Positions 1 through 64,000 of a DNA stretch of 64,000 nucleotides are shown piece by piece. Both the position numbers and the translations under genes were made by a program. The notes under the pieces were generated by a model. That model did not search any database. It saw only the letters and a program-made list of their open reading frames with translations, and was not told the origin of the DNA. The stretch is from assembly GCF_900176205.1 (NCBI RefSeq), contig NZ_LT859959.1, positions 4,237,001-4,301,000 on the forward strand, in the 5' to 3' direction. Within the stretch, counting starts at the first letter, position 1. Each line of letters starts with the position of its first letter. The DNA comes from Bradyrhizobium sp. ORS 285. Lineage in GTDB: Bacteria; Pseudomonadota; Alphaproteobacteria; Rhizobiales; Xanthobacteraceae.

Positions 1-815
1 TGCTGCTCGATGAGACGGCGGAAGTTCTGCTTGTGGACCAGCCGGCCGGCCAGCGCCTCGACGCTGCGTTGCAGTTGCAACAACGTGAATTCGTCCGGCA
101 GCAGCTCGAACACGACCGGCCGGTATTTGATCTTGGCGCGCAGCCGGGCAATGCCCGTGGCGAGAATGCGCCGGTGGTCACCCGTCATCGCGCGGCCGGG
201 GACGGCCGCCTCGCCGCCCTTCTCACGCACGCTCTCCGGGATCAGTACGGCCTCGTACAGCAGTTCGTAGCGCTGCAGCGCCAGCTCTTCATTCCACTCG
301 CGCCCGTCGAGGCCGAAGGTGATCGCGGCCCGCCGCCATCGCGTCTTTTGCAGCGCCGGTTCATCAGCGGACCGCGCCCACGCCTTCAGCTTCGGCGCGA
401 TGATCTTCGACAAGATGGCGGGATCACCATCGCGATGATCCTCCCAGGGGAAGTACTCGTACCAGGACGACCATTGCGCATCGGCGCCCTCTCGCCCCTC
501 CTCCTCGCGCGTCAGCCCAAGATAGCTGATGGAGATGCGGTGCGGCGCGTCGGGGTCACCCGAGCGACCACGATCGGCGAAGGTGTAGAGCTGCTCGACA
601 TAGCCCAGGGGATGCCCGGTCTGCGCCTCCACCCAGGCGCGCAAGCCCGTCTGCAGCGAGCGGTGACCGAACTGAAACGGTCCGCTCGGCAAAGCCGCGG
701 CGTGTGCGATGGTCATGATCCTCGGCTGCCCGTCGGTCACCGCCACCAGTACCGCGACGAGGTCCGCGGTGATTGCATCGAGAGCCGTTACGGTCTTCTG
801 CGGCCGCTTGTTCAC
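1..815 (-). CDS. NrtR-like NUDIX/winged-helix transcriptional regulator, C-terminus cut by window edge
   Basis: About 271 residues are visible, read from a GTG at 815; the frame stays open to base 1, so the 3' end is missing. The N-terminal part has the conserved block RSLQTGLRAWVEAQTGHPLG typical of NrtR-family NUDIX-like domains. These bind ADP-ribose or related nucleotides but usually lack hydrolase activity, and no intact NUDIX box is visible here. The last visible part contains LLPDEFTLLQLQ followed by a conserved NFRR, the winged-helix segment of the family. Members repress NAD biosynthesis or pentose and ADP-ribose genes; the target here is unknown. The gene starts 24 bases after the end of trmO and is probably co-transcribed with it. 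The GTG start rests on an upstream GGAG at long spacing, so it is approximate. Confidence 0.8.
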   Translation of the reverse strand, partial: MNKRPQKTVTALDAITADLVAVLVAVTDGQPRIMTIAHAAALPSGPFQFGHRSLQTGLRAWVEAQTGHPLGYVEQLYTFADRGRSGDPDAPHRISISYLGLTREEEGREGADAQWSSWYEYFPWEDHRDGDPAILSKIIAPKLKAWARSADEPALQKTRWRRAAITFGLDGREWNEELALQRYELLYEAVLIPESVREKGGEAAVPGRAMTGDHRRILATGIARLRAKIKYRPVVFELLPDEFTLLQLQRSVEALAGRLVHKQNFRRLIEQ

Positions 816-839
816 GTTGAGTATCGAGCTCCGTCGATC

Positions 840-1328
840 TTATGCGTTGTCGTTGTCCCCCGACGCACGCGCCTGCGTAAACACGCAATGATCGGGCTTC
901 AGATCGATCAACGGCGTCTCGTCGAGACAGTCGAGGCCACGCACCAGCACCGTGCTGCCCTCCAGCGCGACGAAGCGGACGGTCGAGACGCCGATCGGAT
1001 TGGGGCGCACCGGCGAGCGTAGCGCGAAGGTGCCGCGCGTCTCGCCGTCATGGTGGCGCGGGCTCTGCTTGACGAGGTCGCGGCGCGCGCGGTTGAGCCA
1101 ATACAGCACCTGGAGATGGCTGAAGCCGTCGATGCCCTGCAGCGCCGGCACCCAGGGCTCGAAGATTTCGAGTCGGCACACCGGGCCCTCGAAGCTGCCC
1201 TGCCGTGGCGTTTCCAGCCGCGAGGTCCAGGGCGTGCGGATGCGGCCGATGAAGTACAGCGAAGCATCACGCGGCTGCGGCGCCTCGATCGCGACTTCAC
1301 CCGGGCGGAGATCGGCATCAGTGGTCAT
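840..1328 (-). CDS. trmO: TrmO/TsaA-family tRNA (t6A37) N6-methyltransferase
   Basis: The 162-residue protein belongs to the UPF0066/TsaA family. TrmO uses S-adenosylmethionine to methylate t6A37 in threonine tRNA. The family signature SPVRPNPIGVS is at residues 105-115, preceded by the conserved region FEGPVCRLEIFEPWVPALQG. Length suits a short TrmO without the C-terminal extension seen in E. coli. It is the first gene of a likely two-gene transcript with the NrtR-like regulator downstream on the same strand. Family assignment is firm; the exact tRNA substrate is inferred from characterised members. Confidence 0.85.
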   Translation of the reverse strand: MTTDADLRPGEVAIEAPQPRDASLYFIGRIRTPWTSRLETPRQGSFEGPVCRLEIFEPWVPALQGIDGFSHLQVLYWLNRARRDLVKQSPRHHDGETRGTFALRSPVRPNPIGVSTVRFVALEGSTVLVRGLDCLDETPLIDLKPDHCVFTQARASGDNDNA

Positions 1329-1395
1329 TTCGAAATCCTCAGATCTCCCCGCAATCTAGCCGAACGCGGCGGCATCGCAATTGCGGTCGCGCAAC

Positions 1396-1740
1396 TCAGC
1401 CGAGCCACCATTTGCCGGCCAGCATGACCGCCTCGCCGCAGACGACCCCGGCGAAGATCGAGCGGCGCGTCACGAGAAAGGCCGCGAGGCCGGCTGCGAC
1501 AGCGCCATAGCGCAGCTCCCAGGGCACGCTGGCGAGCGCGCCCGGCGGCTGCACGAGGATCTGTGCGATGACGCCGGCGAGGATCGCAGTCGCAACTGCC
1601 TTGACCCACATCAGCAGGTCCGAGCCCTCGTCGAGGCCACTGCCGAACCACAGGCCGAGCAGCCGCCAGATCTGGTTCGGGATGACGCCCGCGACCAGCA
1701 GCACCACCAGGGCATGCCAATCGCCGATGAAGTCACTCAT
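1396..1740 (-). CDS. azlD: AzlD-family branched-chain amino acid exporter small subunit
   Basis: The 114-residue protein has four hydrophobic segments and the small-subunit pattern of the AzlD family (ends in AVMLAGKWWLG). AzlD pairs with AzlC in the inner membrane, in the two-component exporter family that includes BrnFE and YgaZH, which move branched-chain amino acids and methionine out of the cell. Its ATG overlaps the azlC stop codon by four bases, so the two are translationally coupled. The transported substrate here is inferred only from the family. Confidence 0.85.
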   Translation of the reverse strand: MSDFIGDWHALVVLLVAGVIPNQIWRLLGLWFGSGLDEGSDLLMWVKAVATAILAGVIAQILVQPPGALASVPWELRYGAVAAGLAAFLVTRRSIFAGVVCGEAVMLAGKWWLG

Positions 1741-2483
1741 GCCGCCTCCCGCCGCTCGCGCCATTTGTGGACGGCGAAGGCAATCGTACCGGCGACGACG
1801 CCGCTGACCAGGATGTCGACGCCGCTGTTGAGCCGGGCAGCCAACGGATACAGCACGAGGCCGAGGCCGAGCGCGAGCACGTCGGCGAGCTCCTTGGCAT
1901 TGCGCAAGGTGGAGAACAGGAACGCCAGCGGCGTCAGCAGCAGCACGGCGGCGCCGAAGGTCTGGGACAGGTTGGCGGCGAGCAGATAGCCGATGATGGT
2001 CGCGACCAGCGCCACGCCCATGAGACCGGAGCCGAGCCCGTGCACGAAGGCGATGCGGCGTTCGCGCGGCACATGCGGCAGGAGGCGATAGCATTCCACC
2101 CACAGGGTCACCGCGGTGAAATGCGCGATCAGCACCAGATGCCGCCGCTTGGTGTCGGGCGAGCGGATCAGCGGCAGCACGGCCACCACCATTGGAAACA
2201 GCCGGATCGCGCTCATCGTCACCGCGATGGCCGATTGCAAAATCGTCTGGCCGGAGCCGAGCGTCGACACCAGGATGATCTGCGCCGGCCCGGCCCATAC
2301 CAGCACGGTGCTCAGGATCGCCCAGAGCATGCTGAAATGGGTGTCGTGGGCAAGCGCGCCGATGCCGATGAAGGTGACGAACAGCACGACGGACAGAATG
2401 GTCGCCGATGTCGCGCGCAGCCCCCAGACGAAGGCCCGGAGCGAACCATGCCATTGCGGCGAATCGAGCGGAGGAAGTGTCAC
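1737..2483 (-). CDS. azlC: AzlC-family branched-chain amino acid permease large subunit
   Basis: The protein is about 248 residues with several hydrophobic helices and the AzlC-type region around residues 55-80 (WAGPAQIILVSTLGSGQT). It is the large subunit of the AzlCD exporter and overlaps azlD by four bases. I chose the GTG at 2483 (product begins VTLPPLDSPQWHG) because the 28 codons before it read like untranslated upstream sequence. A GTG at 2567 is the longer alternative and would leave only 18 bases after the preceding gene. Neither start has a strong ribosome binding site. Confidence 0.82.
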   Translation of the reverse strand: MTLPPLDSPQWHGSLRAFVWGLRATSATILSVVLFVTFIGIGALAHDTHFSMLWAILSTVLVWAGPAQIILVSTLGSGQTILQSAIAVTMSAIRLFPMVVAVLPLIRSPDTKRRHLVLIAHFTAVTLWVECYRLLPHVPRERRIAFVHGLGSGLMGVALVATIIGYLLAANLSQTFGAAVLLLTPLAFLFSTLRNAKELADVLALGLGLVLYPLAARLNSGVDILVSGVVAGTIAFAVHKWRERREAA

Positions 2484-2585
2484 GGGCGCCCCAGCGAAAC
2501 GGACCGCGATAAGGCTTTCGAAACCACCCGGCGTCAACCGCCACGGCACGCGCGCGGCTCTGCACACGGCGCAAGCCGCCGGCCC

Positions 2586-3566
2586 TCAGGCGCGGTTGCG
2601 CAGCACGAAACAGGCGCCGCCGGCACCGCGGATGCGGTTGCACAGCGCGTCGGCCTCGCCGCGCGTGTCGGCGCCGATCCGCACCTGGTAGAAGGCGCGG
2701 TTGCCGCGCGTGCGCATGACAGACGACAGCAGGCTCGGATCACGGTCGCCGATCACCGAGCCCAGGCCTTTGATCGCCCGTGCGTACATCGACAGCGCCT
2801 TGTTGCGATCGAAGCCGGCCGCCAGTTGCACGCCCCACGATTTCGCGGCGGACACCGCGACATGCTGCTCCAGCTGGGTCACGAACGGGTTCGGCGCGCG
2901 CTTCAACAGCGCCATCAATTGATGACAGGAAGTCGGCCGCGCGCTCGGCGGCGTCTTGCCCCCCTTGCCAGCGGTCGCCCACTCGTCGATCGATGTCCCC
3001 GTGATGGCCGAGACGTAGTTGCGCGTCTCCCACGGCATCTGGCCCTTGCCGGCGAGCCAATTCTGCACCCGGCGCGGACCGGCATTATAGGCCGCCGCGG
3101 CCAGCCCGAGATTGCCGAACTGATCGCGCAACTCGGCCAGGAACTGCGCCGATTTCGGCAGCGCCTGCACCGGATCGAACGGATCGAGCAGCTCGCGCTC
3201 GCTCGCCGTGCCGGGCATGAACTGGGCAATGCCTTGCGCGCGCTGGCCGTTGCGCGTGACCGGCCCGACCGCATCGCTCTGGAAGCGGCTCTCCTGCCAG
3301 ATCACGCGGGCAAAGAATTCGAGCGGCAGATCGTTGGACTTGGCGGCGGACTCGATCATCAGGCAGATCGCCTCGCGCGTGCCGCTCTCCTTGGGGTCAT
3401 CAGCCTTTGCGGCCGCGTCCTTCGGATCATTCTGGGCCGGAGGTGCCCCGTCCACCAGCGGCCACACGGTCTCGCCCTCATTGGCGGCGGCGCTGCCCAG
3501 CGTCGCGACCATGAGACAGATGACGATGCCGAGGGACTGGCAAGCTGTCGAAACCCAAACGAGCAT
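2586..3566 (-). CDS. Lytic murein transglycosylase (SLT domain) with C-terminal SPOR domain
   Basis: This exported peptidoglycan-cleaving enzyme has about 326 residues. A hydrophobic signal segment ends near GSAAANEG. The SLT domain carries the catalytic Glu in VIWQESRF (residue 92 from the ATG at 3566), the GIAQFMPGTA block and the AAAYNAGPRRVQNW block. The last 70 residues (FYQVRIGADTRGEADALCNR) look like a SPOR repeat, which binds denuded septal glycan, so a role at the division site is likely. A TTG at 3608 gives a 14-residue longer product; neither start has a clear ribosome binding site. A second SPOR-tailed wall enzyme lies at 16.6 kb. Confidence 0.85.
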   Translation of the reverse strand: MLVWVSTACQSLGIVICLMVATLGSAAANEGETVWPLVDGAPPAQNDPKDAAAKADDPKESGTREAICLMIESAAKSNDLPLEFFARVIWQESRFQSDAVGPVTRNGQRAQGIAQFMPGTASERELLDPFDPVQALPKSAQFLAELRDQFGNLGLAAAAYNAGPRRVQNWLAGKGQMPWETRNYVSAITGTSIDEWATAGKGGKTPPSARPTSCHQLMALLKRAPNPFVTQLEQHVAVSAAKSWGVQLAAGFDRNKALSMYARAIKGLGSVIGDRDPSLLSSVMRTRGNRAFYQVRIGADTRGEADALCNRIRGAGGACFVLRNRA

Positions 3567-3714
3567 GGAAACGATGAAAAAAGCCGGCTTGACCGCCGGC
3601 GGACCCAACCGCGGACAGACAAAGCCTCAAGCGACCTCCGGTTCCAACGCGCGGCGCCTTGACACAGACGGTCCGGCGGCTAGCACATCGGCGATCTCTC
3701 AGGGAGCGCGACCG

Positions 3715-4650
3715 ATGGCCACCCGCACCGACGACACACTCGGCTTCGCCCCTGAGGAGGCCGCGCCGCTGGCCTATATGGCGCGCACCCGCGACTATTA
3801 CCTCGCCATCGGCTACGAGACGCCATATCGCTGGGCCCACTACATTTCAGCCCCCTTCCAACGGCTGCGCAAACCGCTCGCGCAATCGCGCGTCACCATC
3901 ATCACAACGGCCGCACCTTTCGATCCGGCCAAGGGTGATCAGGGACCCGGCGCGCCCTATAATGGCGGCGCCAACTTCTACTCCGTCTATGACGGTGACA
4001 CGTCGGCGTCGCATGACCTGCGCATCTCGCACATCGCCTACGACCGCACCCATACGACCGCGACGGATCCCAACACCTGGTTTCCGCTGCCGCAACTGAT
4101 CCGCCTTGCCGGCAAAGGTCGCATCGGCGCGGTCGGGCCGCGCTTCTTCGGCGCGCCGACCAACCGCAGCCAGCGCGTGACGATCGAGACTGATGCGCCG
4201 GAGATTCTGGCGCGATGCCGTGCTGACGAGATCGACGCCGTCGTGCTAGTACCGAACTGCCCGGTGTGCCACCAGACGGTCACTCTGGTGGCGCGCCATC
4301 TCGAAGCCAACGGCATCCCGACTGTCGTGATGGGCTGCGCGAAGGACATCGTCGAGCACGCGGCCGCGCCGCGCTTTCTGTTCTCGGACTTTCCGCTCGG
4401 CAATTCCGCCGGCAAGCCGCACGACACGGCATCGCAGGCGTTCACGCTGGAGCTCGCCCTCGATGTTCTCGAGCGTTCACCGGCCGCACGGACCACCGTG
4501 CAGTCGCCCTTGCAATGGAGTGATGATCACAGCTGGAAGCGCGACTACAGCAATCCCGCGTTGCTCGCGCCCGACGAGCTCGCGCGCCGGCGCGCGGAGT
4601 TCGACGCACAGAAGGCGATCGCACGCGGCCTTCGCGATAGCCCGACCTAG
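3715..4650 (+). CDS. GrdB-like protein (glycine/sarcosine/betaine reductase selenoprotein B family)
   Basis: The 311-residue cytoplasmic protein matches, by remembered pattern, the GrdB-related family found in many proteobacteria. Features include the segment PFQRLRKPLAQSRVTIITTA near the start and VVLVPNCPVCHQTV near residue 185, whose CxxC sits where a redox pair would be expected. Characterised GrdB is the selenoprotein subunit of clostridial glycine reductase. This homologue has Cys and no in-frame TGA, and no other grd genes are near, so its reaction is unknown. AGGGAG lies about nine bases before the ATG at 3715. It is divergent from the lytic transglycosylase. Confidence 0.65.
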   Translation: MATRTDDTLGFAPEEAAPLAYMARTRDYYLAIGYETPYRWAHYISAPFQRLRKPLAQSRVTIITTAAPFDPAKGDQGPGAPYNGGANFYSVYDGDTSASHDLRISHIAYDRTHTTATDPNTWFPLPQLIRLAGKGRIGAVGPRFFGAPTNRSQRVTIETDAPEILARCRADEIDAVVLVPNCPVCHQTVTLVARHLEANGIPTVVMGCAKDIVEHAAAPRFLFSDFPLGNSAGKPHDTASQAFTLELALDVLERSPAARTTVQSPLQWSDDHSWKRDYSNPALLAPDELARRRAEFDAQKAIARGLRDSPT

Positions 4651-4710
4651 GCGCTCTCGCACTGAGGCGGCCGGATTTGAAGGAAACGACCGACCGCGGA
4701 AACCGAACGC

Positions 4711-5115
4711 CTATTTTTCTTCAGCCTTCGGCTCGGGCCTTTGAAACTGAATATTGCACTTCTTGGCGATCGAGGCCTGCTCGATGGCAACCATCTGGCC
4801 CTTCATGTTGGCCAGCTCGGCAGCCGTCTGCTTATCGCCTCCGACCAGAAATGCCGCCGGCCAGAAGACCACGACGGCAGCGGTGGTCGCAATCGTATCA
4901 TTCGTCCGCTGCTTGTCCTGCGCCCCGGAGAGAACGGCTGCGCGCGATGAGACGCTCTGCGCTTCCATCGCAAGCTGCTGGCAGTTGTACGACTGAAAGA
5001 TCATCGGAGATACGTAGGTCGGGGTGATGTCGGCCGAACTCGACGCACAGGCGCCAAGAGCCAGAGCACCCAACAGAGCGCCCAGAAGACCGATATTGCG
5101 CCACTCAACGAACAT
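4711..5115 (-). CDS. Small predicted lipoprotein of unknown function
   Basis: The 134-residue product begins MFVEWRNIGLLGALLG and has the lipobox LALGAC, so it should be lipidated at that Cys and membrane-anchored. A second hydrophobic stretch (TTAAVVVFWPAAFLVGG) lies mid-protein. The C-terminus is short and charged (PEPKAEEK). GGGGGAAT precedes the ATG at 5115, which is why that start is preferred over an upstream in-frame codon at 5148. No catalytic motif is visible. It stands alone between the GrdB-like gene and the nitrilase. Confidence 0.75.
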   Translation of the reverse strand: MFVEWRNIGLLGALLGALALGACASSSADITPTYVSPMIFQSYNCQQLAMEAQSVSSRAAVLSGAQDKQRTNDTIATTAAVVVFWPAAFLVGGDKQTAAELANMKGQMVAIEQASIAKKCNIQFQRPEPKAEEK

Positions 5116-5300
5116 GATTCCCCCCTTGCCCACGAATTCGTGAAGCAATCTGAGGGCGAGCGCAAGCCGCCGAGGCGATCGCGGACAAGATTAGGCCTGA
5201 ATAATCCCGTCAGCACGATCGATTCGGCAGCGCTGTTGATCTCGGAGCAACAGCTGAGGTCGGGCCCTCTGACCTCCGTCGCTCCGAGGACGCAGCGGGG

Positions 5301-6314
5301 TCATCCCGCCACGTGTGTCTCCGTGGGCGCAACGGTGTCGACCGGAAGCGCAAATGGCTCGACCCGATTGAACGGCTTCTTGTTGAGCAGCAGCCGCGTC
5401 ACGTCGGGCCGCGAATAGTGCCCCGCCGGATCGGCGGCGTTCTTGGCGATGCCGATCATGCCGAGATCGATCTCGGCGATCAGCAGCCCTTCCTGTTCCG
5501 GCGGCAGCTTCTCGGCCAGCATCGAGCCGTCCGGGCCGAAGATCGCGGCATGGCCGCCGCCGACATGCAGCAGCGCGTGCTTGTCGGGCCGGTCGCAGAG
5601 CTCGTCGATCATCGCCTGCGAGACGGTCGCGCACGGCGCCAGCACGAAGCACGAGCCTTCGACAGCGTAGACGCGCGACGCTGCATTGTTGACCTCGGCG
5701 CCGAGCGCCGGCGCGAACGGGTCGTAGAGCGAGAAGCTCGGCCAAGCTGCGACGTGCACCTGCTCGTTCTGGGCGTACATCGCATATTTCGACAGCGGCT
5801 GCAGATGCTCCCAGCAGCACAGCGCGCCGATCCGGCCGATATCGGCCCGGTCGTGTACGGCGAGATCGCTGCCGTCGCCCTCGCCATAGACGGTGCGCTC
5901 GGCATGGGTCGGGCGCAGCTTGCGGCGCTTGGCGATCGTCTCGCCGTCCGGACCAATCAGCCATTGCGCGATGTAGAGGCTGCCGCCGTCGCGCTCGGAC
6001 AGGCCCAGCACGGCGGTGAGCTTCGCCTTGCGCACGGCCGCACGGAGCGCCTCCGCCTGCGGGCTGTCATAGGCGAGCGAATTGTCGAAATAGCGCTGCA
6101 CGAAACCGCGGCCGATGCACCAGGCCGGCGAGTCCATCCAGATGTGCCAGGGATAGCCGGGGATGAAGACCTCCGGAAAGGCGATCAGCTTGGCGCCCTT
6201 GTCGGCCGCCTCCTCGATCAGCGCGATCGTCTTCTTGATCGAGCCATCGAGATCGAGCCAGGCCGGCGCCGCCTGCACCACCGCCACCTTGTATTTCGGA
6301 TGTGCCAGTCCCAT
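5301..6314 (-). CDS. Nitrilase
   Basis: The 337-residue cytoplasmic enzyme converts an organic nitrile to the carboxylic acid and ammonia. The CN-hydrolase triad is complete: Glu48 in AFPEVFIPGYPW, Lys132 in KRRKLRPTHAER, and Cys167 in GALCCWEHLQPL. The Lys motif with the following RPTHAER and the CWEH block are typical of true nitrilases rather than amidases or ureidopropionases. AGGGGAG precedes the ATG at 6314. It is divergent from an AraC-type regulator 190 bases away, its likely activator. Whether it prefers aliphatic, aryl or arylaceto nitriles cannot be read from the sequence. Confidence 0.9.
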   Translation of the reverse strand: MGLAHPKYKVAVVQAAPAWLDLDGSIKKTIALIEEAADKGAKLIAFPEVFIPGYPWHIWMDSPAWCIGRGFVQRYFDNSLAYDSPQAEALRAAVRKAKLTAVLGLSERDGGSLYIAQWLIGPDGETIAKRRKLRPTHAERTVYGEGDGSDLAVHDRADIGRIGALCCWEHLQPLSKYAMYAQNEQVHVAAWPSFSLYDPFAPALGAEVNNAASRVYAVEGSCFVLAPCATVSQAMIDELCDRPDKHALLHVGGGHAAIFGPDGSMLAEKLPPEQEGLLIAEIDLGMIGIAKNAADPAGHYSRPDVTRLLLNKKPFNRVEPFALPVDTVAPTETHVAG

Positions 6315-6504
6315 CGCTCGTCTCCCCTTTTGCGGATCGGCAGCGTACCGCCGCGCTTCGATCGGGAGTATTGACCTCAGCCGCCATTCGCGCTCGTCTG
6401 GCTCGGCACGAAAACTCGACTGCGGCAGGCCGTCAGCGGCCCGCCGGCCCGGAATTTGCTGCATTTCCAACCGTCCATTGGCACAGGTGCAAAGGGAGAC
6501 CGCG

Positions 6505-7461
6505 ATGCCGGTCCTGTTCACCACGGAGGGAAGCCCGGGCCACCGCCGGCTGGCGCTGTGGCAGGACATTGTCTGCGACGTCTATGTCGGGCTCGACTGC
6601 ACGTCCGATCTCGGCAGCGCGTTTCGCGGCTCGGTCACCCACACGACGCTGGGGCGGGCCGTCTGCTCCGAGGTCGCCTCGGACCGGCAGCGCGTCCACC
6701 GGACATCGCAGCGCATCGCGCGGGCGGATGCGGACTACGTGCTGGTCGCGCTCGGACGCGAGGGGATCGGCGGTGTGACCCAGGACGGCCGCGACACCGT
6801 GATCCGATCAGGCGAATTCGCAATCTACGACACCACCCGGACCTACGAGCTTCAGTTCGATGCCGCCTTCCGGCAGACCGTGTTCAAGCTTCCGCGCGAG
6901 ATGCTGCAACGCAGGATCGGCGCCACTGAGGCCGTGACGGCGATCACCTTCGGCGCCGACAGCCCGCTGCAGCCGCTCGCCTACGACTTCATCATCAAGC
7001 TCTGCGAACGCGCCGACCACATCGGCACAGAACATGCCGAGCGCCTAGCCGACCAGGCCGCCGACCTCGTCGCCATGACCCTGGCCGAGCGGCTTCGCAC
7101 GCAGCCCCTGCCCGCCTCGAGCCATCGCGCGGCCCTGCTCTACCGCATCAAGGCGCATGTCCGCACGCGGCTGTCTGATTCCGATCTGTCGCTGCCGGAA
7201 GTCGCCCGCGAGCTCGGCCTGTCCCCGCGCTATGTCAATGACCTGTTCTCGGACGAACAACTGTCATTCCAGCGCTTCCTGCTGGCCGAACGCCTGAAGC
7301 AATGTCATCGTGACCTCGCCACGCCGGCGCTGGCGCCTCGCCAGATCAGCGAGATCGCGTTTTCCTGGGGCTTCAACGACCTCTCGCATTTCGGCCGGGT
7401 GTTCCGCGAGCAGTTCGGCATGACGCCGCGCGAGTGGCGGCGCAGCGCCGTGACGCGCTAA
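6505..7461 (+). CDS. AraC-family transcriptional regulator beside the nitrilase
   Basis: The protein has 318 residues. The first 200 form a ligand or oligomerisation domain of the AraC_binding_2 type (AIYDTTRTYELQF is characteristic). The last 100 hold two helix-turn-helix motifs: LSLPEVARELGLSPRYVNDLF, then SEIAFSWGFNDLSHFGRVFR, ending with the usual FGMTPREWR. AAAGGGAG lies upstream of the ATG at 6505. It is transcribed away from the nitrilase gene, an arrangement seen in inducible nitrilase systems, so control of the nitrilase is the best guess. Confidence 0.88.
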   Translation: MPVLFTTEGSPGHRRLALWQDIVCDVYVGLDCTSDLGSAFRGSVTHTTLGRAVCSEVASDRQRVHRTSQRIARADADYVLVALGREGIGGVTQDGRDTVIRSGEFAIYDTTRTYELQFDAAFRQTVFKLPREMLQRRIGATEAVTAITFGADSPLQPLAYDFIIKLCERADHIGTEHAERLADQAADLVAMTLAERLRTQPLPASSHRAALLYRIKAHVRTRLSDSDLSLPEVARELGLSPRYVNDLFSDEQLSFQRFLLAERLKQCHRDLATPALAPRQISEIAFSWGFNDLSHFGRVFREQFGMTPREWRRSAVTR

Positions 7462-7512
7462 GCTTGCCGCCACGCGGTCGCCGACGTGCTGGCCGACCGC
7501 CCGGACGATGCC

Positions 7513-7674
7513 ATGCGCCGCTTTGCCCTCAAGGCCCTGTTCGCCCTGCTGACGCTCAACCGCGACGATGACGATCCGCCGCGCTGGGATCGCATCGTCC
7601 TGATCGCATCCATGGTCGTGACCATTGGCCTGATCGCGCTTTACGCCTATGGGAAGGCGACCGGCCGCTGGTAG
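7513..7674 (+). CDS. Small single-span membrane protein, unknown function
   Basis: A 53-residue reading frame with a basic N-terminus (MRRFALKALFALL), a charged middle (NRDDDDPPRWDR) and one hydrophobic helix (IVLIASMVVTIGLIALYAYG). It lies between the AraC gene and a cytochrome c on the same strand, with only short gaps, and may share their transcript. There is no strong ribosome binding site. The clear membrane helix and positive-inside charge argue that it is real. Confidence 0.5.
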   Translation: MRRFALKALFALLTLNRDDDDPPRWDRIVLIASMVVTIGLIALYAYGKATGRW

Positions 7675-7697
7675 CCGGCAGCGGCTGAGAGACCATC

Positions 7698-8036
7698 ATG
7701 AGGATGCAAGCAGGATTAGGTTTGGTGTTGCTGTGCACCATGATCAATCCAAGCCATGCGCTGGACAGCGAGCAGAAGCGTGGAAAAGCGCTCTTGCAAA
7801 GCCTTTGCAGCCGATGCCATGCGATAGGTCCCACCGGCGCCAGCCCGCATCCCGACGCGCCCCCGTTCAGGACCTTCGGTGACAGCAAGCTCTATGACGA
7901 GGACTTCGCCCAGCGGCTGCAGACCGGCCTCTCGACGATCCACAAGGACATGCCGAGCTTCCAGTTCGACCGGCCCGAGGCCGAAGCCGTGGTCAATTAT
8001 CTCAAGGCCATCCAGGTCCGCGCCAAGCGGCGCTGA
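7698..8036 (+). CDS. Small monohaem c-type cytochrome
   Basis: The 112-residue protein has a signal peptide (about residues 1-21, cleavage after SHA) and one haem-binding motif CSRCH (Cys37, Cys40, His41). Met85 in HKDMPSF is the likely distal haem ligand, and VVNYLKAI is the C-terminal helix usual in class I cytochromes. It should be a periplasmic electron carrier. No oxidase or dehydrogenase partner gene adjoins it, so the partner is unknown. Confidence 0.85.
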   Translation: MRMQAGLGLVLLCTMINPSHALDSEQKRGKALLQSLCSRCHAIGPTGASPHPDAPPFRTFGDSKLYDEDFAQRLQTGLSTIHKDMPSFQFDRPEAEAVVNYLKAIQVRAKRR

Positions 8037-8135
8037 CGCCTCGGTCCCGCGAGAGCGCATGGAACGCGGGTTGTGCGGCGCGGTTGCCCGTGCCCGTCCC
8101 TTATCCGCGGCCCGGCTGCGGCCGGAGCCTGCGCA

Positions 8136-9560
8136 ATGACGTCCACGCCCACGATGGTACATGCCGACGGCCTGCCGCTGCCGCAGCGGACCTGGGCGAT
8201 CGTCACGATCGCGCTCGGTATCGTGCTGGCGGTCGTCGACGGCGCCATCGCCAATGTGGCGCTGCCGACGATCGCGCGCGACCTCAACGCCAGCCCGGCG
8301 TTCTCGATCTGGATCGTCAACGGCTATCAGCTCGCGGTGACGATCTCGCTGCTGCCGCTGGCCTCGCTCGGCGAGATCATCGGCTATCGCCGCGTCTATC
8401 TCGCCGGCCTCGTGCTGTTCACGGCTGCCTCGTTGTTCTGTGCGCTGGCCGACAACCTGCTGCTGCTGACGCTCGCGCGCATCCTGCAGGGTTTTGGCGC
8501 CGCGGGCATTCTCAGCGTGAACTCGGCGCTGGTTCGCTTCACCTATCCGCAGGCGCTGCTCGGCCGCGGCATCGGCATCAATGCGATGGTGGTCGCGGTC
8601 TCAGCCGCGGTCGGTCCGACGATCGCGGCAGGCATCCTCGCGGTCGGCAGCTGGCCCTGGCTGTTCGCGATCAACGTGCCGCTCGGCATCGTCACCTTCG
8701 TGTTCGGCTTCCGCTTCCTGCCGCATACGCCGCGCGCGCCGCATATGTTCGACTGGCAGAGCGCCGCGCTCAGCGCGGTCACGTTCGGCTTTTTGATCGC
8801 CGCCGTCGACAGCCTCGGTCACGGCGAGGCGCTGGTGACCTGCGCCATCGAGTTCGTCGTGGCCGTCGTCGCCGGCATCTGGCTGGTCTATCGCCAGACC
8901 CACATGGCCTCGCCGCTGCTGCCGCTTGACCTGCTGCGCATCCCCGTGTTCGCGCTGTCGATCGCGACGTCGATCTCGTCGTTCTGCGGCCAGATGCTCG
9001 CCTTCGTCGCGATCCCGTTCTACCTGGAAAGCCATTTCGGCTATTCGCCGGTGCAGATGGGCCTGTTGATCACGCCCTGGCCGATCGCGGTCGGCCTGAC
9101 CGCGCCGATCGCGGGCCGTCTGGTGGAGCGCGTTCCGGCCGGTCTGCTCGGCGGCATCGGCCTTGTCATCTTCGCGGCCGGCCTGTGCGCGCTCGGCCTG
9201 CTGCCGCAACAGCCCTCGTCATGGGACGTCGTGTGGCGGATGGCGCTGGCGGGCTGCGGCTTCGGCCTGTTCCAGACCCCGAACAACCGCACCATGATCG
9301 CCGCCGCGCCGCGCGAGCGCGCCGGCGGCGCCAGCGGCATGCTCGGCACAGCTCGCCTGCTCGGCCAGACCACCGGTGCGGCGCTGGTGGCCATGTTCCT
9401 GGCGATCGACCCAAGCGATGGCACACGGCTGTCGCTGTTGACCGGCGTCGGCTTTGCGCTGGTCGGCGCGTTCCTGAGCATGCTCCGGCTGTCGCCAGCC
9501 GGTGCCCGCGGCGCCGAGCATGTTCGAATTCATGACGGCCAACGGCTGAAGGGCGAGTAG
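8136..9560 (+). CDS. MFS drug exporter, DHA2 (EmrB/QacA-like, 14-helix) family
   Basis: The 474-residue polytopic inner-membrane protein has motif C-like and motif A-like features of DHA2 pumps: LAVVDGAIANVALPTIARDL near the start, WIVNGYQLAVTISLLPL, and GEIIGYRRVYLAG. Fourteen hydrophobic segments are expected from its length and pattern. Members are proton-driven exporters of lipophilic drugs. CGGAG precedes the ATG at 8136. There is no membrane-fusion (EmrA) gene nearby, so it probably acts alone. The next gene follows after five bases and may be co-transcribed. Confidence 0.85.
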   Translation: MTSTPTMVHADGLPLPQRTWAIVTIALGIVLAVVDGAIANVALPTIARDLNASPAFSIWIVNGYQLAVTISLLPLASLGEIIGYRRVYLAGLVLFTAASLFCALADNLLLLTLARILQGFGAAGILSVNSALVRFTYPQALLGRGIGINAMVVAVSAAVGPTIAAGILAVGSWPWLFAINVPLGIVTFVFGFRFLPHTPRAPHMFDWQSAALSAVTFGFLIAAVDSLGHGEALVTCAIEFVVAVVAGIWLVYRQTHMASPLLPLDLLRIPVFALSIATSISSFCGQMLAFVAIPFYLESHFGYSPVQMGLLITPWPIAVGLTAPIAGRLVERVPAGLLGGIGLVIFAAGLCALGLLPQQPSSWDVVWRMALAGCGFGLFQTPNNRTMIAAAPRERAGGASGMLGTARLLGQTTGAALVAMFLAIDPSDGTRLSLLTGVGFALVGAFLSMLRLSPAGARGAEHVRIHDGQRLKGE

Positions 9561-9565
9561 CGGCA

Positions 9566-10330
9566 GTGACGACGAACTGGACCATGCTCGCTTTGCTCGC
9601 GCTGGCTGCCTTCGGCTCGGGCATCGTCAACGCGCTCGCGGGCGGCGGCGCATTCCTGACCTTCCCCACTCTGCTCGCCGCCGGCATCCCGGCGATCGAC
9701 GCCAATGCGTCGAGCACGGTTGCGCTCTGCCCAGGTCAGTTCGTCAGCGCCTTCGCATCCCGTGACATCTTACGAGATGCCGAGGCGTCGTGGCGCCGCG
9801 ATCTGGTGCGGCTGTCGATCATCAGCCTGGTTGGCGGCACGCTCGGAGCCGTGCTGCTGCTCGTGACGCCATCGGCAGCCTTCAGCCGCCTGGTGCCGTG
9901 GCTCCTGCTGTTCGCCACCGTCGTGTTCGCCTTCGGCATGCGCTTCACGCCGAAGGACGGCAAGCCTTGGCTCGGGCCGCTGACCATCCAGGCCGTGCAG
10001 TTCGTGATCGCGATATACGGCGGCTATTTCGGCGGCGGCATCGGCATCCTGATGCTGGCCGCCCTGGTGTTCTATGGCATGCGCGACATCCGCGCGATGA
10101 ACGGCCTGAAAATCTGGCTCGCCGCGCTGATGAACATCATGGCCTCCATCATCTTCGCCTTCTCCGGCCGCGTGCATTGGTTGGAGACCTTGACGATGAT
10201 GTGCACGGGCATGCTCGGCGGCTTCGTCGGCGCCCGGCTCGGCCGGATCATCCCGCCGGCCTATGTGCGCCGCTTCATCATCGCGGTCGGCTGCGGACTG
10301 ACGGTGTACTTCTTCATCAAGCCGGCCTGA
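9566..10330 (+). CDS. TauE/SafE (TSUP) family sulfite/organosulfur exporter-like membrane protein
   Basis: The 254-residue polytopic protein shows the internally repeated TSUP pattern: GSGIVNALAGGGAFLTFPTLLAAG in the first half and AIYGGYFGGGIGILMLAALV in the second. TSUP members move sulfite, sulfonates or related anions; the substrate here is not evident. The start is GTG at 9566, five bases after the MFS gene. It ends before a strong hairpin terminator. Confidence 0.85.
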   Translation: MTTNWTMLALLALAAFGSGIVNALAGGGAFLTFPTLLAAGIPAIDANASSTVALCPGQFVSAFASRDILRDAEASWRRDLVRLSIISLVGGTLGAVLLLVTPSAAFSRLVPWLLLFATVVFAFGMRFTPKDGKPWLGPLTIQAVQFVIAIYGGYFGGGIGILMLAALVFYGMRDIRAMNGLKIWLAALMNIMASIIFAFSGRVHWLETLTMMCTGMLGGFVGARLGRIIPPAYVRRFIIAVGCGLTVYFFIKPA

Positions 10331-10355
10331 GCTTTAGGTCTTCGCCCGGACAAAG

Positions 10356-10384
10356 AAAAAGGCCGGCGCAAAGCCGGCCTTTCG
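10356..10384. terminator. Bidirectional rho-independent terminator
   Basis: GGCCGGC (10361-10367), loop GCAAA, GCCGGCC (10373-10379). A-rich and T-rich flanks extend the stem by three A:T pairs. It separates the TSUP gene from convergent clpA and can serve both strands. Confidence 0.85.
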
Positions 10385-10404
10385 CATTCGTTGGGTCGAA
10401 AGCC

Positions 10405-12795
10405 TCACGCCTTGACCAGCGGTCCCTTCGGCGCCGGGCCCTTCGGGCCGCTGCCGCCGGACTTGGGCTTGCGCTTGCGCGCCGCCGGGACTTCCGACTT
10501 CGGCGAGACCGGGCCGTCGACGAACTCGAAGCCGATCTTCTCGTCCACGCCGGATTCGTCCTTGACCAGGACGACGCGGACGTGGCCGCCGCTCTTCAGC
10601 CTGCCGAACAGCACCTCGTCGGCCAGCGGCTTCTTGATGTGCTCCTGGATCACGCGGCCCATCGGGCGCGCGCCCATCTGCTCGTCATAGCCGTGCTGGA
10701 TCAGCCAGGCCTTGGCCGGTTCCGACAGCTCGATCGTGACGTCGCGGTCGGCCAGCTGGACCTCGAGCTGCAGCACGAACTTCTCGACGACCATGCCGAT
10801 CACGTCGACCGGGAGATGGCCGAACGAGACGATGGCATCGAGGCGGTTGCGGAATTCCGGCGCGAACTGCCGGTTGATCGCCTCGTGGTCGTCGCCTTCC
10901 CGCTTCGAGCGGTGGAAGCCGAACGCCTGCTTGGCGAGGTCAGCCGCACCCGCATTCGTCGTCATGATCAGGATGACGTTGCGGAAGTTGACCTGCTTGC
11001 CGTTGTGGTCGGTGAGCCGGCCATGATCCATGATCTGCAGCAGCACATTGTACAGATCCGGATGCGCCTTCTCGATCTCGTCCAGCAGCACCACGCAATG
11101 CGGATGCTGGTCGACGCCATCGGTCAGGAGGCCGCCCTGGTCGAAGCCGACATAGCCGGGAGGTGCGCCGATCAGCCGCGACACCGTGTGTCGCTCCATG
11201 TACTCCGACATGTCGAAGCGCAGGAGCTCGACGCCGAGGGTCGCCGCGAGCTGCTTGGCCACCTCGGTCTTGCCGACGCCGGTCGGGCCTGAGAACAGGT
11301 AGCAGCCAATCGGCTTCTCCGGCTCGCGCAGGCCGGCACGCGCCAGCTTGATCGAGGCCGACAGCGAGTCGATCGCCTTGTCCTGACCGAACACCACGCG
11401 CTTCAGGGTCTGCTCGAGATGCTTGAGCACCTCGGCATCGTCCTTCGACACGCTCTTCGGCGGAATCCGCGCCATTGTGGCGATCGTGGTCTCGATCTCC
11501 TTGATGCCGATCGTCTTCTTGCGCTTGTTCTCGGCGAGCAGCATCTGCGCCGCGCCGGATTCGTCGATCACGTCGATCGCCTTGTCCGGCAGCTTGCGGT
11601 CGTGGATGTAGCGCGACGACAGCTGAACCGCGGCCTCGATGGCCTCATTGGTGTACTTCAGGCGGTGATAGTCCTCGAAGTAAGGCTTGAGGCCCTTCAG
11701 GATCGCGATCGCATCTTCCACCGACGGCTCGTTGACGTCGATCTTCTGGAACCGGCGCACCAAAGCGCGGTCCTTCTCGAAGTGCTGGCGATATTCCTTG
11801 TAGGTCGTCGAGCCCATGCAGCGGATCGAGCCCGAGGCCAGCGCCGGCTTGAGCAGGTTCGAGGCATCCATCGCCCCGCCCGACGTCGCACCCGCACCGA
11901 TCACGGTGTGGATCTCGTCGATGAACAGGATCGCGTTCGGATGCGCCTCGAGCTCCTTCAGCACCTGCTTCAGACGCTCCTCGAAGTCACCGCGATAGCG
12001 CGTGCCGGCGAGCAAGGTGCCCATGTCCAGCGAGAACACGGTCGCGGCCGACAGCACCTCGGGCACATCGCTGTCGACGATACGCTTGGCGAGACCTTCG
12101 GCGATGGCCGTCTTGCCGACGCCGGCTTCACCGACGAACAGCGGGTTGTTCTTCTGCCGGCGACACAGCACCTGGATCGCGCGGTTGATTTCCGAGTTGC
12201 GGCCGATCACCGGATCGATCTTGCCGTCGCGGGCCTTCTTGTTGAGATTGACGCAATAGGTTTCCAGCGCCTCGCCCTTTTTCTTGGAGTCCTCGTTGCC
12301 CTTGGTCTCGGTCTCTTCGTCGACGCCGCGCACTGGGCGGGCTTCGGAGACACCAGGGCGCTTGGCGATGCCGTGGCTGATGTAGTTCACGGCGTCGTAG
12401 CGCGTCATGTCCTGCTCTTGCAGGAAGTAGGCGGCGTGGCTCTCGCGCTCGGCGAAGATCGCGATCAGCACGTTGGCGCCGGTCACTTCTTCGCGGCCCG
12501 ACGACTGAACGTGAATCACCGCGCGCTGGATCACGCGCTGGAAACCCGCGGTCGGCTTGGCGTCGTCGCTGCCGTCCGTGACCAGATTTTCAAACTCGGT
12601 TTCGAGATAATTGACGAGACTGCCGCGCAGCTTGTCGAGGTCGACGCTGCACGCGCGCATCACGGCCGCTGCATCGCTGTCATCAATCAAGGACAGAAGG
12701 AGATGTTCCAATGTCGCGTATTGATGATGACGCTCGTTGGCAATCGCCAGCGCACGATGCAGGGATTGTTCAAGGCTTTGAGAAAAAGTCGGCAT
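10405..12795 (-). CDS. clpA: ATP-dependent Clp protease ATP-binding subunit ClpA
   Basis: The 796-residue protein is the AAA+ unfoldase that feeds substrates to ClpP. Residues 1-145 are the double Clp N domain. The first AAA module has Walker A GEAGVGKT at 222-229 and Walker B ILFIDEIH. The second has GPTGVGKT at 503-510 and [13 protein letters not shown]. The spacing between them is short with no ClpB-type coiled coil, so this is ClpA rather than ClpB or ClpC. The C-terminal tail is basic and Gly/Pro-rich ([14 protein letters not shown]), longer than in E. coli. clpS lies upstream on the same strand, 374 bases away. Confidence 0.96.
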
Positions 12796-13169
12796 GCGCG
12801 TCCTCTGTGGCCCCCTGCCATCATGATCGCCGCCGCCCGGTCAGGCAACAACAACCTTTGTCAAATATAGTTATAACCGAGTGCGACAAAAGACCGGCCG
12901 AGCGTCTCGATTACGGGTTCACCGGATCGTCAATGCAAAACCCGTTCCGATTGCGGCAAACCCCGGCTTCCGGCAACCGAACGGGAGAAATTCTAGACGG
13001 TCGGGATCCGGCCGTAGTTCTCCGGGCGAACGCTGCCCGGTGATTGCCGACCGAAACGTCCGCTCCGACGTTTCCGCCCGTGCATTTCAGTCCTTGGCGC
13101 GGAGCAAGCAGTCTCGATCGGACGGCGGAGAGCATGGACCTGCCGGCTCCGCGCCCCGCGACGCCAGCG
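12796..13169. other. clpS-clpA intergenic stretch, no gene seen
   Basis: About 370 bases between clpS and clpA. Short frames here have no family resemblance. An AT-rich patch near 12858-12872 (on the clpA strand TTATAACTATATTTGACA) is a candidate clpA promoter area, but no well-spaced -35/-10 pair can be defined. Confidence 0.5.
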
Positions 13170-13502
13170 CTATTTCTTTTCCATCACACACTGCAGAGGA
13201 TGCTGGTGCTTGCGGGCGAAATCCATCACCTGCGTCACCTTGGTCTCGGCGATCTCGTAGGTGAAAACGCCGCACTCGCCGATCCCGTGATGATGCACGT
13301 GGAGCATGATCTTGGTCGCAGCCTCGACGTCCTTGTTGAAGAACTTTTCCAGGACGTGAACCACGAACTCCATCGGCGTGTAATCGTCGTTGAGGATCAG
13401 GACGCGATAGAGATTGGGGCGCTTGGTCTTCGGCTTGACCTTGGTGATCACGGACGTGGCCGGACCACCGGTGCCACCGGATTTATTGTCGTTATTGCTC
13501 AT
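13170..13502 (-). CDS. clpS: ATP-dependent Clp protease adaptor ClpS
   Basis: The 110-residue adaptor binds the ClpA N domain and delivers N-degron substrates. An unstructured, Lys/Gly-rich N-terminus is followed by the core with [21 protein letters not shown], the [15 protein letters not shown] block and a C-terminal [10 protein letters not shown]. The Asn-Asp-Asp and His residues that bind the N-terminal amine are present. The ATG at 13502 is preferred; an in-frame ATG at 13544 is possible. It sits upstream of clpA on the same strand. Confidence 0.95.
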
Positions 13503-13958
13503 CCTAGGCGCGGATCGGTTCAATCTGGAATTTGGCTGCGACATCTTGCACGCGTTAGATAATGCTGCGAGCCTCCCAATAAAGGGTTTCTCGCACTGTC
13601 CCCTACCGGGCCGCTTCCGCCACCCGGTCCTGCGTTCCAGATCGCCTGTCCCAGCCGACCGGTCCGGTTGGACCGACACCAGGAATATGGGTCAGCGGCC
13701 GGTTTGCCGCAAGCGCATCCGATCAATGGACGGACGCTCCGGCAGGACCGATTCCCTGCCCCGGCGATGAGGCCGAAGGTTAAACAAACCGCTCGCATTT
13801 TACAAAGCCCATTCACCGGGCATTGACAGGGAACCAGCGGCGGCGGCGCCGCGACGGCCATACTGCGGTATTGGCTCGGCTTTTCGAGCTTTCGATTTAC
13901 CCACCCTTGACGAAGCCGCCCCGAAATGGCCCGCGGAAAATCATCATTGGTGAGCGAC
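13503..13958. other. Intergenic region between clpS and the Tad-like gene
   Basis: About 455 bases between divergent genes. It should hold promoters for both. An inverted repeat, ATAC-TGCG-GTAT, occurs near 13860. No coding region with family resemblance was found. Confidence 0.5.
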
Positions 13959-15731
13959 ATGACCGCCGAGACCTTCGTCCGCTTCTGCCGCAAGACCGTG
14001 CGACGCTTCGTCCGCGACACTAGCGGCAATATCGCCGTAACGTTCGCGATCGCGCTGCTGCCGATTCTCGCCTTCGTCGGCGCCGGCATCGACTACAGCC
14101 GGGCCAACGCCGCGAGATCGTCGATGCAGGCGGCGCTGGATTCGACTGCGCTGATGCTGTCGCGCGATCTAGCTCAGGGAACGATCACCTCAACCGACAT
14201 TCCAACGAAGGCATCGGCCTATTTCAAGGCGCTGTACACCAGTGCGGATGCCAAGGGCATCGGCGTCAACGTCAGCTATACCGCAGCGACCACCACCACG
14301 GCATCCAACATCCAGCTGACCGCTTCGGGACAGATCGTCACGCAGTTCATGAAGCTCGCCGGCTTCCCGACGATGGACTTCAGCACCAAGGCGACGACGA
14401 CCTGGGGCGACGTGAAGATGCGCGTCGCGCTGGCGCTCGACAACACCGGCTCGATGGCCTCCAGCAACAAGATGACCGCCCTGCAGAACGCGGTCGCCGG
14501 CAGCGGCGGGCTGATCGACCAGCTCAGCGCCCTCGCCAAGGCCCCCGGCGACGTCTACATCTCGGTCGTTCCCTTCGCCAAGGTCGTCAACGTCGGCGAA
14601 AGCAATTACGCCCAGAACTGGCTGGATTGGACCGACTGGCAAAATCCGCCCACCGTTCAGCCCGCTAACGGCTCCTATCAGGCCGCAATCCCGAACGGCA
14701 GCTTCTCGCAGGCGCAGTGGGACATGGTCGGGCCGGGATCCTCCTGCCCGTTCAAGTCGAGCAACGGCTTCTCCTATTTCGGCTGCGTCAGCGGTCCGAC
14801 CACGGGCAGCGCCAGCGTCTCGACCATCCCGAAGACCGGCGACGCCAATGCGGGCCAGATCTGCCCGGGCTACGATTCAGCGTCGCACAGCTATTACAAT
14901 GGGTGCTGGACGACGACCAAGACCTCGACCGTGGTCACCTATTGCACCGGCTCGAGTTGCAAGTGCAGCAACGGCGCCAATGAAAGCTGCACCTGCACGG
15001 GCACGTCAGGCACCAGTGGTTACACCTGCAAGGTGAACACGTACACCAAGACCTGGGTCGCCAACGCCAAGAGCACCTGGACGGGCTGCGTCGCCGACCG
15101 CACCCAGCCGAACGACGCAAATGCAGTCTCGCCATCGACGTCCGACGTGACCACGCTGTTCCCGGCCAACCAGCACATGGAGAACAACACCCAGTATTGC
15201 AGCAGCAGCGCCTCGACCAAGCTCGCGCCGATCGTTCCGCTCAGCTACAATTGGAACTCGCTGAAGAGCGCGGTCAACGCGATGCAGCCGACCGGCGGCA
15301 CCAACCAGGCCATCGGCCTCGCCTGGGCCGTGCAGTCGCTGATCCCGAACGGCGTCCTGGGGGCTCCGGCGGAAGCCGCGAGCACGACCTATAATCGAGT
15401 CATCATCCTGCTGTCGGACGGTCTCAACACGGAAGATCGCTGGCCGGAATACGGCAACGGCTCGAGCCAGGCCTCCGGCAACCCGATCGACGCGCGCCAG
15501 GCGCTGCTGTGCTCCAACCTGAAGAACACCAAGGATGCCAAGGGCAATTCGATGTACACGATCTACACGATCCAGGTGAACACCTCATCGCCTGCCGATC
15601 CGACGTCGACCGTGCTGCAGAACTGCGCCAGCAGCCCGGACAAGTTCTACATGCTGACCAGCTCCAGCCAGATCGTGACCACCTTCAACTCGATCGGAAC
15701 CGCGCTGTCGAAGTTGCGTGTTGCCAAATAA
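13959..15731 (+). CDS. Tad-type pilus assembly protein with von Willebrand A domain and Cys-rich insert
   Basis: The 590-residue protein starts with a basic stretch and the TadE/G-like segment DTSGNIAVTFAIALLPILAF, a membrane anchor that leaves the rest outside the cytoplasm. A vWA domain follows, with a MIDAS-like DNTGS at residues 161-165 and a later VIILLSDGLNTEDR. Between them, roughly residues 263-377, lies a Thr/Ser-rich region with 11 Cys (for example CTGSSCKCSNGANESCTCTG). Family members are found with tight-adherence pili, but no other tad gene is in the window. The ATG at 13959 is chosen for an upstream GGTGAG; an ATG at 13926 is also possible. A terminator follows. Confidence 0.8.
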   Translation: MTAETFVRFCRKTVRRFVRDTSGNIAVTFAIALLPILAFVGAGIDYSRANAARSSMQAALDSTALMLSRDLAQGTITSTDIPTKASAYFKALYTSADAKGIGVNVSYTAATTTTASNIQLTASGQIVTQFMKLAGFPTMDFSTKATTTWGDVKMRVALALDNTGSMASSNKMTALQNAVAGSGGLIDQLSALAKAPGDVYISVVPFAKVVNVGESNYAQNWLDWTDWQNPPTVQPANGSYQAAIPNGSFSQAQWDMVGPGSSCPFKSSNGFSYFGCVSGPTTGSASVSTIPKTGDANAGQICPGYDSASHSYYNGCWTTTKTSTVVTYCTGSSCKCSNGANESCTCTGTSGTSGYTCKVNTYTKTWVANAKSTWTGCVADRTQPNDANAVSPSTSDVTTLFPANQHMENNTQYCSSSASTKLAPIVPLSYNWNSLKSAVNAMQPTGGTNQAIGLAWAVQSLIPNGVLGAPAEAASTTYNRVIILLSDGLNTEDRWPEYGNGSSQASGNPIDARQALLCSNLKNTKDAKGNSMYTIYTIQVNTSSPADPTSTVLQNCASSPDKFYMLTSSSQIVTTFNSIGTALSKLRVAK

Positions 15732-15770
15732 AGGCGGCACTCACTCCATCGATCATTATCGCCCAACAAA

Positions 15771-15797
15771 AAAGCCCGGCGCGAGCCGGGCTTTCGA
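15771..15797. terminator. Bidirectional rho-independent terminator
   Basis: AAAGCCCGGC (15771-15780), loop GCGA, GCCGGGCTTT (15785-15794). This ten-pair perfect stem lies between the convergent Tad-like gene and phasin gene. Confidence 0.85.
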
Positions 15798-15820
15798 CTG
15801 TCACCTCGCGGTGGCTGCGA

Positions 15821-16162
15821 TCAATGCGCGGCCGGCGGGGTGAACTTGGCGGCAAGGCCTTCGAGCGGCTTGAACGCGTGCTTGGCGAGATCCGAATACA
15901 GGCCGGCGATCTTCTGCGAATCGGCGACGAAGGTCTCGTAGGCGGACTTGGCGAACTCGGTCTGGACCTCGAGCACCTTGTCGAGCGACTTCACGCCCTG
16001 CAGCTTCTCGACGAAGGACTTGGTGTCCTCGAAGGATTTCTTGGTGTAGTCGCCATAGGCGGTGGCGATAGCATGGAGGCCGTTCTGCACCGTGGTCGCG
16101 GAATTCACGACGGTCTCGAACTGCTCCTTGCCGTAATTCTGGAAGTCTTCAACCTTAAACAT
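15821..16162 (-). CDS. Phasin (polyhydroxyalkanoate granule-associated protein)
   Basis: The 113-residue protein consists of amphipathic helix with no long hydrophobic segment. The N-terminus FKVEDFQNYGKEQFETVVNS and the repeats ALEVQTEFAKSAYETFVADS-like fit the Phasin_2 family, which coats PHA granules and modulates their size and number. AGGAA precedes the ATG at 16162. Two TGCnnnGCA palindromes upstream suggest control by the PHA-responsive repressor PhaR. Confidence 0.88.
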   Translation of the reverse strand: MFKVEDFQNYGKEQFETVVNSATTVQNGLHAIATAYGDYTKKSFEDTKSFVEKLQGVKSLDKVLEVQTEFAKSAYETFVADSQKIAGLYSDLAKHAFKPLEGLAAKFTPPAAH

Positions 16163-16229
16163 GTGGCATTCCTTTCCCTGACTTATCACCCTCAGGGAGG
16201 CCCGGCTCCCTGACGCAGTCCCAATTTAG

Positions 16230-16268
16230 TGCACCGCACAATAAAAAGCAAGAATCTTGTGCAATGCA
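16230..16268. promoter_or_regulatory. Paired PhaR-like operators upstream of the phasin gene
   Basis: Two sites of the form TGCnnnGCA lie 30 bases centre to centre: TGCACCGCA at 16230-16238 and TGCAATGCA at 16260-16268. They are embedded in a larger inverted repeat, GTGCACCGCACAA and TTGTGCAATGCAC. On the phasin strand a promoter-like TTGCTT, 17 bases, TAAATT spans the downstream site. PhaR of other alphaproteobacteria binds similar GC-core palindromes. The match is by eye. Confidence 0.55.
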
Positions 16269-16601
16269 CCATCGCGGGCATTAGGGCGGGCCAAATTCTG
16301 CTAAAGCCTCGGATCGCTTCAAGTCGGGCCAGTTCGACCGAAATCCCCGCCATCGGCGCAAGGTTTCTTTAATCCTTTGGCAACTCGACCGTCCTAACCT
16401 CTCCTGTGGTCCCGGCCAATGTCGGCCGAACCGTAAAGCTGTTCTAAAACAGCGTCTTAACAAAACCTCAGTTGGGGCCTTTCGATGCATGACCGCGTCG
16501 AGGCGCAAACTGGAGGTCCGACAGGCAAAGATCGCGGAGGCGTTTTGGCACAATTTCGCCTCAACTCCCGGTGATCACGTCAGAAATTGGACGGGGATTT
16601 C
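16269..16601. other. Intergenic region upstream of the DD-carboxypeptidase gene
   Basis: About 330 bases between the phasin operators and the carboxypeptidase start. It includes an AT-richer stretch near 16441-16470 (GTTCTAAAACAGCGTCTTAA) that may hold the carboxypeptidase promoter. A short frame on the minus strand (16281-16553) has no family resemblance. Confidence 0.45.
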
Positions 16602-18359
16602 ATGCTTCGCAAAAACCTGGCTTCCTCGCGCCTGCTGCGGGTTGGCGTCTACGGGCTGCTCACCCTCACGGTGGCGGCAGTCGTCACGGTGGACAGCGCA
16701 GAAGCGCGCCGGCGTCATCGGCACCACCACGCGCGTCATTCTCCCCATGCCGACGAGGGCAGCTACAGCCCGGCATTCGCCTCGATCATCGTCGACGGCA
16801 ATTCGGGCGCGACCCTGACCGCGACCAACCCGGACGCGCTGCGGCATCCGGCCTCGCTCACCAAGATCATGACGCTCTATCTGCTGTTCGAGCGCCTGGA
16901 GTCGGGCAAGATGAAGCTCGACACCGAGATGCCGGTGTCCGAGCACGCCTCCGAGCAGTCGCCGACCAAGCTCGGCCTGCGTCCCGGCCAGACCATCCGC
17001 GTCGAGGACGCGATCAAGGGCCTGGTGACGCGCTCGGCCAACGACGCCGCGGTCGTGATTGCCGAGGCGATCGGCGGCGACGAGGACGACTTCGCCAAGC
17101 TGATGACGCGCAAGGCGCGCTCGCTCGGCATGAGCCGCACCACCTATGTCAACGCCTCGGGCCTGCCGGCCGACGAGCAGATCACGACCGCGCGTGACCA
17201 GTCGATCCTCGGCCGCGCCATCCAGGACCGCTTCCCGCGCTACTATCGCTACTTCTCGACCGAGGTCTTCAATTATCGCGGCCAGTCGATCCGCAACCAC
17301 AATCATCTGCTCGGCAGCGTGGAGGGCATCGACGGCATCAAGACCGGCTATACCCGCGCCTCCGGCTTCAACATCGTGACCTCGCTCCGCCGCGGCAACC
17401 GCCATCTGGTCGGCGTCGTGATGGGCGGCCGCAGCGGCGGCTCGCGCGACGCGATCATGCGCAACCTGCTGGCCGAGAACCTCGAGAAGGGCGCGACCAA
17501 GCGCACTGTCGCTGCGATCGGCGAGCGGGGCAATTCCGATGCCGGCGACGATCAGGGCACGGTCCAGCTCGCCTCGGCCGCGCCGGAGACCCCGGCCCCG
17601 AGCCGCGCCGCCAAGCTGATGTCGACCCTGTCGGAGGCCACCGCCGCGCTGCCGCCGGCGGCGCCGAAAGAGGCCAAGGTCGAGCCCGCGCCGATGACAT
17701 CAGGCGTAATCCAGAATCAGCCGATCTCTCTGGTCCCCGGCTCGACCGAGCCGATGAAGCCGGTCAAGGTCAGAACGGTTCAGGTCAAGGCCGGCGCCGT
17801 GAAGCTCGCCACCGCAGCCCCGCAGCCGGTCGCACCGCCGCCCGCTCCGATCGCGCAACGCATCGAAGCGATCGAGCCGGCACCGCCGATCGCCCGCACT
17901 GAGACCGCCGCGCGCCCCGAGATGCCGCCGCAGCCGGCGGGTCATGGCACCGGCAACGGCATCCTCGGCGTGCTGCCGGCCTCCAGCCTGCCGCCCGCCT
18001 CGTCCCAGGCGATGGCCTATGCCGCGCCCGCTACTCAGCCGTCAGCGCCGGCGCCGACCCAGCTGGCTTCTGCGAGCCCTGCTCAGGAACTGCCGGCCCG
18101 CCCTGCCGTGGCGCGGAGCGGCTGGATCATCCAGGTCGGTGCGCTCGACAACGAGGCCGAGGCGCAGAAGCGCATCGAGGCCGCGCGCAGCTCGGCGCAG
18201 GGCCTGCTGAGCAAGGCCGATCCGTTCACCGAGACGGTCTCGAAGGGCGACAAGAAGCTGATCCGCGCCCGCTTCGCCGGTCTCGATCGCGATCAGGCCG
18301 AAGCGGTGTGCAAGAAGCTGAAGCGCGCCGACATCTCCTGCATGACCGTGCACAACTAA
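16602..18359 (+). CDS. D-alanyl-D-alanine carboxypeptidase (DacA-type) with SPOR domain
   Basis: The 585-residue periplasmic enzyme trims the terminal D-Ala of peptidoglycan stem peptides. A signal peptide ends near DSAEA, followed by a His/Arg-rich patch. The penicillin-binding motifs are complete: SLTK at 85-88, SAN at 145-147 and KTG at 247-249. A long Ala/Pro-rich linker (about 280-500) leads to a C-terminal SPOR domain (GWIIQVGALDNEAEAQKRIE to the end), which should target it to the septum. The C-terminus differs from E. coli DacA, which ends in a membrane-anchoring amphipathic helix. GGGGA precedes the ATG at 16602. A strong terminator follows. Confidence 0.92.
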   Translation: MLRKNLASSRLLRVGVYGLLTLTVAAVVTVDSAEARRRHRHHHARHSPHADEGSYSPAFASIIVDGNSGATLTATNPDALRHPASLTKIMTLYLLFERLESGKMKLDTEMPVSEHASEQSPTKLGLRPGQTIRVEDAIKGLVTRSANDAAVVIAEAIGGDEDDFAKLMTRKARSLGMSRTTYVNASGLPADEQITTARDQSILGRAIQDRFPRYYRYFSTEVFNYRGQSIRNHNHLLGSVEGIDGIKTGYTRASGFNIVTSLRRGNRHLVGVVMGGRSGGSRDAIMRNLLAENLEKGATKRTVAAIGERGNSDAGDDQGTVQLASAAPETPAPSRAAKLMSTLSEATAALPPAAPKEAKVEPAPMTSGVIQNQPISLVPGSTEPMKPVKVRTVQVKAGAVKLATAAPQPVAPPPAPIAQRIEAIEPAPPIARTETAARPEMPPQPAGHGTGNGILGVLPASSLPPASSQAMAYAAPATQPSAPAPTQLASASPAQELPARPAVARSGWIIQVGALDNEAEAQKRIEAARSSAQGLLSKADPFTETVSKGDKKLIRARFAGLDRDQAEAVCKKLKRADISCMTVHN

Positions 18360-18382
18360 GCAGATCGACATCACTGCACATG

Positions 18383-18413
18383 AGGCCCGCGCGACACACG
18401 CGCGGGCCTTTTT
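18383..18413 (+). terminator. Rho-independent terminator after the carboxypeptidase gene
   Basis: AGGCCCGCGCG (18383-18393), loop ACACA, CGCGCGGGCCT (18399-18409), then a T run. The eleven-pair stem is perfect. Confidence 0.88.
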
Positions 18414-18591
18414 CGTTGCGCGCGCGCGAGACTGCGGCGAGCACGCTCGCGCAAACCACTCGTCAAGGAATTGCCGCTAGAAGTTTTTCACCATGTCGAA
18501 CGATCGCGCCTGACAAAGCCGAGAGCCGCTGATGTCGACGTGACTGTGATGGAAGCCGTTTCGATCTGTAGCGTTGGTGGCGTTGCCGGAG

Positions 18592-19308
18592 TTAGCCGTG
18601 ATGCGTACGAAGCAGAGTGTCCTTGGCCTCGTTTACCCGGGCGGCGAGATACGTCGACCCCCCTTGGTCGGGATGCAGTTTCTTCATGAGCGCACGGTGG
18701 GCACGCCCGATCTCGTCACGCCCCGCGCCAGGCTGCAGGCCAAGGATCTGATAGGCCTCCTCTTCCGTCATTTTGGAGCTCGACGCCGCGCGGCGCTGCC
18801 CCCCTGCCGCATCGCCTTGCGCGTGCTGACGCCAAGCGGGAAACCGGCGGTCCAGATAAGTTTCAAGTAGCGCGACACTGTCGGCGTCGAGGCTCGGCAT
18901 CATCGCCGCAAGCTGCGGCAGATCGAACTGATCCAGCGACCGGCCGGCATGTGGGCCGGCCACGAAGCGGCCCTGCAGCTGGCCGCTGTCGTGATCGAGC
19001 GTCATCTCGATGAACTGCGAGCGCACCCGCGAGTTCTGCCCCGACGATCGCGGTCCGCCGATCCCGAACATGCCGCCGAGTGTGCCGAGCCCGCCCGGCG
19101 ACCAGCCGAGCAGCCCTGCCCCGAACAGCCCGATCGGAATCGCGACAACCAGCTCGCCGCGGATCCCGGTGAAGGCGGCGATCGCAAGACAACCGACACC
19201 GCCGGCCATCTTGATGGCGCGCGCCAGCACCGCCGGGTTGGCGGCCCGGAACATCTGCAGCAGAAGATACAGGGTGATGACGGCAACGGCGCCAGCGATC
19301 AGGGTCAT
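18592..19308 (-). CDS. Membrane-anchored J-domain protein (TIM14/Pam18-like architecture)
   Basis: The 238-residue protein has two N-terminal membrane segments (TLIAGAVAVITLYLLLQMF, then a second near GGVGCLAIAAF), a Gly-rich stretch, and a C-terminal J domain beginning at MTEEEAYQILGLQPGA with the HPD motif in MKKLHPDQGG. The J domain should stimulate a DnaK ATPase at the membrane. C-terminal J domains of this kind are widespread in alphaproteobacteria and resemble mitochondrial Pam18. The client is unknown. A vWA-like gene lies upstream on the same strand, 83 bases away. Confidence 0.82.
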   Translation of the reverse strand: MTLIAGAVAVITLYLLLQMFRAANPAVLARAIKMAGGVGCLAIAAFTGIRGELVVAIPIGLFGAGLLGWSPGGLGTLGGMFGIGGPRSSGQNSRVRSQFIEMTLDHDSGQLQGRFVAGPHAGRSLDQFDLPQLAAMMPSLDADSVALLETYLDRRFPAWRQHAQGDAAGGQRRAASSSKMTEEEAYQILGLQPGAGRDEIGRAHRALMKKLHPDQGGSTYLAARVNEAKDTLLRTHHG

Positions 19309-19391
19309 GCGGCGAATATAGAGCCTGTCGGGACAAAATGCATGATCGCCAGGGCGCCGCGCCTGCGGGCCCGGAGATCAGCGAGCGAGCC

Positions 19392-20150
19392 TCATTTCAT
19401 CTGGCCGAGCAGATGCGCCGCGCCGCCTTCGGATGCGGCCAGGCGCAGCAGCGCCTCACGTCCGCCGGCGGCATAGGCCGCGGCGGCGCGCAAGAGCTCG
19501 CGCAGCTGCGCCGCGGCGCCTGGATCGAAACGGCACCACGCGCCGCCGGACAGGCGCGCCATCTCGCGAAACGCCCGCTCCGCGGCCGGATCGTTGCCTT
19601 CCTGGAACATGAACAGCGGGACTTTCAGCAACCCAAGCTCACCGGCCCTGGCGCAGAGCTCGTCGACGCTCTCCTCCATGGCGTCACCGACGAACACAAC
19701 CGCGCGAATTCCGGCCGAGGTCGCGTGACGGCGCGCCTCGGCGAGCACCTTGCTGATCTGGGTCTGGCCGCCGCGGCAATCGATCTTGCCCATCAGCCGC
19801 GCCAGCTCGGCGCTGTCGGAGATCCAGCCGGTGGCGCGGCACTCGTTGAGGCCGCGATAGTAGACCAGCCGGATGTCGAGGCTGCCCAGGGCGGCGGCCT
19901 CGCGAAACATGTCGGCCTGCAGCGCGCAGGCCATGTCCCAGGTCGGCTGGCGGCTCAACGTTGCGTCGAGGGCAAATACGAGCCGGCCCCGCGTGCCCTG
20001 CGCCGTGGGCGCCATGGCCTTCGCCTGCGCGACAAAGGCCGCAATGGCATCGGCCGTCGAGTGCTCCGCCTCCGGCAGCCGCTGGTTGCCCTTATCGGGG
20101 CCAGATGGAGTAACCGGACCGGAACGGGATCGGGAGGGATTATCGACCAT
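19392..20150 (-). CDS. vWA-like protein of unknown function beside the J-domain gene
   Basis: The 252-residue soluble protein has the vWA-like core strands LVFALDATLSRQPTWD (a degenerate MIDAS start, D-A-T-L-S), IRLVYYRGLNEC, and IRAVVFVGDAMEESVDELC. No signal peptide or membrane helix is visible. AGGTG sits six bases before the ATG at 20150. A GTG two codons upstream is an alternative. It precedes the J-domain gene and may form a two-gene unit with it, so a chaperone-linked function is possible but unproven. Confidence 0.7.
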   Translation of the reverse strand: MVDNPSRSRSGPVTPSGPDKGNQRLPEAEHSTADAIAAFVAQAKAMAPTAQGTRGRLVFALDATLSRQPTWDMACALQADMFREAAALGSLDIRLVYYRGLNECRATGWISDSAELARLMGKIDCRGGQTQISKVLAEARRHATSAGIRAVVFVGDAMEESVDELCARAGELGLLKVPLFMFQEGNDPAAERAFREMARLSGGAWCRFDPGAAAQLRELLRAAAAYAAGGREALLRLAASEGGAAHLLGQMK

Positions 20151-20291
20151 GCGCACACCTGCTCGGGGTGAGCATGATGTGGGCAGACCAAGCGGCGGCT
20201 ACAATGAGTGCCGCTGCAACCGCCGGCACCTGGCCTCCACGGGCGCAGGTAAGGCGTCAGCGGTCTTGGAATCCGGAGATCCGCGTGGAAA

Positions 20292-21179
20292 TCAGTGGGT
20301 CAGCGCCTTGGCGGGGGTCGCCGTCTTGCCGACCGGCGCATAGGGCGCAACCGGGCCGGGATCGAGCAGCGGCGTCTTGGTCTTCACCGGGCGGATGTCA
20401 CTGGAGCTGTCGCTGTCGGCCAGGAACTTGTCGAGCATAGCCTGGATCGACGACTTGGCTTCGTCGGGCCCCGTGTCACGCATGTCGTTGTGCTGGAAGT
20501 CGGTGTTCACGACCGTGATGCCTTCCTTCTCGCAGATCTCGCTGTCCGGGATCACGCCCGGGTCGGTCTTGAACTGCGGGTCCTTGGAGCGGAAGGACAG
20601 GATCTTGAACTTGCCTTCGGTCACGAACGGGACGCGCAGGTTGTCGAGCGTGACGACCTTGCGGACATCGTCCGGGTACTGCTTGGCGAAATACATCGAG
20701 ATGTCGCCGCCCATGGAATGGCCGACCATGGTCAGATGATCATAATCGGCATTCGGCTGCAACTGGCGCATCTGCTCGACGGCAAAGCGAATGTTGGCGA
20801 CGCCGCGCTGGATCTGCGGCAGGCGGCCGACATAGGGCTCGCCGATCTTGGTCACCATCGGCGGATCGGTCGGCAGGTCGTGCTGGATGCTGACCGCCAT
20901 GTAGCCGCGCGCAGCAAACACATTGGCGACGAACGAATATTCGGTGAACTTGACGGTGTTGCCGTGGTTGAGGATCGCGACCGGCAGCTTGATCATGCCA
21001 GCCTCGGCCTGCATCTCCTTGTCGCGGCGGACGGCGACGGCGACCTCGACGAGGCGATTGCCGCGGGAGGCATCATAGAACCGGACGGTCTCGTGGCGGA
21101 TCGCCCACTTGCTGGCGGTGAAGTAGCCGACGGCCGCCAGGACGCTGACGGACAACAGGACGGTTATTCCACGCTTCAT
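20292..21179 (-). CDS. Exported alpha/beta hydrolase
   Basis: The 295-residue protein has an N-terminal hydrophobic segment (ITVLLSVSVLAAVGYFTAS) that is a signal or anchor. The fold signs are VAILNHGNT (oxyanion region), the nucleophile elbow MVGHSMGGDIS, and a late FQHNDM His. Spacing suits a dienelactone-hydrolase or chlorophyllase-like esterase acting outside the cytoplasm. Substrate unknown. It stands alone, with 470 bases of non-coding DNA upstream. Confidence 0.8.
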   Translation of the reverse strand: MKRGITVLLSVSVLAAVGYFTASKWAIRHETVRFYDASRGNRLVEVAVAVRRDKEMQAEAGMIKLPVAILNHGNTVKFTEYSFVANVFAARGYMAVSIQHDLPTDPPMVTKIGEPYVGRLPQIQRGVANIRFAVEQMRQLQPNADYDHLTMVGHSMGGDISMYFAKQYPDDVRKVVTLDNLRVPFVTEGKFKILSFRSKDPQFKTDPGVIPDSEICEKEGITVVNTDFQHNDMRDTGPDEAKSSIQAMLDKFLADSDSSSDIRPVKTKTPLLDPGPVAPYAPVGKTATPAKALTH

Positions 21180-21653
21180 GTTCGTCCCTCGGGAGCTACA
21201 ATCAAAGGTAGTCCAAAACCTGCAAGACTCTCGTGACCCGTTTTGTTCAGTATATGTAACCGCGCTGTGACAGGAAGGCTAAATGTTGTGTATTCATCGC
21301 CCGTTCGTTGTGCGGCGCACCTAGTTGCTATGCAACATGAGCGCCTGCGTGCGCTCCCTTTGTGACGTGAACCCTGAACGTCAGGTTCAAATCAGTCGCG
21401 AATTTGACGGTAATCTAGCCAAAACTGGCATTCTGGCCTTGACCTGGGACAATCCGGGCAAAAAACAGCCGGGACATCCGATCGCGAGCCCGTCAGCAAT
21501 TGATAGCGAAGTCGAGATGATGCCGACAAGGCGCACAATGTCTCAGGCTGACGCGCCTCTCCCCGGACCACGGGACGCGTCCGGCCGCTCGTCATCAGCA
21601 TGTAGCAAAGGACGTAGTCAGCGCCGTGGATTCAGCGCCGTGGATGATGAGGC
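21180..21653. other. Intergenic region between mipZ and the hydrolase gene
   Basis: No gene with family resemblance. A short palindrome, GTTGC-TAT-GCAAC, is at 21324-21336. The right part (21400-21653) lies downstream of mipZ. A frame on the plus strand from 21325 runs into mipZ antisense and is judged spurious. Confidence 0.5.
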
Positions 21654-22577
21654 TCAGGCGCTGATGATGTCGTGCAGGTCGAGCGGCTTGTCGACCTGGG
21701 CAAACCATTCGGCGCGGTTGGCGGCGCGGCGGCGACCGCGCTCGTCGAGCGGCAGCTTGAGCTGGCGCAGCAGGCTGGTGACCTCCTCCCGCGCCGTGAC
21801 ATGGCCGAGATTGGGCCGCGTGCCGAGCGTCGCCTCGTCGATGTCGTCGAGCGCGGTAAGCCCGCGCGGGAAGAACTCGCGATAGACGACGCGCTCGGCA
21901 AAACCATCGATGGCGCGGAAGCCGAGCCGCAGCGACAGGTCCTTCAGACCCTCGGCGACCAGTTGCTTGTTGCGCGAGCCCAGCATCGACAGGCGGTTGC
22001 GGACCACGATCCAGTCGGTCATCGCGCCGTCGATCTGGCGGCGCTTGCGCCTGACGTCGCGCACCATCTCGGCGTAGTGACTCTCGCCGGTGACGGCATA
22101 GGTCGCGGGATCCACGGTTCCCAGCACGTCGAAATCGAGGAAGCTGTCGTTGATCGGGGTGACCAGCGTGTCGGCCATCGAGTGCGCCAGGCGCATCAGA
22201 TAGCTGTCATTGCCCGGCGTATCGATGACGATGAAGTCGAACGCATGTTCGACCGCGCTCACCGCCTCCATGAACTGCTGGAATTCGGTGTTCTCGTTCT
22301 CGTCGATCTGCAGCGTCTGACCGAGCTTGATGCAGTAGTGGGTCGGCAGCTCCAGGCGCAGGCCGGTCCGGCGCGCCCAGGCGCTGCGGTTGTTGATGTA
22401 GTGGGTGAAGCTCTGCTGACGGCAGTCCAGATCGATGGTGGCGACGCGCTGGCCCGCCTTCAGAAGCGCCACGGCAATGTGCAGGGCGGTGGTCGACTTG
22501 CCTGACCCGCCCTTCTCGTTTCCAAGCACAACCACGTGGGCCGAGCCCGATTGTCCTTGGCTAGTCTGCACCAGCAT
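21654..22577 (-). CDS. mipZ: Division-plane positioning ATPase MipZ (ParA-like)
   Basis: The 307-residue P-loop ATPase has the deviant Walker A NEKGGSGKSTTALH near residues 20-33 and Walker B region FDFIVIDTPGND. In Caulobacter, MipZ forms bipolar gradients from ParB at the poles and blocks FtsZ assembly, so that division occurs mid-cell. Length and the family-specific segments (IDLDCRQQSFTHYINNR, WIVVRNRLSML) fit MipZ rather than chromosomal ParA, and no parB is adjacent. It is divergent from panC, which lies 261 bases away. Confidence 0.9.
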   Translation of the reverse strand: MLVQTSQGQSGSAHVVVLGNEKGGSGKSTTALHIAVALLKAGQRVATIDLDCRQQSFTHYINNRSAWARRTGLRLELPTHYCIKLGQTLQIDENENTEFQQFMEAVSAVEHAFDFIVIDTPGNDSYLMRLAHSMADTLVTPINDSFLDFDVLGTVDPATYAVTGESHYAEMVRDVRRKRRQIDGAMTDWIVVRNRLSMLGSRNKQLVAEGLKDLSLRLGFRAIDGFAERVVYREFFPRGLTALDDIDEATLGTRPNLGHVTAREEVTSLLRQLKLPLDERGRRRAANRAEWFAQVDKPLDLHDIISA

Positions 22578-22838
22578 GTTTTCGACCCCTTACGATCATC
22601 TTCGAGTCACGCTCGTCCGTGGTCAAGTGAAATGCAGCATCATCGTGAATCCACGGGGGTCGCATCCTCCGCTACTACTTGACGCGCGCGTTTACCAGCT
22701 CCGCATGTGATGCGCAGACGTGCTAACAGACGTATTCAAGTAAGCTGAGCGGCTTGTGGCCTCCTTGTTAAAGGCGGTCACAGAGGCGTCAAGGCCGAAC
22801 AGGAAAACCGCGTTTTTTCGCTGTGAGATCGAGCAAAA

Positions 22839-23690
22839 ATGTCACGAACGCCGCGCGTCGCCCGCACCCTTCCCGCCCTTCGCCGCGAGCTCGACAGCTT
22901 GCGCGCGCGAAAAGCCAGCACAGCGCTCGTGCCGACGATGGGCGCTTTGCATGAAGGCCACATGTCGCTCGTCCGCCTGGCGAAGCGGCGCGCCGACAAG
23001 GTCGTGGTGTCGATCTTCGTCAACCCGACTCAGTTCGCGCCGACAGAAGATTTCGGCTCGTACCCGCGTACCTGGAAGGAGGATGTTGCAAAGCTCGAAG
23101 CAGAGCGCGTCGATCTGATCTGGCACCCCGATGCGAAGGCGATGTATCCGGACGGCTTCGCCACGCGGATCGTTCCCGACGGCCCGGCGCTCGCGGGCTT
23201 GGAGGATCGCTTCCGTCCGCACTTCTTCGGCGGCGTTGCCACCGTGGTCGCCAAGCTGTTCACGCAGTGCCGGCCCGACGTCGCTGTTTTCGGCGAGAAG
23301 GACTATCAGCAGCTCCGCGTGGTGTCGCAGATGGCCCGCGACCTCGATCTCGGCGTCCGCGTCGTCGGATCGCGTACGGTGCGCGAACGCGACGGGCTCG
23401 CGATGTCGTCGCGGAATGTCTATCTCAGTGCAGACGAGCGCCGTGTTGCCCCGACGCTGCACCGGGTGCTGAAGCAGATCGCAACGCGGCTCCGCGCGGG
23501 CGACGGCATGCAGGCTGCGGTTCGCGACGGCGCTGCGACAATCACCGACGCCGGCTTTGCTCTGGACTATCTCGAGGTCCGCCACGCCGAGACATTGGCC
23601 CCGATCGGCGCGAAGGAGTCCGGACCGAAGCGCATCCTGGTCGCAGCCAAGATCGGAACCACGCGACTGATAGACAACATCGCGGTGTGA
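22839..23690 (+). CDS. panC: Pantothenate synthetase
   Basis: The 283-residue enzyme joins pantoate and beta-alanine with ATP to make pantothenate, the coenzyme A precursor. The adenylate-forming signature is present: [13 protein letters not shown] with the HxGH-type HEGH, then [19 protein letters not shown], and the KMSKS-equivalent MSSRN. Length is normal. panB and panD are not in the window. A REP-like palindrome follows the gene. Confidence 0.95.
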
Positions 23691-23762
23691 GACTGGTCAG
23701 CAAAGGCACATCGACGCCCTAACCACAACAGCCTGTCCTGTCTGCGCAGTGCCAGTGACTGC

Positions 23763-23787
23763 GCCCTCTCCCCTTGCGGGAGAGGGC
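23763..23787. repeat. REP-like palindrome between panC and the DUF1489 gene
   Basis: GCCCTCTCCC (23763-23772), loop CTTGC, GGGAGAGGGC (23778-23787). The perfect ten-pair stem has no T run. It lies between convergent genes and resembles intergenic palindromes common in bradyrhizobia (from memory). Confidence 0.65.
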
Positions 23788-23878
23788 ACAGACACTGGCA
23801 CCGTGGAAAGGATGCAATGAGCTTCCCGTCGAACCAGAGTGTCGGCGGGGAGCAGGCGCCGCGCGGCACACCAAGAGG

Positions 23879-24319
23879 CTACAACAACCCCAAATCCCGC
23901 AACTCCCGCCGCAGCGGCTCGGGCATGGCCTCGACACCGGCGGCGCTGGCCTTGCCGAGGTCGGCGGGGGCATCCTCTGCGGTCAGATAGCGCCAGCCCT
24001 GGAACGGGCGCATCGGCCGCGGCGAGACCGAGATCACCTTCGGCTGCATGATGATGCGGCAGCGGCCGATGCCGTCGCCGTCGCGGAACGGCTCGATGCC
24101 CACGATCTTCTCGCGCGCGGCGACCTCACCGCGAATCACCCAGTACAGCGAACCGCCGCCGAGGATGTCCTCCACCCGCTTCGGCGTCATCCGCGTGACA
24201 TGGACGTGCTGTTGCGGCAGGCCCTTCTTCTTGGCCGCGAGCATGCGCTCGGCGATCCATTCCTTGAGCTCTTTGACCGACTCGCAGCCGACGGCCAGCT
24301 TGATCAGATGCAGGGGCAT
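23879..24319 (-). CDS. DUF1489-family protein
   Basis: The 146-residue soluble protein matches the DUF1489 family by remembered sequence: MPLHLIKLAVGCESVKELKEW at the start and GSLYWVIRGEVAAREKIVGI in the middle. The family is conserved across alphaproteobacteria and has no known function. It is followed at the end by PEPLRRELRDLGLL. It lies directly downstream of the membrane-protein gene on the same strand (23-base gap), suggesting one transcript. Confidence 0.85.
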   Translation of the reverse strand: MPLHLIKLAVGCESVKELKEWIAERMLAAKKKGLPQQHVHVTRMTPKRVEDILGGGSLYWVIRGEVAAREKIVGIEPFRDGDGIGRCRIIMQPKVISVSPRPMRPFQGWRYLTAEDAPADLGKASAAGVEAMPEPLRRELRDLGLL

Positions 24320-24342
24320 GATGGCGGTTCGATCAGCGGGCT

Positions 24343-25341
24343 CTATTCGTCCTTGGCGGCCGGCTCGGCGGCGTCAGGCGCGGCCTGTGGCGCGGCCGCT
24401 GCCGGCTTCGGCTTCGGCGCGGCCTTCTTGGCCGCCGGGGGCGCCTGGGCATGGCTGGCGGCGACGGTCGGCGGTGCCGCCGGGGCCGGTGCGAGCTGGG
24501 TCGGCGGCTGCGGCTTCGGTGCCGCGGCGGGCGCGACCGAGCGGGTCGAGGCCGTCGGCTCGGGGTTCATGATGCTGACGGGCGGCGTATTGGCCGAGCT
24601 CGGAAACTCCGCGGTCGTGGGCTTGCCGGTCGGGGTCGACGGCGCGAGGCCGGCGAAGGTGCCGACCGCCGGCTGGCCGGGCGCCGCCGGCGTTGCGTTC
24701 CACTGCGAGGCGTAGCGCGTCACCAGCCCCTCATAGGTCCGCCCCTCCATGTTGTTGACCAACTGCTGGCGGTCGCCGACCGCGCGGAACATCACGCAAT
24801 CGTTCGGCGTGCAGCGGTCGCGCGTCAGCAGCACATAGGCCATCAGTCCATAGCGGTCGCGCTCCACCGCCCGCCGCAGCGCCAGCAATTCGGCGGTCAT
24901 CACCTTGTTGGCACTGGCGACGTCGCCGGCCTGCGACAGCCGGCTCAGCATGCCCGCCGCATAGCTCACGGCCGCCGCCGTCATGTCGGCCGCGCCGAAC
25001 AGGCTCTTCTCGCAGTTCGACAGCACGAGATCGCCGGCCATGTCATCGATGCAGGCCAAGGCGGGCGCCGACAGGCCGACCGCCGCGGTCGTCGCAGAAT
25101 CGCCATTGCCACCCCGCTGCGACGGATCCTGGCTGCGCATCATGGAGGCGACGGCAATCCCGACGGCCAGCAGCGTGATCACGGTCAGAGCGCCATTGGC
25201 GACCGACTTCTCGGCCCGCAGCAACGTGACCAGCACGATCAGGGCGAAGAAGCCCGCCGCGGCCACCGTGAGCCACATCGGAAACGCCGGCGAGTTCAAG
25301 AGTTGGTCGAATGAAGCGGGCCAGGCCGAATTCGAATTCAT
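24343..25341 (-). CDS. Membrane protein with Ala/Pro-rich C-terminal tail, unknown function
   Basis: The 332-residue protein has two N-terminal membrane helices (FPMWLTVAAAGFFALIVLVTLL and ALTVITLLAVGIAVASMM). A globular part with conserved-looking Cys (ACIDDM, LSNCEKSLFG, RDRCTPNDCVMF) follows, and then about 110 residues rich in Ala, Pro and Lys. The order suggests a membrane-anchored domain with a flexible tail. AGGAA precedes the ATG at 25341. Probably co-transcribed with DUF1489. Two 11-base direct repeats lie 70-95 bases upstream. Confidence 0.75.
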   Translation of the reverse strand: MNSNSAWPASFDQLLNSPAFPMWLTVAAAGFFALIVLVTLLRAEKSVANGALTVITLLAVGIAVASMMRSQDPSQRGGNGDSATTAAVGLSAPALACIDDMAGDLVLSNCEKSLFGAADMTAAAVSYAAGMLSRLSQAGDVASANKVMTAELLALRRAVERDRYGLMAYVLLTRDRCTPNDCVMFRAVGDRQQLVNNMEGRTYEGLVTRYASQWNATPAAPGQPAVGTFAGLAPSTPTGKPTTAEFPSSANTPPVSIMNPEPTASTRSVAPAAAPKPQPPTQLAPAPAAPPTVAASHAQAPPAAKKAAPKPKPAAAAPQAAPDAAEPAAKDE

Positions 25342-25658
25342 GCGCGCTGATTCCTGACGCGGGCCAACCAAAACGGCCCCGATGGCGCCCCGACATGGGA
25401 CGGCCGTGAAACGATCACCAAATTCAAACGATCACCCAAATCCGTCGCGGCCCCACGCCCTGATAATACGGCGATTCCATGCACCGAGGGGTGCCGGATG
25501 GTGTGGAGCTACCCGCTATCCCCAGGAGGGATTGCGCAGCCTTCGTAAGAGCTTCGGGCCGTGGCTTTCAGCCCCGTGACATCTGCCGGGTCTCTCCTCC
25601 TCCGATCGGCAGCCGCGTCCGCCGACGCGCGCAGCCTGACGTCCTCAATCCGAGCGGC
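25342..25658. other. Intergenic stretch with a 17-bp-period direct repeat
   Basis: No gene seen. AAACGATCACC occurs at 25409-25419 and 25426-25436, each followed by a related A-rich tail. The period of 17 bases would put both copies on nearly opposite helical faces. It lies upstream of the membrane-protein gene and may be regulatory. Confidence 0.5.
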
Positions 25659-25850
25659 TCAAGACAAGGCCAATTGGCTCTCTCTTGCAACCCGCTCAAA
25701 GGCTTCCGTCGAGCTTTTGATCCGGTACTGGCAGTCATCCCCTTCCGTCGGAAGTTGCCGGATGATCTCGTAGGTACCGCTGGCCGCCGGCCGCGAGACA
25801 TTGCTCGCGGTAAAATAGACCGTCGACCCAATGGGGAACTTGTGTTTCAA
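25659..25850 (-). CDS. Small conserved protein with TTG start, unknown function
   Basis: The 63-residue product begins (M)KHKFPIGSTVYFTASNVSRP and continues GTYEIIRQLPTEGDDCQYRIKS. I recall similar 60-70-residue hypothetical proteins in Bradyrhizobium. The frame stays open upstream to 26000, but a strong AGGAGAGG ends three bases before the TTG at 25850, and the family begins there, so TTG is the likely start. The sequence reads like a small beta-barrel fold. No partner gene is evident. Confidence 0.65.
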   Translation of the reverse strand: MKHKFPIGSTVYFTASNVSRPAASGTYEIIRQLPTEGDDCQYRIKSSTEAFERVARESQLALS

Positions 25851-26074
25851 CGCCCTCTCCTGCTCGCATGCCGGCAAGAGCCCCTGGTCCCGCTGCCCGG
25901 GCCGGCGTGTCTTTATAGATAGCGCTCTATAGCACGCCGCCGCCGGCCCTGGCCAGCGGCGTTGCAACGTGGCAAACACTGATATTGCGAGTTTCTTCAA
26001 CGAGATGGCGGCTGGAGCGGTACTCCTGGACTAACAACGAGCACCGCCCCCCGCGCAGCCCGCGCCGAGATCGG

Positions 26075-26734
26075 TCAGACCTTCTCGACCCGCTCGATGA
26101 TCCAGCTTTCCGCCAGCCCGTCTTTGACCCAGGCGGCGAAGGCCGGCATCGCCATCATCGTGTCCATGTAGGCCTTGGTATCCGCCGCAACCGGAACCGC
26201 GAAGGTCTGGAACCGGGTCACCACCGGGGCGTACATGGCGTCGGCTCCGCTGAAGCGACCGAACAGGAACGGGCCCCCGGCGCCGTAGCGGGAGCGGCAG
26301 TCGCGCCAGATGTCCTCGATCCGGGCAATGTTGGCCTTGGCGTCGGCGGAGAGCTCCACCCGCCGTACCGGGCGGTGCAGGTTCATCGGACACTCGTTGC
26401 GCAACGCCTGGAAGCCGGAATGCATCTCGGCGGAGACGGAGCGCGCATAAGCGCGCGCGGCCGCATCGGCGGGCCACAGCCCAGCCGCGGGAAAGCGCTC
26501 GGCGAGATACTCGATGATTGCCAGCGAATCCCACACGGTGACGGCGCCGTCGATCAGGATCGGCACCTTGCCGGCCGGCGAATGCGCGAGGATGCGGGCC
26601 TTGTCGGCGGGATCATCGGTGTAGAGCGGGATCACAATCTCTTCGAAGGCGATGTCGGCGCCGCGCAGCGCCAGCCACGGCCGCATCGACCATGAGGAAT
26701 AGTTCTTGTTGCCGATCACCAGCTTCAGGGTCAT
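26075..26734 (-). CDS. Glutathione S-transferase family protein
   Basis: The 219-residue cytosolic protein has an N-terminal thioredoxin-like domain: LVIGNKNYSSWSMRPWLAL (Ser in the catalytic position), the cis-Pro loop AGKVPILI, and the glutathione-binding DSLAIIEYLAERFP. An all-helical C-terminal domain follows. The SSWSxRPW start is typical of a proteobacterial subgroup distinct from beta-class GSTs. Substrate unknown. Confidence 0.88.
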   Translation of the reverse strand: MTLKLVIGNKNYSSWSMRPWLALRGADIAFEEIVIPLYTDDPADKARILAHSPAGKVPILIDGAVTVWDSLAIIEYLAERFPAAGLWPADAAARAYARSVSAEMHSGFQALRNECPMNLHRPVRRVELSADAKANIARIEDIWRDCRSRYGAGGPFLFGRFSGADAMYAPVVTRFQTFAVPVAADTKAYMDTMMAMPAFAAWVKDGLAESWIIERVEKV

Positions 26735-26893
26735 GTCCGATCATCTCCGCGTTCAAACGATCCAGAGCCGCACATCGGCGACCTATGGGCAGCCTTGCCG
26801 CCCGGCACGCATACAGGATGATCGACGACTACGTCGAGCGACGTCCGTCGATCCTGTCAGACATCGTGGGCGGACCTGAAAGGGCTCCCGCAA

Positions 26894-27790
26894 TCAGCGG
26901 CTGAAATCCTGCGGCGTGAACGACATCTCGATCACTCTCCACTCGTCGTATCGATCGGGCGGCAGCATCGTGTAAGGCTGGCACGCGTTCAGCGCCTGGA
27001 CTGCGCTTTCCTTCAACTGCGCAGCCTTCAGCGGAGCAATGACCTCCCGCACCTCCGGCTCCGTGGCCAGCCTGCCATCGGGGGTCATCGCAAAACGCAG
27101 CCTGACCAGGACGCGATCATTCGGCGACATCGATGCCGCGAGATGCGCGCAGCTCCTGACCCGCTGACGGAGCGCCGCCTCGAGATTGGCCGCGAGAGTC
27201 GTTGTCGCCATCGCTCCGGTGTCCTGGCTGTCCTCCGGAGCGTTCGCCGGCGGCAGCGGCGAGATCGGCGCCAGGGGCGCCGGCAGACCAAGCATGACGC
27301 CGTATTTCACAGTGAGGTCCGGCTCGGGTTGTACATAGCTCGGTGGGGTCGCAGGTGGCGCCGACTTGGCTGCCGGCTTCGCCTCTGACTTAACATCGGG
27401 CTTGGCTTCGGGCTTGGCTTCCGATTTGGCCGCCAATTTCGCAGCAGATTTCGGCGATGGCGACGGCGACGCTGAAGGCTGCGGCGACTTCGGCGGCTCC
27501 TTGGCCTCCTGCTGCGGCGTCTGCGAGGGCTGCGGCGCGGCCGCCGCCGGCGAGGCGCTGGGGGCCGACTGCGGCAGGGTCAGCTCGGGCGTCGGGGACG
27601 GCGATGGCGTGGGAACGGACTCCGGCGCCTTCTTCGGCTCGTCGGCATCGACGATGTCGACTGCGACCTCGTCGCTCCGAGGCAGTTCGTAAGGCCGGAC
27701 GGATGTCGAGACCACGACCCCGCTGACCAACAGGACATGCGCGAGCACGGACGCGGCAATGCCCCAACGGATGAACTGCCAACGTTCCAT
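26894..27790 (-). CDS. TonB/TolA-like energy-transducing protein
   Basis: The 298-residue protein has one N-terminal membrane anchor (FIRWGIAASVLAHVLLVSGVVV). A long Pro/Ser then Lys/Ala/Glu-rich linker spans about residues 50-150 and includes a run of AKSEAKPEAKPDVKSEAK type repeats. A C-terminal domain follows (LEAALRQRVRSCAHL to the end) with TonB/TolA-type features. Such proteins span the periplasm and pass proton-motive energy to outer-membrane partners. There is no ExbBD or TolQR gene beside it. The ATG at 27790 is chosen; a GTG three codons upstream is possible. Confidence 0.75.
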   Translation of the reverse strand: MERWQFIRWGIAASVLAHVLLVSGVVVSTSVRPYELPRSDEVAVDIVDADEPKKAPESVPTPSPSPTPELTLPQSAPSASPAAAAPQPSQTPQQEAKEPPKSPQPSASPSPSPKSAAKLAAKSEAKPEAKPDVKSEAKPAAKSAPPATPPSYVQPEPDLTVKYGVMLGLPAPLAPISPLPPANAPEDSQDTGAMATTTLAANLEAALRQRVRSCAHLAASMSPNDRVLVRLRFAMTPDGRLATEPEVREVIAPLKAAQLKESAVQALNACQPYTMLPPDRYDEWRVIEMSFTPQDFSR

Positions 27791-27933
27791 GCTGCTCACG
27801 ACGCCCGCGCACGAGCGGATGCGCGCGCATTCGCTCCGATCATCGACCGGGAGTGCGGCGCCACCTGCCGCGCGGCCCGCCGGCCGCTCTCCCTGTCATC
27901 TCGGGCTTTAGCATAAACGCGAAGGCCGCGCGC

Positions 27934-28752
27934 TCAATCCCATTTGGGGGCGAAGGCGAAGTTGGTCATCCGCCCTTCCGGGCTGCCCATCGCGAAGATG
28001 TCCGCCATCTCCTGCTCGGACAGCTCGAAATCGAACAGTTCGAGGTTCTCGGACAACCGTTCGATCTTCGAGGTCCGCGGGATCGCCACGACGTTCTGCT
28101 GCACCAGCCAGCGCAGGCAGATCTGCGCCGGGCTCTTGCCATGGTCGCGGCCAATCCGCGTCAGGGTCGGATCGTTCTTGATCTTGCCCTTGGCGATCGG
28201 GCTGTAGGCGACCACGGCCATGCCGTGCCGCGCGCAGGCCTCGCGGACCTTGGTCTGGTCGAGATAGGGATGATACTCGACCTGATCGCACACCAGCGGC
28301 TCCGTCGACAGCGCCATCGCCTCGTCGAGCAGCGCGACCGTGAAATTCGACACGCCGATGTGCCGCGCCAGGCCGAGCGTCTTGGCATGCGCCAGCGCGC
28401 CGAGCGTCTCGGCCAGCGGCACGTGCGAATTCGGCCAGTGCAGCAGCAACAGGTCGACCTCGGAGACCCGCAGCCGGACCAGGCTCTCCTTGGTCGAGCG
28501 TTCGAGATCATTCGGTGCGAAATGCGTCGTCCACACCTTGGTGGTCAGGAACACCTCGTTACGGCGGACGCGCGAGGCGCGCAGCCCCTCCCCGACTTCG
28601 GTCTCGTTCTCGTAGACCTGGGCGGTGTCGATGTGGCGATAACCCAGCGTCAGCGCCTGCTCGACGATGCGGGCGCAGGTCCGCCCTCGCAATTCCCAGG
28701 TCCCGAGACCCAGAGCGGGAATCCTTGCACCATTGGCCTCGATCGTCAGCAT
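27934..28752 (-). CDS. Aldo/keto reductase (2,5-diketogluconate reductase-like)
   Basis: The 272-residue NADPH-dependent oxidoreductase has the complete tetrad: Asp42 and Tyr47 in HIDTAQVYENE, Lys72 in LTTKVW, and His105 in LLLHWPN. The C-terminal cofactor-binding segment AIPRTSKIERLSEN is present. The size and the short loops match the DkgA/DkgB group, which reduce methylglyoxal and other small carbonyls. It lies alone between the TonB-like gene and an HTH gene. Confidence 0.9.
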   Translation of the reverse strand: MLTIEANGARIPALGLGTWELRGRTCARIVEQALTLGYRHIDTAQVYENETEVGEGLRASRVRRNEVFLTTKVWTTHFAPNDLERSTKESLVRLRVSEVDLLLLHWPNSHVPLAETLGALAHAKTLGLARHIGVSNFTVALLDEAMALSTEPLVCDQVEYHPYLDQTKVREACARHGMAVVAYSPIAKGKIKNDPTLTRIGRDHGKSPAQICLRWLVQQNVVAIPRTSKIERLSENLELFDFELSEQEMADIFAMGSPEGRMTNFAFAPKWD

Positions 28753-28827
28753 GGCCGTGCACTCCAGACGCGTGCAGGATTATGTAGGCACTTAGGAGTA
28801 GTTGCCAACGCGCGACCGGTTTTTAGC

Positions 28828-29121
28828 TTAAGTCTTAGCTAAGGCCGCAAACACGGTATCGGGCGCATGCGCAATCACGGTCAGCAGAGCGCGCGCCGGG
28901 CCGCGCGGCATGCGCTTGCCCTGCTCCCAGTTGCGAATGGTCTCGACGGGCACGCCGAGCTTGGCGGCGAACTCCTGCTGCGTCAGCTGCACCCGCCGCC
29001 GGAGATCGCGCACCTCCAGCGGGCTTGCCGGCGTGGCCGTCGACGGCGCCAGCGGAAACTCCCCGCCGTCGCGCAGTTCCACGATCCGTCCGTCCGCCTT
29101 CAGCCGCAAGCGTTGTTGCAT
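28828..29121 (-). CDS. Small helix-turn-helix (XRE-like) DNA-binding protein
   Basis: The 97-residue protein has a basic N-terminus and a C-terminal Cro/CI-type HTH: VRDLRRRVQLTQQEFAAKLG, then VPVETIRNWEQGKRMPRGPA. This form is common in antitoxins of the HigA and MqsA type and in solitary regulators. No toxin-like gene flanks it. It lies upstream of the aldo/keto reductase on the same strand and could influence it. The start codon at 29121 is ATG. Confidence 0.75.
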   Translation of the reverse strand: MQQRLRLKADGRIVELRDGGEFPLAPSTATPASPLEVRDLRRRVQLTQQEFAAKLGVPVETIRNWEQGKRMPRGPARALLTVIAHAPDTVFAALAKT

Positions 29122-29202
29122 GGTCCGACTCCATCTCGATGCCGAGTGTCGCCGAGCCGCGTTAAGGCCGAATTAACGATATAAGTCGTTCAGCCGCTGG
29201 GC

Positions 29203-30621
29203 TTATTTCAAGCCGAACCAGAGCGTCGCGATGCCCAGAAACGAGAAGAAACCAACCACGTCGGTTACCGTGGTGACGAAGGTTCCGGAGGCGACGGCCG
29301 GATCGGCGCGAACGCGCTCCAGCACCATCGGGATCAGGATGCCGCCGAGCGCACCGGCGACGAGGTTGGAGACCATCGCCAGCCCGATCACAATGCCGAG
29401 GCCGGGCGTCTTGAACCAGGCCACCGCGGCGATACCGGTGACGAGCGCGAAGGCGAGGCCGTTGACGAGCCCGACCGTGGCCTCGCGCATGACCACGCGC
29501 AACGCATTGTTCGGCCCGAGCTCGCGCGTCGCCAGCGCCCGCACCGCAACGGTCATGGTCTGGGTGGCGGCATTGCCGCCCTGGCTCGCCACGATCGGTG
29601 CGAGCACCGCGAGCGCCACCATCTGCTGCAGCTGGCCCTCGAACAGGCCGAGCACCGAGGATGCGAGGAACGCGGTGGCGAGATTGATCAGCAGCCAGTT
29701 GAAGCGGCCCTTGGCAATGGTCCAGACGCTGTCGGACAGCTCCTCGTCGCCGGACACGCCGCCGAGCGCCTTGAAGTCCTCGTCGGCCTCCTCCTCGATC
29801 ACGTCGACGACGTCGTCGATCGTGATCACGCCGACCACGCGATTGTCGGCATCGACCACGGGGGCTGCGACCAGATTGTACTTGCCGAACAGCCGCGCCA
29901 CTTCGGCGAGATCGTCGGTGACGGTGATGCGGCGGCGGTCCGCGTCGATCAGCTCGGCGAGCGGCACCGGACGCCGCGCGCGCAGCAGCGCATCGAGCGA
30001 CACCGCGCCCTGCCAGTGTCTGGACTCGTCGACGGCATAGATCTCGTAGAAACGCTCCGGCAGGTCCGGCGTTTCGCGCATGTAGTCGATCGCTTCGCCG
30101 ACGGTCCACGCCGGCGGAACCGCGATGAACTCGGTCTGCATGCGCCGGCCGGCCGAACCTTCGGGGTAATCGAGGCTGCGCTCGAGGACGTCGCGTTCCG
30201 ATGGCGGCAGGCGCTCGAGGATCTCCTCCTTGTCCTCTTCGTCGAGGCTTTCCAGCAGCTCGACGGCGTCGTCGGATTCGAGCTCGCGAACGCCTTCGGC
30301 GACGGTGGCCGGCTCCAGCTCTTCGAGGATCTCCTCACGAACGGCGTCATCGACCTCGTTCAATGCCGAAAAGTCGAAATCGGTACCGGTCAGCTCGACC
30401 AGCCTGACACGGTCCTCGGGCGCGAGTGCTGCGATCAGATCGCCGAGATCGGCCTCGTGCAGCTCGGCGACCTCCGCGCGGAGGAACGCCTCGTCCTCCG
30501 CCGCGATCGCGGCGGTCATCGCCTCGATGAATTCGGCGCGAATCTCACCGGATTCGGTGCGCATCGCCGCGCGATCGGCTAGAGTTGCATCGGCAGGGGC
30601 AACGTCCAATGTATCGTTCAT
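29203..30621 (-). CDS. mgtE: MgtE-family magnesium transporter
   Basis: The 472-residue protein has the MgtE order. An acidic N domain of helical repeats (EELEPATVAEGVRELESDDA and following) comes first, then two CBS domains (HWQGAVSLDALLRARRPVPL and NLVAAPVVDADNRVVGVITI). Five C-terminal membrane helices include AVLAPIVASQGGNAATQTMTV, the conserved pore segment. The soluble part senses cytosolic Mg2+ and gates the pore in characterised members. GAGG sits before the ATG at 30621. It is divergent from the first deacetylase gene, 91 bases away. Confidence 0.92.
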   Translation of the reverse strand: MNDTLDVAPADATLADRAAMRTESGEIRAEFIEAMTAAIAAEDEAFLRAEVAELHEADLGDLIAALAPEDRVRLVELTGTDFDFSALNEVDDAVREEILEELEPATVAEGVRELESDDAVELLESLDEEDKEEILERLPPSERDVLERSLDYPEGSAGRRMQTEFIAVPPAWTVGEAIDYMRETPDLPERFYEIYAVDESRHWQGAVSLDALLRARRPVPLAELIDADRRRITVTDDLAEVARLFGKYNLVAAPVVDADNRVVGVITIDDVVDVIEEEADEDFKALGGVSGDEELSDSVWTIAKGRFNWLLINLATAFLASSVLGLFEGQLQQMVALAVLAPIVASQGGNAATQTMTVAVRALATRELGPNNALRVVMREATVGLVNGLAFALVTGIAAVAWFKTPGLGIVIGLAMVSNLVAGALGGILIPMVLERVRADPAVASGTFVTTVTDVVGFFSFLGIATLWFGLK

Positions 30622-30712
30622 GACGTGCCTCACGAGTTCTTATTCAGACAAATGGTCTGATTTGTGCTTTCACGCATTACATAATCGGCAACAGCGAGCG
30701 CAACGGGAAAAG

Positions 30713-31585
30713 ATGTCTCAGGCGCGGTGGATGACGGGATGGGTAAACGCAGCCGGCGCGCTGGCCGCGCTGCTGGTGATGCACGGCGCCTGCGCCGAGC
30801 CTGCTCCCTGTCCACGCGAGGGCACGCTCGGCACCTCACGCGTGCTCAGCGTGAACCCGAAGAACTATCCCCGCGTCGGCCTGAAGAGCTTCCCTGATAC
30901 CCTGCCGCTGGAAGACGGCGAGGTGATCCTGACCTTCGACGACGGCCCGTCGCCGCCGATGACCAACAAGGTGCTCGCGGCGCTCGCCAGGGAATGCGTG
31001 CGCGCGACCTTCTTTCTGGTCGGCCAGCCCGCGTCGGGCCGCGCCGAGCTGGTGCGGAAGATCGCGGCCGAAGGCCACACGGTCGGCCATCACACCTACA
31101 CGCACGCGCATCTGGCGCACATCACGCCGGAACAGGCCGTCGACGAGATCGATCGCGGCATTGCCGCCGACGAGAAGGCGCTCAACGGCGCCGAGACGAC
31201 CACGCCCTCGACGCCGTTCTTCCGCTTCCCCTACTTCGAATCGACACCGGCGACGCTGGAGCTGCTGCAGTCGCGCGGCATCGCCGTGTTCGGTGCGGAC
31301 TTCTGGGCCAGCGATTGGACCGCGATGTCGCCGCAGCAGACGTTGAAGCTGCTGGTCAAACGGTTGAACCTGGCGCGCAAGGGCATCATCCTGCTGCACG
31401 ATCCGCAGCCGCGCACGGTCGCGATGTTGCCTGCGTTCCTGCGCTACCTGAAAGATCACGGTTATCGCGTGGTCCACATCGTGCCGGCGAAGTCCGAGAC
31501 GGCGGCGGAACCGCAGACTGACCAGCACAGCGGCGAGCAGCACAGCGGCAGCCCCTCGCCTGCCGAGCCGCATGGCGGTGGTTAA
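30713..31585 (+). CDS. Exported polysaccharide deacetylase (NodB homology), copy 1
   Basis: The 290-residue protein has a signal peptide ending near HGACAE and a NodB-type carbohydrate esterase 4 domain. It carries the metal and base Asp pair in ILTFDDGPSPP, the metal-binding His pair in VGHHTYTHAHL, and the later FRFPYFEST and GIILLHDPQPRT blocks. Such enzymes remove N- or O-acetyl groups from cell-wall or surface polysaccharides. It shares the order LGTSR-V-P-L-TFDDGP-NKVL with the next gene, so the two are tandem paralogues. The C-terminal tail is short and His/Ser-rich. Confidence 0.88.
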   Translation: MSQARWMTGWVNAAGALAALLVMHGACAEPAPCPREGTLGTSRVLSVNPKNYPRVGLKSFPDTLPLEDGEVILTFDDGPSPPMTNKVLAALARECVRATFFLVGQPASGRAELVRKIAAEGHTVGHHTYTHAHLAHITPEQAVDEIDRGIAADEKALNGAETTTPSTPFFRFPYFESTPATLELLQSRGIAVFGADFWASDWTAMSPQQTLKLLVKRLNLARKGIILLHDPQPRTVAMLPAFLRYLKDHGYRVVHIVPAKSETAAEPQTDQHSGEQHSGSPSPAEPHGGG

Positions 31586-31819
31586 TCCGCCGTTCAGGGC
31601 CGCCGTTTACGCTTGACTGTCGCAGCGTCGGCGATTCCAGCCGATTGCAATCCGGCAACAGCTACCGGCAAACCGGAACTCAGGACGATGTGATGTCGCG
31701 ACGGCTCAACATCCCTGCTATGTCTCGGTGGGAGCTTGCCAGCAGGGCTGCGACCTATCATGGACCATCGAGGAGCCGGGCTGAAGGATCCGGCCCGGTG
31801 AAGGGAATCGAGCAGCGTG

Positions 31820-33001
31820 ATGCGTGATCGTAAGTCTGCTTGCGTCGGACGGCCCACACGGCTCGCAGTGCTGTTGGGGACTGTCGCCGGAATGGCGTTG
31901 AGCTTGGGATCGTCGGACGCATGGGCCGCGGACTGTCCCGGCAATCCCAACGCGCTCGGCACCTCGCGCACCCTGGTCGTCGATCCGCACGAGCATCCGC
32001 GCCTCGGCGCGATGCAGTACAAGGAGACGCTGCCGCTCAAGGATCACGAGGTGGTCATCACCTTCGATGACGGGCCGCTCCCGAAATACAGCAACAAGGT
32101 GCTGCAGATCCTTGCCGACCAGTGCGTCAAGGCGACGTTCTTCACGATCGGGCGCCAGGCCAAGGCCGATCCCGAAGGCGTGCGCAAGCTCGCCGCTGCC
32201 GGTCACACGATCGGCACGCACAGCCAGAACCATCCGCTGAGCATGAACCGGATGACGCTGGAGCAGGTGCAGCCGGAGGTCGATCAGGGCATCGCCTGGA
32301 CGAAGGCGGCGTTGACCGATCCGTCGGCCCTGTCGCCGTTCTTCCGCGTCCCCGGCCTGCTGCGCGGCGACGCCGTCGAGAGCTACGCGGCCTCGCTCGG
32401 CCTGCAGGTATGGAGCGCGGACTTCCTCGCCGACGATTGGCGCAGCATCTCCGGCGCCAAGGTCTATGAGCTCGCGATGAAGCGGCTGGAGGCGCGCGGC
32501 AAGGGCATTCTGCTGCTGCACGATATCCAGGCGCGCACCGTGGCCGCGCTGCCGAAGATCCTCGCCGATCTCAAGGCGAAGAATTACCGCATCGTGCATG
32601 TCGTGGCGGCAACGCAGGACCGGCCGGCGACGCCGACCGAGCCCGAGGACTGGCTGGTGCACCGTCCGTCGGACGAGACGCCAGTCGCGCATTGGCCGGC
32701 GATCACGCCGGTCGATCCGGCGGGCGCGGAGACCCGCGTCCGCGCCAAGCTCGACGATTTCGGCAATCTGGATGTGCGCCCGGCCGCATCGATCAGCCTG
32801 CCCAAACCGGCCTGGCCACGTCCGGCGATCACCCCGAAAATCGCCACGGCGCCGGCCTTGCCGGCTCCGGCAGCGGACCTGTTCGCATGGCCTCCCGCCG
32901 CACCGTTGTCGGCGCGACGTCACCATCTCGCTCGCATCGAGACTCCCCCGGCCAAGCCGGCCGCTCGACCGGTCAAGCTCGCCAGTCTCCGCAAGCGCTG
33001 A
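31820..33001 (+). CDS. Exported polysaccharide deacetylase (NodB homology), copy 2 with C-terminal extension
   Basis: The 393-residue protein has a signal peptide ending near SSDAWAAD and a CE4 domain with VITFDDGPLPK, IGTHSQNHPLS and GILLLHDIQART. The first 260 residues align along their length with the preceding gene. It adds a Pro-rich C-terminal tail of about 120 residues with basic ends (LARIETPPAKPAARPVKLAS), perhaps wall-binding. A GTG directly precedes the ATG at 31820. The gap between the two paralogues is 234 bases, so they may have separate promoters. Confidence 0.87.
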   Translation: MRDRKSACVGRPTRLAVLLGTVAGMALSLGSSDAWAADCPGNPNALGTSRTLVVDPHEHPRLGAMQYKETLPLKDHEVVITFDDGPLPKYSNKVLQILADQCVKATFFTIGRQAKADPEGVRKLAAAGHTIGTHSQNHPLSMNRMTLEQVQPEVDQGIAWTKAALTDPSALSPFFRVPGLLRGDAVESYAASLGLQVWSADFLADDWRSISGAKVYELAMKRLEARGKGILLLHDIQARTVAALPKILADLKAKNYRIVHVVAATQDRPATPTEPEDWLVHRPSDETPVAHWPAITPVDPAGAETRVRAKLDDFGNLDVRPAASISLPKPAWPRPAITPKIATAPALPAPAADLFAWPPAAPLSARRHHLARIETPPAKPAARPVKLASLRKR

Positions 33002-33075
33002 AGACGTCCAGGCGCATCGTCCAAGAGCATCGTCGCCGTGCGAAGCGACGGGTCGCTTCGCGCGTGGCGTATGAA

Positions 33076-33450
33076 CTACTTCGTCACAAGCTTGCTGACG
33101 CAGAGGATGACGGCCGCGGCCAGGAAGAACAGATCCATATAGGACATCTTCTCGCCGTCTCGCCGCAGCGAGCCGACATCGTTCATCGTCTGCTTGTTGA
33201 CGACCTGGCCGACGGGGCCGTCGCCCAGCATCCCGGACAGCCGGCGAACGTCGGCCTCGAGCTTCTCGATTCGGCTGTAGAAGTGGAACGAGCGCACCAC
33301 GGTGAACGAGCGCATGCCGGCGTAGACCAGGATGACGAGCGCGAGCAAGGCGCGGTTCTGATAGTTCTCGATGTAGTTCAGGCTCATGTAGACCGCGCCG
33401 AGAAATACGAAATTCGACACGAATCGGTAGGCCAGGCCCGCGAAATTCAT
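33076..33450 (-). CDS. Small polytopic membrane protein, unknown function
   Basis: The 124-residue protein has three hydrophobic segments: FVSNFVFLGAVYMSL, ALLALVILVYAGM, and a C-terminal MDLFFLAAAVILCVS. A charged, possibly coiled segment (SRIEKLEADVRRLSGMLGD) lies between the last two. GGGGGAG lies four bases before the ATG at 33450, which decides the start over an upstream GTG. It converges on the second deacetylase gene. Confidence 0.7.
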   Translation of the reverse strand: MNFAGLAYRFVSNFVFLGAVYMSLNYIENYQNRALLALVILVYAGMRSFTVVRSFHFYSRIEKLEADVRRLSGMLGDGPVGQVVNKQTMNDVGSLRRDGEKMSYMDLFFLAAAVILCVSKLVTK

Positions 33451-33674
33451 CTGCTCCCCCACAGGATGTTCGGATCACCGGTGGACCACAGAACGTGCGA
33501 CTAGCGCCTCGCCCCCGCGTTCTGCTCCAACCGCGATGACCGTAGGAGCGCGGACTTGCGAATGTATGAAATGCAGATTTCTGCACCGCAGAAACGGGCG
33601 TCGTTGGTAAACAAGACGCTGCGTTGAGCCGCCGGCTGCAGCCTGAAATTGCGGGCTGCAGCCGCTTTCGCGGC

Positions 33675-34913
33675 TTACGCGCCGAAGCGCGCCGGCGCGC
33701 AGGCCGCGACGTCGACGCTCGCATCCTCGCCGCTCATCAGCTCGGCGAGGATGCGGCCGGTCGCCGGTCCGAGCGTGAAGCCCTGATGACCGTGCCCAAA
33801 ATGCAGCCACAGGCCCTTGTGCCGCGCGGCTGGGCCGACGACCGGCAGCATGTCCGGCATGCACGGCCGTGTGCCGATCCACGGCTCGGGCTCGACCGGC
33901 TTTCCGAGATCAATCAACTGGCGCGCGGCCGCTTCGGCCTTGCCGAGTTGAACCGGCGTCGGCTTCGCATCCGGCGACGACAGCTCCGCGCCGGTGGTGA
34001 TGCGCACGCCCTTCGCCATCGGGTTCATCAGATAGCCGAACGCGGCATCGCGCAGCGGCAGGTCGAGCGGCGCGCCGCCTGAGTAGTGCCGGTGATAGCC
34101 GCGCTTGCGCACCATCGGAATGTCCATGCCGAAGCGCTTCAGGAACTCCGGCGACCACGGACCGAGCGCGACCACCGCGGCCTCGGCCTCGATGTGGCCC
34201 TCCTGCGTCGTCACCGCCCAGCCGCTGCCCTGTTGTGCGAGCGTCGTCGCATCGCCCACCAGCAGCTTGCCGCCACGCTTGACGAACAAGTCGGCATAGG
34301 ACGTGACGAGACTGCCGGGATCGGACACCGTCCAAGGCTCCTGCCAATGCAGGCCGCCGATGCCGCTATCGGTGAGGCCGGGCTCGGCCTTCGCCAGCTC
34401 GCTCGCGCTGAGCAGCTTGAACTTGACGCCGAACGCCTTGCCGACCGCTTCGGCCTCCTTGGCTTCCTTGTCGAACTGCGCCTGCGTCCGGTGCAGCACC
34501 CGGAAGCCGTCGCGGCGCACCAGATTGCCGGCGCCGGCGGCCTGGATCAGCGGCTCGTGCTCGGGCGCGGCGCGCGCAATCAGCTGCGCATAGGTCCGCG
34601 TCAGCACCTCATGGCGCGCGGGAAACGAATTCCACCAGTAACGCAGCAACGGCTTGACGTGATGCGGCAAGGCCATCAGCCGGTAGTGCACGTCGTTGGT
34701 GCGCGCCAGCGCGATATCGAGCACGCCGGCGAGGTCATAGGGCATCGCATACGGCCGGACGGCCTCACTCTGGATGATGCCGGCATTGCCGTAGCTGGTC
34801 TCGCGGCCGGGCTCGCGGCGGTCGACCAGCGCCACCGACCAGCCCCTGCTCTGCAGATGCAGCGCCGTGCCGACGCCCACCATGCCGCCTCCGAGAACGA
34901 TTGCGCTCCGCAT
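33675..34913 (-). CDS. FAD-dependent D-amino-acid dehydrogenase-like oxidoreductase (DadA/DAO family)
   Basis: The 412-residue flavoenzyme starts with the dinucleotide-binding motif SAIVLGGGMVGVGTALHLQ and the ribose-binding Asp/Arg (LVDRREPGRETSYGN). The C-terminal FAD loop HFGHGHQGFTLGPATGR is present. The family oxidises D-amino acids or N-substituted amines to imino acids. RidA, which hydrolyses such imines, begins a short way upstream on the same strand, and an amidase precedes that. I chose the ATG at 34913; an ATG at 34919 is too close to the GGGAG. Confidence 0.85.
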   Translation of the reverse strand: MRSAIVLGGGMVGVGTALHLQSRGWSVALVDRREPGRETSYGNAGIIQSEAVRPYAMPYDLAGVLDIALARTNDVHYRLMALPHHVKPLLRYWWNSFPARHEVLTRTYAQLIARAAPEHEPLIQAAGAGNLVRRDGFRVLHRTQAQFDKEAKEAEAVGKAFGVKFKLLSASELAKAEPGLTDSGIGGLHWQEPWTVSDPGSLVTSYADLFVKRGGKLLVGDATTLAQQGSGWAVTTQEGHIEAEAAVVALGPWSPEFLKRFGMDIPMVRKRGYHRHYSGGAPLDLPLRDAAFGYLMNPMAKGVRITTGAELSSPDAKPTPVQLGKAEAAARQLIDLGKPVEPEPWIGTRPCMPDMLPVVGPAARHKGLWLHFGHGHQGFTLGPATGRILAELMSGEDASVDVAACAPARFGA

Positions 34914-34928
34914 CGTCATCACTCCCAA

Positions 34929-35279
34929 TCAGGTCCGCGCCGCCGCGACGACGGTGACCTCTAGCCGAACATCCGCGATCATCTGCGCCTGCACCGTGGT
35001 GCGCACCGGCAGCGGATCCTTGAAGTGCTTGCGATAGGCTGCGTTGTATTCGGCAAAGTCCGCCTTGTCGGCGAGATGCACCATGCAGGACACGATATCG
35101 TCGAGCGTCAGCCCCTCGCCCGCCAGCGTCTCCGAGATGTGCTTGAACACCAGGTCCGTCTGCGCGGTGATGCCCTCGGGAATGCTGCCGTCATCGGCGA
35201 CCGGGACCTCGCCCGACAGGAACACCAGTCCGCCGGCGCGGCGCACCAGCGAGAACGGCCATGAGTTTGCGTCGGACAT
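34929..35279 (-). CDS. RidA-family reactive imine/enamine deaminase
   Basis: The 116-residue protein belongs to the RidA/YjgF/UK114 family, which hydrolyses reactive 2-aminoacrylate and related imines. Visible family features are LVFLSGEVPVADDG, TDLVFKHISETLAGEG and the C-terminal VRTTVQAQMIADVRLEV. The usual catalytic Arg of strict RidA is in the VRTTV segment. CTGGAG precedes the ATG at 35279. It sits between the amidase and the DadA-like oxidase, fitting removal of imino products. Confidence 0.87.
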   Translation of the reverse strand: MSDANSWPFSLVRRAGGLVFLSGEVPVADDGSIPEGITAQTDLVFKHISETLAGEGLTLDDIVSCMVHLADKADFAEYNAAYRKHFKDPLPVRTTVQAQMIADVRLEVTVVAAART

Positions 35280-35316
35280 TGTCAGCTCCAGAAGATGTTG
35301 GTCATTGCGGCCGGTC

Positions 35317-36813
35317 CTAGTCCCAGGCCATGAAGCCCGGCGTCTGCGCCAGCGGCGGCAACGCGGCAAGCTTGGCGAGATCGGGCTGCGGTCGCCGCAG
35401 CTCGGCATCACCGGCAAACGCCTGCTCCAGCGCCGCGGCCACGCCGAGCACCAGCGCATCGCCGCCGCGCGGACCGATGATCTGCAGGCCGAATGGCAGC
35501 CCGTTCTCGTCAACGCCGAGCGGCAGGCTGAGTGCCGGATGTCCCGCCAGCGTCACCGCATAGGCCAGCGCCAGCCAATGGAAGTAGGACTTGGTCGGCA
35601 CGCCGTCGATCTCCGCCGGATACAGCTCCGACCACGGCCGCGGACTGAGCGTGATGGTCGGGCTGATCAGCACGTCGTGCTTGGCGAAGAAGCTCAGATA
35701 GGCGCGATAGATGCGGGTCTGGTTGGCGGCCGCGCGCGAAAAATCCTCAAGGCTGTAGGACAGCCCCTCCTCGACATTGGCACGCACGTTCGGCCCGATC
35801 ATCTCCGGCCGCTCGCGATAATTCTTGCCGTGCTGCGTCAGGAACAGCGAGGCGCGCAGCACCGCGAAGGTTTCATCCGCGCCGCTGCAATCCGGCGTCG
35901 CTTCGGCCGCGTCGGCAAACAGTGGCGCGATGCGCGTCACCCGCGCACGGAAGGCGCGGCGGATCAGTTGCTCGGTCGGCGCAAAGCCAAAATCCTCGGT
36001 GAAGGCGAGCTTGAGCCTGCGCAAGTCGACCTGGGGCGGCACGGCCCAGCGCGCGGGCTGCCCGCGCACCGCCTCGCCCGGCAGCGTGTAGGCGAGCGGA
36101 TCGCGCGCATCGTCGCTCGCCATCACCGACAGCATCAGCGCGGTGTCGGCAACGTTGCGCGCCATCGGCCCGTCGGTCGACAAGCACGACCAGCCATGGG
36201 CACGCTTGTCGCTGGCGACGAGTCCATAGGACGGCCTCATGCCGACGATGCCGCAGAAGCCGGCCGGATTGCGCAAGCTGCCGCCGGTGTCCGAGCCCGA
36301 GGCGAGCGGCGCCATCCCGCAGGCGAGCGCCGCGGCCGAGCCGCCGGAGGAGCCGGCCGCCGAGCGCAACGTGTCGAACGGATTGCCGGTGGCGCCGAAC
36401 ACGGGATTGCGGGTGTTGCCGCCCGCAGCCCATTCCGGCGTGTTGGTCTTGCCGAAGATCACCGCACCCGCCGCCCGCAGCCGCGCCACCGAGGCCTGGT
36501 CGGCCACCGGCACGTTGTCGGCGAGGATCGGGCTGCCATAGGTCGAGCGCATCCCGGCGGTGTCCTGGGTGTCCTTGATCAGCACCGGCAAACCGTGCAG
36601 CGGACCCTTGTCCTCGCCCTTGGCGAGCTCAGCCTCGGCGCGCTTGGCGGCTGCCCGGGCGCCGGCCTCATCGAGGGTCACCACGGCATTGACCGCCGAG
36701 TTGACCGCCGCGATCCGCTCCAGGCAGGACTCGAGCAGCGCCACAGGCGAGATGGCCTTTGATTTCAGCAGCTTGACCAGCTCGCCGGCAGTCTTGTCGC
36801 AAATCGAGTCCAC
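35317..36813 (-). CDS. Amidase-signature family amidase
   Basis: The 498-residue enzyme hydrolyses a carboxamide to acid and ammonia or amine. The Ser-cisSer-Lys triad is complete: Lys80 in PVLIKDTQDTAG, Ser155 in AGSSGGSAA, and nucleophile Ser179 in GSDTGGSLRNPA. Their spacing (75 and 24) equals that of fatty acid amide hydrolase. The substrate is not clear. Start is GTG at 36813 after AGAGAAG. It leads the minus-strand set amidase, ridA, dadA-like, and is divergent from an XRE-cupin regulator. Confidence 0.9.
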   Translation of the reverse strand: MDSICDKTAGELVKLLKSKAISPVALLESCLERIAAVNSAVNAVVTLDEAGARAAAKRAEAELAKGEDKGPLHGLPVLIKDTQDTAGMRSTYGSPILADNVPVADQASVARLRAAGAVIFGKTNTPEWAAGGNTRNPVFGATGNPFDTLRSAAGSSGGSAAALACGMAPLASGSDTGGSLRNPAGFCGIVGMRPSYGLVASDKRAHGWSCLSTDGPMARNVADTALMLSVMASDDARDPLAYTLPGEAVRGQPARWAVPPQVDLRRLKLAFTEDFGFAPTEQLIRRAFRARVTRIAPLFADAAEATPDCSGADETFAVLRASLFLTQHGKNYRERPEMIGPNVRANVEEGLSYSLEDFSRAAANQTRIYRAYLSFFAKHDVLISPTITLSPRPWSELYPAEIDGVPTKSYFHWLALAYAVTLAGHPALSLPLGVDENGLPFGLQIIGPRGGDALVLGVAAALEQAFAGDAELRRPQPDLAKLAALPPLAQTPGFMAWD

Positions 36814-37023
36814 AGGGCTTCTCTTTTCTGTTTCGGAAAACTATTTAGCACATAAGAAATCGAATGCACGACTTAAAAACGCAATGTTCCACCGCGCGTC
36901 ACGCATGGGCGTGAGCCCCCGGTCCAGCCCATTGATTCACCAACCAGTTTCGCGCGACATTCCCCGACTGCCGGCCGCGCCGCAGACAACCCGATCCGCT
37001 AACGGATTTTCCGGAGCCCTGAA

Positions 37024-37692
37024 GTGACCGACACCGTCGTCAGCGAGACCGCCGCCGAAGGCCCGCATTCCCAGCTCGGCCACTGCCTGAAGGCGGCCCG
37101 CCAGGCGCGCGGCCTGACCCTGAAGCAGGTGGCGGAGAAGACCGGCATGGCGCTGTCGACCCTCTCCAAGGTCGAGAACGGCCTGATGTCGCTGACCTAC
37201 GACAAGCTGCTGCAGCTCACCTCAGGCCTGCAGATGGACATCGCCGAGTTGTTCAGCCCGGCCGCGCCGCGCCCCGAGGCCGGCCGCGCCGTGACCGCCC
37301 GCCGCAGCATCAGCCGCGCCGGCCAGGGCCAGGTGGTGAACACCAAGTTCTACACCTACACCTATCAATGCACCGACCTGATCGGCAAACGCATGGTCCC
37401 GATGATCACCGAGGTGCGCGCCCGCACATTGGAAGAGTTCGGCCCCCTGCTCCGCCACAGCGGCGAGGAATACTTCCTGGTCACCCGCGGCACCATCGCC
37501 GTCCACACCGAGTTCTACGCGCCGGAGATCCTGCACGAAGGCGACGGCATCTATCTCGACAGCACCATGGGCCACGCCTACCTCAACGCGGGTGAAGCGG
37601 AGTCCGCGCAGGGCGTCTGTCTGTGCACGAGCGAGCAGGCCGACCTGTTCGAGCAATTGCACCGGATCGCGAAGAAGGATGCGGTGGAGTGA
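37024..37692 (+). CDS. XRE-family regulator with cupin domain
   Basis: The 222-residue protein has an N-terminal HTH (CLKAARQARGLTLKQVAEKTG, MALSTLSKVENGLMSLTYDK) and a C-terminal cupin barrel (EYFLVTRGTIAVHTEFYAP, EGDGIYLDSTMGHAYLN). This architecture is common among regulators of amine and amide catabolism, where the cupin senses the ligand. It is divergent from the amidase gene, 210 bases away, and probably controls it. Start is GTG at 37024 after CCGGAG. Confidence 0.88.
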   Translation: MTDTVVSETAAEGPHSQLGHCLKAARQARGLTLKQVAEKTGMALSTLSKVENGLMSLTYDKLLQLTSGLQMDIAELFSPAAPRPEAGRAVTARRSISRAGQGQVVNTKFYTYTYQCTDLIGKRMVPMITEVRARTLEEFGPLLRHSGEEYFLVTRGTIAVHTEFYAPEILHEGDGIYLDSTMGHAYLNAGEAESAQGVCLCTSEQADLFEQLHRIAKKDAVE

Positions 37693-37706
37693 GGGCGTCG
37701 ACAAAT

Positions 37707-37769
37707 ATTGAACCAAAGCGCCCGAGCGATTATGTTGAACAAAGCTGACTTTCGTTCAACAGGTTCAAC
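37707..37769. promoter_or_regulatory. Cluster of four TTGAAC half-sites (candidate autoregulatory operator)
   Basis: TTGAAC occurs at 37708-37713 and 37735-37740, and its complement GTTCAA at 37755-37760 and 37763-37768. The middle pair forms GTTGAAC, 13 bases, GTTCAAC. The block ends just before the antitoxin-like ATG at 37774, as expected for an autoregulated toxin-antitoxin operon. Confidence 0.5.
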
Positions 37770-37773
37770 GCTC

Positions 37774-38133
37774 ATGGCCAAGATGAAAGTTCGGAAGTCG
37801 CCGGCTCGCCGGGGCAAGACCAGGGCAAGTGATAAGACGCTGCCGGGCTCCGACATTAAATCCTCAGCCAATCGGGTTGTTGCGGTCGAGACGCGAGTTG
37901 ACGCTGTCATGCGGGCGGCAGAGCAGTCCGGGCTGCTGAAAGACAAAACCGGCCGCATTGGCGGACGTGTGAGTTCGGAGCTCGTCAGGCAGGCCAAACG
38001 TCAAACCGGGATCGAGGCAGATACGGATCTCATCGAGTTTGCGCTTGCGACCATTGCGTTGGAAGACAACTTCGCGACCGTCTTCAAAGAGACCCGCGGC
38101 ACCGTCGACCCGAAGCTGAAGCTCGGCTTCTGA
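37774..38133 (+). CDS. Antitoxin-like protein of a decayed PIN-toxin module
   Basis: The 119-residue protein has a very basic N-terminus (MKVRKSPARRGKTRA) and a C-terminal helical part with GRIGGRVSSELVRQAKRQTG and TDLIEFALATIALEDNFATV, which reads like a ribbon-helix-helix or similar antitoxin tail. It is followed after one base by a truncated VapC-like frame. A start at 37732 would place part of the TTGAAC operator inside the gene, so the ATG at 37774 is preferred. Assignment as antitoxin rests on the neighbour and the upstream repeats. Confidence 0.6.
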   Translation: MAKMKVRKSPARRGKTRASDKTLPGSDIKSSANRVVAVETRVDAVMRAAEQSGLLKDKTGRIGGRVSSELVRQAKRQTGIEADTDLIEFALATIALEDNFATVFKETRGTVDPKLKLGF

Positions 38134-38134
38134 G

Positions 38135-38395
38135 GTGGTGGCGTTCGACTTCGATGCGGCTCGGCGCTGGTCGCGCTTTGATCCAGGCAAGACGCTTGCA
38201 CGACGCCGAGACGAGGAGCTGCCTTTTCTCAGTCCGGACCATATCGCTGGTCAGGGACTGCTGCTCGATACCTGCGTCTATATCGATCAGATGCAGGATC
38301 GTTCTCCCGCGATACTGGACGAATTGCTCGCGAGTCGACTGGTCAATCATTGTGCTTTTGCAGCTTGTCCCCGCCGCACGGGCGCTTTTCTATAA
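38135..38395 (+). pseudogene. Truncated PIN-domain (VapC-like) toxin remnant
   Basis: The frame starts at GTG 38135, one base after the antitoxin stop, and reads through HIAGQGLLLDTCVYIDQMQD and AILDELLASRLVNH. This is the N-terminal PIN segment with the first catalytic Asp of VapC toxins. After residue 72 the sequence turns to an unrelated CAFAACPRRTGAFL and stops. The remaining PIN acidic residues and about 60 C-terminal residues are missing, and no other frame downstream supplies them. It is most likely a deletion relic without nuclease activity. Confidence 0.7.
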
Positions 38396-38495
38396 GCGAC
38401 GCGTTCACTAGCACGGATCATTAGTAAACGTCGCCACCGCGTGACGCGCCGTCCGACGGGATGAGCAGCCACGCGCCGGTTGCGGATGTCAGATA

Positions 38496-39458
38496 TCAAT
38501 CAGAACTTAGCGCCGCCCTCACCGCCTCATCCAGCGGCGTATGCGGCTCCTGCCCGAGCAGTCCGACCAGCCCGCGGTTCTCCAACGCGAGTCCCTGCTT
38601 CCACAGCCAGCGCATCTCGATCGCCTCGCGCATGAAGCCGACGAAGGGTGCGGCGAGCCAGAGGATGATCCAGGGGAACGGCTTCACGGGCAGATCGGGC
38701 CGGCCGAGGACGCGGCGGACGGCGTCGGTCATGTCGTGGCCCGTCGCATCGTAATGCCCCGCAAAATTCAGCATCGTGTAGTTGGGCAGATCGGCGCGGA
38801 TGTCGACCAGGCGGGCGAAGGTCTCGGCCAGATCGGGGACGTAGGCCCAGGCGTGGCCGATGCCCGGCCGTGTCAGGCGCTGCACGGATGTCGCGGCCAT
38901 GCCGCCCTTCGCCAGCACCTGGGCAAACCACGAATTGGTCACGCCGGGACCGAAGAAGTCGCCGGCCCTGATGGCGATGACGCGGACGCCGTGGTCGCGC
39001 GCGGCCTGCTCCAGCATCTCCTCCATCTCGAGTCGCACCTGCCCCTTCCGCGTCGTCGGCCGCCGCGGCGTCGTTTCACTGACGACCGAAGGCGATGCTG
39101 ATGAGTAGACGTAGACGTTGCCCGGAAACAGGATCGTCGCGCCGACCGCCTTGGCGGCTGCGATGGTGTTAGCGAGCATCGGCAGCGCATCCTCGCGCCA
39201 GCGCGCATAGCGCGGCGGATTGACGCCGTGCACGATCAGGCTGGCGCCCTCGGCAGCCGCGCGCACGGAGGCCGCATCGCGCGCATCGCCGTCGCGCCAG
39301 TCGACCGGGAAAGCAAAGGACGGCCGCTCGGCCGGCCGCCGGCGCGTCAGCGCACGGAGGGTGAAGCCGCGCTGGGCCAGCGCCTTGGCAATGGCGCCGC
39401 CGATGGCGCCGGTCAGGCCGAGGATCAAGGCGGTCGGGACGGTGGTGTCGTGGGACAT
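38496..39458 (-). CDS. NAD(P)-binding epimerase/reductase-like protein (atypical SDR)
   Basis: The 320-residue protein starts with the nucleotide-binding motif ALILGLTGAIGGAIAKALA and continues with an NmrA/epimerase-type core (LIVHGVNPPRYARW, FPGNVYVYSSAS, VIAIRAGDFFGPG). The usual YxxxK pair is not clear. Substrate unknown. AGGAGA precedes the ATG at 39458. It is divergent from a LysR-type regulator 88 bases away, its probable controller. Confidence 0.82.
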   Translation of the reverse strand: MSHDTTVPTALILGLTGAIGGAIAKALAQRGFTLRALTRRRPAERPSFAFPVDWRDGDARDAASVRAAAEGASLIVHGVNPPRYARWREDALPMLANTIAAAKAVGATILFPGNVYVYSSASPSVVSETTPRRPTTRKGQVRLEMEEMLEQAARDHGVRVIAIRAGDFFGPGVTNSWFAQVLAKGGMAATSVQRLTRPGIGHAWAYVPDLAETFARLVDIRADLPNYTMLNFAGHYDATGHDMTDAVRRVLGRPDLPVKPFPWIILWLAAPFVGFMREAIEMRWLWKQGLALENRGLVGLLGQEPHTPLDEAVRAALSSD

Positions 39459-39546
39459 GGGTCGATCTCCTGCTGTCCCAGCTATTTGGCCCGATGGCAT
39501 CAAAACGAAAATTGCCAATCATTCTTGAGATGCTATACATTTTCGT

Positions 39547-40452
39547 ATGATAGAGCCTTCGGACTGGAGCCTGCTGCGTTCGTTCCTCGCCGTCGTCAGG
39601 CGGGGCAGCCTGTCCGCGGCGGCGCGCGCGACCGGGCTGACGCAGCCGACCATCGGCCGGCACATCGACGAGCTGGAAGCCGGCCTCGGCGTCGCCCTGT
39701 TCACCCGCTCCCAGGCCGGCCTGCTGCCGACCGAAGCGGCGGCGGCGCTGGTGCCGCATGCCGAGGCGATGGAGGCGGCGTTCGCCGCATTGGTGCGCGC
39801 GGCCAGGACCGGCGGCGATGCAGGGCAGCCGCGCGGCGTGGTCCGGATCTCGGCGAGCGAGATCGTCGGCACCTTCGTGCTGCCGCCGATCCTCGCCGGC
39901 ATCCGCAGGCGCTATCCGGAGATCGTCATCGAGCTCGTGCTGAACAACCGCACCGACGATCTGCTCAGGCGCGACGCCGACATCGCGGTGCGGATGATCC
40001 GGCCGAAGCAGGACGGCCTTGTTGCACGGCGGCTCGGCCGCATCCCACTCGGCCTCTACGCCCACCGCGACTACATCGCGCGCTTCGGCCTGCCCGACAC
40101 GATCGAGGCGCTCAAGGTGCATCAAATCATCGGCTTCGACCGCGACGATCATTCGGCGCGCTCGGTCGCCAGCGCACAGCTGCCGCTCTCGCGCGAGCTC
40201 TTCTCCTATCGCACCGATTCCGACGTCGCCCAGGTCACCGCGATCGAAGCCGGCCTGGGAATCGGCGGCATGCAGACGGCGATGGCCCGCCGCAATCCGG
40301 CGCTGGTCCCGGTGCTCGCCGACCAGATCGCCTTCGAGCTCGAGTGCTGGCTCGCCGTGCACGAGGACCAGAAGGACGCCCCGCCGATCCGCGCGCTGTT
40401 CGACGGGCTGGCGGAGGGACTGGCGCGGTGGGTCAGCGAGGGCAGCCGCTGA
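39547..40452 (+). CDS. LysR-family transcriptional regulator
   Basis: The 301-residue protein has an N-terminal winged HTH (LLRSFLAVVRRGSLSAAARA, LTQPTIGRHIDELEAGLG) and a C-terminal effector-binding domain (VVRISASEIVGTFVLPPIL onward). It is divergent from the SDR-like gene. The short inverted repeat ATAC-ATTTTC-GTAT (39535-39548) overlaps its own start codon and could be an autoregulatory site. Confidence 0.9.
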   Translation: MIEPSDWSLLRSFLAVVRRGSLSAAARATGLTQPTIGRHIDELEAGLGVALFTRSQAGLLPTEAAAALVPHAEAMEAAFAALVRAARTGGDAGQPRGVVRISASEIVGTFVLPPILAGIRRRYPEIVIELVLNNRTDDLLRRDADIAVRMIRPKQDGLVARRLGRIPLGLYAHRDYIARFGLPDTIEALKVHQIIGFDRDDHSARSVASAQLPLSRELFSYRTDSDVAQVTAIEAGLGIGGMQTAMARRNPALVPVLADQIAFELECWLAVHEDQKDAPPIRALFDGLAEGLARWVSEGSR

Positions 40453-40464
40453 CGGAGCAGAGCC

Positions 40465-41061
40465 TCAATCGGGATCTTGCTGCGGTCCCGGCAGATCGAG
40501 CGCCGAGCGCAAGCGGCCCTGCCCCCGCCGATACAAGGTGGCGTAGCTCGCGGCCGCCAACAGGTCGGGATAGGGCTCGAAGCCGTCGACGACCTTGTTG
40601 AAGGGGATCTGGCCGCAGCCCGGCACGTCGCATTTCGGCTTGCCCTTCGGGCAGGTGTTGTAATTGCAGAGCCGGCCGAGATAGCGATCGGTCCCGGGCT
40701 CGATCAGAAAGATCTCGACCTGGTGATTGGCGGTGCTTGGCCCGTGGCCGGCCTTGTAGGCATTGAGCAGCGCGGCATCCCGCGCGCGGCGGATCGCGTC
40801 GAGCCGATGCTGCGACCTGATCCAGACCGCGAGGTCGAGATCCCCGCACTCGTGCCAGACCTCGATGCCGGCGCGGCGATACGCGCGAAAGCGCGGCACC
40901 TCCTTCCACAGCGGCTTGGCGACCGAGCCGATCACCGCGATCGCTTCGATTTCCTCGAACGCGGCCAGCGCATCCGTCACGATGTCCGCGGCCCTGCGGA
41001 AGTCGTGCTGCTGACGCAGCAGGTAATCATTCTGCTGTTTGATCTCGGTGCGTGATACCAT
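40465..41061 (-). CDS. Pol-beta-type nucleotidyltransferase-like protein with four-Cys cluster
   Basis: I do not recognise a named family. The 198-residue protein shows the minimal nucleotidyltransferase pattern: a helix, then AIAVIGSVAKPL (Gly45-Ser46), the acidic pair in ECGDLDLAVWI (Asp74, Asp76), and a possible third carboxylate, Glu116 in HQVEIFLI. Downstream are Cys132, Cys137, Cys144 and Cys149 in a Lys/Pro-rich loop, possibly a zinc site. It could transfer a nucleotide to a small molecule, protein or RNA, or be an inactive homologue. It is convergent with the LysR gene. Confidence 0.6.
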   Translation of the reverse strand: MVSRTEIKQQNDYLLRQQHDFRRAADIVTDALAAFEEIEAIAVIGSVAKPLWKEVPRFRAYRRAGIEVWHECGDLDLAVWIRSQHRLDAIRRARDAALLNAYKAGHGPSTANHQVEIFLIEPGTDRYLGRLCNYNTCPKGKPKCDVPGCGQIPFNKVVDGFEPYPDLLAAASYATLYRRGQGRLRSALDLPGPQQDPD

Positions 41062-41139
41062 GGTTGTCCAAGTCGATTTTGCGAGCCGTCTGCGCTCGGC
41101 TCCGCCGCAGCTGACGGGTCAAGCGGATCATGGGCCTGC

Positions 41140-41484
41140 TCACTTGCCGTCGTCGAGATGCACCAGCACTGCGGCATTGGCGATGATGATCGCATCGCTG
41201 CCGGCCTCGGCCGGAATCTCCAGCCCGCCCTTCACGGCGGTGACCGTCACCGTGCCATAGGGCAGCTCCTTGGCGACCGCGTCGGTGTCGACCGCCTCCG
41301 GATTGGGAACCGCGACGGTGACGTCGACCAGCATGTCCTGCGGCGTCTTGCCGACCATGCGGAAAAAGCCGAGGCTGGAATGGCGGATCGCATCCGACAC
41401 CGCGCGCTTGGCAGCCTTGGTAGCGTCGCGGCCATGGACGTCGACGCCCATGCCCATCTCGGTGATACAGCGAATGCGCGCCAT
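41140..41484 (-). CDS. Lin0512-family conserved hypothetical protein
   Basis: The 114-residue protein matches the Lin0512 family by pattern: CITEMGMGVDVHGRDATKAA, AVSDAIRHSSLGFF, and the C-terminal ANAAVLVHLDDGK. Members occur in bacteria and archaea, often next to amine-degradation or cofactor genes; function unknown. The ATG at 41484 is preferred over an in-frame upstream codon at 41550, because homologues start with the RIRCITEMG strand. Confidence 0.8.
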   Translation of the reverse strand: MARIRCITEMGMGVDVHGRDATKAAKRAVSDAIRHSSLGFFRMVGKTPQDMLVDVTVAVPNPEAVDTDAVAKELPYGTVTVTAVKGGLEIPAEAGSDAIIIANAAVLVHLDDGK

Positions 41485-41556
41485 GGCGGTGTTCCCTTGA
41501 AATTGCGTTTGCTTGGCGCGCGACCTTAGCGCCGTGCCCGCGAAGCGCAACCGACC

Positions 41557-42330
41557 TCAGGCGATCACGACCTCGCCGACGACGCCGCGCAACGCGCCGA
41601 GCGCGGGCTGGTCGGCGGCGCGCGCATCTGTGACCAGACTGTCGATGCGGTCCGGCGCGCAATAGGCAACGCGACTGGTCTGGCCGATCTTGCTGTGGTC
41701 GGCGAGAATCACCACGCGCTTGGCGGCGGCCGTCATTGCGCGTGCGACGTTCGCCTCCTCGATGTCGAAGCTGGTCGCGCCGTAGCGGTGATCGACGCCG
41801 ACCGGCGACAGCAGCGCGACATCGGCCTGCCAGCGCTGGATCTCCGCCACGGTGGTCGAACCGAAAGTCGCCGGCAAGGTGCTGCCGAGTTCGCCGCCGA
41901 GCACGATGACGCGGTTGCTGCGCTCACCGGGAGCTCCGCCGATAATGGTCGCGACCTCGAACGAGTTGGTGACGATCGTAAGACCCGACAACGTCGCAAG
42001 CTCGCGGGCGAGGATCGAGACCGTCGAGCCGACGTCGAGGAACAGCGTCTGGCCGGGACTGACCATGCGCGCCGCAGCCTGCGCGATGCGCGTCTTCTCG
42101 GCGAGACGCACGCGGGCGCGCACCGTGATCGGCGGCTCGGCCTCCGGCGCGATCGCGGCGACGCCGCCATGGACGCGGCGCAGCTCGCCGCGCGCCTCCA
42201 GCGCCAGCACGTCGCGGCGCACGGTTTCGCGGGAGACGCCGAGGTCGGTGGCGATGCGGTCCGTCGTCGCGCGGCCGACGGTGGCAAGCAGTGCGCGGAT
42301 GCGCTGGTGGCGGTCTTCCTGCAGCATCAT
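41557..42330 (-). CDS. DeoR-family transcriptional repressor of the adjacent ABC importer
   Basis: The 257-residue protein has an N-terminal DeoR HTH (HQRIRALLATVGRATTDRIA, LGVSRETVRRDVLALEARGE) and a sugar-phosphate-isomerase-like sensor domain (TLFLDVGSTVSILARELA, LGGELGSTLPATFG, HSKIGQTSR). Such repressors usually respond to phosphorylated or phosphonate-like metabolites. Its start overlaps the end of the permease gene by four bases, so it is the last gene of the importer operon. Confidence 0.88.
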   Translation of the reverse strand: MMLQEDRHQRIRALLATVGRATTDRIATDLGVSRETVRRDVLALEARGELRRVHGGVAAIAPEAEPPITVRARVRLAEKTRIAQAAARMVSPGQTLFLDVGSTVSILARELATLSGLTIVTNSFEVATIIGGAPGERSNRVIVLGGELGSTLPATFGSTTVAEIQRWQADVALLSPVGVDHRYGATSFDIEEANVARAMTAAAKRVVILADHSKIGQTSRVAYCAPDRIDSLVTDARAADQPALGALRGVVGEVVIA

Positions 42331-44012
42331 CGGCGCCCGCCGCGCGCCAGCCATCTCAGCGCCAGCTGCGTGACAAGTGCCGACGCGCAGACCACCGCCA
42401 TGATGCAGGTCGAGAATGCCGCGGCCTGCGAGACGAAGCCGGCCTCGTCGAGCCGCATCACCGAGACGGCGGCCATGCCGAGTGATGGCGTGACCAGGAA
42501 GATGACGGCCGACAACGTCACCATCGATCGCATGAACAGGAAGAAGAACACCGAGACCAAGATGGGCGACATCACGGGAATGATGACATTGGCGAGCACT
42601 TGCGCAGCGCCGCTGCCGAGGCAGGTCGCGGCTTCCTCCAGCGCCGGCGGCACCGCGCGCATGCCGGTCACCATCGTGAGAAAGCCCTGGGTGTGGTAGT
42701 GATAGAAGTTGCAGAGAGCGAGCAGCAAGGTCGAGCCGTACAGCACCGAGAGCGGCGATCCCGCGATGTTGAAGGCGAAGATGTAGGACAGGCCGAGCAC
42801 GAGGCCGGGCACGCCGACCGGCATGACCGCAACGAGATAAACGATCTTGGCAGGCCATGACGGCAGTCGGCGGATGCCATAGACCAAAGCGAACAGCAAC
42901 AACGTGCCGAGGCCGGCGGCGATCACCGAGACCAGCAGCGAGGTCCACAGCGGCGCGTAGCCGCCGCTCAAGGTGATGTCGTAGTGCTTCAGCGTGAAGG
43001 TCAGCCGGTAGGGCCACAGCCGCATGAAGCTTGCATAGATCACGACACCGATGACGGCGAGCACGGAGAGCGTCGCAAGGCCGCTGACGATCGCGAGCGT
43101 CACGTCCCGCGCCGGTACGAAGCTCGTCTGCGGCGGCACGGCGCCCTCGGATCCACCGCCGAACTGGCGCTGCGCGGCCACGCGCTCGATGTAGACGGCG
43201 AGCCCCGTCGGCGCGAGCAGGAGCAGACCGACGACGGCACCGATGCCGAACTTCATCTGTCCCGTGACCTGGTTGTAGATCTCGGTCGCCAGCACCGCAT
43301 AGTCGCCGCCGATGACGGCGGCATTGCCGAAATCGGTGATGGTGACCGTGAAGACGACGAAGCCCGCGCTCAGCAGGCCGAACTTCACGTTCGGCAGGGT
43401 GATGTCGAAAAACTGCCGCCACCGCCCCGCCCCCATCACCTCGGCGGCGTCGTAGTAGCGCGCATCGGCATGGGCGAGCGCAGCTTTCAGGATCAGCACC
43501 GCCTGCGGAAGGGCGTAGAGCACGTCGGCGATCAGCAGGCCCGGGAAGCCGTAGATATCGATGCGCTTGCCGAGCATGCCGCTGATCAGGCCGTTGCGCC
43601 CGAGCAGGAAGATCAGCCCGAGCCCGAGCACCAGCGACGGCGCCAGCATCGGCAGCGCCAGCACCGCGGAGATGAGGCGCGCGCCGGGCACGCGGGTCCG
43701 GGTCATCGTGTAGGCGAGCACGAAGCCGAGGATGAGGCAGACGGCGGTCGTGGCGAGCCCGAGCATCAGGCTGTTCAAAGTGGCCTTGACGATGCCGGGC
43801 GTGCGCAGAAGTGCGAGATAGTTGGCAAAGCCGATGCTGCCGTCGTCGGCGACGAGGCTGCGCCACAGCATCATCGCCAGCGGGAAGAGGAAGAAGATGA
43901 GCAGCGCAACACATGGCAGCGCGATGGCGACAGCGATCAGCGGCCGGTCATTGCCGGTGCGCCGCAGACGGAAGCCGGTGCGCTCGGCGACCTCGACCGC
44001 GGCAATGCTCAC
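42327..44012 (-). CDS. ABC importer permease, two fused membrane domains (iron/aminoethylphosphonate type)
   Basis: The 561-residue protein is two permease modules in one chain. Each carries an EAA-type coupling loop: [22 protein letters not shown] in the first half and [21 protein letters not shown] in the second. About twelve hydrophobic helices are visible. This fused form is seen in Fe3+ (FbpB-type) and putative 2-aminoethylphosphonate (PhnU-type) importers. The GTG start at 44012 overlaps the ATPase stop by four bases; the product begins (M)[12 protein letters not shown]. Substrate uncertain. Confidence 0.85.
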
Positions 44013-45016
44013 GCGCGCACCCAGCCGCAGCCGGAGACATCGGCGGAGACGGCCACAGCGGCTCCGGGCGCGACTCCGTCGATCGCGCTGGTCTGCACCA
44101 GCAGCTCGCGGCCCTTCCAAGCCACGCGGGTGCGGCTGATGTTGCCGAGGAAGCTGATGTCGACCACCCTCGCCTCGCCGGACGCAAGGGGCTGAAGCCG
44201 CACCTGCTCGGGACGAAGGCAGGCGAGGAAATCAGCATCGGCGCCGTCGGGGCGAGAGGCCAGCAATGCCGGCAGCGCGTCACGCACCCAGTCGGTCGGC
44301 AGCAGGTTGCTGCTGCCCATGAAGTCAGCGACGAACTTCGTCGCCGGACGCAGATAAAGCTCCTGCGGAGTGCCGACCTGCTCGATACGGCCGCCATTCA
44401 TGCAGACGATCCGGTCGGACAGCATCATCGCCTCCTCCTGGTCGTGCGTGACCATGATGGTGGGGATGCCGAGCCGGCGCTGCAGCTCGCGGATTTCGAC
44501 GCGCAGATCGGCGCGCACCTTGGCGTCGAGCGCAGAAAGAGGCTCATCGAGCAGGATCAGCCGCGGATCGACCGCCACCGCGCGCGCAAGCGCGACGCGC
44601 TGCTGCTGGCCGCCGGACAACTGATAAGGCAACCGGTCGGCCAGATGCGGCAGCTTGATCAGCTCCAGCAGTTCGGCCACGCGCGCGGCGATCCTGCTAC
44701 GCTCGACTTTGCGGATACGCATGCCGTAGCCGATGTTCTCGGCCACCGTCATGTTGGGAAACAACGAGTAGGACTGGAACACGATGCCGAAGCCGCGCTC
44801 GCGCGCCGGCACCGCGCTGAGGTCCTTTCCGTCGAGCAGCAGCCGGCCCGAGTCCTGCGTCAGCAGCCCGGCGATGATCCGCAGCAAGGTGGTCTTGCCG
44901 CAGCCGCTCGGCCCGAGCAGGCAGACGAACTCGCTACCCTCGACCTTCAGCGAGATGCGGTCGAGGGCTGTGAAATCGTCGAACGTCTTGTGCAGCCGGT
45001 CGAGCTCGAGCGTCAT
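44009..45016 (-). CDS. ABC importer ATP-binding subunit
   Basis: The 335-residue ATPase has Walker [11 protein letters not shown]-loop [13 protein letters not shown], signature [14 protein letters not shown], Walker [17 protein letters not shown] and the H-loop His. A C-terminal TOBE-type regulatory domain (from about residue 240) is typical of iron, spermidine and phosphonate importers. It lies between the binding-protein gene and the fused permease. Confidence 0.92.
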
Positions 45017-45028
45017 GATCCGCTCCGC

Positions 45029-46036
45029 TCAGCGGCCGATGCTGGTCTGCCAGGTCTTCAGGATGCCGTCGCGCTCTTTGGCGGAGCGGGCGAAGTCGAT
45101 CGGATACACCGCCTTGGCGACATCTGCAGGAAAGCCCGCGGCCTGCGCGGCCTTCGACGGCGGCGTGCCCGAGATGGTGACGAGCTCCTTGTAGCTGGTG
45201 TAGAGCGCGGCGGCTTCCGGCGACAAGGTCCAGTCGAGGAAGCGCTTGGCGTCGGCCTTGTTCTTGGCGGCCTTCATCAGCCCGGAGGCCTCGAGCTCAT
45301 AACCTGCGCCGTCGGTCGGGATCACCATCTTGATCGGAAAACCCTCCTCGATCGACTTGATCGCGGCGAACGCCAGCGAGCCGCCGATCGCGAACTCGCC
45401 GCCGCGCGCCGCCTTGCACGGCCGCGAGCCGGACTTGATGTATTGGGCGACGTTGCCGTCGAGGGCTTTCAGGAACTGCCAGCCCTTCTCCTCCCCCTGT
45501 GACTGCAGGATGCCGGCGACCTGCATGTAGCCGGTGCCGGACGAGACCGGGTTCGGCAGCACCACCTCGCCCTTGTAGACGGGGTTGGTGAGATCCTTCC
45601 ACGAGGTCGGCATCGGCAGGTTCTTCGCCTTGAGCACCTCGGTGTTGACGCAGAACGCGGTGACATAACCGGTCGCGGCGAACCAGCTCGCATCAGCACC
45701 CTTGGCGGAGGCCGGCAGCTTGTCGGCGCCCTTGACCTCATAGGGTTCGAGCAGCGCGGTGATGCGCGGATCGAGCATGTTGGTGACCGCCCAGCCCCAG
45801 ATCACGTCATGCTGCGGATTGCCCGCCTCGGCGATGATGCGGGCGCCGAGATCGCCGGTGGAGAGCCGGAGCACCTTGAGGTCGACATCGGGCAGCGCTG
45901 TCTTGGCCGCCTTCACATAGTCGGCGATCTCGTCCTCTTCGAGAGCCGTATAGACCGTCACCGTACCAGCCTGCGCAACTGCGCCGAGCATGAGCAGAGC
46001 AAGACTCGCGGAGACGCCCTTCAACAACTGCAACAT
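45029..46036 (-). CDS. Periplasmic substrate-binding protein of the ABC importer
   Basis: The 335-residue protein has a signal peptide (LLKGVSASLALLMLGAVAQA). The mature part begins GTVTVYTALEEDEIADYVKA, the usual start of iron- and aminoethylphosphonate-binding proteins. Tyr-poor candidate ligand segments (AYIKSGSRPCKAARGGEFAI region) do not show the Tyr-Tyr pair of ferric-binding FbpA clearly, so an organic ligand such as 2-aminoethylphosphonate is at least as likely. AGGGG precedes the ATG at 46036. It is divergent from eutB, 273 bases away. Confidence 0.85.
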   Translation of the reverse strand: MLQLLKGVSASLALLMLGAVAQAGTVTVYTALEEDEIADYVKAAKTALPDVDLKVLRLSTGDLGARIIAEAGNPQHDVIWGWAVTNMLDPRITALLEPYEVKGADKLPASAKGADASWFAATGYVTAFCVNTEVLKAKNLPMPTSWKDLTNPVYKGEVVLPNPVSSGTGYMQVAGILQSQGEEKGWQFLKALDGNVAQYIKSGSRPCKAARGGEFAIGGSLAFAAIKSIEEGFPIKMVIPTDGAGYELEASGLMKAAKNKADAKRFLDWTLSPEAAALYTSYKELVTISGTPPSKAAQAAGFPADVAKAVYPIDFARSAKERDGILKTWQTSIGR

Positions 46037-46101
46037 CGTCGTGCCCCTCATGTGCTGCGGCGGGCGCATTCCCGCCCGATCGTCTGTGGATTTGAGTGAT
46101 T

Positions 46102-46111
46102 ATTTGCAAAT
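46102..46111. promoter_or_regulatory. Palindrome in the importer-eutB intergenic region (candidate operator)
   Basis: ATTTGCAAAT is a perfect ten-base palindrome within an AT-rich patch, 66 bases upstream of the binding-protein start. A related GTGCAAATC is at about 46149. The nearby DeoR-type repressor is a plausible ligand. Confidence 0.4.
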
Positions 46112-46309
46112 TTGTGGAACCACGTCTACGCTGATTGCGCATATGTCGTGCAAATCAGCAATTGCCCACGTTAAAGGCACCTCCCGTTGGGCAGGCGCTC
46201 TCTCTTCCCGCGCACGCCGTTTGCAGGTGGATGGCGGGCACGTGGTTTGCGACGACGACATTTGCCGCTGATATTGACCTGACGGCGTGAGGACACAGGG
46301 CGGAGACAG

Positions 46310-47698
46310 ATGGGCTTTTCACACACGCTGGGCAGCACGACTTATCGTTTCGACGACCTCCGAACACTGCTCGCGAAGGCAACCCCGTTACGATCAGGCG
46401 ACGTGCTCGCCGGGCTCGCTGCGCAGGATGCGGCCGAGCGCGTGGCGGCTCGCATGGCACTCGCCGATCTGCCCTTGCGCCACTTCCTCAACGAGGCCGT
46501 CGTTCCCTATGAGAGCGACGAGGTCACGCGGTTGATCGTCGACCAGCATGACAACGCCGCCTTCGCTGCCATCGCGAGCCTGACGGTCGGCGGCTTGCGC
46601 GAATGGCTGCTGTCGGATGCGACCGACGCGACGACGCTTGCGGCGGTGTCGCGCGGGCTGACGCCGGAGATGGTCGCCGCCGTCAGCAAGATCATGCGGC
46701 TGCAGGATCTCGTCACGGTCTCAGCCAAATGCGAGGTCGTGACCCGCTTCCGCTGCACCATCGGCCTGCCCGGGCGGATGTCGACACGGCTGCAGCCCAA
46801 TCATCCGCTCGACGATCCCAAGGGCGTCGCGGCCTCCATCCTGGACGGGCTGATGTATGGCGTCGGCGACGCCACGATCGGCATCAATCCCGCCAGCGAC
46901 GATGTCGAGACCATGATGCGGCTGCTCGACATGATCGAGACGCTGCGGCTCGCGTCGAACGCGCCGATCCAGTCCTGCGTGCTCGCGCATGTCACGACGG
47001 CGCTGAAGGCCATCGAGCGCCGCGCGCCGGTCGACCTGGTGTTCCAGTCGCTCGCCGGCACCGAGGAAGCCAATCGCGGCTTCGGCATCACGCTTTCGCT
47101 GCTCGATGAAGCCTACGCCGCCGCGCAAAGCCTGCAGCGCTGCCCCGTCGGTGGCAATGTGATGTATTTCGAAACCGGCCAAGGCAGCGAGCTGTCATCA
47201 TCGGGCCATTGCGGCGTCGATCAGCAGACCCTTGAAGCCCGCTGCTACGCTGTCGCGGGGCGCTACCGGCCGCTGCTGGTCAACACCGTCGTCGGCTTCA
47301 TCGGCCCCGAATATCTCTACGACGGCAAGCAGATCCTGCGCGCGGGGCTAGAGGATCATTTCTGCGGCAAGCTGCTGGGACTGCCGATGGGCTGCGACGT
47401 CTGCTACACCAACCACGCCGAGGCCGACCAGGACGACATGGACGCGCTGCTGACGCTGCTGGGCGTCGCCGGCTGCACCTACATCATGGGCGTGCCCGGC
47501 GCCGACGACATCATGCTGAACTATCAGAGCACGTCGTTCCATGATGCACTGTATGTCCGCAAGGTGCTGGGCAAGCGCGCCGCGCCGGAGTTCGAGGCAT
47601 GGCTGGCGGCCACCGGCATCAGTGACGCACAGGGCGAGCTGCGCTTCGAACCGGCGCGGCTGATGCCGGCGCTGCCGTTGCTGGAGGCCGAGCGATGA
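46310..47698 (+). CDS. eutB: Ethanolamine ammonia-lyase large subunit
   Basis: The 462-residue adenosylcobalamin enzyme subunit converts ethanolamine to acetaldehyde and ammonia together with EutC. The sequence shows the EutB TIM-barrel blocks CTIGLPGRMSTRLQPNHPLD, YGVGDATIGINPASD, MYFETGQGSELSSSGHCGVD and LPMGCDVCYTNHAEADQDD, which line the substrate and cobalamin sites. Length is normal. Its stop overlaps the eutC start by four bases. No microcompartment genes, reactivase (eutA) or aldehyde dehydrogenase is in the window. Confidence 0.95.
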   Translation: MGFSHTLGSTTYRFDDLRTLLAKATPLRSGDVLAGLAAQDAAERVAARMALADLPLRHFLNEAVVPYESDEVTRLIVDQHDNAAFAAIASLTVGGLREWLLSDATDATTLAAVSRGLTPEMVAAVSKIMRLQDLVTVSAKCEVVTRFRCTIGLPGRMSTRLQPNHPLDDPKGVAASILDGLMYGVGDATIGINPASDDVETMMRLLDMIETLRLASNAPIQSCVLAHVTTALKAIERRAPVDLVFQSLAGTEEANRGFGITLSLLDEAYAAAQSLQRCPVGGNVMYFETGQGSELSSSGHCGVDQQTLEARCYAVAGRYRPLLVNTVVGFIGPEYLYDGKQILRAGLEDHFCGKLLGLPMGCDVCYTNHAEADQDDMDALLTLLGVAGCTYIMGVPGADDIMLNYQSTSFHDALYVRKVLGKRAAPEFEAWLAATGISDAQGELRFEPARLMPALPLLEAER

Positions 47699-48474
47699 GC
47701 GGCGCAGATGACAAGATGCTCGCAACCTCGTCGGCCGATGACTGGACCTGGCTGTCGCGCTACACCGAAGCGCGCATCGCGCTCGGGCGCTGCGGTCCCG
47801 GCCTGCCGACATCGGCGCATCTCGCCTTCCAGGCCGCGCATGCCGAGGCGCGCGATGCCGTGCTCAAGCCGTTCGATGCGGAGCAGTTGGCAACTGACAT
47901 CGGCGCGCGCGGCTGGCCGGCGCTCGCCGTGCACAGCCGCGCCCCGGATCGCGCCACCTATCTGCAGCGCCCCGACGAAGGCCGCCTGCTCTCCCCCGAG
48001 TCTGAGGCGCTGCTGTCGGAGCCGCGCGCGCCGGCCGATATCGTGCTGGTGGTGGCCGACGGCCTGAGCAGCCGCGCGGTGCAGGTCAACGCCCTGCCCG
48101 TGCTCGATGCGCTGATGCCGCTGCTCGCGGGGGCCGGCCGGCGGCTGTCGCCGGTGATCGTGGCGTCGCAAGGCCGCGTCGCGCTCGCCGATCACGTCGG
48201 CGAGCTGTTCGGCGCATCGGCCTCGATCATCCTGATCGGCGAGCGCCCGGGCCTCAGCGCCGCGGATTCCCTCGGGCTCTATCTCACCTGGATGCCCCGC
48301 CGCGGCCGCGTCGATTCCGAGCGCAACTGCATCTCCAACGTCCGGAACGGCGGACTCGCGCCCGCGGACGCTGCGAAGCAGGCCGCGGAGCTGGTGGAGC
48401 GCATGTTCCGGCATCAGGCCGCCGGCGTCAGCCTCGCCCGGCTGCCGCAACTGCCCGCGCCAGAGGAGCGATAG
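47695..48474 (+). CDS. eutC: Ethanolamine ammonia-lyase small subunit
   Basis: The 259-residue subunit helps bind cobalamin. Family blocks seen are RYTEARIALGRCGPGLPTSA, IVLVVADGLSSRAVQVNA, IIVLIGERPGLSAADSLGLY-like (exact: SIILIGERPGLSAADSLGLY) and RRGRVDSERNCISNVRNGGL. The short N-terminus fits the non-compartment enzymes, without an encapsulation peptide. It ends one base before the convergent livF stop. Confidence 0.95.
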   Translation: MSGADDKMLATSSADDWTWLSRYTEARIALGRCGPGLPTSAHLAFQAAHAEARDAVLKPFDAEQLATDIGARGWPALAVHSRAPDRATYLQRPDEGRLLSPESEALLSEPRAPADIVLVVADGLSSRAVQVNALPVLDALMPLLAGAGRRLSPVIVASQGRVALADHVGELFGASASIILIGERPGLSAADSLGLYLTWMPRRGRVDSERNCISNVRNGGLAPADAAKQAAELVERMFRHQAAGVSLARLPQLPAPEER

Positions 48475-48475
48475 C

Positions 48476-49195
48476 TCACACCGCGCAGTAACGGTCCTGA
48501 ATGTCCTTGTCGGCGAGCAGCGCGGCCGCACTGCTCTCATGCACGACCTCGCCCTGGTCGATGATGACGGCACGATCGGCCAGCCGCAGCGCCCATTCGA
48601 CGTTCTGCTCGACAAGCAGCAGGGTCTTGCCCTGGTCACGCAGCCGACGGAACAGCACGCCCATCTCCTCGACCAGCACCGGCATGATGCCTTCGGAGGG
48701 CTCGTCGAGCAGCACCATGCGCGGCCGCGCGATCAGGGCGCGCGCGATCGCCAGCATCTGCTGCTCGCCGCCGGACAGCGTGACGCCCTCCTGGTCGAGC
48801 CGCTCGCGCAGGCGCGGAAAGGTCTCGGAGATTTCGGCGATCGCCGCGCGTTCGTCGATGTCGGCTTTCGCAGCAACGAGGCCGAGCCGCAGATTTTCGC
48901 GCACCGACAGCCCGGGCACGATGCGCCGCTCCTCCGGCACGTAAGCGAGGCCGAGATGGAAGCGCCGATGAGCAGCAAGCGGCAGCAGGTCCTGGCCGGC
49001 GAAGCGCACGCGGCCCTCGGCCCTTGGCATCAGCCCCATCACCGTGCGCAAGGTCGTGGTCTTGCCGGCGCCGTTGCGGCCGACCAGCGCGACCACCTCG
49101 CCCTCGTTCACGCGCAGTGAGATGCCGTGCAGGACGTGGCTGGCGCCGTACCAGGCCTGGACACGATCGAGCTCGAGCAATGCGGTCTCAGCCAT
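48476..49195 (-). CDS. livF: Branched-chain amino acid-type ABC importer ATPase LivF
   Basis: The 239-residue ATPase has Walker A GRNGAGKTT, signature LSGGEQQMLAIARAL, Walker B MVLLDEPSEGIMP, and the LivF-typical VPEERRIVPGLSV loop. It pairs with LivG on the LivHM permease. It overlaps livG by eight bases. The start ATG at 49195 is preferred over an in-frame codon at 49231. This operon also contains a molybdenum hydroxylase, so the imported substrate is probably not an amino acid. Confidence 0.92.
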   Translation of the reverse strand: MAETALLELDRVQAWYGASHVLHGISLRVNEGEVVALVGRNGAGKTTTLRTVMGLMPRAEGRVRFAGQDLLPLAAHRRFHLGLAYVPEERRIVPGLSVRENLRLGLVAAKADIDERAAIAEISETFPRLRERLDQEGVTLSGGEQQMLAIARALIARPRMVLLDEPSEGIMPVLVEEMGVLFRRLRDQGKTLLLVEQNVEWALRLADRAVIIDQGEVVHESSAAALLADKDIQDRYCAV

Positions 49196-49943
49196 AGCCT
49201 TCACTCTGTCCCAGATAGACCCGGCGCACATCCGGATTGCTGCGGATGTCCTCGGGCTTGCCGTCGGCGAGCAGCCGGCCGTGATGCAGCACGATCACGC
49301 GCTGGCTCAGGCCGAGCACCATCTTCATCTTGTGCTCGACCAGCAGAACCGTGCGCTTCTCGGCCAGCCGCTCGAGCAGCGCCACCATCTCCTTGGTCTC
49401 TTCCGGCCCCATGCCGGCGGTCGGCTCGTCGAGCAGCAACAGCTCCGGCTCGGACACCAGCGCGATCGCGATCTCCAGCGCGCGCTGCTGGCCATGCGCG
49501 AGGTACTTCGCCTGCTCGGCTCGCTTGCCGATCAGGCCCACCGCCGTCAGCGCCGCATCGGCGCGCCCGCTCAGCTCGACGAGGTCAGCCCGCCTGCGCC
49601 AGATGTCGTAGCTCACGTGCATCGCCTGTGCAGCGACCCGGACGTTCTCGTGCACCGACAGGTCCGGAAAGATGTTGGTGATCTGGTAGGAGCGCGAGAT
49701 GCCCTGGTGCACGAAGCGGTGCTGCGGCAATCCGTTCAGCTCGCGCCCCTTGAACCTCAACGTGCCCATGCTCGGCGACAGCGTGCCGGAGAGGATATTG
49801 AAGAACGTGCTCTTGCCGGCGCCGTTCGGCCCGATGATCGAGGTCAGCTCGCCCTTGGCGAACGACACCGAGATGCCCTCCAGCGCGGTGAAGCCGCCGA
49901 AGCGGCGGCCGATGCCCTCGGCCTGTAGCAGCGCGGTACTCAT
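49188..49943 (-). CDS. livG: Branched-chain amino acid-type ABC importer ATPase LivG
   Basis: The 251-residue ATPase has Walker A GPNGAGKST, the LivG-type LPQHRFVHQGISRSYQITNIF Q-loop region, a signature-like YLAHGQQRALEIAIAL, and Walker B LLLLDEPTAGMGPEE. Its start overlaps the livM stop by four bases. The C-terminal extension (NPDVRRVYLGQ) is the usual LivG tail. Confidence 0.92.
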   Translation of the reverse strand: MSTALLQAEGIGRRFGGFTALEGISVSFAKGELTSIIGPNGAGKSTFFNILSGTLSPSMGTLRFKGRELNGLPQHRFVHQGISRSYQITNIFPDLSVHENVRVAAQAMHVSYDIWRRRADLVELSGRADAALTAVGLIGKRAEQAKYLAHGQQRALEIAIALVSEPELLLLDEPTAGMGPEETKEMVALLERLAEKRTVLLVEHKMKMVLGLSQRVIVLHHGRLLADGKPEDIRSNPDVRRVYLGQSEGYG

Positions 49944-50941
49944 CGCCGCTCCCTCGCAAACGGCAGGACATCGAGCAGCGTGCCCCAGATGCCCTTCGGC
50001 AGGAACAGCACGAACACGACGAAGATGGCGCCGACCACGATCTGCCAATGCGGCGTCCACAGCGACACGACATCCTCCAGGATCAGGAAGGTCGCCGCCC
50101 CGATGAACGGACCGAAGAAGCTGCGGGCGCCGCCGAGCAGCACCATCATCACGATCATGCCGGAGGTCTGGTAATGCAGAATATCCAGCGGGACGATCGA
50201 CAGATGCAGCGCCGACATGCAGCCGCCGATCGCCGAGATCGCACCCGACAGCATGAACACGATCAGCTTGCAGCGCTCGACATCGTAGCCGCAGGCCCGC
50301 GCCCGCTGCTCGTTCTCCCGGATCGCCTCGATGACGGCGCCGAACGGCGAGTTGAGGATGCGCGACTGCACCCAGAGCGCCAGCGCCGCGAACACCATCA
50401 GGACGTAATATTTGTTGACCGGGTCGAGGAAGTTGACCTGCCAGCCGAGCAGGTTGATGCGGTCGACGATGAAGCCGCGCAGGCCGTTCTCGCCGCCGGT
50501 GAAGGACGAGGCCTGCAACGCGACGTAATAGACGAGCTGCGCCAGCGCGAGCGTGACCATCGAGAAGTAGATGCCGCGGGTGCGCGTGGAGATCGTTCCG
50601 ATCAGCGCAGCGAGCGCGGTGCTCGCCATGATCGCGAGCGGCACGGCGGCAAACCACGGCAATCCAAAGCGGCCGATGGCGATGCCGGTCAGATACGCGC
50701 CGGTGCCGAAGAAGGCGGCGTGGCCGAACGACAGCAGCCCGGTGTAGCCGAACAGGAGATTGTAGCCCATCACCACGACGCCGTAGATCAGGACGTTGAC
50801 GGCGAGCGCCTTCGACGGCAGCAGCCAGGGCAGCAAAGCGAGCGCTGCGAGCGAGACCAGCACGCGGTGATCGGACAGGACCGCGAACAGGCGCCGGCTC
50901 TGGGACAGCGAAGGGGCCTCGCCGGTCGACTCCACCGTCAT
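49940..50941 (-). CDS. livM: Branched-chain amino acid-type ABC importer permease LivM
   Basis: The 333-residue polytopic permease has about ten hydrophobic helices and the LivM blocks LLFGYTGLLSFGHAAFFGTG and AIRENEQRARACGYDVERCK (coupling helix). The ATG at 50941 shares one base with the livH stop; a GTG just before it is an alternative. Confidence 0.9.
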   Translation of the reverse strand: MTVESTGEAPSLSQSRRLFAVLSDHRVLVSLAALALLPWLLPSKALAVNVLIYGVVVMGYNLLFGYTGLLSFGHAAFFGTGAYLTGIAIGRFGLPWFAAVPLAIMASTALAALIGTISTRTRGIYFSMVTLALAQLVYYVALQASSFTGGENGLRGFIVDRINLLGWQVNFLDPVNKYYVLMVFAALALWVQSRILNSPFGAVIEAIRENEQRARACGYDVERCKLIVFMLSGAISAIGGCMSALHLSIVPLDILHYQTSGMIVMMVLLGGARSFFGPFIGAATFLILEDVVSLWTPHWQIVVGAIFVVFVLFLPKGIWGTLLDVLPFARERR

Positions 50942-51813
50942 CACGCCCTCCCCTTCAGGCCGAACAGGCCCTGCGGCCGGACCAGCAGCACGGCGGCCAT
51001 CAGCGCGAACATCACGATCGTCGCCATCTCAGGCGCGAACAGCGCCACCATGCTGATGCAGATGCCGACCATCAGCCCGGCGACGACGGCGCCGATGATC
51101 GAGCCGAGACCGCCGATCACGGTGACGACGAAGGCCTCCGCCAGCACCAGCGTTCCCATCTCGGGGTTCACGCTTCGCATCGGCCCCGCCAGCACGCCGC
51201 CAAGTGCGGCAAGCCCGACGCCGAGGCCGAAGATCGCCAGCCACACCTTGCCGATATCGACGCCGAGCACGCGCATGATCTGGGGATCGCGCGCACCGGC
51301 GCGGACGATCAGGCCGACGCGGGTCCTCTCCAGCATCAGCCAGAGCACCAGCAGCACGATCGCCACCAGCGCGATCACGAACAGACGATATTTGGGAAAG
51401 AAGCCAACACCGAGATCGACGACGCCGATCAGCTGCGACGGCGTCGGAAACGGAATGCCGTCGCTGCCGAACACGATGCGCACGCCCTCGACCAGGATGT
51501 AGCTGAGGCCGAAGGTGAGCAGCAGGGGATCATCGATCGACCGCCCATACAGGCGACGGACGAGGACGAACTCGATCAGCATGCCGAACACGCCGACCAG
51601 AATGGGAGCGAGCAACAGCCCCCACCAGAAGCTGCCGGTCAGCGATGCCAGGTACAGCCCGGCATAGGCGCCGATCATGAACAGCGCGCCATGGGCGAAA
51701 TTGACCACGCCGAGCATGCCGAACACGATGGTGAGGCCGAGCGCCGTGATCACCAGCACCGCCCCGAGGGCGATGCCGGAAAACAGCTGCATGATGATCA
51801 GCGAGAGGTCCAT
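50941..51813 (-). CDS. livH: Branched-chain amino acid-type ABC importer permease LivH
   Basis: The 290-residue polytopic permease has the LivH blocks FGMLGVVNFAHGALFMIGAY and GARDPQIMRVLGVDIGKVW (coupling helix), and ends with LLVRPQGLFG. The ATG at 51813 (MDLSLIIMQLFSGIALG) is chosen over an upstream in-frame codon at 51882. It lies ten bases after livJ. Confidence 0.9.
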   Translation of the reverse strand: MDLSLIIMQLFSGIALGAVLVITALGLTIVFGMLGVVNFAHGALFMIGAYAGLYLASLTGSFWWGLLLAPILVGVFGMLIEFVLVRRLYGRSIDDPLLLTFGLSYILVEGVRIVFGSDGIPFPTPSQLIGVVDLGVGFFPKYRLFVIALVAIVLLVLWLMLERTRVGLIVRAGARDPQIMRVLGVDIGKVWLAIFGLGVGLAALGGVLAGPMRSVNPEMGTLVLAEAFVVTVIGGLGSIIGAVVAGLMVGICISMVALFAPEMATIVMFALMAAVLLVRPQGLFGLKGRA

Positions 51814-51823
51814 GCCGGCGGGA

Positions 51824-53074
51824 TCAGGTCGCGTGACCGAGCTCGCTGCAGCTCCGCAGCATCTCGTCGGCGCCGGGGTCATTGGCCACGATCGCGAACA
51901 GGTCGTTCTCGCCAGCCATCGCCGACTTCTTCTTCGATTCCAGCACCAGCACCGACTGCACCGACTGATGGTCGCATTTGCGATAGTGCTGCGGGCCCTT
52001 GGTCAGGTCATATTGCAGACCCTCCAGCGCCGCGACGACCTTGTCGGTCTCGGTGCCTCCGGCCGCCTGCATCGCCTGCAGCAGCGAGCCGACGCCGGAA
52101 TAGCCGTAAGCGCCGTAGTCTGTCGGGATCGCACCGCCATTGGCCGCGCGGAACGCCTTGTTGAACTCGGCCGCCGTCTTGTTCTGGCTTTCGAGACCCC
52201 AATAATAATTGGCGCCGCCGACGACGCCCTCGAACACGTCGGGACCGACCGCGAGACGCTGATTGTGCAGAAGCACGGGCACCACGATCTTCATCTGCTG
52301 CTTGATCCCGAAATCGACCGCCTGCTTGATCGCGTTGGCCTGGTCGCGGCCGAAATTGCTGATGCACAGCACGTCCGGACGCATCGACATCAGGCGCGGC
52401 ATGAACGTCGAATAATCGGCGGCGCCGAACGGATGCAGGATCTCACCGACGCTCTCGGCGCCGATCGAAGCCTGGGCGCGCTTGAAGCCGCGCAGCATCT
52501 CATGGCCATAGGCATAGTCGGCGACGAGATGGGCGACCTTCATGCCCTTCTTGATCGTCTGCCGCGCCACGGCCGCCGTGGTCATGTGCGGATTCAGCGC
52601 CTCGTGGAAGGTGTATTTGCTGAAATCCTTGGCCTCGTTGATGGTGTCGGACTGGCTGATCGAGACGTAGATCACGCCGCGCGCGCGAGTCACCTCGTTC
52701 ACCGCCAACTGCACGGCGCTGGAGAGCGCGCCGACGACGGCATGCACCTTGTCCTTCTCGATCAGCTCCAGCGTCCGCGTTGCCGCCTCGCCCGCATTGA
52801 GCTTGTCGTCGCGCACCAGCAACTCGACCTTGCGGCCGGCGATGCCGCCCTTGTCATTGACCAGCTTGACCGCGAGCTCGGCGCACTTGACTTGGTCGCG
52901 CGCCTCGGCCGCGAACGGGCCGGTCAGCGGCGTCGGGAAGCCGATGCGGATGGTGTCATCGGCGGCGCGCCCCAGCCGCGGCATTGCGAGCGCGGCGATG
53001 CCCGCCGAGAGGCCCATGACAGCGGTGCGGCGGGAAATTCCTGCTGGTCGCGACTTGCTCTCGTAGACTGGCAT
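51824..53074 (-). CDS. Periplasmic binding protein LivJ-like, with twin-arginine signal
   Basis: The 416-residue binding protein has a signal of Tat type, GISRRTAVMGLSAGIAALAM, cleaved near GRAAD. The mature part starts with IRIGFPTPLTGPFAAEARDQ, the amide-binding or branched-chain fold start. The segment VVGALSSAVQLAVNEV and ISQSDTINEAKDF line the usual ligand cleft. Export by Tat means it may fold before crossing the membrane. GGAGGAC precedes the ATG at 53074. The molybdenum hydroxylase large subunit gene ends 24 bases upstream. Confidence 0.88.
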   Translation of the reverse strand: MPVYESKSRPAGISRRTAVMGLSAGIAALAMPRLGRAADDTIRIGFPTPLTGPFAAEARDQVKCAELAVKLVNDKGGIAGRKVELLVRDDKLNAGEAATRTLELIEKDKVHAVVGALSSAVQLAVNEVTRARGVIYVSISQSDTINEAKDFSKYTFHEALNPHMTTAAVARQTIKKGMKVAHLVADYAYGHEMLRGFKRAQASIGAESVGEILHPFGAADYSTFMPRLMSMRPDVLCISNFGRDQANAIKQAVDFGIKQQMKIVVPVLLHNQRLAVGPDVFEGVVGGANYYWGLESQNKTAAEFNKAFRAANGGAIPTDYGAYGYSGVGSLLQAMQAAGGTETDKVVAALEGLQYDLTKGPQHYRKCDHQSVQSVLVLESKKKSAMAGENDLFAIVANDPGADEMLRSCSELGHAT

Positions 53075-53098
53075 GATGTCCTCCCTCATCTCGTTTTC

Positions 53099-55474
53099 TT
53101 AGTAGCGGTTGAGCGCCTTGAGCACGCGCGCGGGCGTGATCGGAATGGCATTGATGGACGCGCCGAACGGCGTCAGCGCGTCATTGACGGCATTGAGCAC
53201 GCAGGCCGACGCCGCCGCCGTGCCGGCCTCGCCGCAGCCCTTCGCGCCGAGAATGGTATCAGACGTCGCCGTCTCCACATGGTCGATGACGATATCAGGC
53301 ATTTCCATCGCCATCGGCACGAGATAGTCGGCGAGGGAGCCGTTGAGCAACTGGCCGGTGTCACCGTAGCGGCATTCCTCGAACAGCGCAGCTCCCAGCC
53401 CCTGCACGACGCCGCCGCGCAGCTGCTCGTCCACCAGCATCGGGTTGATGATGCGGCCGCAATCCTCGACGACGTAGTGCTTCAGCAGCTTGACGAAGCC
53501 GGTGTCGACATCGACCTCGAGATAGCAGCCCTGGATGCCGTTGGTGAAGGCGAAGGGATAGCCCTGCGGGGCGAAGTGATGGCTGACGGTCAGTTGCGCC
53601 TGGGTGCCCGGCGGCAGCGTGTCGGAACGGAAATAGGCGATCCGCGCGATCTCGGCGACCACGAGGCGCGGCTGCTGCGTCGCCTTGCTCACGACCTGCC
53701 CGTCGACGATGTCGAGCGCCGACGGCTGCTCCTGCAGGATCAGTCCGGCGATCTCCAGAATGTTGGCCTTGAGCTGCCGCGCGGCCTGCAGCGCGGTCTC
53801 GCCGCCGATGCCGGCGCCGCGGCAGGCCCAGGTCGCGCCGCCATGCGGCGTCACCTCGGTGTCGCCGGTCAAGATCTTGACGTGCTCCTGGGCGAGGCCG
53901 AGCTGATCGGCAACGATCTGGCTGATGATCGCCTCGGTGCCCTGCCCCTGCTCGGTCACGGAGATCGCGCAACGCACCTCGCCGGATGGCGTCAGGCTGA
54001 GCGTCGCGCCGTCCTGCGAGGAGATCCGCGCGCCGCCGACGCCATAGAACGCCGGGCTCGGATTGGTGATCTCGACGAAGGTCGCAATGCCGATGCCGCG
54101 ATGAATGCCGCGCCGGCGCAGCTCAGCCTGCTCGGCGCGCAAGCGATCATAGTCCATGATCTCGCGCAGCCGCGCCAGGCACGCCTGATGCGACAGCGCC
54201 TCGAACCTGTAGCCAGTGGGCGATGCCGTCGGGTAGGCATCATCGGCGATCACGTTTGTCGCGCGGATCGCCAGCGGATCGAGGCCGACGCGTTCAGCCG
54301 CCAGATCCACCATCCGCTCGGTGACCGCGCAGGCGATGGGGTGGCCGACGGCGCGATACTGGCTGGTCTGTACCTTGTTCTGGAACACGACCTCCAGCGC
54401 CGCACGATACGACTTGAAGTCATAGGGCGCGCCGATCAGGCGGATGACCTGGTTGCCCTCGACCACGCTGGTGCGCGGATAGGTCGAGAAGGCGCCGATC
54501 GCGGTGGCGTCGTGGACATCCATGGCGAGGATCTTGCCCGCGGCATCCACCGCCATGCGCGCCCGCACCTGGTGATCACGCGCGTGGATATCGGAGGCAA
54601 AGGACTCGATGCGATCGGCGACATATTTCACCGGGCGCCCGAGCAGCATCGACAGCCCGACCACCGCCATGTCCTCGTGATAGACATGCAGCTTCATGCC
54701 GAAGGAGCCGCCGATATCTGGCGCGATCACGCGCACGCGCGCTTCCGGGATGCCGTAATGGCGGGAATAGAGATCCTGGAACTGATACGGCGTCTGCGTG
54801 GCGTGGTGCACCGTGAGCATGCCGCTGTCGGACTCGTAGTCCGCAATGATCGCGCGCGGCTCCAGCGTGACCGGCGTATGCCGGCCGAAGCTGAACGTCT
54901 CCTCGATCACATGCGCGGCCGAGCCAAAGGCGTCATCGACACCGCCGCTATCGAGCTGGGTGCGGAAGCAGATATTGGAGCTCGCGGCAGGATTGACCCG
55001 CTCGGCACCCGGCTGACGCGCGGCACCGAGATCGACCACCGCGGGCAGCTCCTCATAGTCGACCGAGATCAGCTCCAGCGCATCCTCGGCGAGCGCCCTG
55101 CTCTCGGCGACGACGGCGACGACCGCCTGGCCGGCCCAGACCACGCGCTCCAGCGGCAGCGGCCATTGCGGCTCGGAGGTCATGCCCTTGAAATGGTCGA
55201 GCGTCCCGGTCCACGGCGTGCAGATCTTGGCGAGGTCGGGACCGGTCGCGACCAGATGCACGCCGGCGAGCGTGCGCGCCGCCTCGGCGTCGATCCTGAT
55301 GATCCGCGCATGCGCATGAGGACTGCGCAGGAACGCCGCATGCAGCATGCGCGGCAGGCGGATGTCGGTGACATAACGCCCGCGTCCTGCGAGCAGCCGC
55401 TTGGCGTTCGGCCGTGGCACCGCGCGGCCGATATAGGAATTCGGACGATCCAGCGAGGTCAGCGGCGCACTCAT
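53099..55474 (-). CDS. Xanthine dehydrogenase-family molybdenum hydroxylase, large (Moco) subunit
   Basis: The 791-residue catalytic subunit binds molybdopterin cytosine dinucleotide or the like and hydroxylates a carbon centre of its substrate. Family blocks: GRGRYVTDIRLPRMLHAAFL at the start, APDIGGSFGMK, TSQYRAVGHPIACAVTERM, EQGQGTEAIISQIVAD, and the C-terminal KGCGEAG with the catalytic Glu. The CO dehydrogenase AYRCSFR loop is absent, so it is not CoxL proper. Its ATG overlaps the iron-sulfur subunit stop by four bases. Substrate unknown; a heterocycle or aldehyde is expected. Confidence 0.9.
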   Translation of the reverse strand: MSAPLTSLDRPNSYIGRAVPRPNAKRLLAGRGRYVTDIRLPRMLHAAFLRSPHAHARIIRIDAEAARTLAGVHLVATGPDLAKICTPWTGTLDHFKGMTSEPQWPLPLERVVWAGQAVVAVVAESRALAEDALELISVDYEELPAVVDLGAARQPGAERVNPAASSNICFRTQLDSGGVDDAFGSAAHVIEETFSFGRHTPVTLEPRAIIADYESDSGMLTVHHATQTPYQFQDLYSRHYGIPEARVRVIAPDIGGSFGMKLHVYHEDMAVVGLSMLLGRPVKYVADRIESFASDIHARDHQVRARMAVDAAGKILAMDVHDATAIGAFSTYPRTSVVEGNQVIRLIGAPYDFKSYRAALEVVFQNKVQTSQYRAVGHPIACAVTERMVDLAAERVGLDPLAIRATNVIADDAYPTASPTGYRFEALSHQACLARLREIMDYDRLRAEQAELRRRGIHRGIGIATFVEITNPSPAFYGVGGARISSQDGATLSLTPSGEVRCAISVTEQGQGTEAIISQIVADQLGLAQEHVKILTGDTEVTPHGGATWACRGAGIGGETALQAARQLKANILEIAGLILQEQPSALDIVDGQVVSKATQQPRLVVAEIARIAYFRSDTLPPGTQAQLTVSHHFAPQGYPFAFTNGIQGCYLEVDVDTGFVKLLKHYVVEDCGRIINPMLVDEQLRGGVVQGLGAALFEECRYGDTGQLLNGSLADYLVPMAMEMPDIVIDHVETATSDTILGAKGCGEAGTAAASACVLNAVNDALTPFGASINAIPITPARVLKALNRY

Positions 55475-56010
55475 GGCGACGAGCCCTCCCCAGGCTGCGA
55501 CGCCTTGGTCGCGCGTGCATCGGCCACCGCTTCGATGGCGTCGACGATCGCCTCGTAGCCGGTGCAACGGCAGAAATTGCCCGAGAGCGCATCGCGGATG
55601 ATCTCTCGATCCGGCGTCGCGTGGTGGGTCAACAATTCATGCGCGGTCATCAGCATGCCCGGGGTGCAGAAGCCGCATTGCAGGGCGTTGCGCCGGTGAA
55701 ACTCGGCTTGCAGGTCGGCAATCACGCCGCTTTCCGCGAGGCCTTCGATCGTGTCGATCCGCGCGCCATCCGCCTGCACGGCGAACATCAGGCAGGCATG
55801 GACGGCGCGGCCGTCGAGCTGGACCAGGCAGGCGCCGCAGGCGCCCATCTCGCAGCCGGCATGAGTGCCGGTCAGCTCGAGCTGATTGCGAAGACAGTCG
55901 ACCAGCGTGTCGCGCGGCGCGACATCGCACGTCGTCTTGCGGCCGTTGACAACCATGCGAACGCGCACGGCTTCGTCAGCGTCGTCGAGATCGACCGCCC
56001 TGCTGCTCAT
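55471..56010 (-). CDS. Molybdenum hydroxylase small subunit with two [2Fe-2S] clusters
   Basis: The 179-residue electron-transfer subunit has a plant-type ferredoxin domain with C-x4-C-x2-C in GCEMGACGAC and a later Cys in VHACLMF. The helical second cluster domain has LQCGFCTPGMLM and GNFCRCTGYEAI. All eight cluster Cys are present. It overlaps both neighbours by four bases, so the three subunits are tightly coupled. Confidence 0.93.
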   Translation of the reverse strand: MSSRAVDLDDADEAVRVRMVVNGRKTTCDVAPRDTLVDCLRNQLELTGTHAGCEMGACGACLVQLDGRAVHACLMFAVQADGARIDTIEGLAESGVIADLQAEFHRRNALQCGFCTPGMLMTAHELLTHHATPDREIIRDALSGNFCRCTGYEAIVDAIEAVADARATKASQPGEGSSP

Positions 56011-56867
56011 GCTGCCTCCCTGAGGCGACCAAGCAAACGGCCGAGCAGCACCCGCGCCAGATGCAGACGCATCGCGGCGGGCACGTCGTCGCTGTCGTCA
56101 GGCGCGAGATCACCACCCAGCGCCGCCTGGGCCGCAGAGATGCGGTCGGCGTCGAGGCGAGTTCCTGCGAGCGCGGCCTCCGCGGATTTCGCGCGCGTCG
56201 GCACATTGCCGACGGAGAACAAGGCGATCCGGATATCCGCGATCAGATCCTGTTCGACCGTCGCGATCATGCCACAGCCGACAAGCGCGTAATCCCCGCG
56301 GCGACGCGCCAGCTCGTCGAACGCAATGCGCTGATTGGCGCGCAACAACGGCACATGAACCGCAACCAGCAGCTCGCCGGGCGCGAGCGCCGTCTCGAAC
56401 AGATCGATGAAGAACTCATCGGCCCCGACACGCCGCCGGCCGGCAGGACCGGCGATCTCCATCTCGGCGCCGAGCGCCAGGACGACCGCTGGAAATTCCG
56501 AGGCGGGATCAGCGAGCGCAACGCTGCCGCCCAGCGTGCCGCGATTGCGGATGGCGGGATGCGCGACATATGGCGCGGCGGCCCGCAGCAGCGGCGCGAA
56601 TTCACCGATCAGCGGCTCGGTCAGCATCTGGCAATGCCGCGTCAGCGCGCCGATGCGCAGCCACTCGCCCTCGCGCCTCACGCCGCAGAGATCGTCGATG
56701 TGGTTGATGTCGATCAGCAGGCGCGGCGCCTGCAGACGCAGCGCCAGGGCTGGAACGAGGCTTTGTCCGCCGGCGATGAAGCGCGCCTCATCGCCGCTGC
56801 GCGCAGCAGCGTCGAGCGCCTCGTCGATCGTGCGTGCACGAAAATAGCTGAAAGCCCGCGCTTTCAT
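56007..56867 (-). CDS. Molybdenum hydroxylase medium (FAD) subunit
   Basis: The 286-residue subunit has the FAD-binding blocks ARFIAGGQSLVPALALRL (residues 28-45), AHPAIRNRGTLGGSVALADP and EFPAVVLALGAEM. It passes electrons from the iron-sulfur clusters to an acceptor. It is the first gene of the hydroxylase-Liv operon, and its start is 165 bases from the divergent tetR start. Confidence 0.92.
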   Translation of the reverse strand: MKARAFSYFRARTIDEALDAAARSGDEARFIAGGQSLVPALALRLQAPRLLIDINHIDDLCGVRREGEWLRIGALTRHCQMLTEPLIGEFAPLLRAAAPYVAHPAIRNRGTLGGSVALADPASEFPAVVLALGAEMEIAGPAGRRRVGADEFFIDLFETALAPGELLVAVHVPLLRANQRIAFDELARRRGDYALVGCGMIATVEQDLIADIRIALFSVGNVPTRAKSAEAALAGTRLDADRISAAQAALGGDLAPDDSDDVPAAMRLHLARVLLGRLLGRLREAA

Positions 56868-56909
56868 CCGTTTCCTCGTCTCCAGGGCTCATCAGCCCGG
56901 ACTGCCAGA

Positions 56910-56985
56910 TTTGTGACCATCTGGTCTCAAAACAGTGCACGAGGTTGCCGCCGCGGTCAACCAGAAACGAACGATTGGTCACAAA
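56910..56985. promoter_or_regulatory. Inverted-repeat operators between the hydroxylase operon and tetR
   Basis: TTTGTGACCA at 56910-56919 faces TGGTCACAAA at 56976-56985 (66 bases centre to centre). The left arm overlaps a second palindrome, GACCA-TC-TGGTC, at 56915-56926. A GGTCAACC at about 56955 is another partial match. They lie in the 164-base divergent region, as expected for TetR control of both directions. Confidence 0.6.
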
Positions 56986-57031
56986 ACTGCTTTCGGCTAT
57001 CACATGCGCATTGCGGCAACCCAATCAGATC

Positions 57032-57775
57032 ATGGCCAAGCCCCCAAAGACAGCCAACGCGACCAAGACGGCAAACCGCGCCGCACGCGCGTCCAAACCG
57101 GACAACTTGCCGCAGCCCCGGCGCCGCAACATGCGGGCGGCCGACCGCGAGCGGCTGATCGTCGATGAAGCGATCCGCTTCTTCGCCGAGCGTGGCTTCG
57201 AAGGCCAGACCCGGGAGCTCGCCAAGCGCATGGGTATCGCGCATTCGGTGATCTACCGGCACTTTCCTTCCAAGGAAGCGCTGATCGAGCGGGTCTATCA
57301 GGAGGTCTATCTCAGCCGCTGGTCGCAGGACTGGGGCCCGCTGATCCGCGACCGCAGCCAGCCGCTGCAGACGCGCCTGACGAGCTTCTATCTCGACTAC
57401 GTCGCGCGCGTGTTCGAGTACAATTGGGTGCGGATCTTCGTGTTCTCGGGCATGAAGTCGTTCGGCATTACTGGACGCTACCTCGATCTCGTCCGCCAGG
57501 AGATCATCGAGCCGGCCGCGATCGAGCTGCGCCACGAATTGAAGCTGCCGGATGCCGCGACCTGCCCGCTCGAAAGCCGCGAGACTGAAATGTTCTGGGG
57601 CCTGCATGGCCGCATCTTCTATCTCGCGATCCGGAAATTCATCTACGAGACGCCGGTGCCGCCTGATCTCGAGCAGACCGTTCGCGACGCGATCCTGCTG
57701 TTCATGGACGGCGCGCGGGTAGCGCTTCCCCGCCTCCTTCAGGAGCGCAACTCACACACCGCACCCGGCGTCTAG
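57032..57775 (+). CDS. TetR/AcrR-family regulator of the hydroxylase-Liv operon
   Basis: The 247-residue protein has a basic unstructured N-terminus, then the TetR HTH: IVDEAIRFFAERGFEGQTRE, LAKRMGIAHSVIYRHFPSKE. A helical ligand domain follows. It is divergent from the FAD-subunit gene with inverted repeats between, so it probably represses the operon and itself. The ligand should be the imported substrate or its product. Confidence 0.88.
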   Translation: MAKPPKTANATKTANRAARASKPDNLPQPRRRNMRAADRERLIVDEAIRFFAERGFEGQTRELAKRMGIAHSVIYRHFPSKEALIERVYQEVYLSRWSQDWGPLIRDRSQPLQTRLTSFYLDYVARVFEYNWVRIFVFSGMKSFGITGRYLDLVRQEIIEPAAIELRHELKLPDAATCPLESRETEMFWGLHGRIFYLAIRKFIYETPVPPDLEQTVRDAILLFMDGARVALPRLLQERNSHTAPGV

Positions 57776-57999
57776 GGCTGGAGGCTAGAACGACGGCCCT
57801 CTGTCGCGCGCCCCGAGGAGACCACGGTCATTTTGGCCCGACGGGCGACTCGGCCGGAAGATGCAGGTCGATCAGCGCTGCGGCAGCCTCTGGCGGCCGT
57901 CGCAGCAGGAAAATTCTTCGCCAGCAGGATCAACATCCTGGCCACCGCCACATGCTGCCCTCGCCATTTTCAACTTTCGTTTTTACAGAAACTGCGATT

Positions 58000-58440
58000 G
58001 AATATCGCCGTCCCGCCTCGGCAAGAGGGGCGCATCGCGATCGTCACGACACGCGAGGTGGGATGCGGTGGCCGCGATCATGCTGCAGCGTGCTTCAGTG
58101 CGCGCGGACGAACGGCTGATGGCGGACGTAAAGACGCGTGGTCCTGGCGCCCCGAAGCTGGCGCCAAGCTCTCTGGTCATGATGATCCGGAGAGCGACGG
58201 TGGCTAACAAGCCGGACACCGGGGAGATCGCGTTATAAGCGTGAAGACCATCGCGCGGGGAATGCCGGGCTGTCTCGGCTGAACCTGTGGTGACTGCCGC
58301 CTGCTTTTTTCTTGCAGGCGGGCCATGGGTGCGGCCAGCGCCCGGCATTCCCCGCGCCCTCTTCTTCGCAGGGCGGAACGACTGGAGCAACTCGGACGCC
58401 TCGGCGCCGCGGGAACGCTTCATGATGTCTGGTTTGTGCG
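58000..58440. repeat. Bradyrhizobial-type intergenic repeat with nested palindrome
   Basis: The core is an 18-base perfect inverted repeat: GCGCGGGGAATGCCGGGC at 58253-58270 and its complement at 58340-58357. Inside it is a second hairpin, CCGCCTGC (58297-58304) with GCAGGCGG (58314-58321) around a T-rich loop. Flanks, such as the run ACCGGGGAGATCGCGTTATA near 58219, resemble a repeat I recall from many Bradyrhizobium loci. Outer limits are approximate. Confidence 0.65.
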
Positions 58441-58543
58441 ATCGCTCTTGAAGGGCTGTTTGATTTCGTGAACGTCCCAAACAGGCTTGGCACACGTCGA
58501 GCTGTGAGTTGTGGGGCAACAGCTGGGCCTCGCCCTTCGAGAC

Positions 58544-58560
58544 GGCCGCCGCTGGCGGCC
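58544..58560. repeat. Short GC palindrome
   Basis: GGCCGCC-GCT-GGCGGCC, a seven-pair perfect stem. The context CCTCGCCCTTCGAGAC and CTCCTCAG around it is like REP elements of bradyrhizobia (from memory). Confidence 0.55.
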
Positions 58561-58782
58561 TCCTCAGAGGGTGTGAATCTTTCGATTTCGGCAATTTTCG
58601 ACATGAGTCAAATCAACGACTTAGCTCGTCCGAAAACTGCAAAATTCGAATTCTTTCTCATCCTCTCAGGGTGAGGCGCGAAATCTGTTCCCTTAACGTG
58701 CAACCTGAGCTCCTGGAGCTAAGCTCTCTCTCTCCAGGCAAACCCTCTTAGTCGGCGTGCAGCGTCGCCCTCGGTGCTAGAC

Positions 58783-58861
58783 CCTCATGGTGAGGAGCGC
58801 CGCGCCGATCGCGCCGATGCGAGGACAGATCGCGGACCGCGGCGCGTCTCGAACCATGAGG
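58783..58861. repeat. REP-like element bounded by CCTCATGGT / ACCATGAGG
   Basis: CCTCATGGT (58783-58791) and ACCATGAGG (58853-58861) enclose a GC-rich inner region with further pairing (GGAGCGCCGCGCC against GGCGCGTCTC). It ends 30 bases before the ccoG stop. Confidence 0.6.
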
Positions 58862-58890
58862 CCCGAACGGGGCGAACCGAGCATCGCTTT

Positions 58891-60336
58891 CTATCGCGTT
58901 GCCGGCACGAAGTGATCGTGCTTGCTCACCGCCGTGCCGGTCGCGGGATCCGTGATCCTGATCTCGATATCGACCGGCGCCGGCGGCAGGTCGGCCCCCT
59001 TGGCTTCGATCGACATGCGGATCTCGCGGGTCTGGTCCTGACCGACATCGATCATCATGCGGCCATCGGCCTCGCGCGTCTCACCGGCCACCGTCACCTT
59101 GGCATTGGGCAGGCCGACGACGTCGAGCACGAAGTCGCGCGCGCCGCGCTTGTTCAAGAGGCGAACTGTGTAGTCGTTGCGCACACCGCCATCCGAGAGC
59201 TGAACGAACAGCGGGTTGCGCTCATGCAGCACGTTGATGCCCATGGTGCCGCGCGTCGCCAGCGTATAGAGCATGATGCCGCCGACGATCGCGATGAAGC
59301 TCGCATAGATGATCGTACGCGGCCGGATGATCCGGTAGATCTCCGGCTTGCCTTCCCTGCGGCGCTGAACATTGATGTCGGTATCATAGCCGATCAGTCC
59401 CGTCGGACGACCGATCTGCGTCATCACGCTGTCGCAGGCGTCGATGCACAGGCTGCACTGGATGCAGCCGAGCTGGATGCCGTTGCGGATGTCGACGCCG
59501 GTCGGGCAGACATTGACGCATTGATGGCAGTCGACGCAGTCGCCGGCCGGGGCGCCCTGCAGCCGCGCCGCCTCCGCCTTCTTCACCGACATCCGCGGCT
59601 CGCCGCGGTCGCCCTTGTAGGTGACGTTGAGCGCCCATTCGTCGGTCAGCGCCGCCTGGATGCGCGGCCACGGGCACATGTAGATGCAGACCTGCTCGCG
59701 CGCGTGGCCAGCGAACATGTAGGTCGTGGCCGTCAGGATGCCGATCCAGAGATATGCGGTGAAGGGCGCCTGGAAGGTGGCGAGGTCCTTCACCAGGGTC
59801 GGCGCGTCGTCGAAATACAGCACCCAGGCGCCGCCGGTCCACCAGCCGATCATGATCCAGAGGAAGTGCTTGGTCGCGACCTGGCGGATATGGGTGAAGG
59901 TCCAGCCCTTCTTGTCGCTCAGCATGCGCTCGCGCCGGTCGCCCTCCACCCAGCGCTCGACGGCGTAGAACAGGTCGGTCCACACCGTCTGCGGACAGAG
60001 ATAACCGCACCACAGCCGGCCCGCGACCGCGTTCATCAGGAACAGGGCGACGGCTGCAATGATCAGCAGGCCGGTGAAATAATACACCTCCTGCGGCCAC
60101 AGCTCGATGAAGAAGAAGTAGAAGCGGCGATGCGGGAAATCGACCAGCACCGCCTGGTTCGGCATGCCGGGCCCGCGATCCCAGCGCACGAACGGCAGCA
60201 GATAGTAGATGCCGAGCGTGATGCAGAGGATCGTCCACTTGATGCGGCGGAAGCGGCCGCGCACGGCAGCCGGATAGACCTTGTCGCGCGCCTTGTAGAG
60301 CGGCCCGACAATATAGGTTTCGTCCGAGTCAGCCAT
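58891..60336 (-). CDS. ccoG: CcoG/FixG-like membrane iron-sulfur protein (orphan copy)
   Basis: The 481-residue protein has five or six membrane helices and two 4Fe-4S motifs, CVDCHQCVNVCPTG and CIQCSLCIDACD, plus CGYLCPQTVW and CIYMCPWPR in the membrane part. A C-terminal Ig-like domain (FVLDVVGLPNAKVTVAGE) completes the CcoG/FixG order. CcoG reduces copper during cbb3 oxidase assembly in other bacteria. No fixNOQP or fixHIS gene is near. Instead it is the last gene of the sqr operon, 44 bases after the DUF2892 gene, so it may move electrons or handle metal during sulfide stress. Confidence 0.85.
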   Translation of the reverse strand: MADSDETYIVGPLYKARDKVYPAAVRGRFRRIKWTILCITLGIYYLLPFVRWDRGPGMPNQAVLVDFPHRRFYFFFIELWPQEVYYFTGLLIIAAVALFLMNAVAGRLWCGYLCPQTVWTDLFYAVERWVEGDRRERMLSDKKGWTFTHIRQVATKHFLWIMIGWWTGGAWVLYFDDAPTLVKDLATFQAPFTAYLWIGILTATTYMFAGHAREQVCIYMCPWPRIQAALTDEWALNVTYKGDRGEPRMSVKKAEAARLQGAPAGDCVDCHQCVNVCPTGVDIRNGIQLGCIQCSLCIDACDSVMTQIGRPTGLIGYDTDINVQRRREGKPEIYRIIRPRTIIYASFIAIVGGIMLYTLATRGTMGINVLHERNPLFVQLSDGGVRNDYTVRLLNKRGARDFVLDVVGLPNAKVTVAGETREADGRMMIDVGQDQTREIRMSIEAKGADLPPAPVDIEIRITDPATGTAVSKHDHFVPATR

Positions 60337-60380
60337 GATGCCCTCGCTTCATCGTCATCTCGCCCCACCTTCTTGGCCGT

Positions 60381-60584
60381 TCAGGAGAATGCGTTGCCGC
60401 TACGCAGCCCAAGCTTCTTGAACACGATCGCCGCCGGGCAGAAGCCGGTGAACGAAGCCTGGATCATGTTCACGCCGGCGAAAGCCGTGAGCAGGAACCA
60501 GTACGGATTGACATACCAGCCGAGCGCGAGGCCGAGCAGGACCACGAACCCTGCGAAGGTGAGAACTGCTTTGTCGACGTTCAT
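60381..60584 (-). CDS. DUF2892 (YgaP-like) small membrane protein
   Basis: The 67-residue protein has two membrane helices (LTFAGFVVLLGLALGWYV and WFLLTAFAGVNMIQASFTG) followed by CPAAIVFKKLG with a Cys at the membrane edge. This is the DUF2892 module, which in YgaP is joined to a rhodanese and is often found with sulfur-handling genes. GAGGGA lies eight bases before the ATG at 60584, which favours it over an in-frame ATG at 60599. It lies between trxC and ccoG. Confidence 0.82.
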   Translation of the reverse strand: MNVDKAVLTFAGFVVLLGLALGWYVNPYWFLLTAFAGVNMIQASFTGFCPAAIVFKKLGLRSGNAFS

Positions 60585-60636
60585 GGCATAGTCCCTCATG
60601 GTTGCATTTGAGCGTAATCAAGCCGGCACCGCGGCA

Positions 60637-61077
60637 TCATTGCCGCAGGCCGGACAGCGTCCAGGCAACGATTCGTTGCGAGTCCATCGCACCCGAGATC
60701 CGCTGCAGCTCCCGGCCCTTGTGCAGCAGCAGCAGGGTCGGGATTCCGGAGATGCCGAACTTCGCCGAGACCTCCGGCGCCTCGTCGGAGTTCAGCTTGA
60801 GAAGCTGCACGCGCGGCTCGAGCTCTTGAGCTGCGCGCGCGAACATCGGCGCCATCGCCCGGCATGGGCCGCACCAGGGCGCCCAGACATCGACCAGCAA
60901 CGGCAGGTCGCTATTCGCGAGGTGGCGGGCGAAGGCGGCCTGGTCGACCTCGATCGGATGGCCGGAAAACAGCGGCGCGTGGCATTTGCCGCATTTGCCC
61001 TGGCCCGGCGCGCGGCCCGCCGGGAGGCGATTGATCTGCCCGCACTGGCCGCACACCAGTTGAAAGCTCTCGCTCAT
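60637..61077 (-). CDS. trxC: Thioredoxin 2 (zinc-finger thioredoxin)
   Basis: The 146-residue protein has an N-terminal zinc finger, CGQC near residue 9 and CGKC near residue 29, then a thioredoxin fold with the active site WAPWCGPCRAMAP and the cis-Pro loop GISGIPTLLL. Thioredoxin 2 reduces disulfides and persulfides and is often oxidative-stress-induced. Its ATG overlaps the sqr stop codon. Here it could reduce persulfide on the SQR product or on the regulator. Confidence 0.93.
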   Translation of the reverse strand: MSESFQLVCGQCGQINRLPAGRAPGQGKCGKCHAPLFSGHPIEVDQAAFARHLANSDLPLLVDVWAPWCGPCRAMAPMFARAAQELEPRVQLLKLNSDEAPEVSAKFGISGIPTLLLLHKGRELQRISGAMDSQRIVAWTLSGLRQ

Positions 61078-62360
61078 GTGCCCGTCCTGACTTCCTTGAT
61101 CTTTCCAATGTTGAGCCGGTCGAGCAGGAACTTCTCGTAGAACGGCTCAGGCGTGCCGCGTCTCATCTTGCGCAGGAAATACTTCTCGAAGGCGACCTTG
61201 GCGTAATGCACCCACTCCCCCTTCGACGACCAGTTGACATTGCGCGGCGGGATCTGCGGCTGCGCCAGGAAGGCGACGCCGGAATCGCCGAAATCGGCGA
61301 GGCAGATCGCATTCCAGGTCGGCTGCGACTTCGGCGCCTCGCCACGCAGCAGCGCGCCGATGTTCAGCGCGGTGGCCGTGACCATCGACTCGATCATGAA
61401 GCCGGTCTTGGGCACGCCGACCGGCACCGGCGTCGGCCCGATCGGCGGGATCGCGACGCACACGCCGATGGCGAACACGTTGGGAAAAGCCGGATTGCGC
61501 TGATGCTTGTCGACGATGACGAAGCCGCGCGGGTTGGTCAGCTTGTCGATGCCCCTCACCGCGCCGACGCCGCGAAACGCCGGCAGCATCATCGAATAGG
61601 CGAACGGCAGCTCGTGCGTCTTGCGCACCGAGCCGTCGTCGGCCACCTCCTCCACGACCATCCGCCCGTCCTCGACCTTGGTGACGCGCGCGCTCGTGAT
61701 CCACTTGATGTGCTTTTCGCGCATCTCGCTTTCCAGCAGCCCCTTGGTGTCCCCGACGCCGTCGAGTCCGAGGTGGCCGATATAGGGCTCGGAGGTGACG
61801 AAGGTCATCGGCACCTGGTCGCGCATCTTGCGGCGGCGCAGCTCGGTCTCGAGGATGAAGAGGAATTCGTAGGCCGGCCCGAAGCACGACGCGCCCTGCA
61901 CCGCGCCGACGATCACCGGACCCGGCTTCTCGGCGAGCTTGTCGAAGGCCGCCTTGGCATGCGCCGCGTGATCCACATGACAGACCGACTGGGTATGGCC
62001 GTCCGGGCCGAGCCCCGGGATCTCGTCGAAGGCGAGTTCGGGACCGGTGGCGACGACGAGATAGTCGTAAGGAACCATGGTGCCGTCGGTCAGCTCGACC
62101 TGGCTGTCGTCCGGATGCACCCGCTTGGCGCCCTGCGTCAGCAGCCGGATGCCCTTGCGCTGCATGACGTCGACGAGATCGATCTCGATGTCGTCGCGCT
62201 TGCGCCAACCCACGGCCACCCAGGGGTTGGACGGCACGAAATGATACGAGGACCCTTGCGAGATGACGGTCACGCGATCCTCCTTTCGCATCTGGGGCAG
62301 CAATTCATAGGCCATCAGGGAGCCGCTCAGCCCCGCTCCGATCACGACAACGTCCGCCAT
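61074..62360 (-). CDS. sqr: Sulfide:quinone reductase
   Basis: The 428-residue FAD enzyme oxidises sulfide to polysulfide or persulfide and passes electrons to quinone at the membrane. It starts with the FAD motif VVVIGAGLSGSLMAYEL. Three Cys match the catalytic ones of the Acidithiobacillus enzyme (128, 160, 356): Cys127 in QSVCHVDHA, Cys159 in GASCFGPAYEF and Cys353 in NAICLADFG. The quinone-site region GVPKTGFMIESMV is present. GGAGG precedes the ATG at 62360. It is the first gene of the minus-strand operon and is divergent from the ArsR regulator. Confidence 0.92.
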   Translation of the reverse strand: MADVVVIGAGLSGSLMAYELLPQMRKEDRVTVISQGSSYHFVPSNPWVAVGWRKRDDIEIDLVDVMQRKGIRLLTQGAKRVHPDDSQVELTDGTMVPYDYLVVATGPELAFDEIPGLGPDGHTQSVCHVDHAAHAKAAFDKLAEKPGPVIVGAVQGASCFGPAYEFLFILETELRRRKMRDQVPMTFVTSEPYIGHLGLDGVGDTKGLLESEMREKHIKWITSARVTKVEDGRMVVEEVADDGSVRKTHELPFAYSMMLPAFRGVGAVRGIDKLTNPRGFVIVDKHQRNPAFPNVFAIGVCVAIPPIGPTPVPVGVPKTGFMIESMVTATALNIGALLRGEAPKSQPTWNAICLADFGDSGVAFLAQPQIPPRNVNWSSKGEWVHYAKVAFEKYFLRKMRRGTPEPFYEKFLLDRLNIGKIKEVRTGT

Positions 62361-62421
62361 TGGGTCCTCCATCGCCTTGCTTCGTTCTTGTTTTGCTCAG
62401 CCCCGACCTTCCGGGCCGGCC

Positions 62422-62455
62422 TTGACTATATATTTGTATATCCGTATATACGCAA
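62422..62455. promoter_or_regulatory. Interlocked divergent promoters of sqr and its regulator
   Basis: Plus strand: TTGACT (62422-62427), 17 bases, TATATA (62445-62450), seven bases before the regulator ATG. Minus strand: TTGCGT (complement of 62450-62455), 17 bases, TATATA (complement of 62427-62432) toward sqr. Each -10 abuts the other's -35, so a protein on the shared 17-base centre would block both. The centre has ATATAC-type repeats that could be the ArsR operator. Confidence 0.75.
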
Positions 62456-62457
62456 CT

Positions 62458-62787
62458 ATGAAATTTGATGCTGACATCATGGAAGTGGCCGCTGACAAAG
62501 CCAGCGATCTCCTGAAGGCGCTGTCGAACCGCCACCGGCTCCTGATCATCTGCCAGCTGGTCGACGGTGAGCGCTCGGTCGGCGAGTTGGCTGCGTCCCT
62601 GGGCCTGCGCGACTCGACCGTCTCCCAGCACCTCGCACTGCTGCGCAAGGACGGCCTGGTCACTGCCCGGCGCGACGGACAGACGATCTACTACTCGATC
62701 AGCAGCGAGCCGGCGCGCGAGGTGCTGAAGACGCTCTATCAGGTCTATTGCGCGACGCCGCCGCCGGAACCCGGGTCGAGACTATGA
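62458..62787 (+). CDS. ArsR-family persulfide sensor, SqrR/BigR type
   Basis: The 109-residue winged-helix repressor has LLKALSNRHRLLIICQLVDG, the recognition region LGLRDSTVSQHLALLRKDGL and the wing TARRDGQTIYYSI. Cys32 and Cys98 are 66 residues apart, the same spacing as the redox pair of SqrR (41, 107) and BigR (42, 108), which form a tetrasulfide bridge with persulfide and release DNA. No metal-binding ArsR motif (CxC) is visible. It has no ribosome binding site and its ATG is at the predicted transcription start, so translation is probably leaderless. It is divergent from sqr. Confidence 0.88.
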   Translation: MKFDADIMEVAADKASDLLKALSNRHRLLIICQLVDGERSVGELAASLGLRDSTVSQHLALLRKDGLVTARRDGQTIYYSISSEPAREVLKTLYQVYCATPPPEPGSRL

Positions 62788-62897
62788 CCGTCGAACGCCT
62801 ACGAGTTGAGCAGCATCAAGTGGGAACCCGCCGCCCAGTGGGATGGATGGACTGCCCGTTTGGCTCGACCACTCGAATTGATTCAAAAGAGAACAGG

Positions 62898-63896
62898 ATG
62901 AAGCCAATGCGCAGATTATCGCTCCTGAGCTTGATCGCTATGATGAGCTGGCAGTCGGTAGCAGCCAATGCCGAGACGCTCACGGTGGCTCCGCGCCAGG
63001 TGGCCGACGAGAAGGCGGTGTTCGCGACCGTGGAAAGCGTCAGCGTCGTCCCCGCGCGCGGCCGCATCGGCGGCACCGTTGCTCAGCTGTCCGTGCGCGA
63101 GGGCGATCCCGTCAAGCGCGGCCAGCCGATCGCTCTGATCGGCGACGAGAAGCTCGCGCTGCAACTCAAGTCGCTCGACGCCCAGATCGAGGCGTTGCAG
63201 GCGCAAGCCAACCAGGCGCAGATCGACTTCACCCGCACCGAGGGCCTCGTCGAGCGCGGCACCCTGCCCCGGGTCAAGCTCGACGAGACGCGCACTGCGC
63301 TGAACGTCGCCGAGAACGGCCTGCGGGCGAAGACGGCCGAGCGCGCCGTGGTCAATCAGCAGATGAGCGAAGGCCAGGTGCTGGCGCCCGACGACGGCCG
63401 CGTGCTGAAGAAGCTCGTCGTCGTCGGATCCGTGGTGCTTCCCGGCGACCCTGTGGTCACCGTGGCGCAGCAGAACTTCAAGCTGCGGCTGCGCGTGCCC
63501 GAGCGCCATGCGCTATTCTTGAAAGCCGGCGACAAGATCCGCATCGATGGCGCCGAGTTCGGCGACAGCGGCGACAAGTTTGGCGTGATCGACCTCGTCT
63601 ATCCGCAGATCGAGGAAGGCCGCGTCGTCGCCGACGCCATCGTCCCAGGCCTCGGCCAGTACTACGTCGGCGACCGGCTGCGGGTCTGGATCTCCGGCGG
63701 CCAGCGCGACGCCTATGTCATTCCCTCGCGCTACGTCACCACCCGCTTCGGCATCGACTACGTGAAGCTGCAGCAGGGCGCGCAGCAGGTGAGCGTCCCG
63801 GTGCAGCGCGGCCGCGCGCTGCCCAGCGCCGATCTCCCCGATGGCCTTGAAATCCTGTCCGGCCTGCGCGCCGGCGACCAATTGGTGCAGCCGTGA
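62898..63896 (+). CDS. RND efflux periplasmic adaptor (membrane fusion protein)
   Basis: The 332-residue adaptor has a signal peptide (LLSLIAMMSWQSVAANAE). It also has a biotinyl-lipoyl-like domain split by an alpha hairpin (SVREGDPVKRGQPIALIGDE, then the coiled segment LKSLDAQIEALQAQANQAQ), and a beta-barrel domain (LRLRVPERHALFLKAGDKIR). It bridges an inner-membrane pump and an outer-membrane channel. Its stop overlaps the GTG of the RND gene. It lies 110 bases after the regulator on the same strand and may share its control. Confidence 0.87.
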   Translation: MKPMRRLSLLSLIAMMSWQSVAANAETLTVAPRQVADEKAVFATVESVSVVPARGRIGGTVAQLSVREGDPVKRGQPIALIGDEKLALQLKSLDAQIEALQAQANQAQIDFTRTEGLVERGTLPRVKLDETRTALNVAENGLRAKTAERAVVNQQMSEGQVLAPDDGRVLKKLVVVGSVVLPGDPVVTVAQQNFKLRLRVPERHALFLKAGDKIRIDGAEFGDSGDKFGVIDLVYPQIEEGRVVADAIVPGLGQYYVGDRLRVWISGGQRDAYVIPSRYVTTRFGIDYVKLQQGAQQVSVPVQRGRALPSADLPDGLEILSGLRAGDQLVQP

Positions 63897-64000
63897 AACT
63901 TGGACTCTCGGGCAAGCTGACCCAGGCGACCATCGCCTCGCCGCTGACGCCGCTGTTCCTGCTCGCTTCCCTCGTCGTCGGCCTCATCGCCGTGGTCGTG
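63893..64000 (+). CDS. RND family efflux pump, N-terminus only (cut by window edge)
   Basis: Thirty-six codons are visible from the GTG at 63893. The product begins (M)KLGLSGKLTQATIASPLTPL and continues into a hydrophobic helix (FLLASLVVGLIAVVV), the first helix of an AcrB-like pump. The start overlaps the adaptor stop by four bases. The xLTxxFIxxPLTP pattern is usual for RND pumps of the heavy-metal or small-molecule type; substrate unknown. Confidence 0.8.
   Translation, partial: MKLGLSGKLTQATIASPLTPLFLLASLVVGLIAVVV

Follow-up and report, generated by a model that had tools for sequence, protein, structure and literature searches.

Dithiol regulators of the ArsR superfamily have been described in several sulfur-responsive systems. 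SqrR of Rhodobacter capsulatus (structures 6o8k-6o8o) has sqr as a target, forms a tetrasulfide linking its two cysteines when treated with GSSH, is reported as unresponsive to peroxides, and carries an additional, non-conserved Cys9 (PMC9995734). SqrR variants with Ser in place of a sensor Cys are reported to retain DNA binding while no longer responding to persulfide. BigR of Xylella fastidiosa (3pqj/3pqk) binds the -10 region and is released from DNA by H2S or polysulfide; its cysteine pair is also open to sulfenylation and glutathionylation in vitro (PMC5823870). SoxR and sHdrR of Hyphomicrobium denitrificans belong to the same superfamily, share a conserved cysteine pair with a sulfane-sulfur response, and regulate sox and shdr genes, with polysulfide reported as a signal for SoxR and loss of binding reported for its Cys50Ser variant (PMC10451225). 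A neighbourhood survey from 2025 suggests that such regulators act on sqr, RND efflux pumps and other targets (PMC12423496), and sulfane-sulfur control of the multidrug pump mexAB-oprM has been described through MexR, a member of another family (PMC11211675). As this kind of regulation is therefore already known, what is added here is a locus, its candidate operator and a measured linkage between sensor and pump.

The locus lies near the end of a 64,000-nucleotide stretch of the Bradyrhizobium sp. ORS 285 genome (contig NZ_LT859959.1, positions 4,237,001 to 4,301,000), hereafter the window. The regulator has close kin in named Bradyrhizobium, in agreement with the bradyrhizobial background assumed in the original prediction. 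As that prediction also stated, an sqr gene is divergent to the regulator gene, and an RND pump operon follows downstream, in contrast to SqrR (Table 1). The original prediction had overlooked both this conserved operon and the operator described below. The encoded sulfide:quinone oxidoreductase (SQR) matched the A. ferrooxidans enzyme (3sz0) over residues 6-430 with an E value of 1.2e-147, and its Cys163 and Cys357 align with cysteines of that enzyme. The adjoining thioredoxin passes the TrxC model cut-off, and sqr and trx probably form one transcript.

Table 1. Features of the sqr/regulator/RND locus (positions in the window unless prefixed L041)
Feature	Position	Strand	Remark
CcoG (cytochrome oxidase assembly)	58891..60336	-	Beyond trx; regulon membership uncertain
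TrxC-like thioredoxin	60637..61077	-	Start overlaps sqr end
Sulfide:quinone oxidoreductase (SQR), divergent	61074..62372	-	A. ferrooxidans SQR match
Conserved promoter/operator footprint (putative)	62421..62460	.	CTTGAC (62421-62426), 17 nt, GTATAT (62444-62449), 8 nt, ATG
22-bp imperfect dyad, candidate operator	62429..62450	.	TATATTTGTATATCCGTATATA (consensus TATATTCgnAnnTnCGTATATA); resembles ATTC-N8-GAAT
16-bp dyad over -10 region	62440..62455	.	ATCCGTATATACGCAA; overlaps 22-bp dyad
ArsR-type dithiol regulator, SqrR/BigR/YgaV/HlyU group	62458..62787	+	Cys32 and Cys98
RND periplasmic adaptor	62898..63896	+	First pump gene downstream of regulator
RND permease, 1075 aa	63893..64000, continues past window (L041:3894-7121)	+	
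AhpD-domain protein	L041:7131-7487		After permease

Translation of the regulator gene gives 109 amino acids with Cys32 and Cys98 as the sole cysteines, 66 residues apart, exactly as predicted. An alternative TTG start at 62377 would extend the protein to 136 amino acids with a third cysteine. This start was disfavoured and is unlikely, since the conserved non-coding footprint described below terminates at the ATG at 62458.

Comparison with solved structures placed the model of the regulator in the ArsR winged-helix fold near SqrR, BigR and HlyU, with HlyU as the best match by score and Z. Model residues 9-100 align with residues 18-109 of SqrR (6o8l) and residues 3-100 with residues 13-110 of BigR (3pqj). 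Because neither range contains a gap, and the alignment columns agree, Cys32 and Cys98 correspond to the 41/107 pair of SqrR and the 42/108 pair of BigR, which bears out the spacing claimed in advance. Identity amounts to 49.5% with SqrR over the aligned core and 40% with BigR, and both SqrR and the window regulator have Tyr at position -4 relative to the second Cys. The regulator belongs to the SqrR/BigR/YgaV/HlyU/SoxR dithiol-sensor group, within which the cysteine pair and its spacing are a group-wide trait beyond SqrR and BigR. HlyU (3jth, 4k2e) and YgaV (3cuo) have the same fold and cysteine positions, although both fall on another tree branch, the YgaV spacing is 67 rather than 66, and ygaV adjoins ygaP. 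The ArsR fold alone does not force the pair, since NolR (4omy), 46% identical and of the same fold, has neither sensor Cys. Assignment to BigR in the NCBIfam sense (NF040642) was rejected, with 88.8 bits against a cut-off of 155. It was also observed that the BigR sequence in 3pqj has a Tyr four residues before its second Cys, where PMC5823870 names Trp104; the numbering or the text may err.

Both cysteines were present in all 30 genus orthologues examined (own included), in 76 of the 77 regulators adjoining a related RND permease (80 top-ranked stretches out of at least 595), and in 12 of the 13 neighbour regulators from the class-level set. The three sets possibly overlap in genomes. The exception among the 77 (L127) had been reduced to two residues by start-finding, and the class-level regulator at L081 has no second Cys. 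Retention across these sets indicates that the pair is no accident.

Upstream of the regulator, a conserved footprint was observed. At the RND-linked loci (the 80 top-ranked out of at least 595 stretches), 60 of 77 upstream regions, the window included, align ungapped as cTTGACtaTATATTCgnAnnTnCGTATATACGCAAgTATG; the other 17 were out of register and were left out of the alignment. By eye, the footprint was also recognised in 5 of the 13 class-level regulators (L066, L067, L068, L070, L072). Its dyads of 22, 16 and 12 bp were reached by 1, 0 and 3 of 300 column shuffles, respectively. The SqrR site has been quoted as ATTC-N8-GAAT (PMC9774250). With half-sites similar and the N8 spacing equal, the consensus (ATTC-N8-GTAT) is one base and the window copy (ATTT-N8-GTAT) two bases off this site, and the latter is regarded as a candidate operator. 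Its position coincides with the -10 binding reported for BigR (PMC5823870). The full operator motif, allowing up to 3 mismatches, occurs at a single place in the genome, this locus, on both strands, so that no wide regulon was seen with it. A shorter motif was uninformative, as its reversed control also matched once per strand.

The same footprint can be read as a promoter, based on its conservation and on a pattern from S. meliloti: CTTGAC-N17-GTATAT is one base off the sigma-70 query CTTGAC(N17)CTATAT of that species (PMC2573895). A strict E. coli-type scan, which requires the second hexamer to end in T, returned no promoter here. Since the putative -10 hexamer lies just 8 bases before the ATG, the regulator message is probably leaderless, with transcription starting at or next to the start codon; a literature search on leaderless SqrR gave no match.

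The window regulator is most likely a repressor of both divergent operons that is released by reactive sulfur. In the proposed mechanism, the winged-helix repressor, presumably a dimer, would in its reduced (dithiol) form occupy the promoter-overlapping dyad and keep both divergent transcripts off: sqr-trx on one side, and the regulator gene with the RND adaptor, permease and AhpD-like genes on the other. Oxidation of sulfide, by SQR among others, would lead to an accumulation of organic persulfides or polysulfides. A sulfur bridge would then join Cys98 and Cys32 within each subunit, and the bridged repressor would leave the DNA, allowing SQR, thioredoxin and the pump to be produced.

The part of this mechanism that concerns the pump has the most serious competitor. 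The regulator may govern only sqr-trx and itself, with the RND operon as a mere neighbour under its own promoter and its own signal, a reading that we consider rather unlikely. The 110 bp between regulator and adaptor (62788-62897) would leave room for it, and gene neighbourhoods bear on it in both directions. Within the genus, orthologues at 71% identity or more were identified in 32 of 98 genomes searched, own included; two 71% orthologues (G023, G033) had no loci and were left out. The RND adaptor follows the regulator in 29 of 29 fetched loci, own one excluded, and 26 of these also have a divergent sqr; of the remaining three, one locus begins at the end of its contig, and the other two carry trx in that place.

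When named genomes were scanned for the permease, at least 595 stretches matched; the best 80 of them were used, so that the following counts lean to close relatives. A dithiol regulator was found near 77 of these 80 permeases, on the pump strand in 71 of the 77, which speaks against an independently controlled pump. Of the three permeases without a regulator, two (L114, L137) lie on stretches with under 800 bases of sequence upstream of the permease, and the third (L155) does not. Regulator and pump also stay paired where sqr was not found in the examined stretch, for instance at the Rhodopseudomonas loci L111, L113, L115, L117 and L118.

Among 240 genomes drawn from across the class, the adaptor was present in 22, that of ORS 285 being one of them, at E values up to 1e-20. 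After exclusion of a genome with a 28% identical adaptor (G264), 20 of the 21 other genomes were used. Within 1.5 kb of the adaptor, the regulator was present at 9 of 20 loci, sqr at 5 and either at 13, against 0 of 29 with regulator or sqr among AcrA-type control adaptors from the same draw (the fetched best-scoring loci, 81 of 240 genomes having matched; Fisher p 3e-7, the lineages not being independent). This difference again argues for co-regulation of the pump. When regions of 6.6 to 17 kb were considered, the counts rose to 12 for the regulator and 14 for either, with sqr at 5. Neither regulator nor SQR was detected in these regions at 6 of the 20 pump loci, and 10 ORFs scanned around those six pumps were varied (e.g., Na/H exchanger, FAD oxidase), which favours a pump with its own signal. 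The regulator-pump link is conserved yet not universal.

The signal itself could also differ from the one proposed. That the protein is a persulfide-responsive switch was the central claim of the original prediction, and group membership, the cysteine pair and the divergent sqr support it in part; the pair alone is no proof of persulfide selectivity, given the in vitro modifications of BigR noted above. The same modifications, the match to HlyU and the AhpD-domain and thioredoxin genes within the operons would suit a general thiol-redox switch, in which the pair responds mainly to peroxide or disulfide stress by forming a disulfide bond and sulfide is one inducer among others. Such a switch is improbable: among the 80 top-ranked out of at least 595 permease loci, SQR (at least 50% identity) is near 50, more than thioredoxin (34) or the AhpD-like protein (30), and the reported lack of a peroxide response concerns SqrR, which has the same pair (PMC9995734).

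The pump itself was compared with known RND families. The permease is 22% identical to AcrB and keeps D407, D408, R971 and T978, with R in place of K940, in all 11 sequences compared; in AcrB these residues form the proton relay. An ArsR/SmtB-type metal or metalloid sensor controlling an RND metal-efflux pump is very improbable, as the permease scores 263.7 with the CusA/CzcA heavy-metal family, below the cut-off of 701.45, the divergent gene encodes SQR, and the only two cysteines sit at sulfur-sensor positions. ArsR/SmtB sensors bind their metals through Cys residues of helix alpha3/alpha4 or through Asp/His of alpha5. With no further Cys, and with a helix 84-97 free of Asp and His, the regulator shows no sign of a known metal site, and a canonical metal sensor was rejected, as had been anticipated.

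The preferred reading, a repressor released by reactive sulfur, gains context from two further close paralogues in the ORS 285 genome (7.8 Mb, one contig), both of which keep the cysteine pair. One adjoins a BLH-type dioxygenase (L042), so that in ORS 285, as a difference from BigR, this enzyme lies beside another paralogue. The second is located within a sox cluster that encodes SoxX and SoxB (L043), elsewhere than the window regulator at sqr/RND, in comparison with SoxR and sHdrR. The dioxygenase (L042:5468-6421, minus strand) matches only positions 138-423 of the Blh profile (length 423), with 392.5 bits against a cut-off of 625, and therefore probably has no sulfurtransferase part. With three dithiol paralogues that neighbour SQR, the BLH-type dioxygenase and Sox, a different sulfur enzyme in each instance, this genome offers a case for studying how similar dithiol sensors avoid cross-talk.

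Phylogenetic trees were built from 114 and 105 columns and are weak at depth, with long branches flagged, including YgaV with the Maricaulis rows. In both, SqrR is joined to the sox-linked paralogue of ORS 285 (support 100/85 and 100/98), and a clade of the window regulator with SqrR was not rejected (p-AU 0.118). The window regulator falls with RND-linked regulators, in a part of the trees where branching is poorly resolved; a single RND-linked clade (26 rows) was likewise not rejected (p-AU 0.563), which is not proof of one clade.

Six loci (L148, L149, L160-L163), from Maricaulis, Hyphobacterium and other genera, encode the regulator on the strand opposite the pump, between sqr and the adaptor. 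Those of these regulators that were placed on the trees group with YgaV (97/85 for four rows, 95/85 for two rows), a grouping that is unsure owing to long branches. A different dyad, TTGACA...TGTCAA, was recognised by eye in their upstream region. If the grouping is right, the pump came under dithiol sensor control twice.

Pump composition may add to the picture. In the N-terminal residues of the pump, no Cys was found among 38,414 residues (80 loci, best of at least 595), against 8 among 13,790 in 29 AcrB-type controls, and the whole matched permeases of these best 80 loci contain 0 to 2 Cys apiece. We regard this low Cys content as a weak hint. To our knowledge, few transporters are known for reactive-sulfur removal. 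Tentatively, sensor, SQR, thioredoxin and Cys-poor RND pump could form a dedicated reactive-sulfur efflux module, exporting persulfides, polysulfides or sulfur-damaged thiols from the membrane or periplasm, with a YgaV-like sensor and another operator in the same place at the Maricaulis-like loci and sulfur control acquired twice. The regulator extends the known sensor group in bradyrhizobia, and its conserved tie to this RND subfamily presents a testable candidate for reactive-sulfur disposal with operator and genes defined.

Other genes were observed beyond trx. A ccoG match was present in the examined stretch at 24 of 80 RND loci (best 80 of at least 595), mostly in bradyrhizobia; a possible connection is the poisoning of oxidases by sulfide. 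Further away, molybdenum hydroxylase genes of the xanthine/CO/aldehyde dehydrogenase type (53099-56867, minus strand) were identified by profile match to the large and iron-sulfur subunits, together with a third ORF (56007-56867) and a divergent TetR-type regulator (56945-57775, plus strand).
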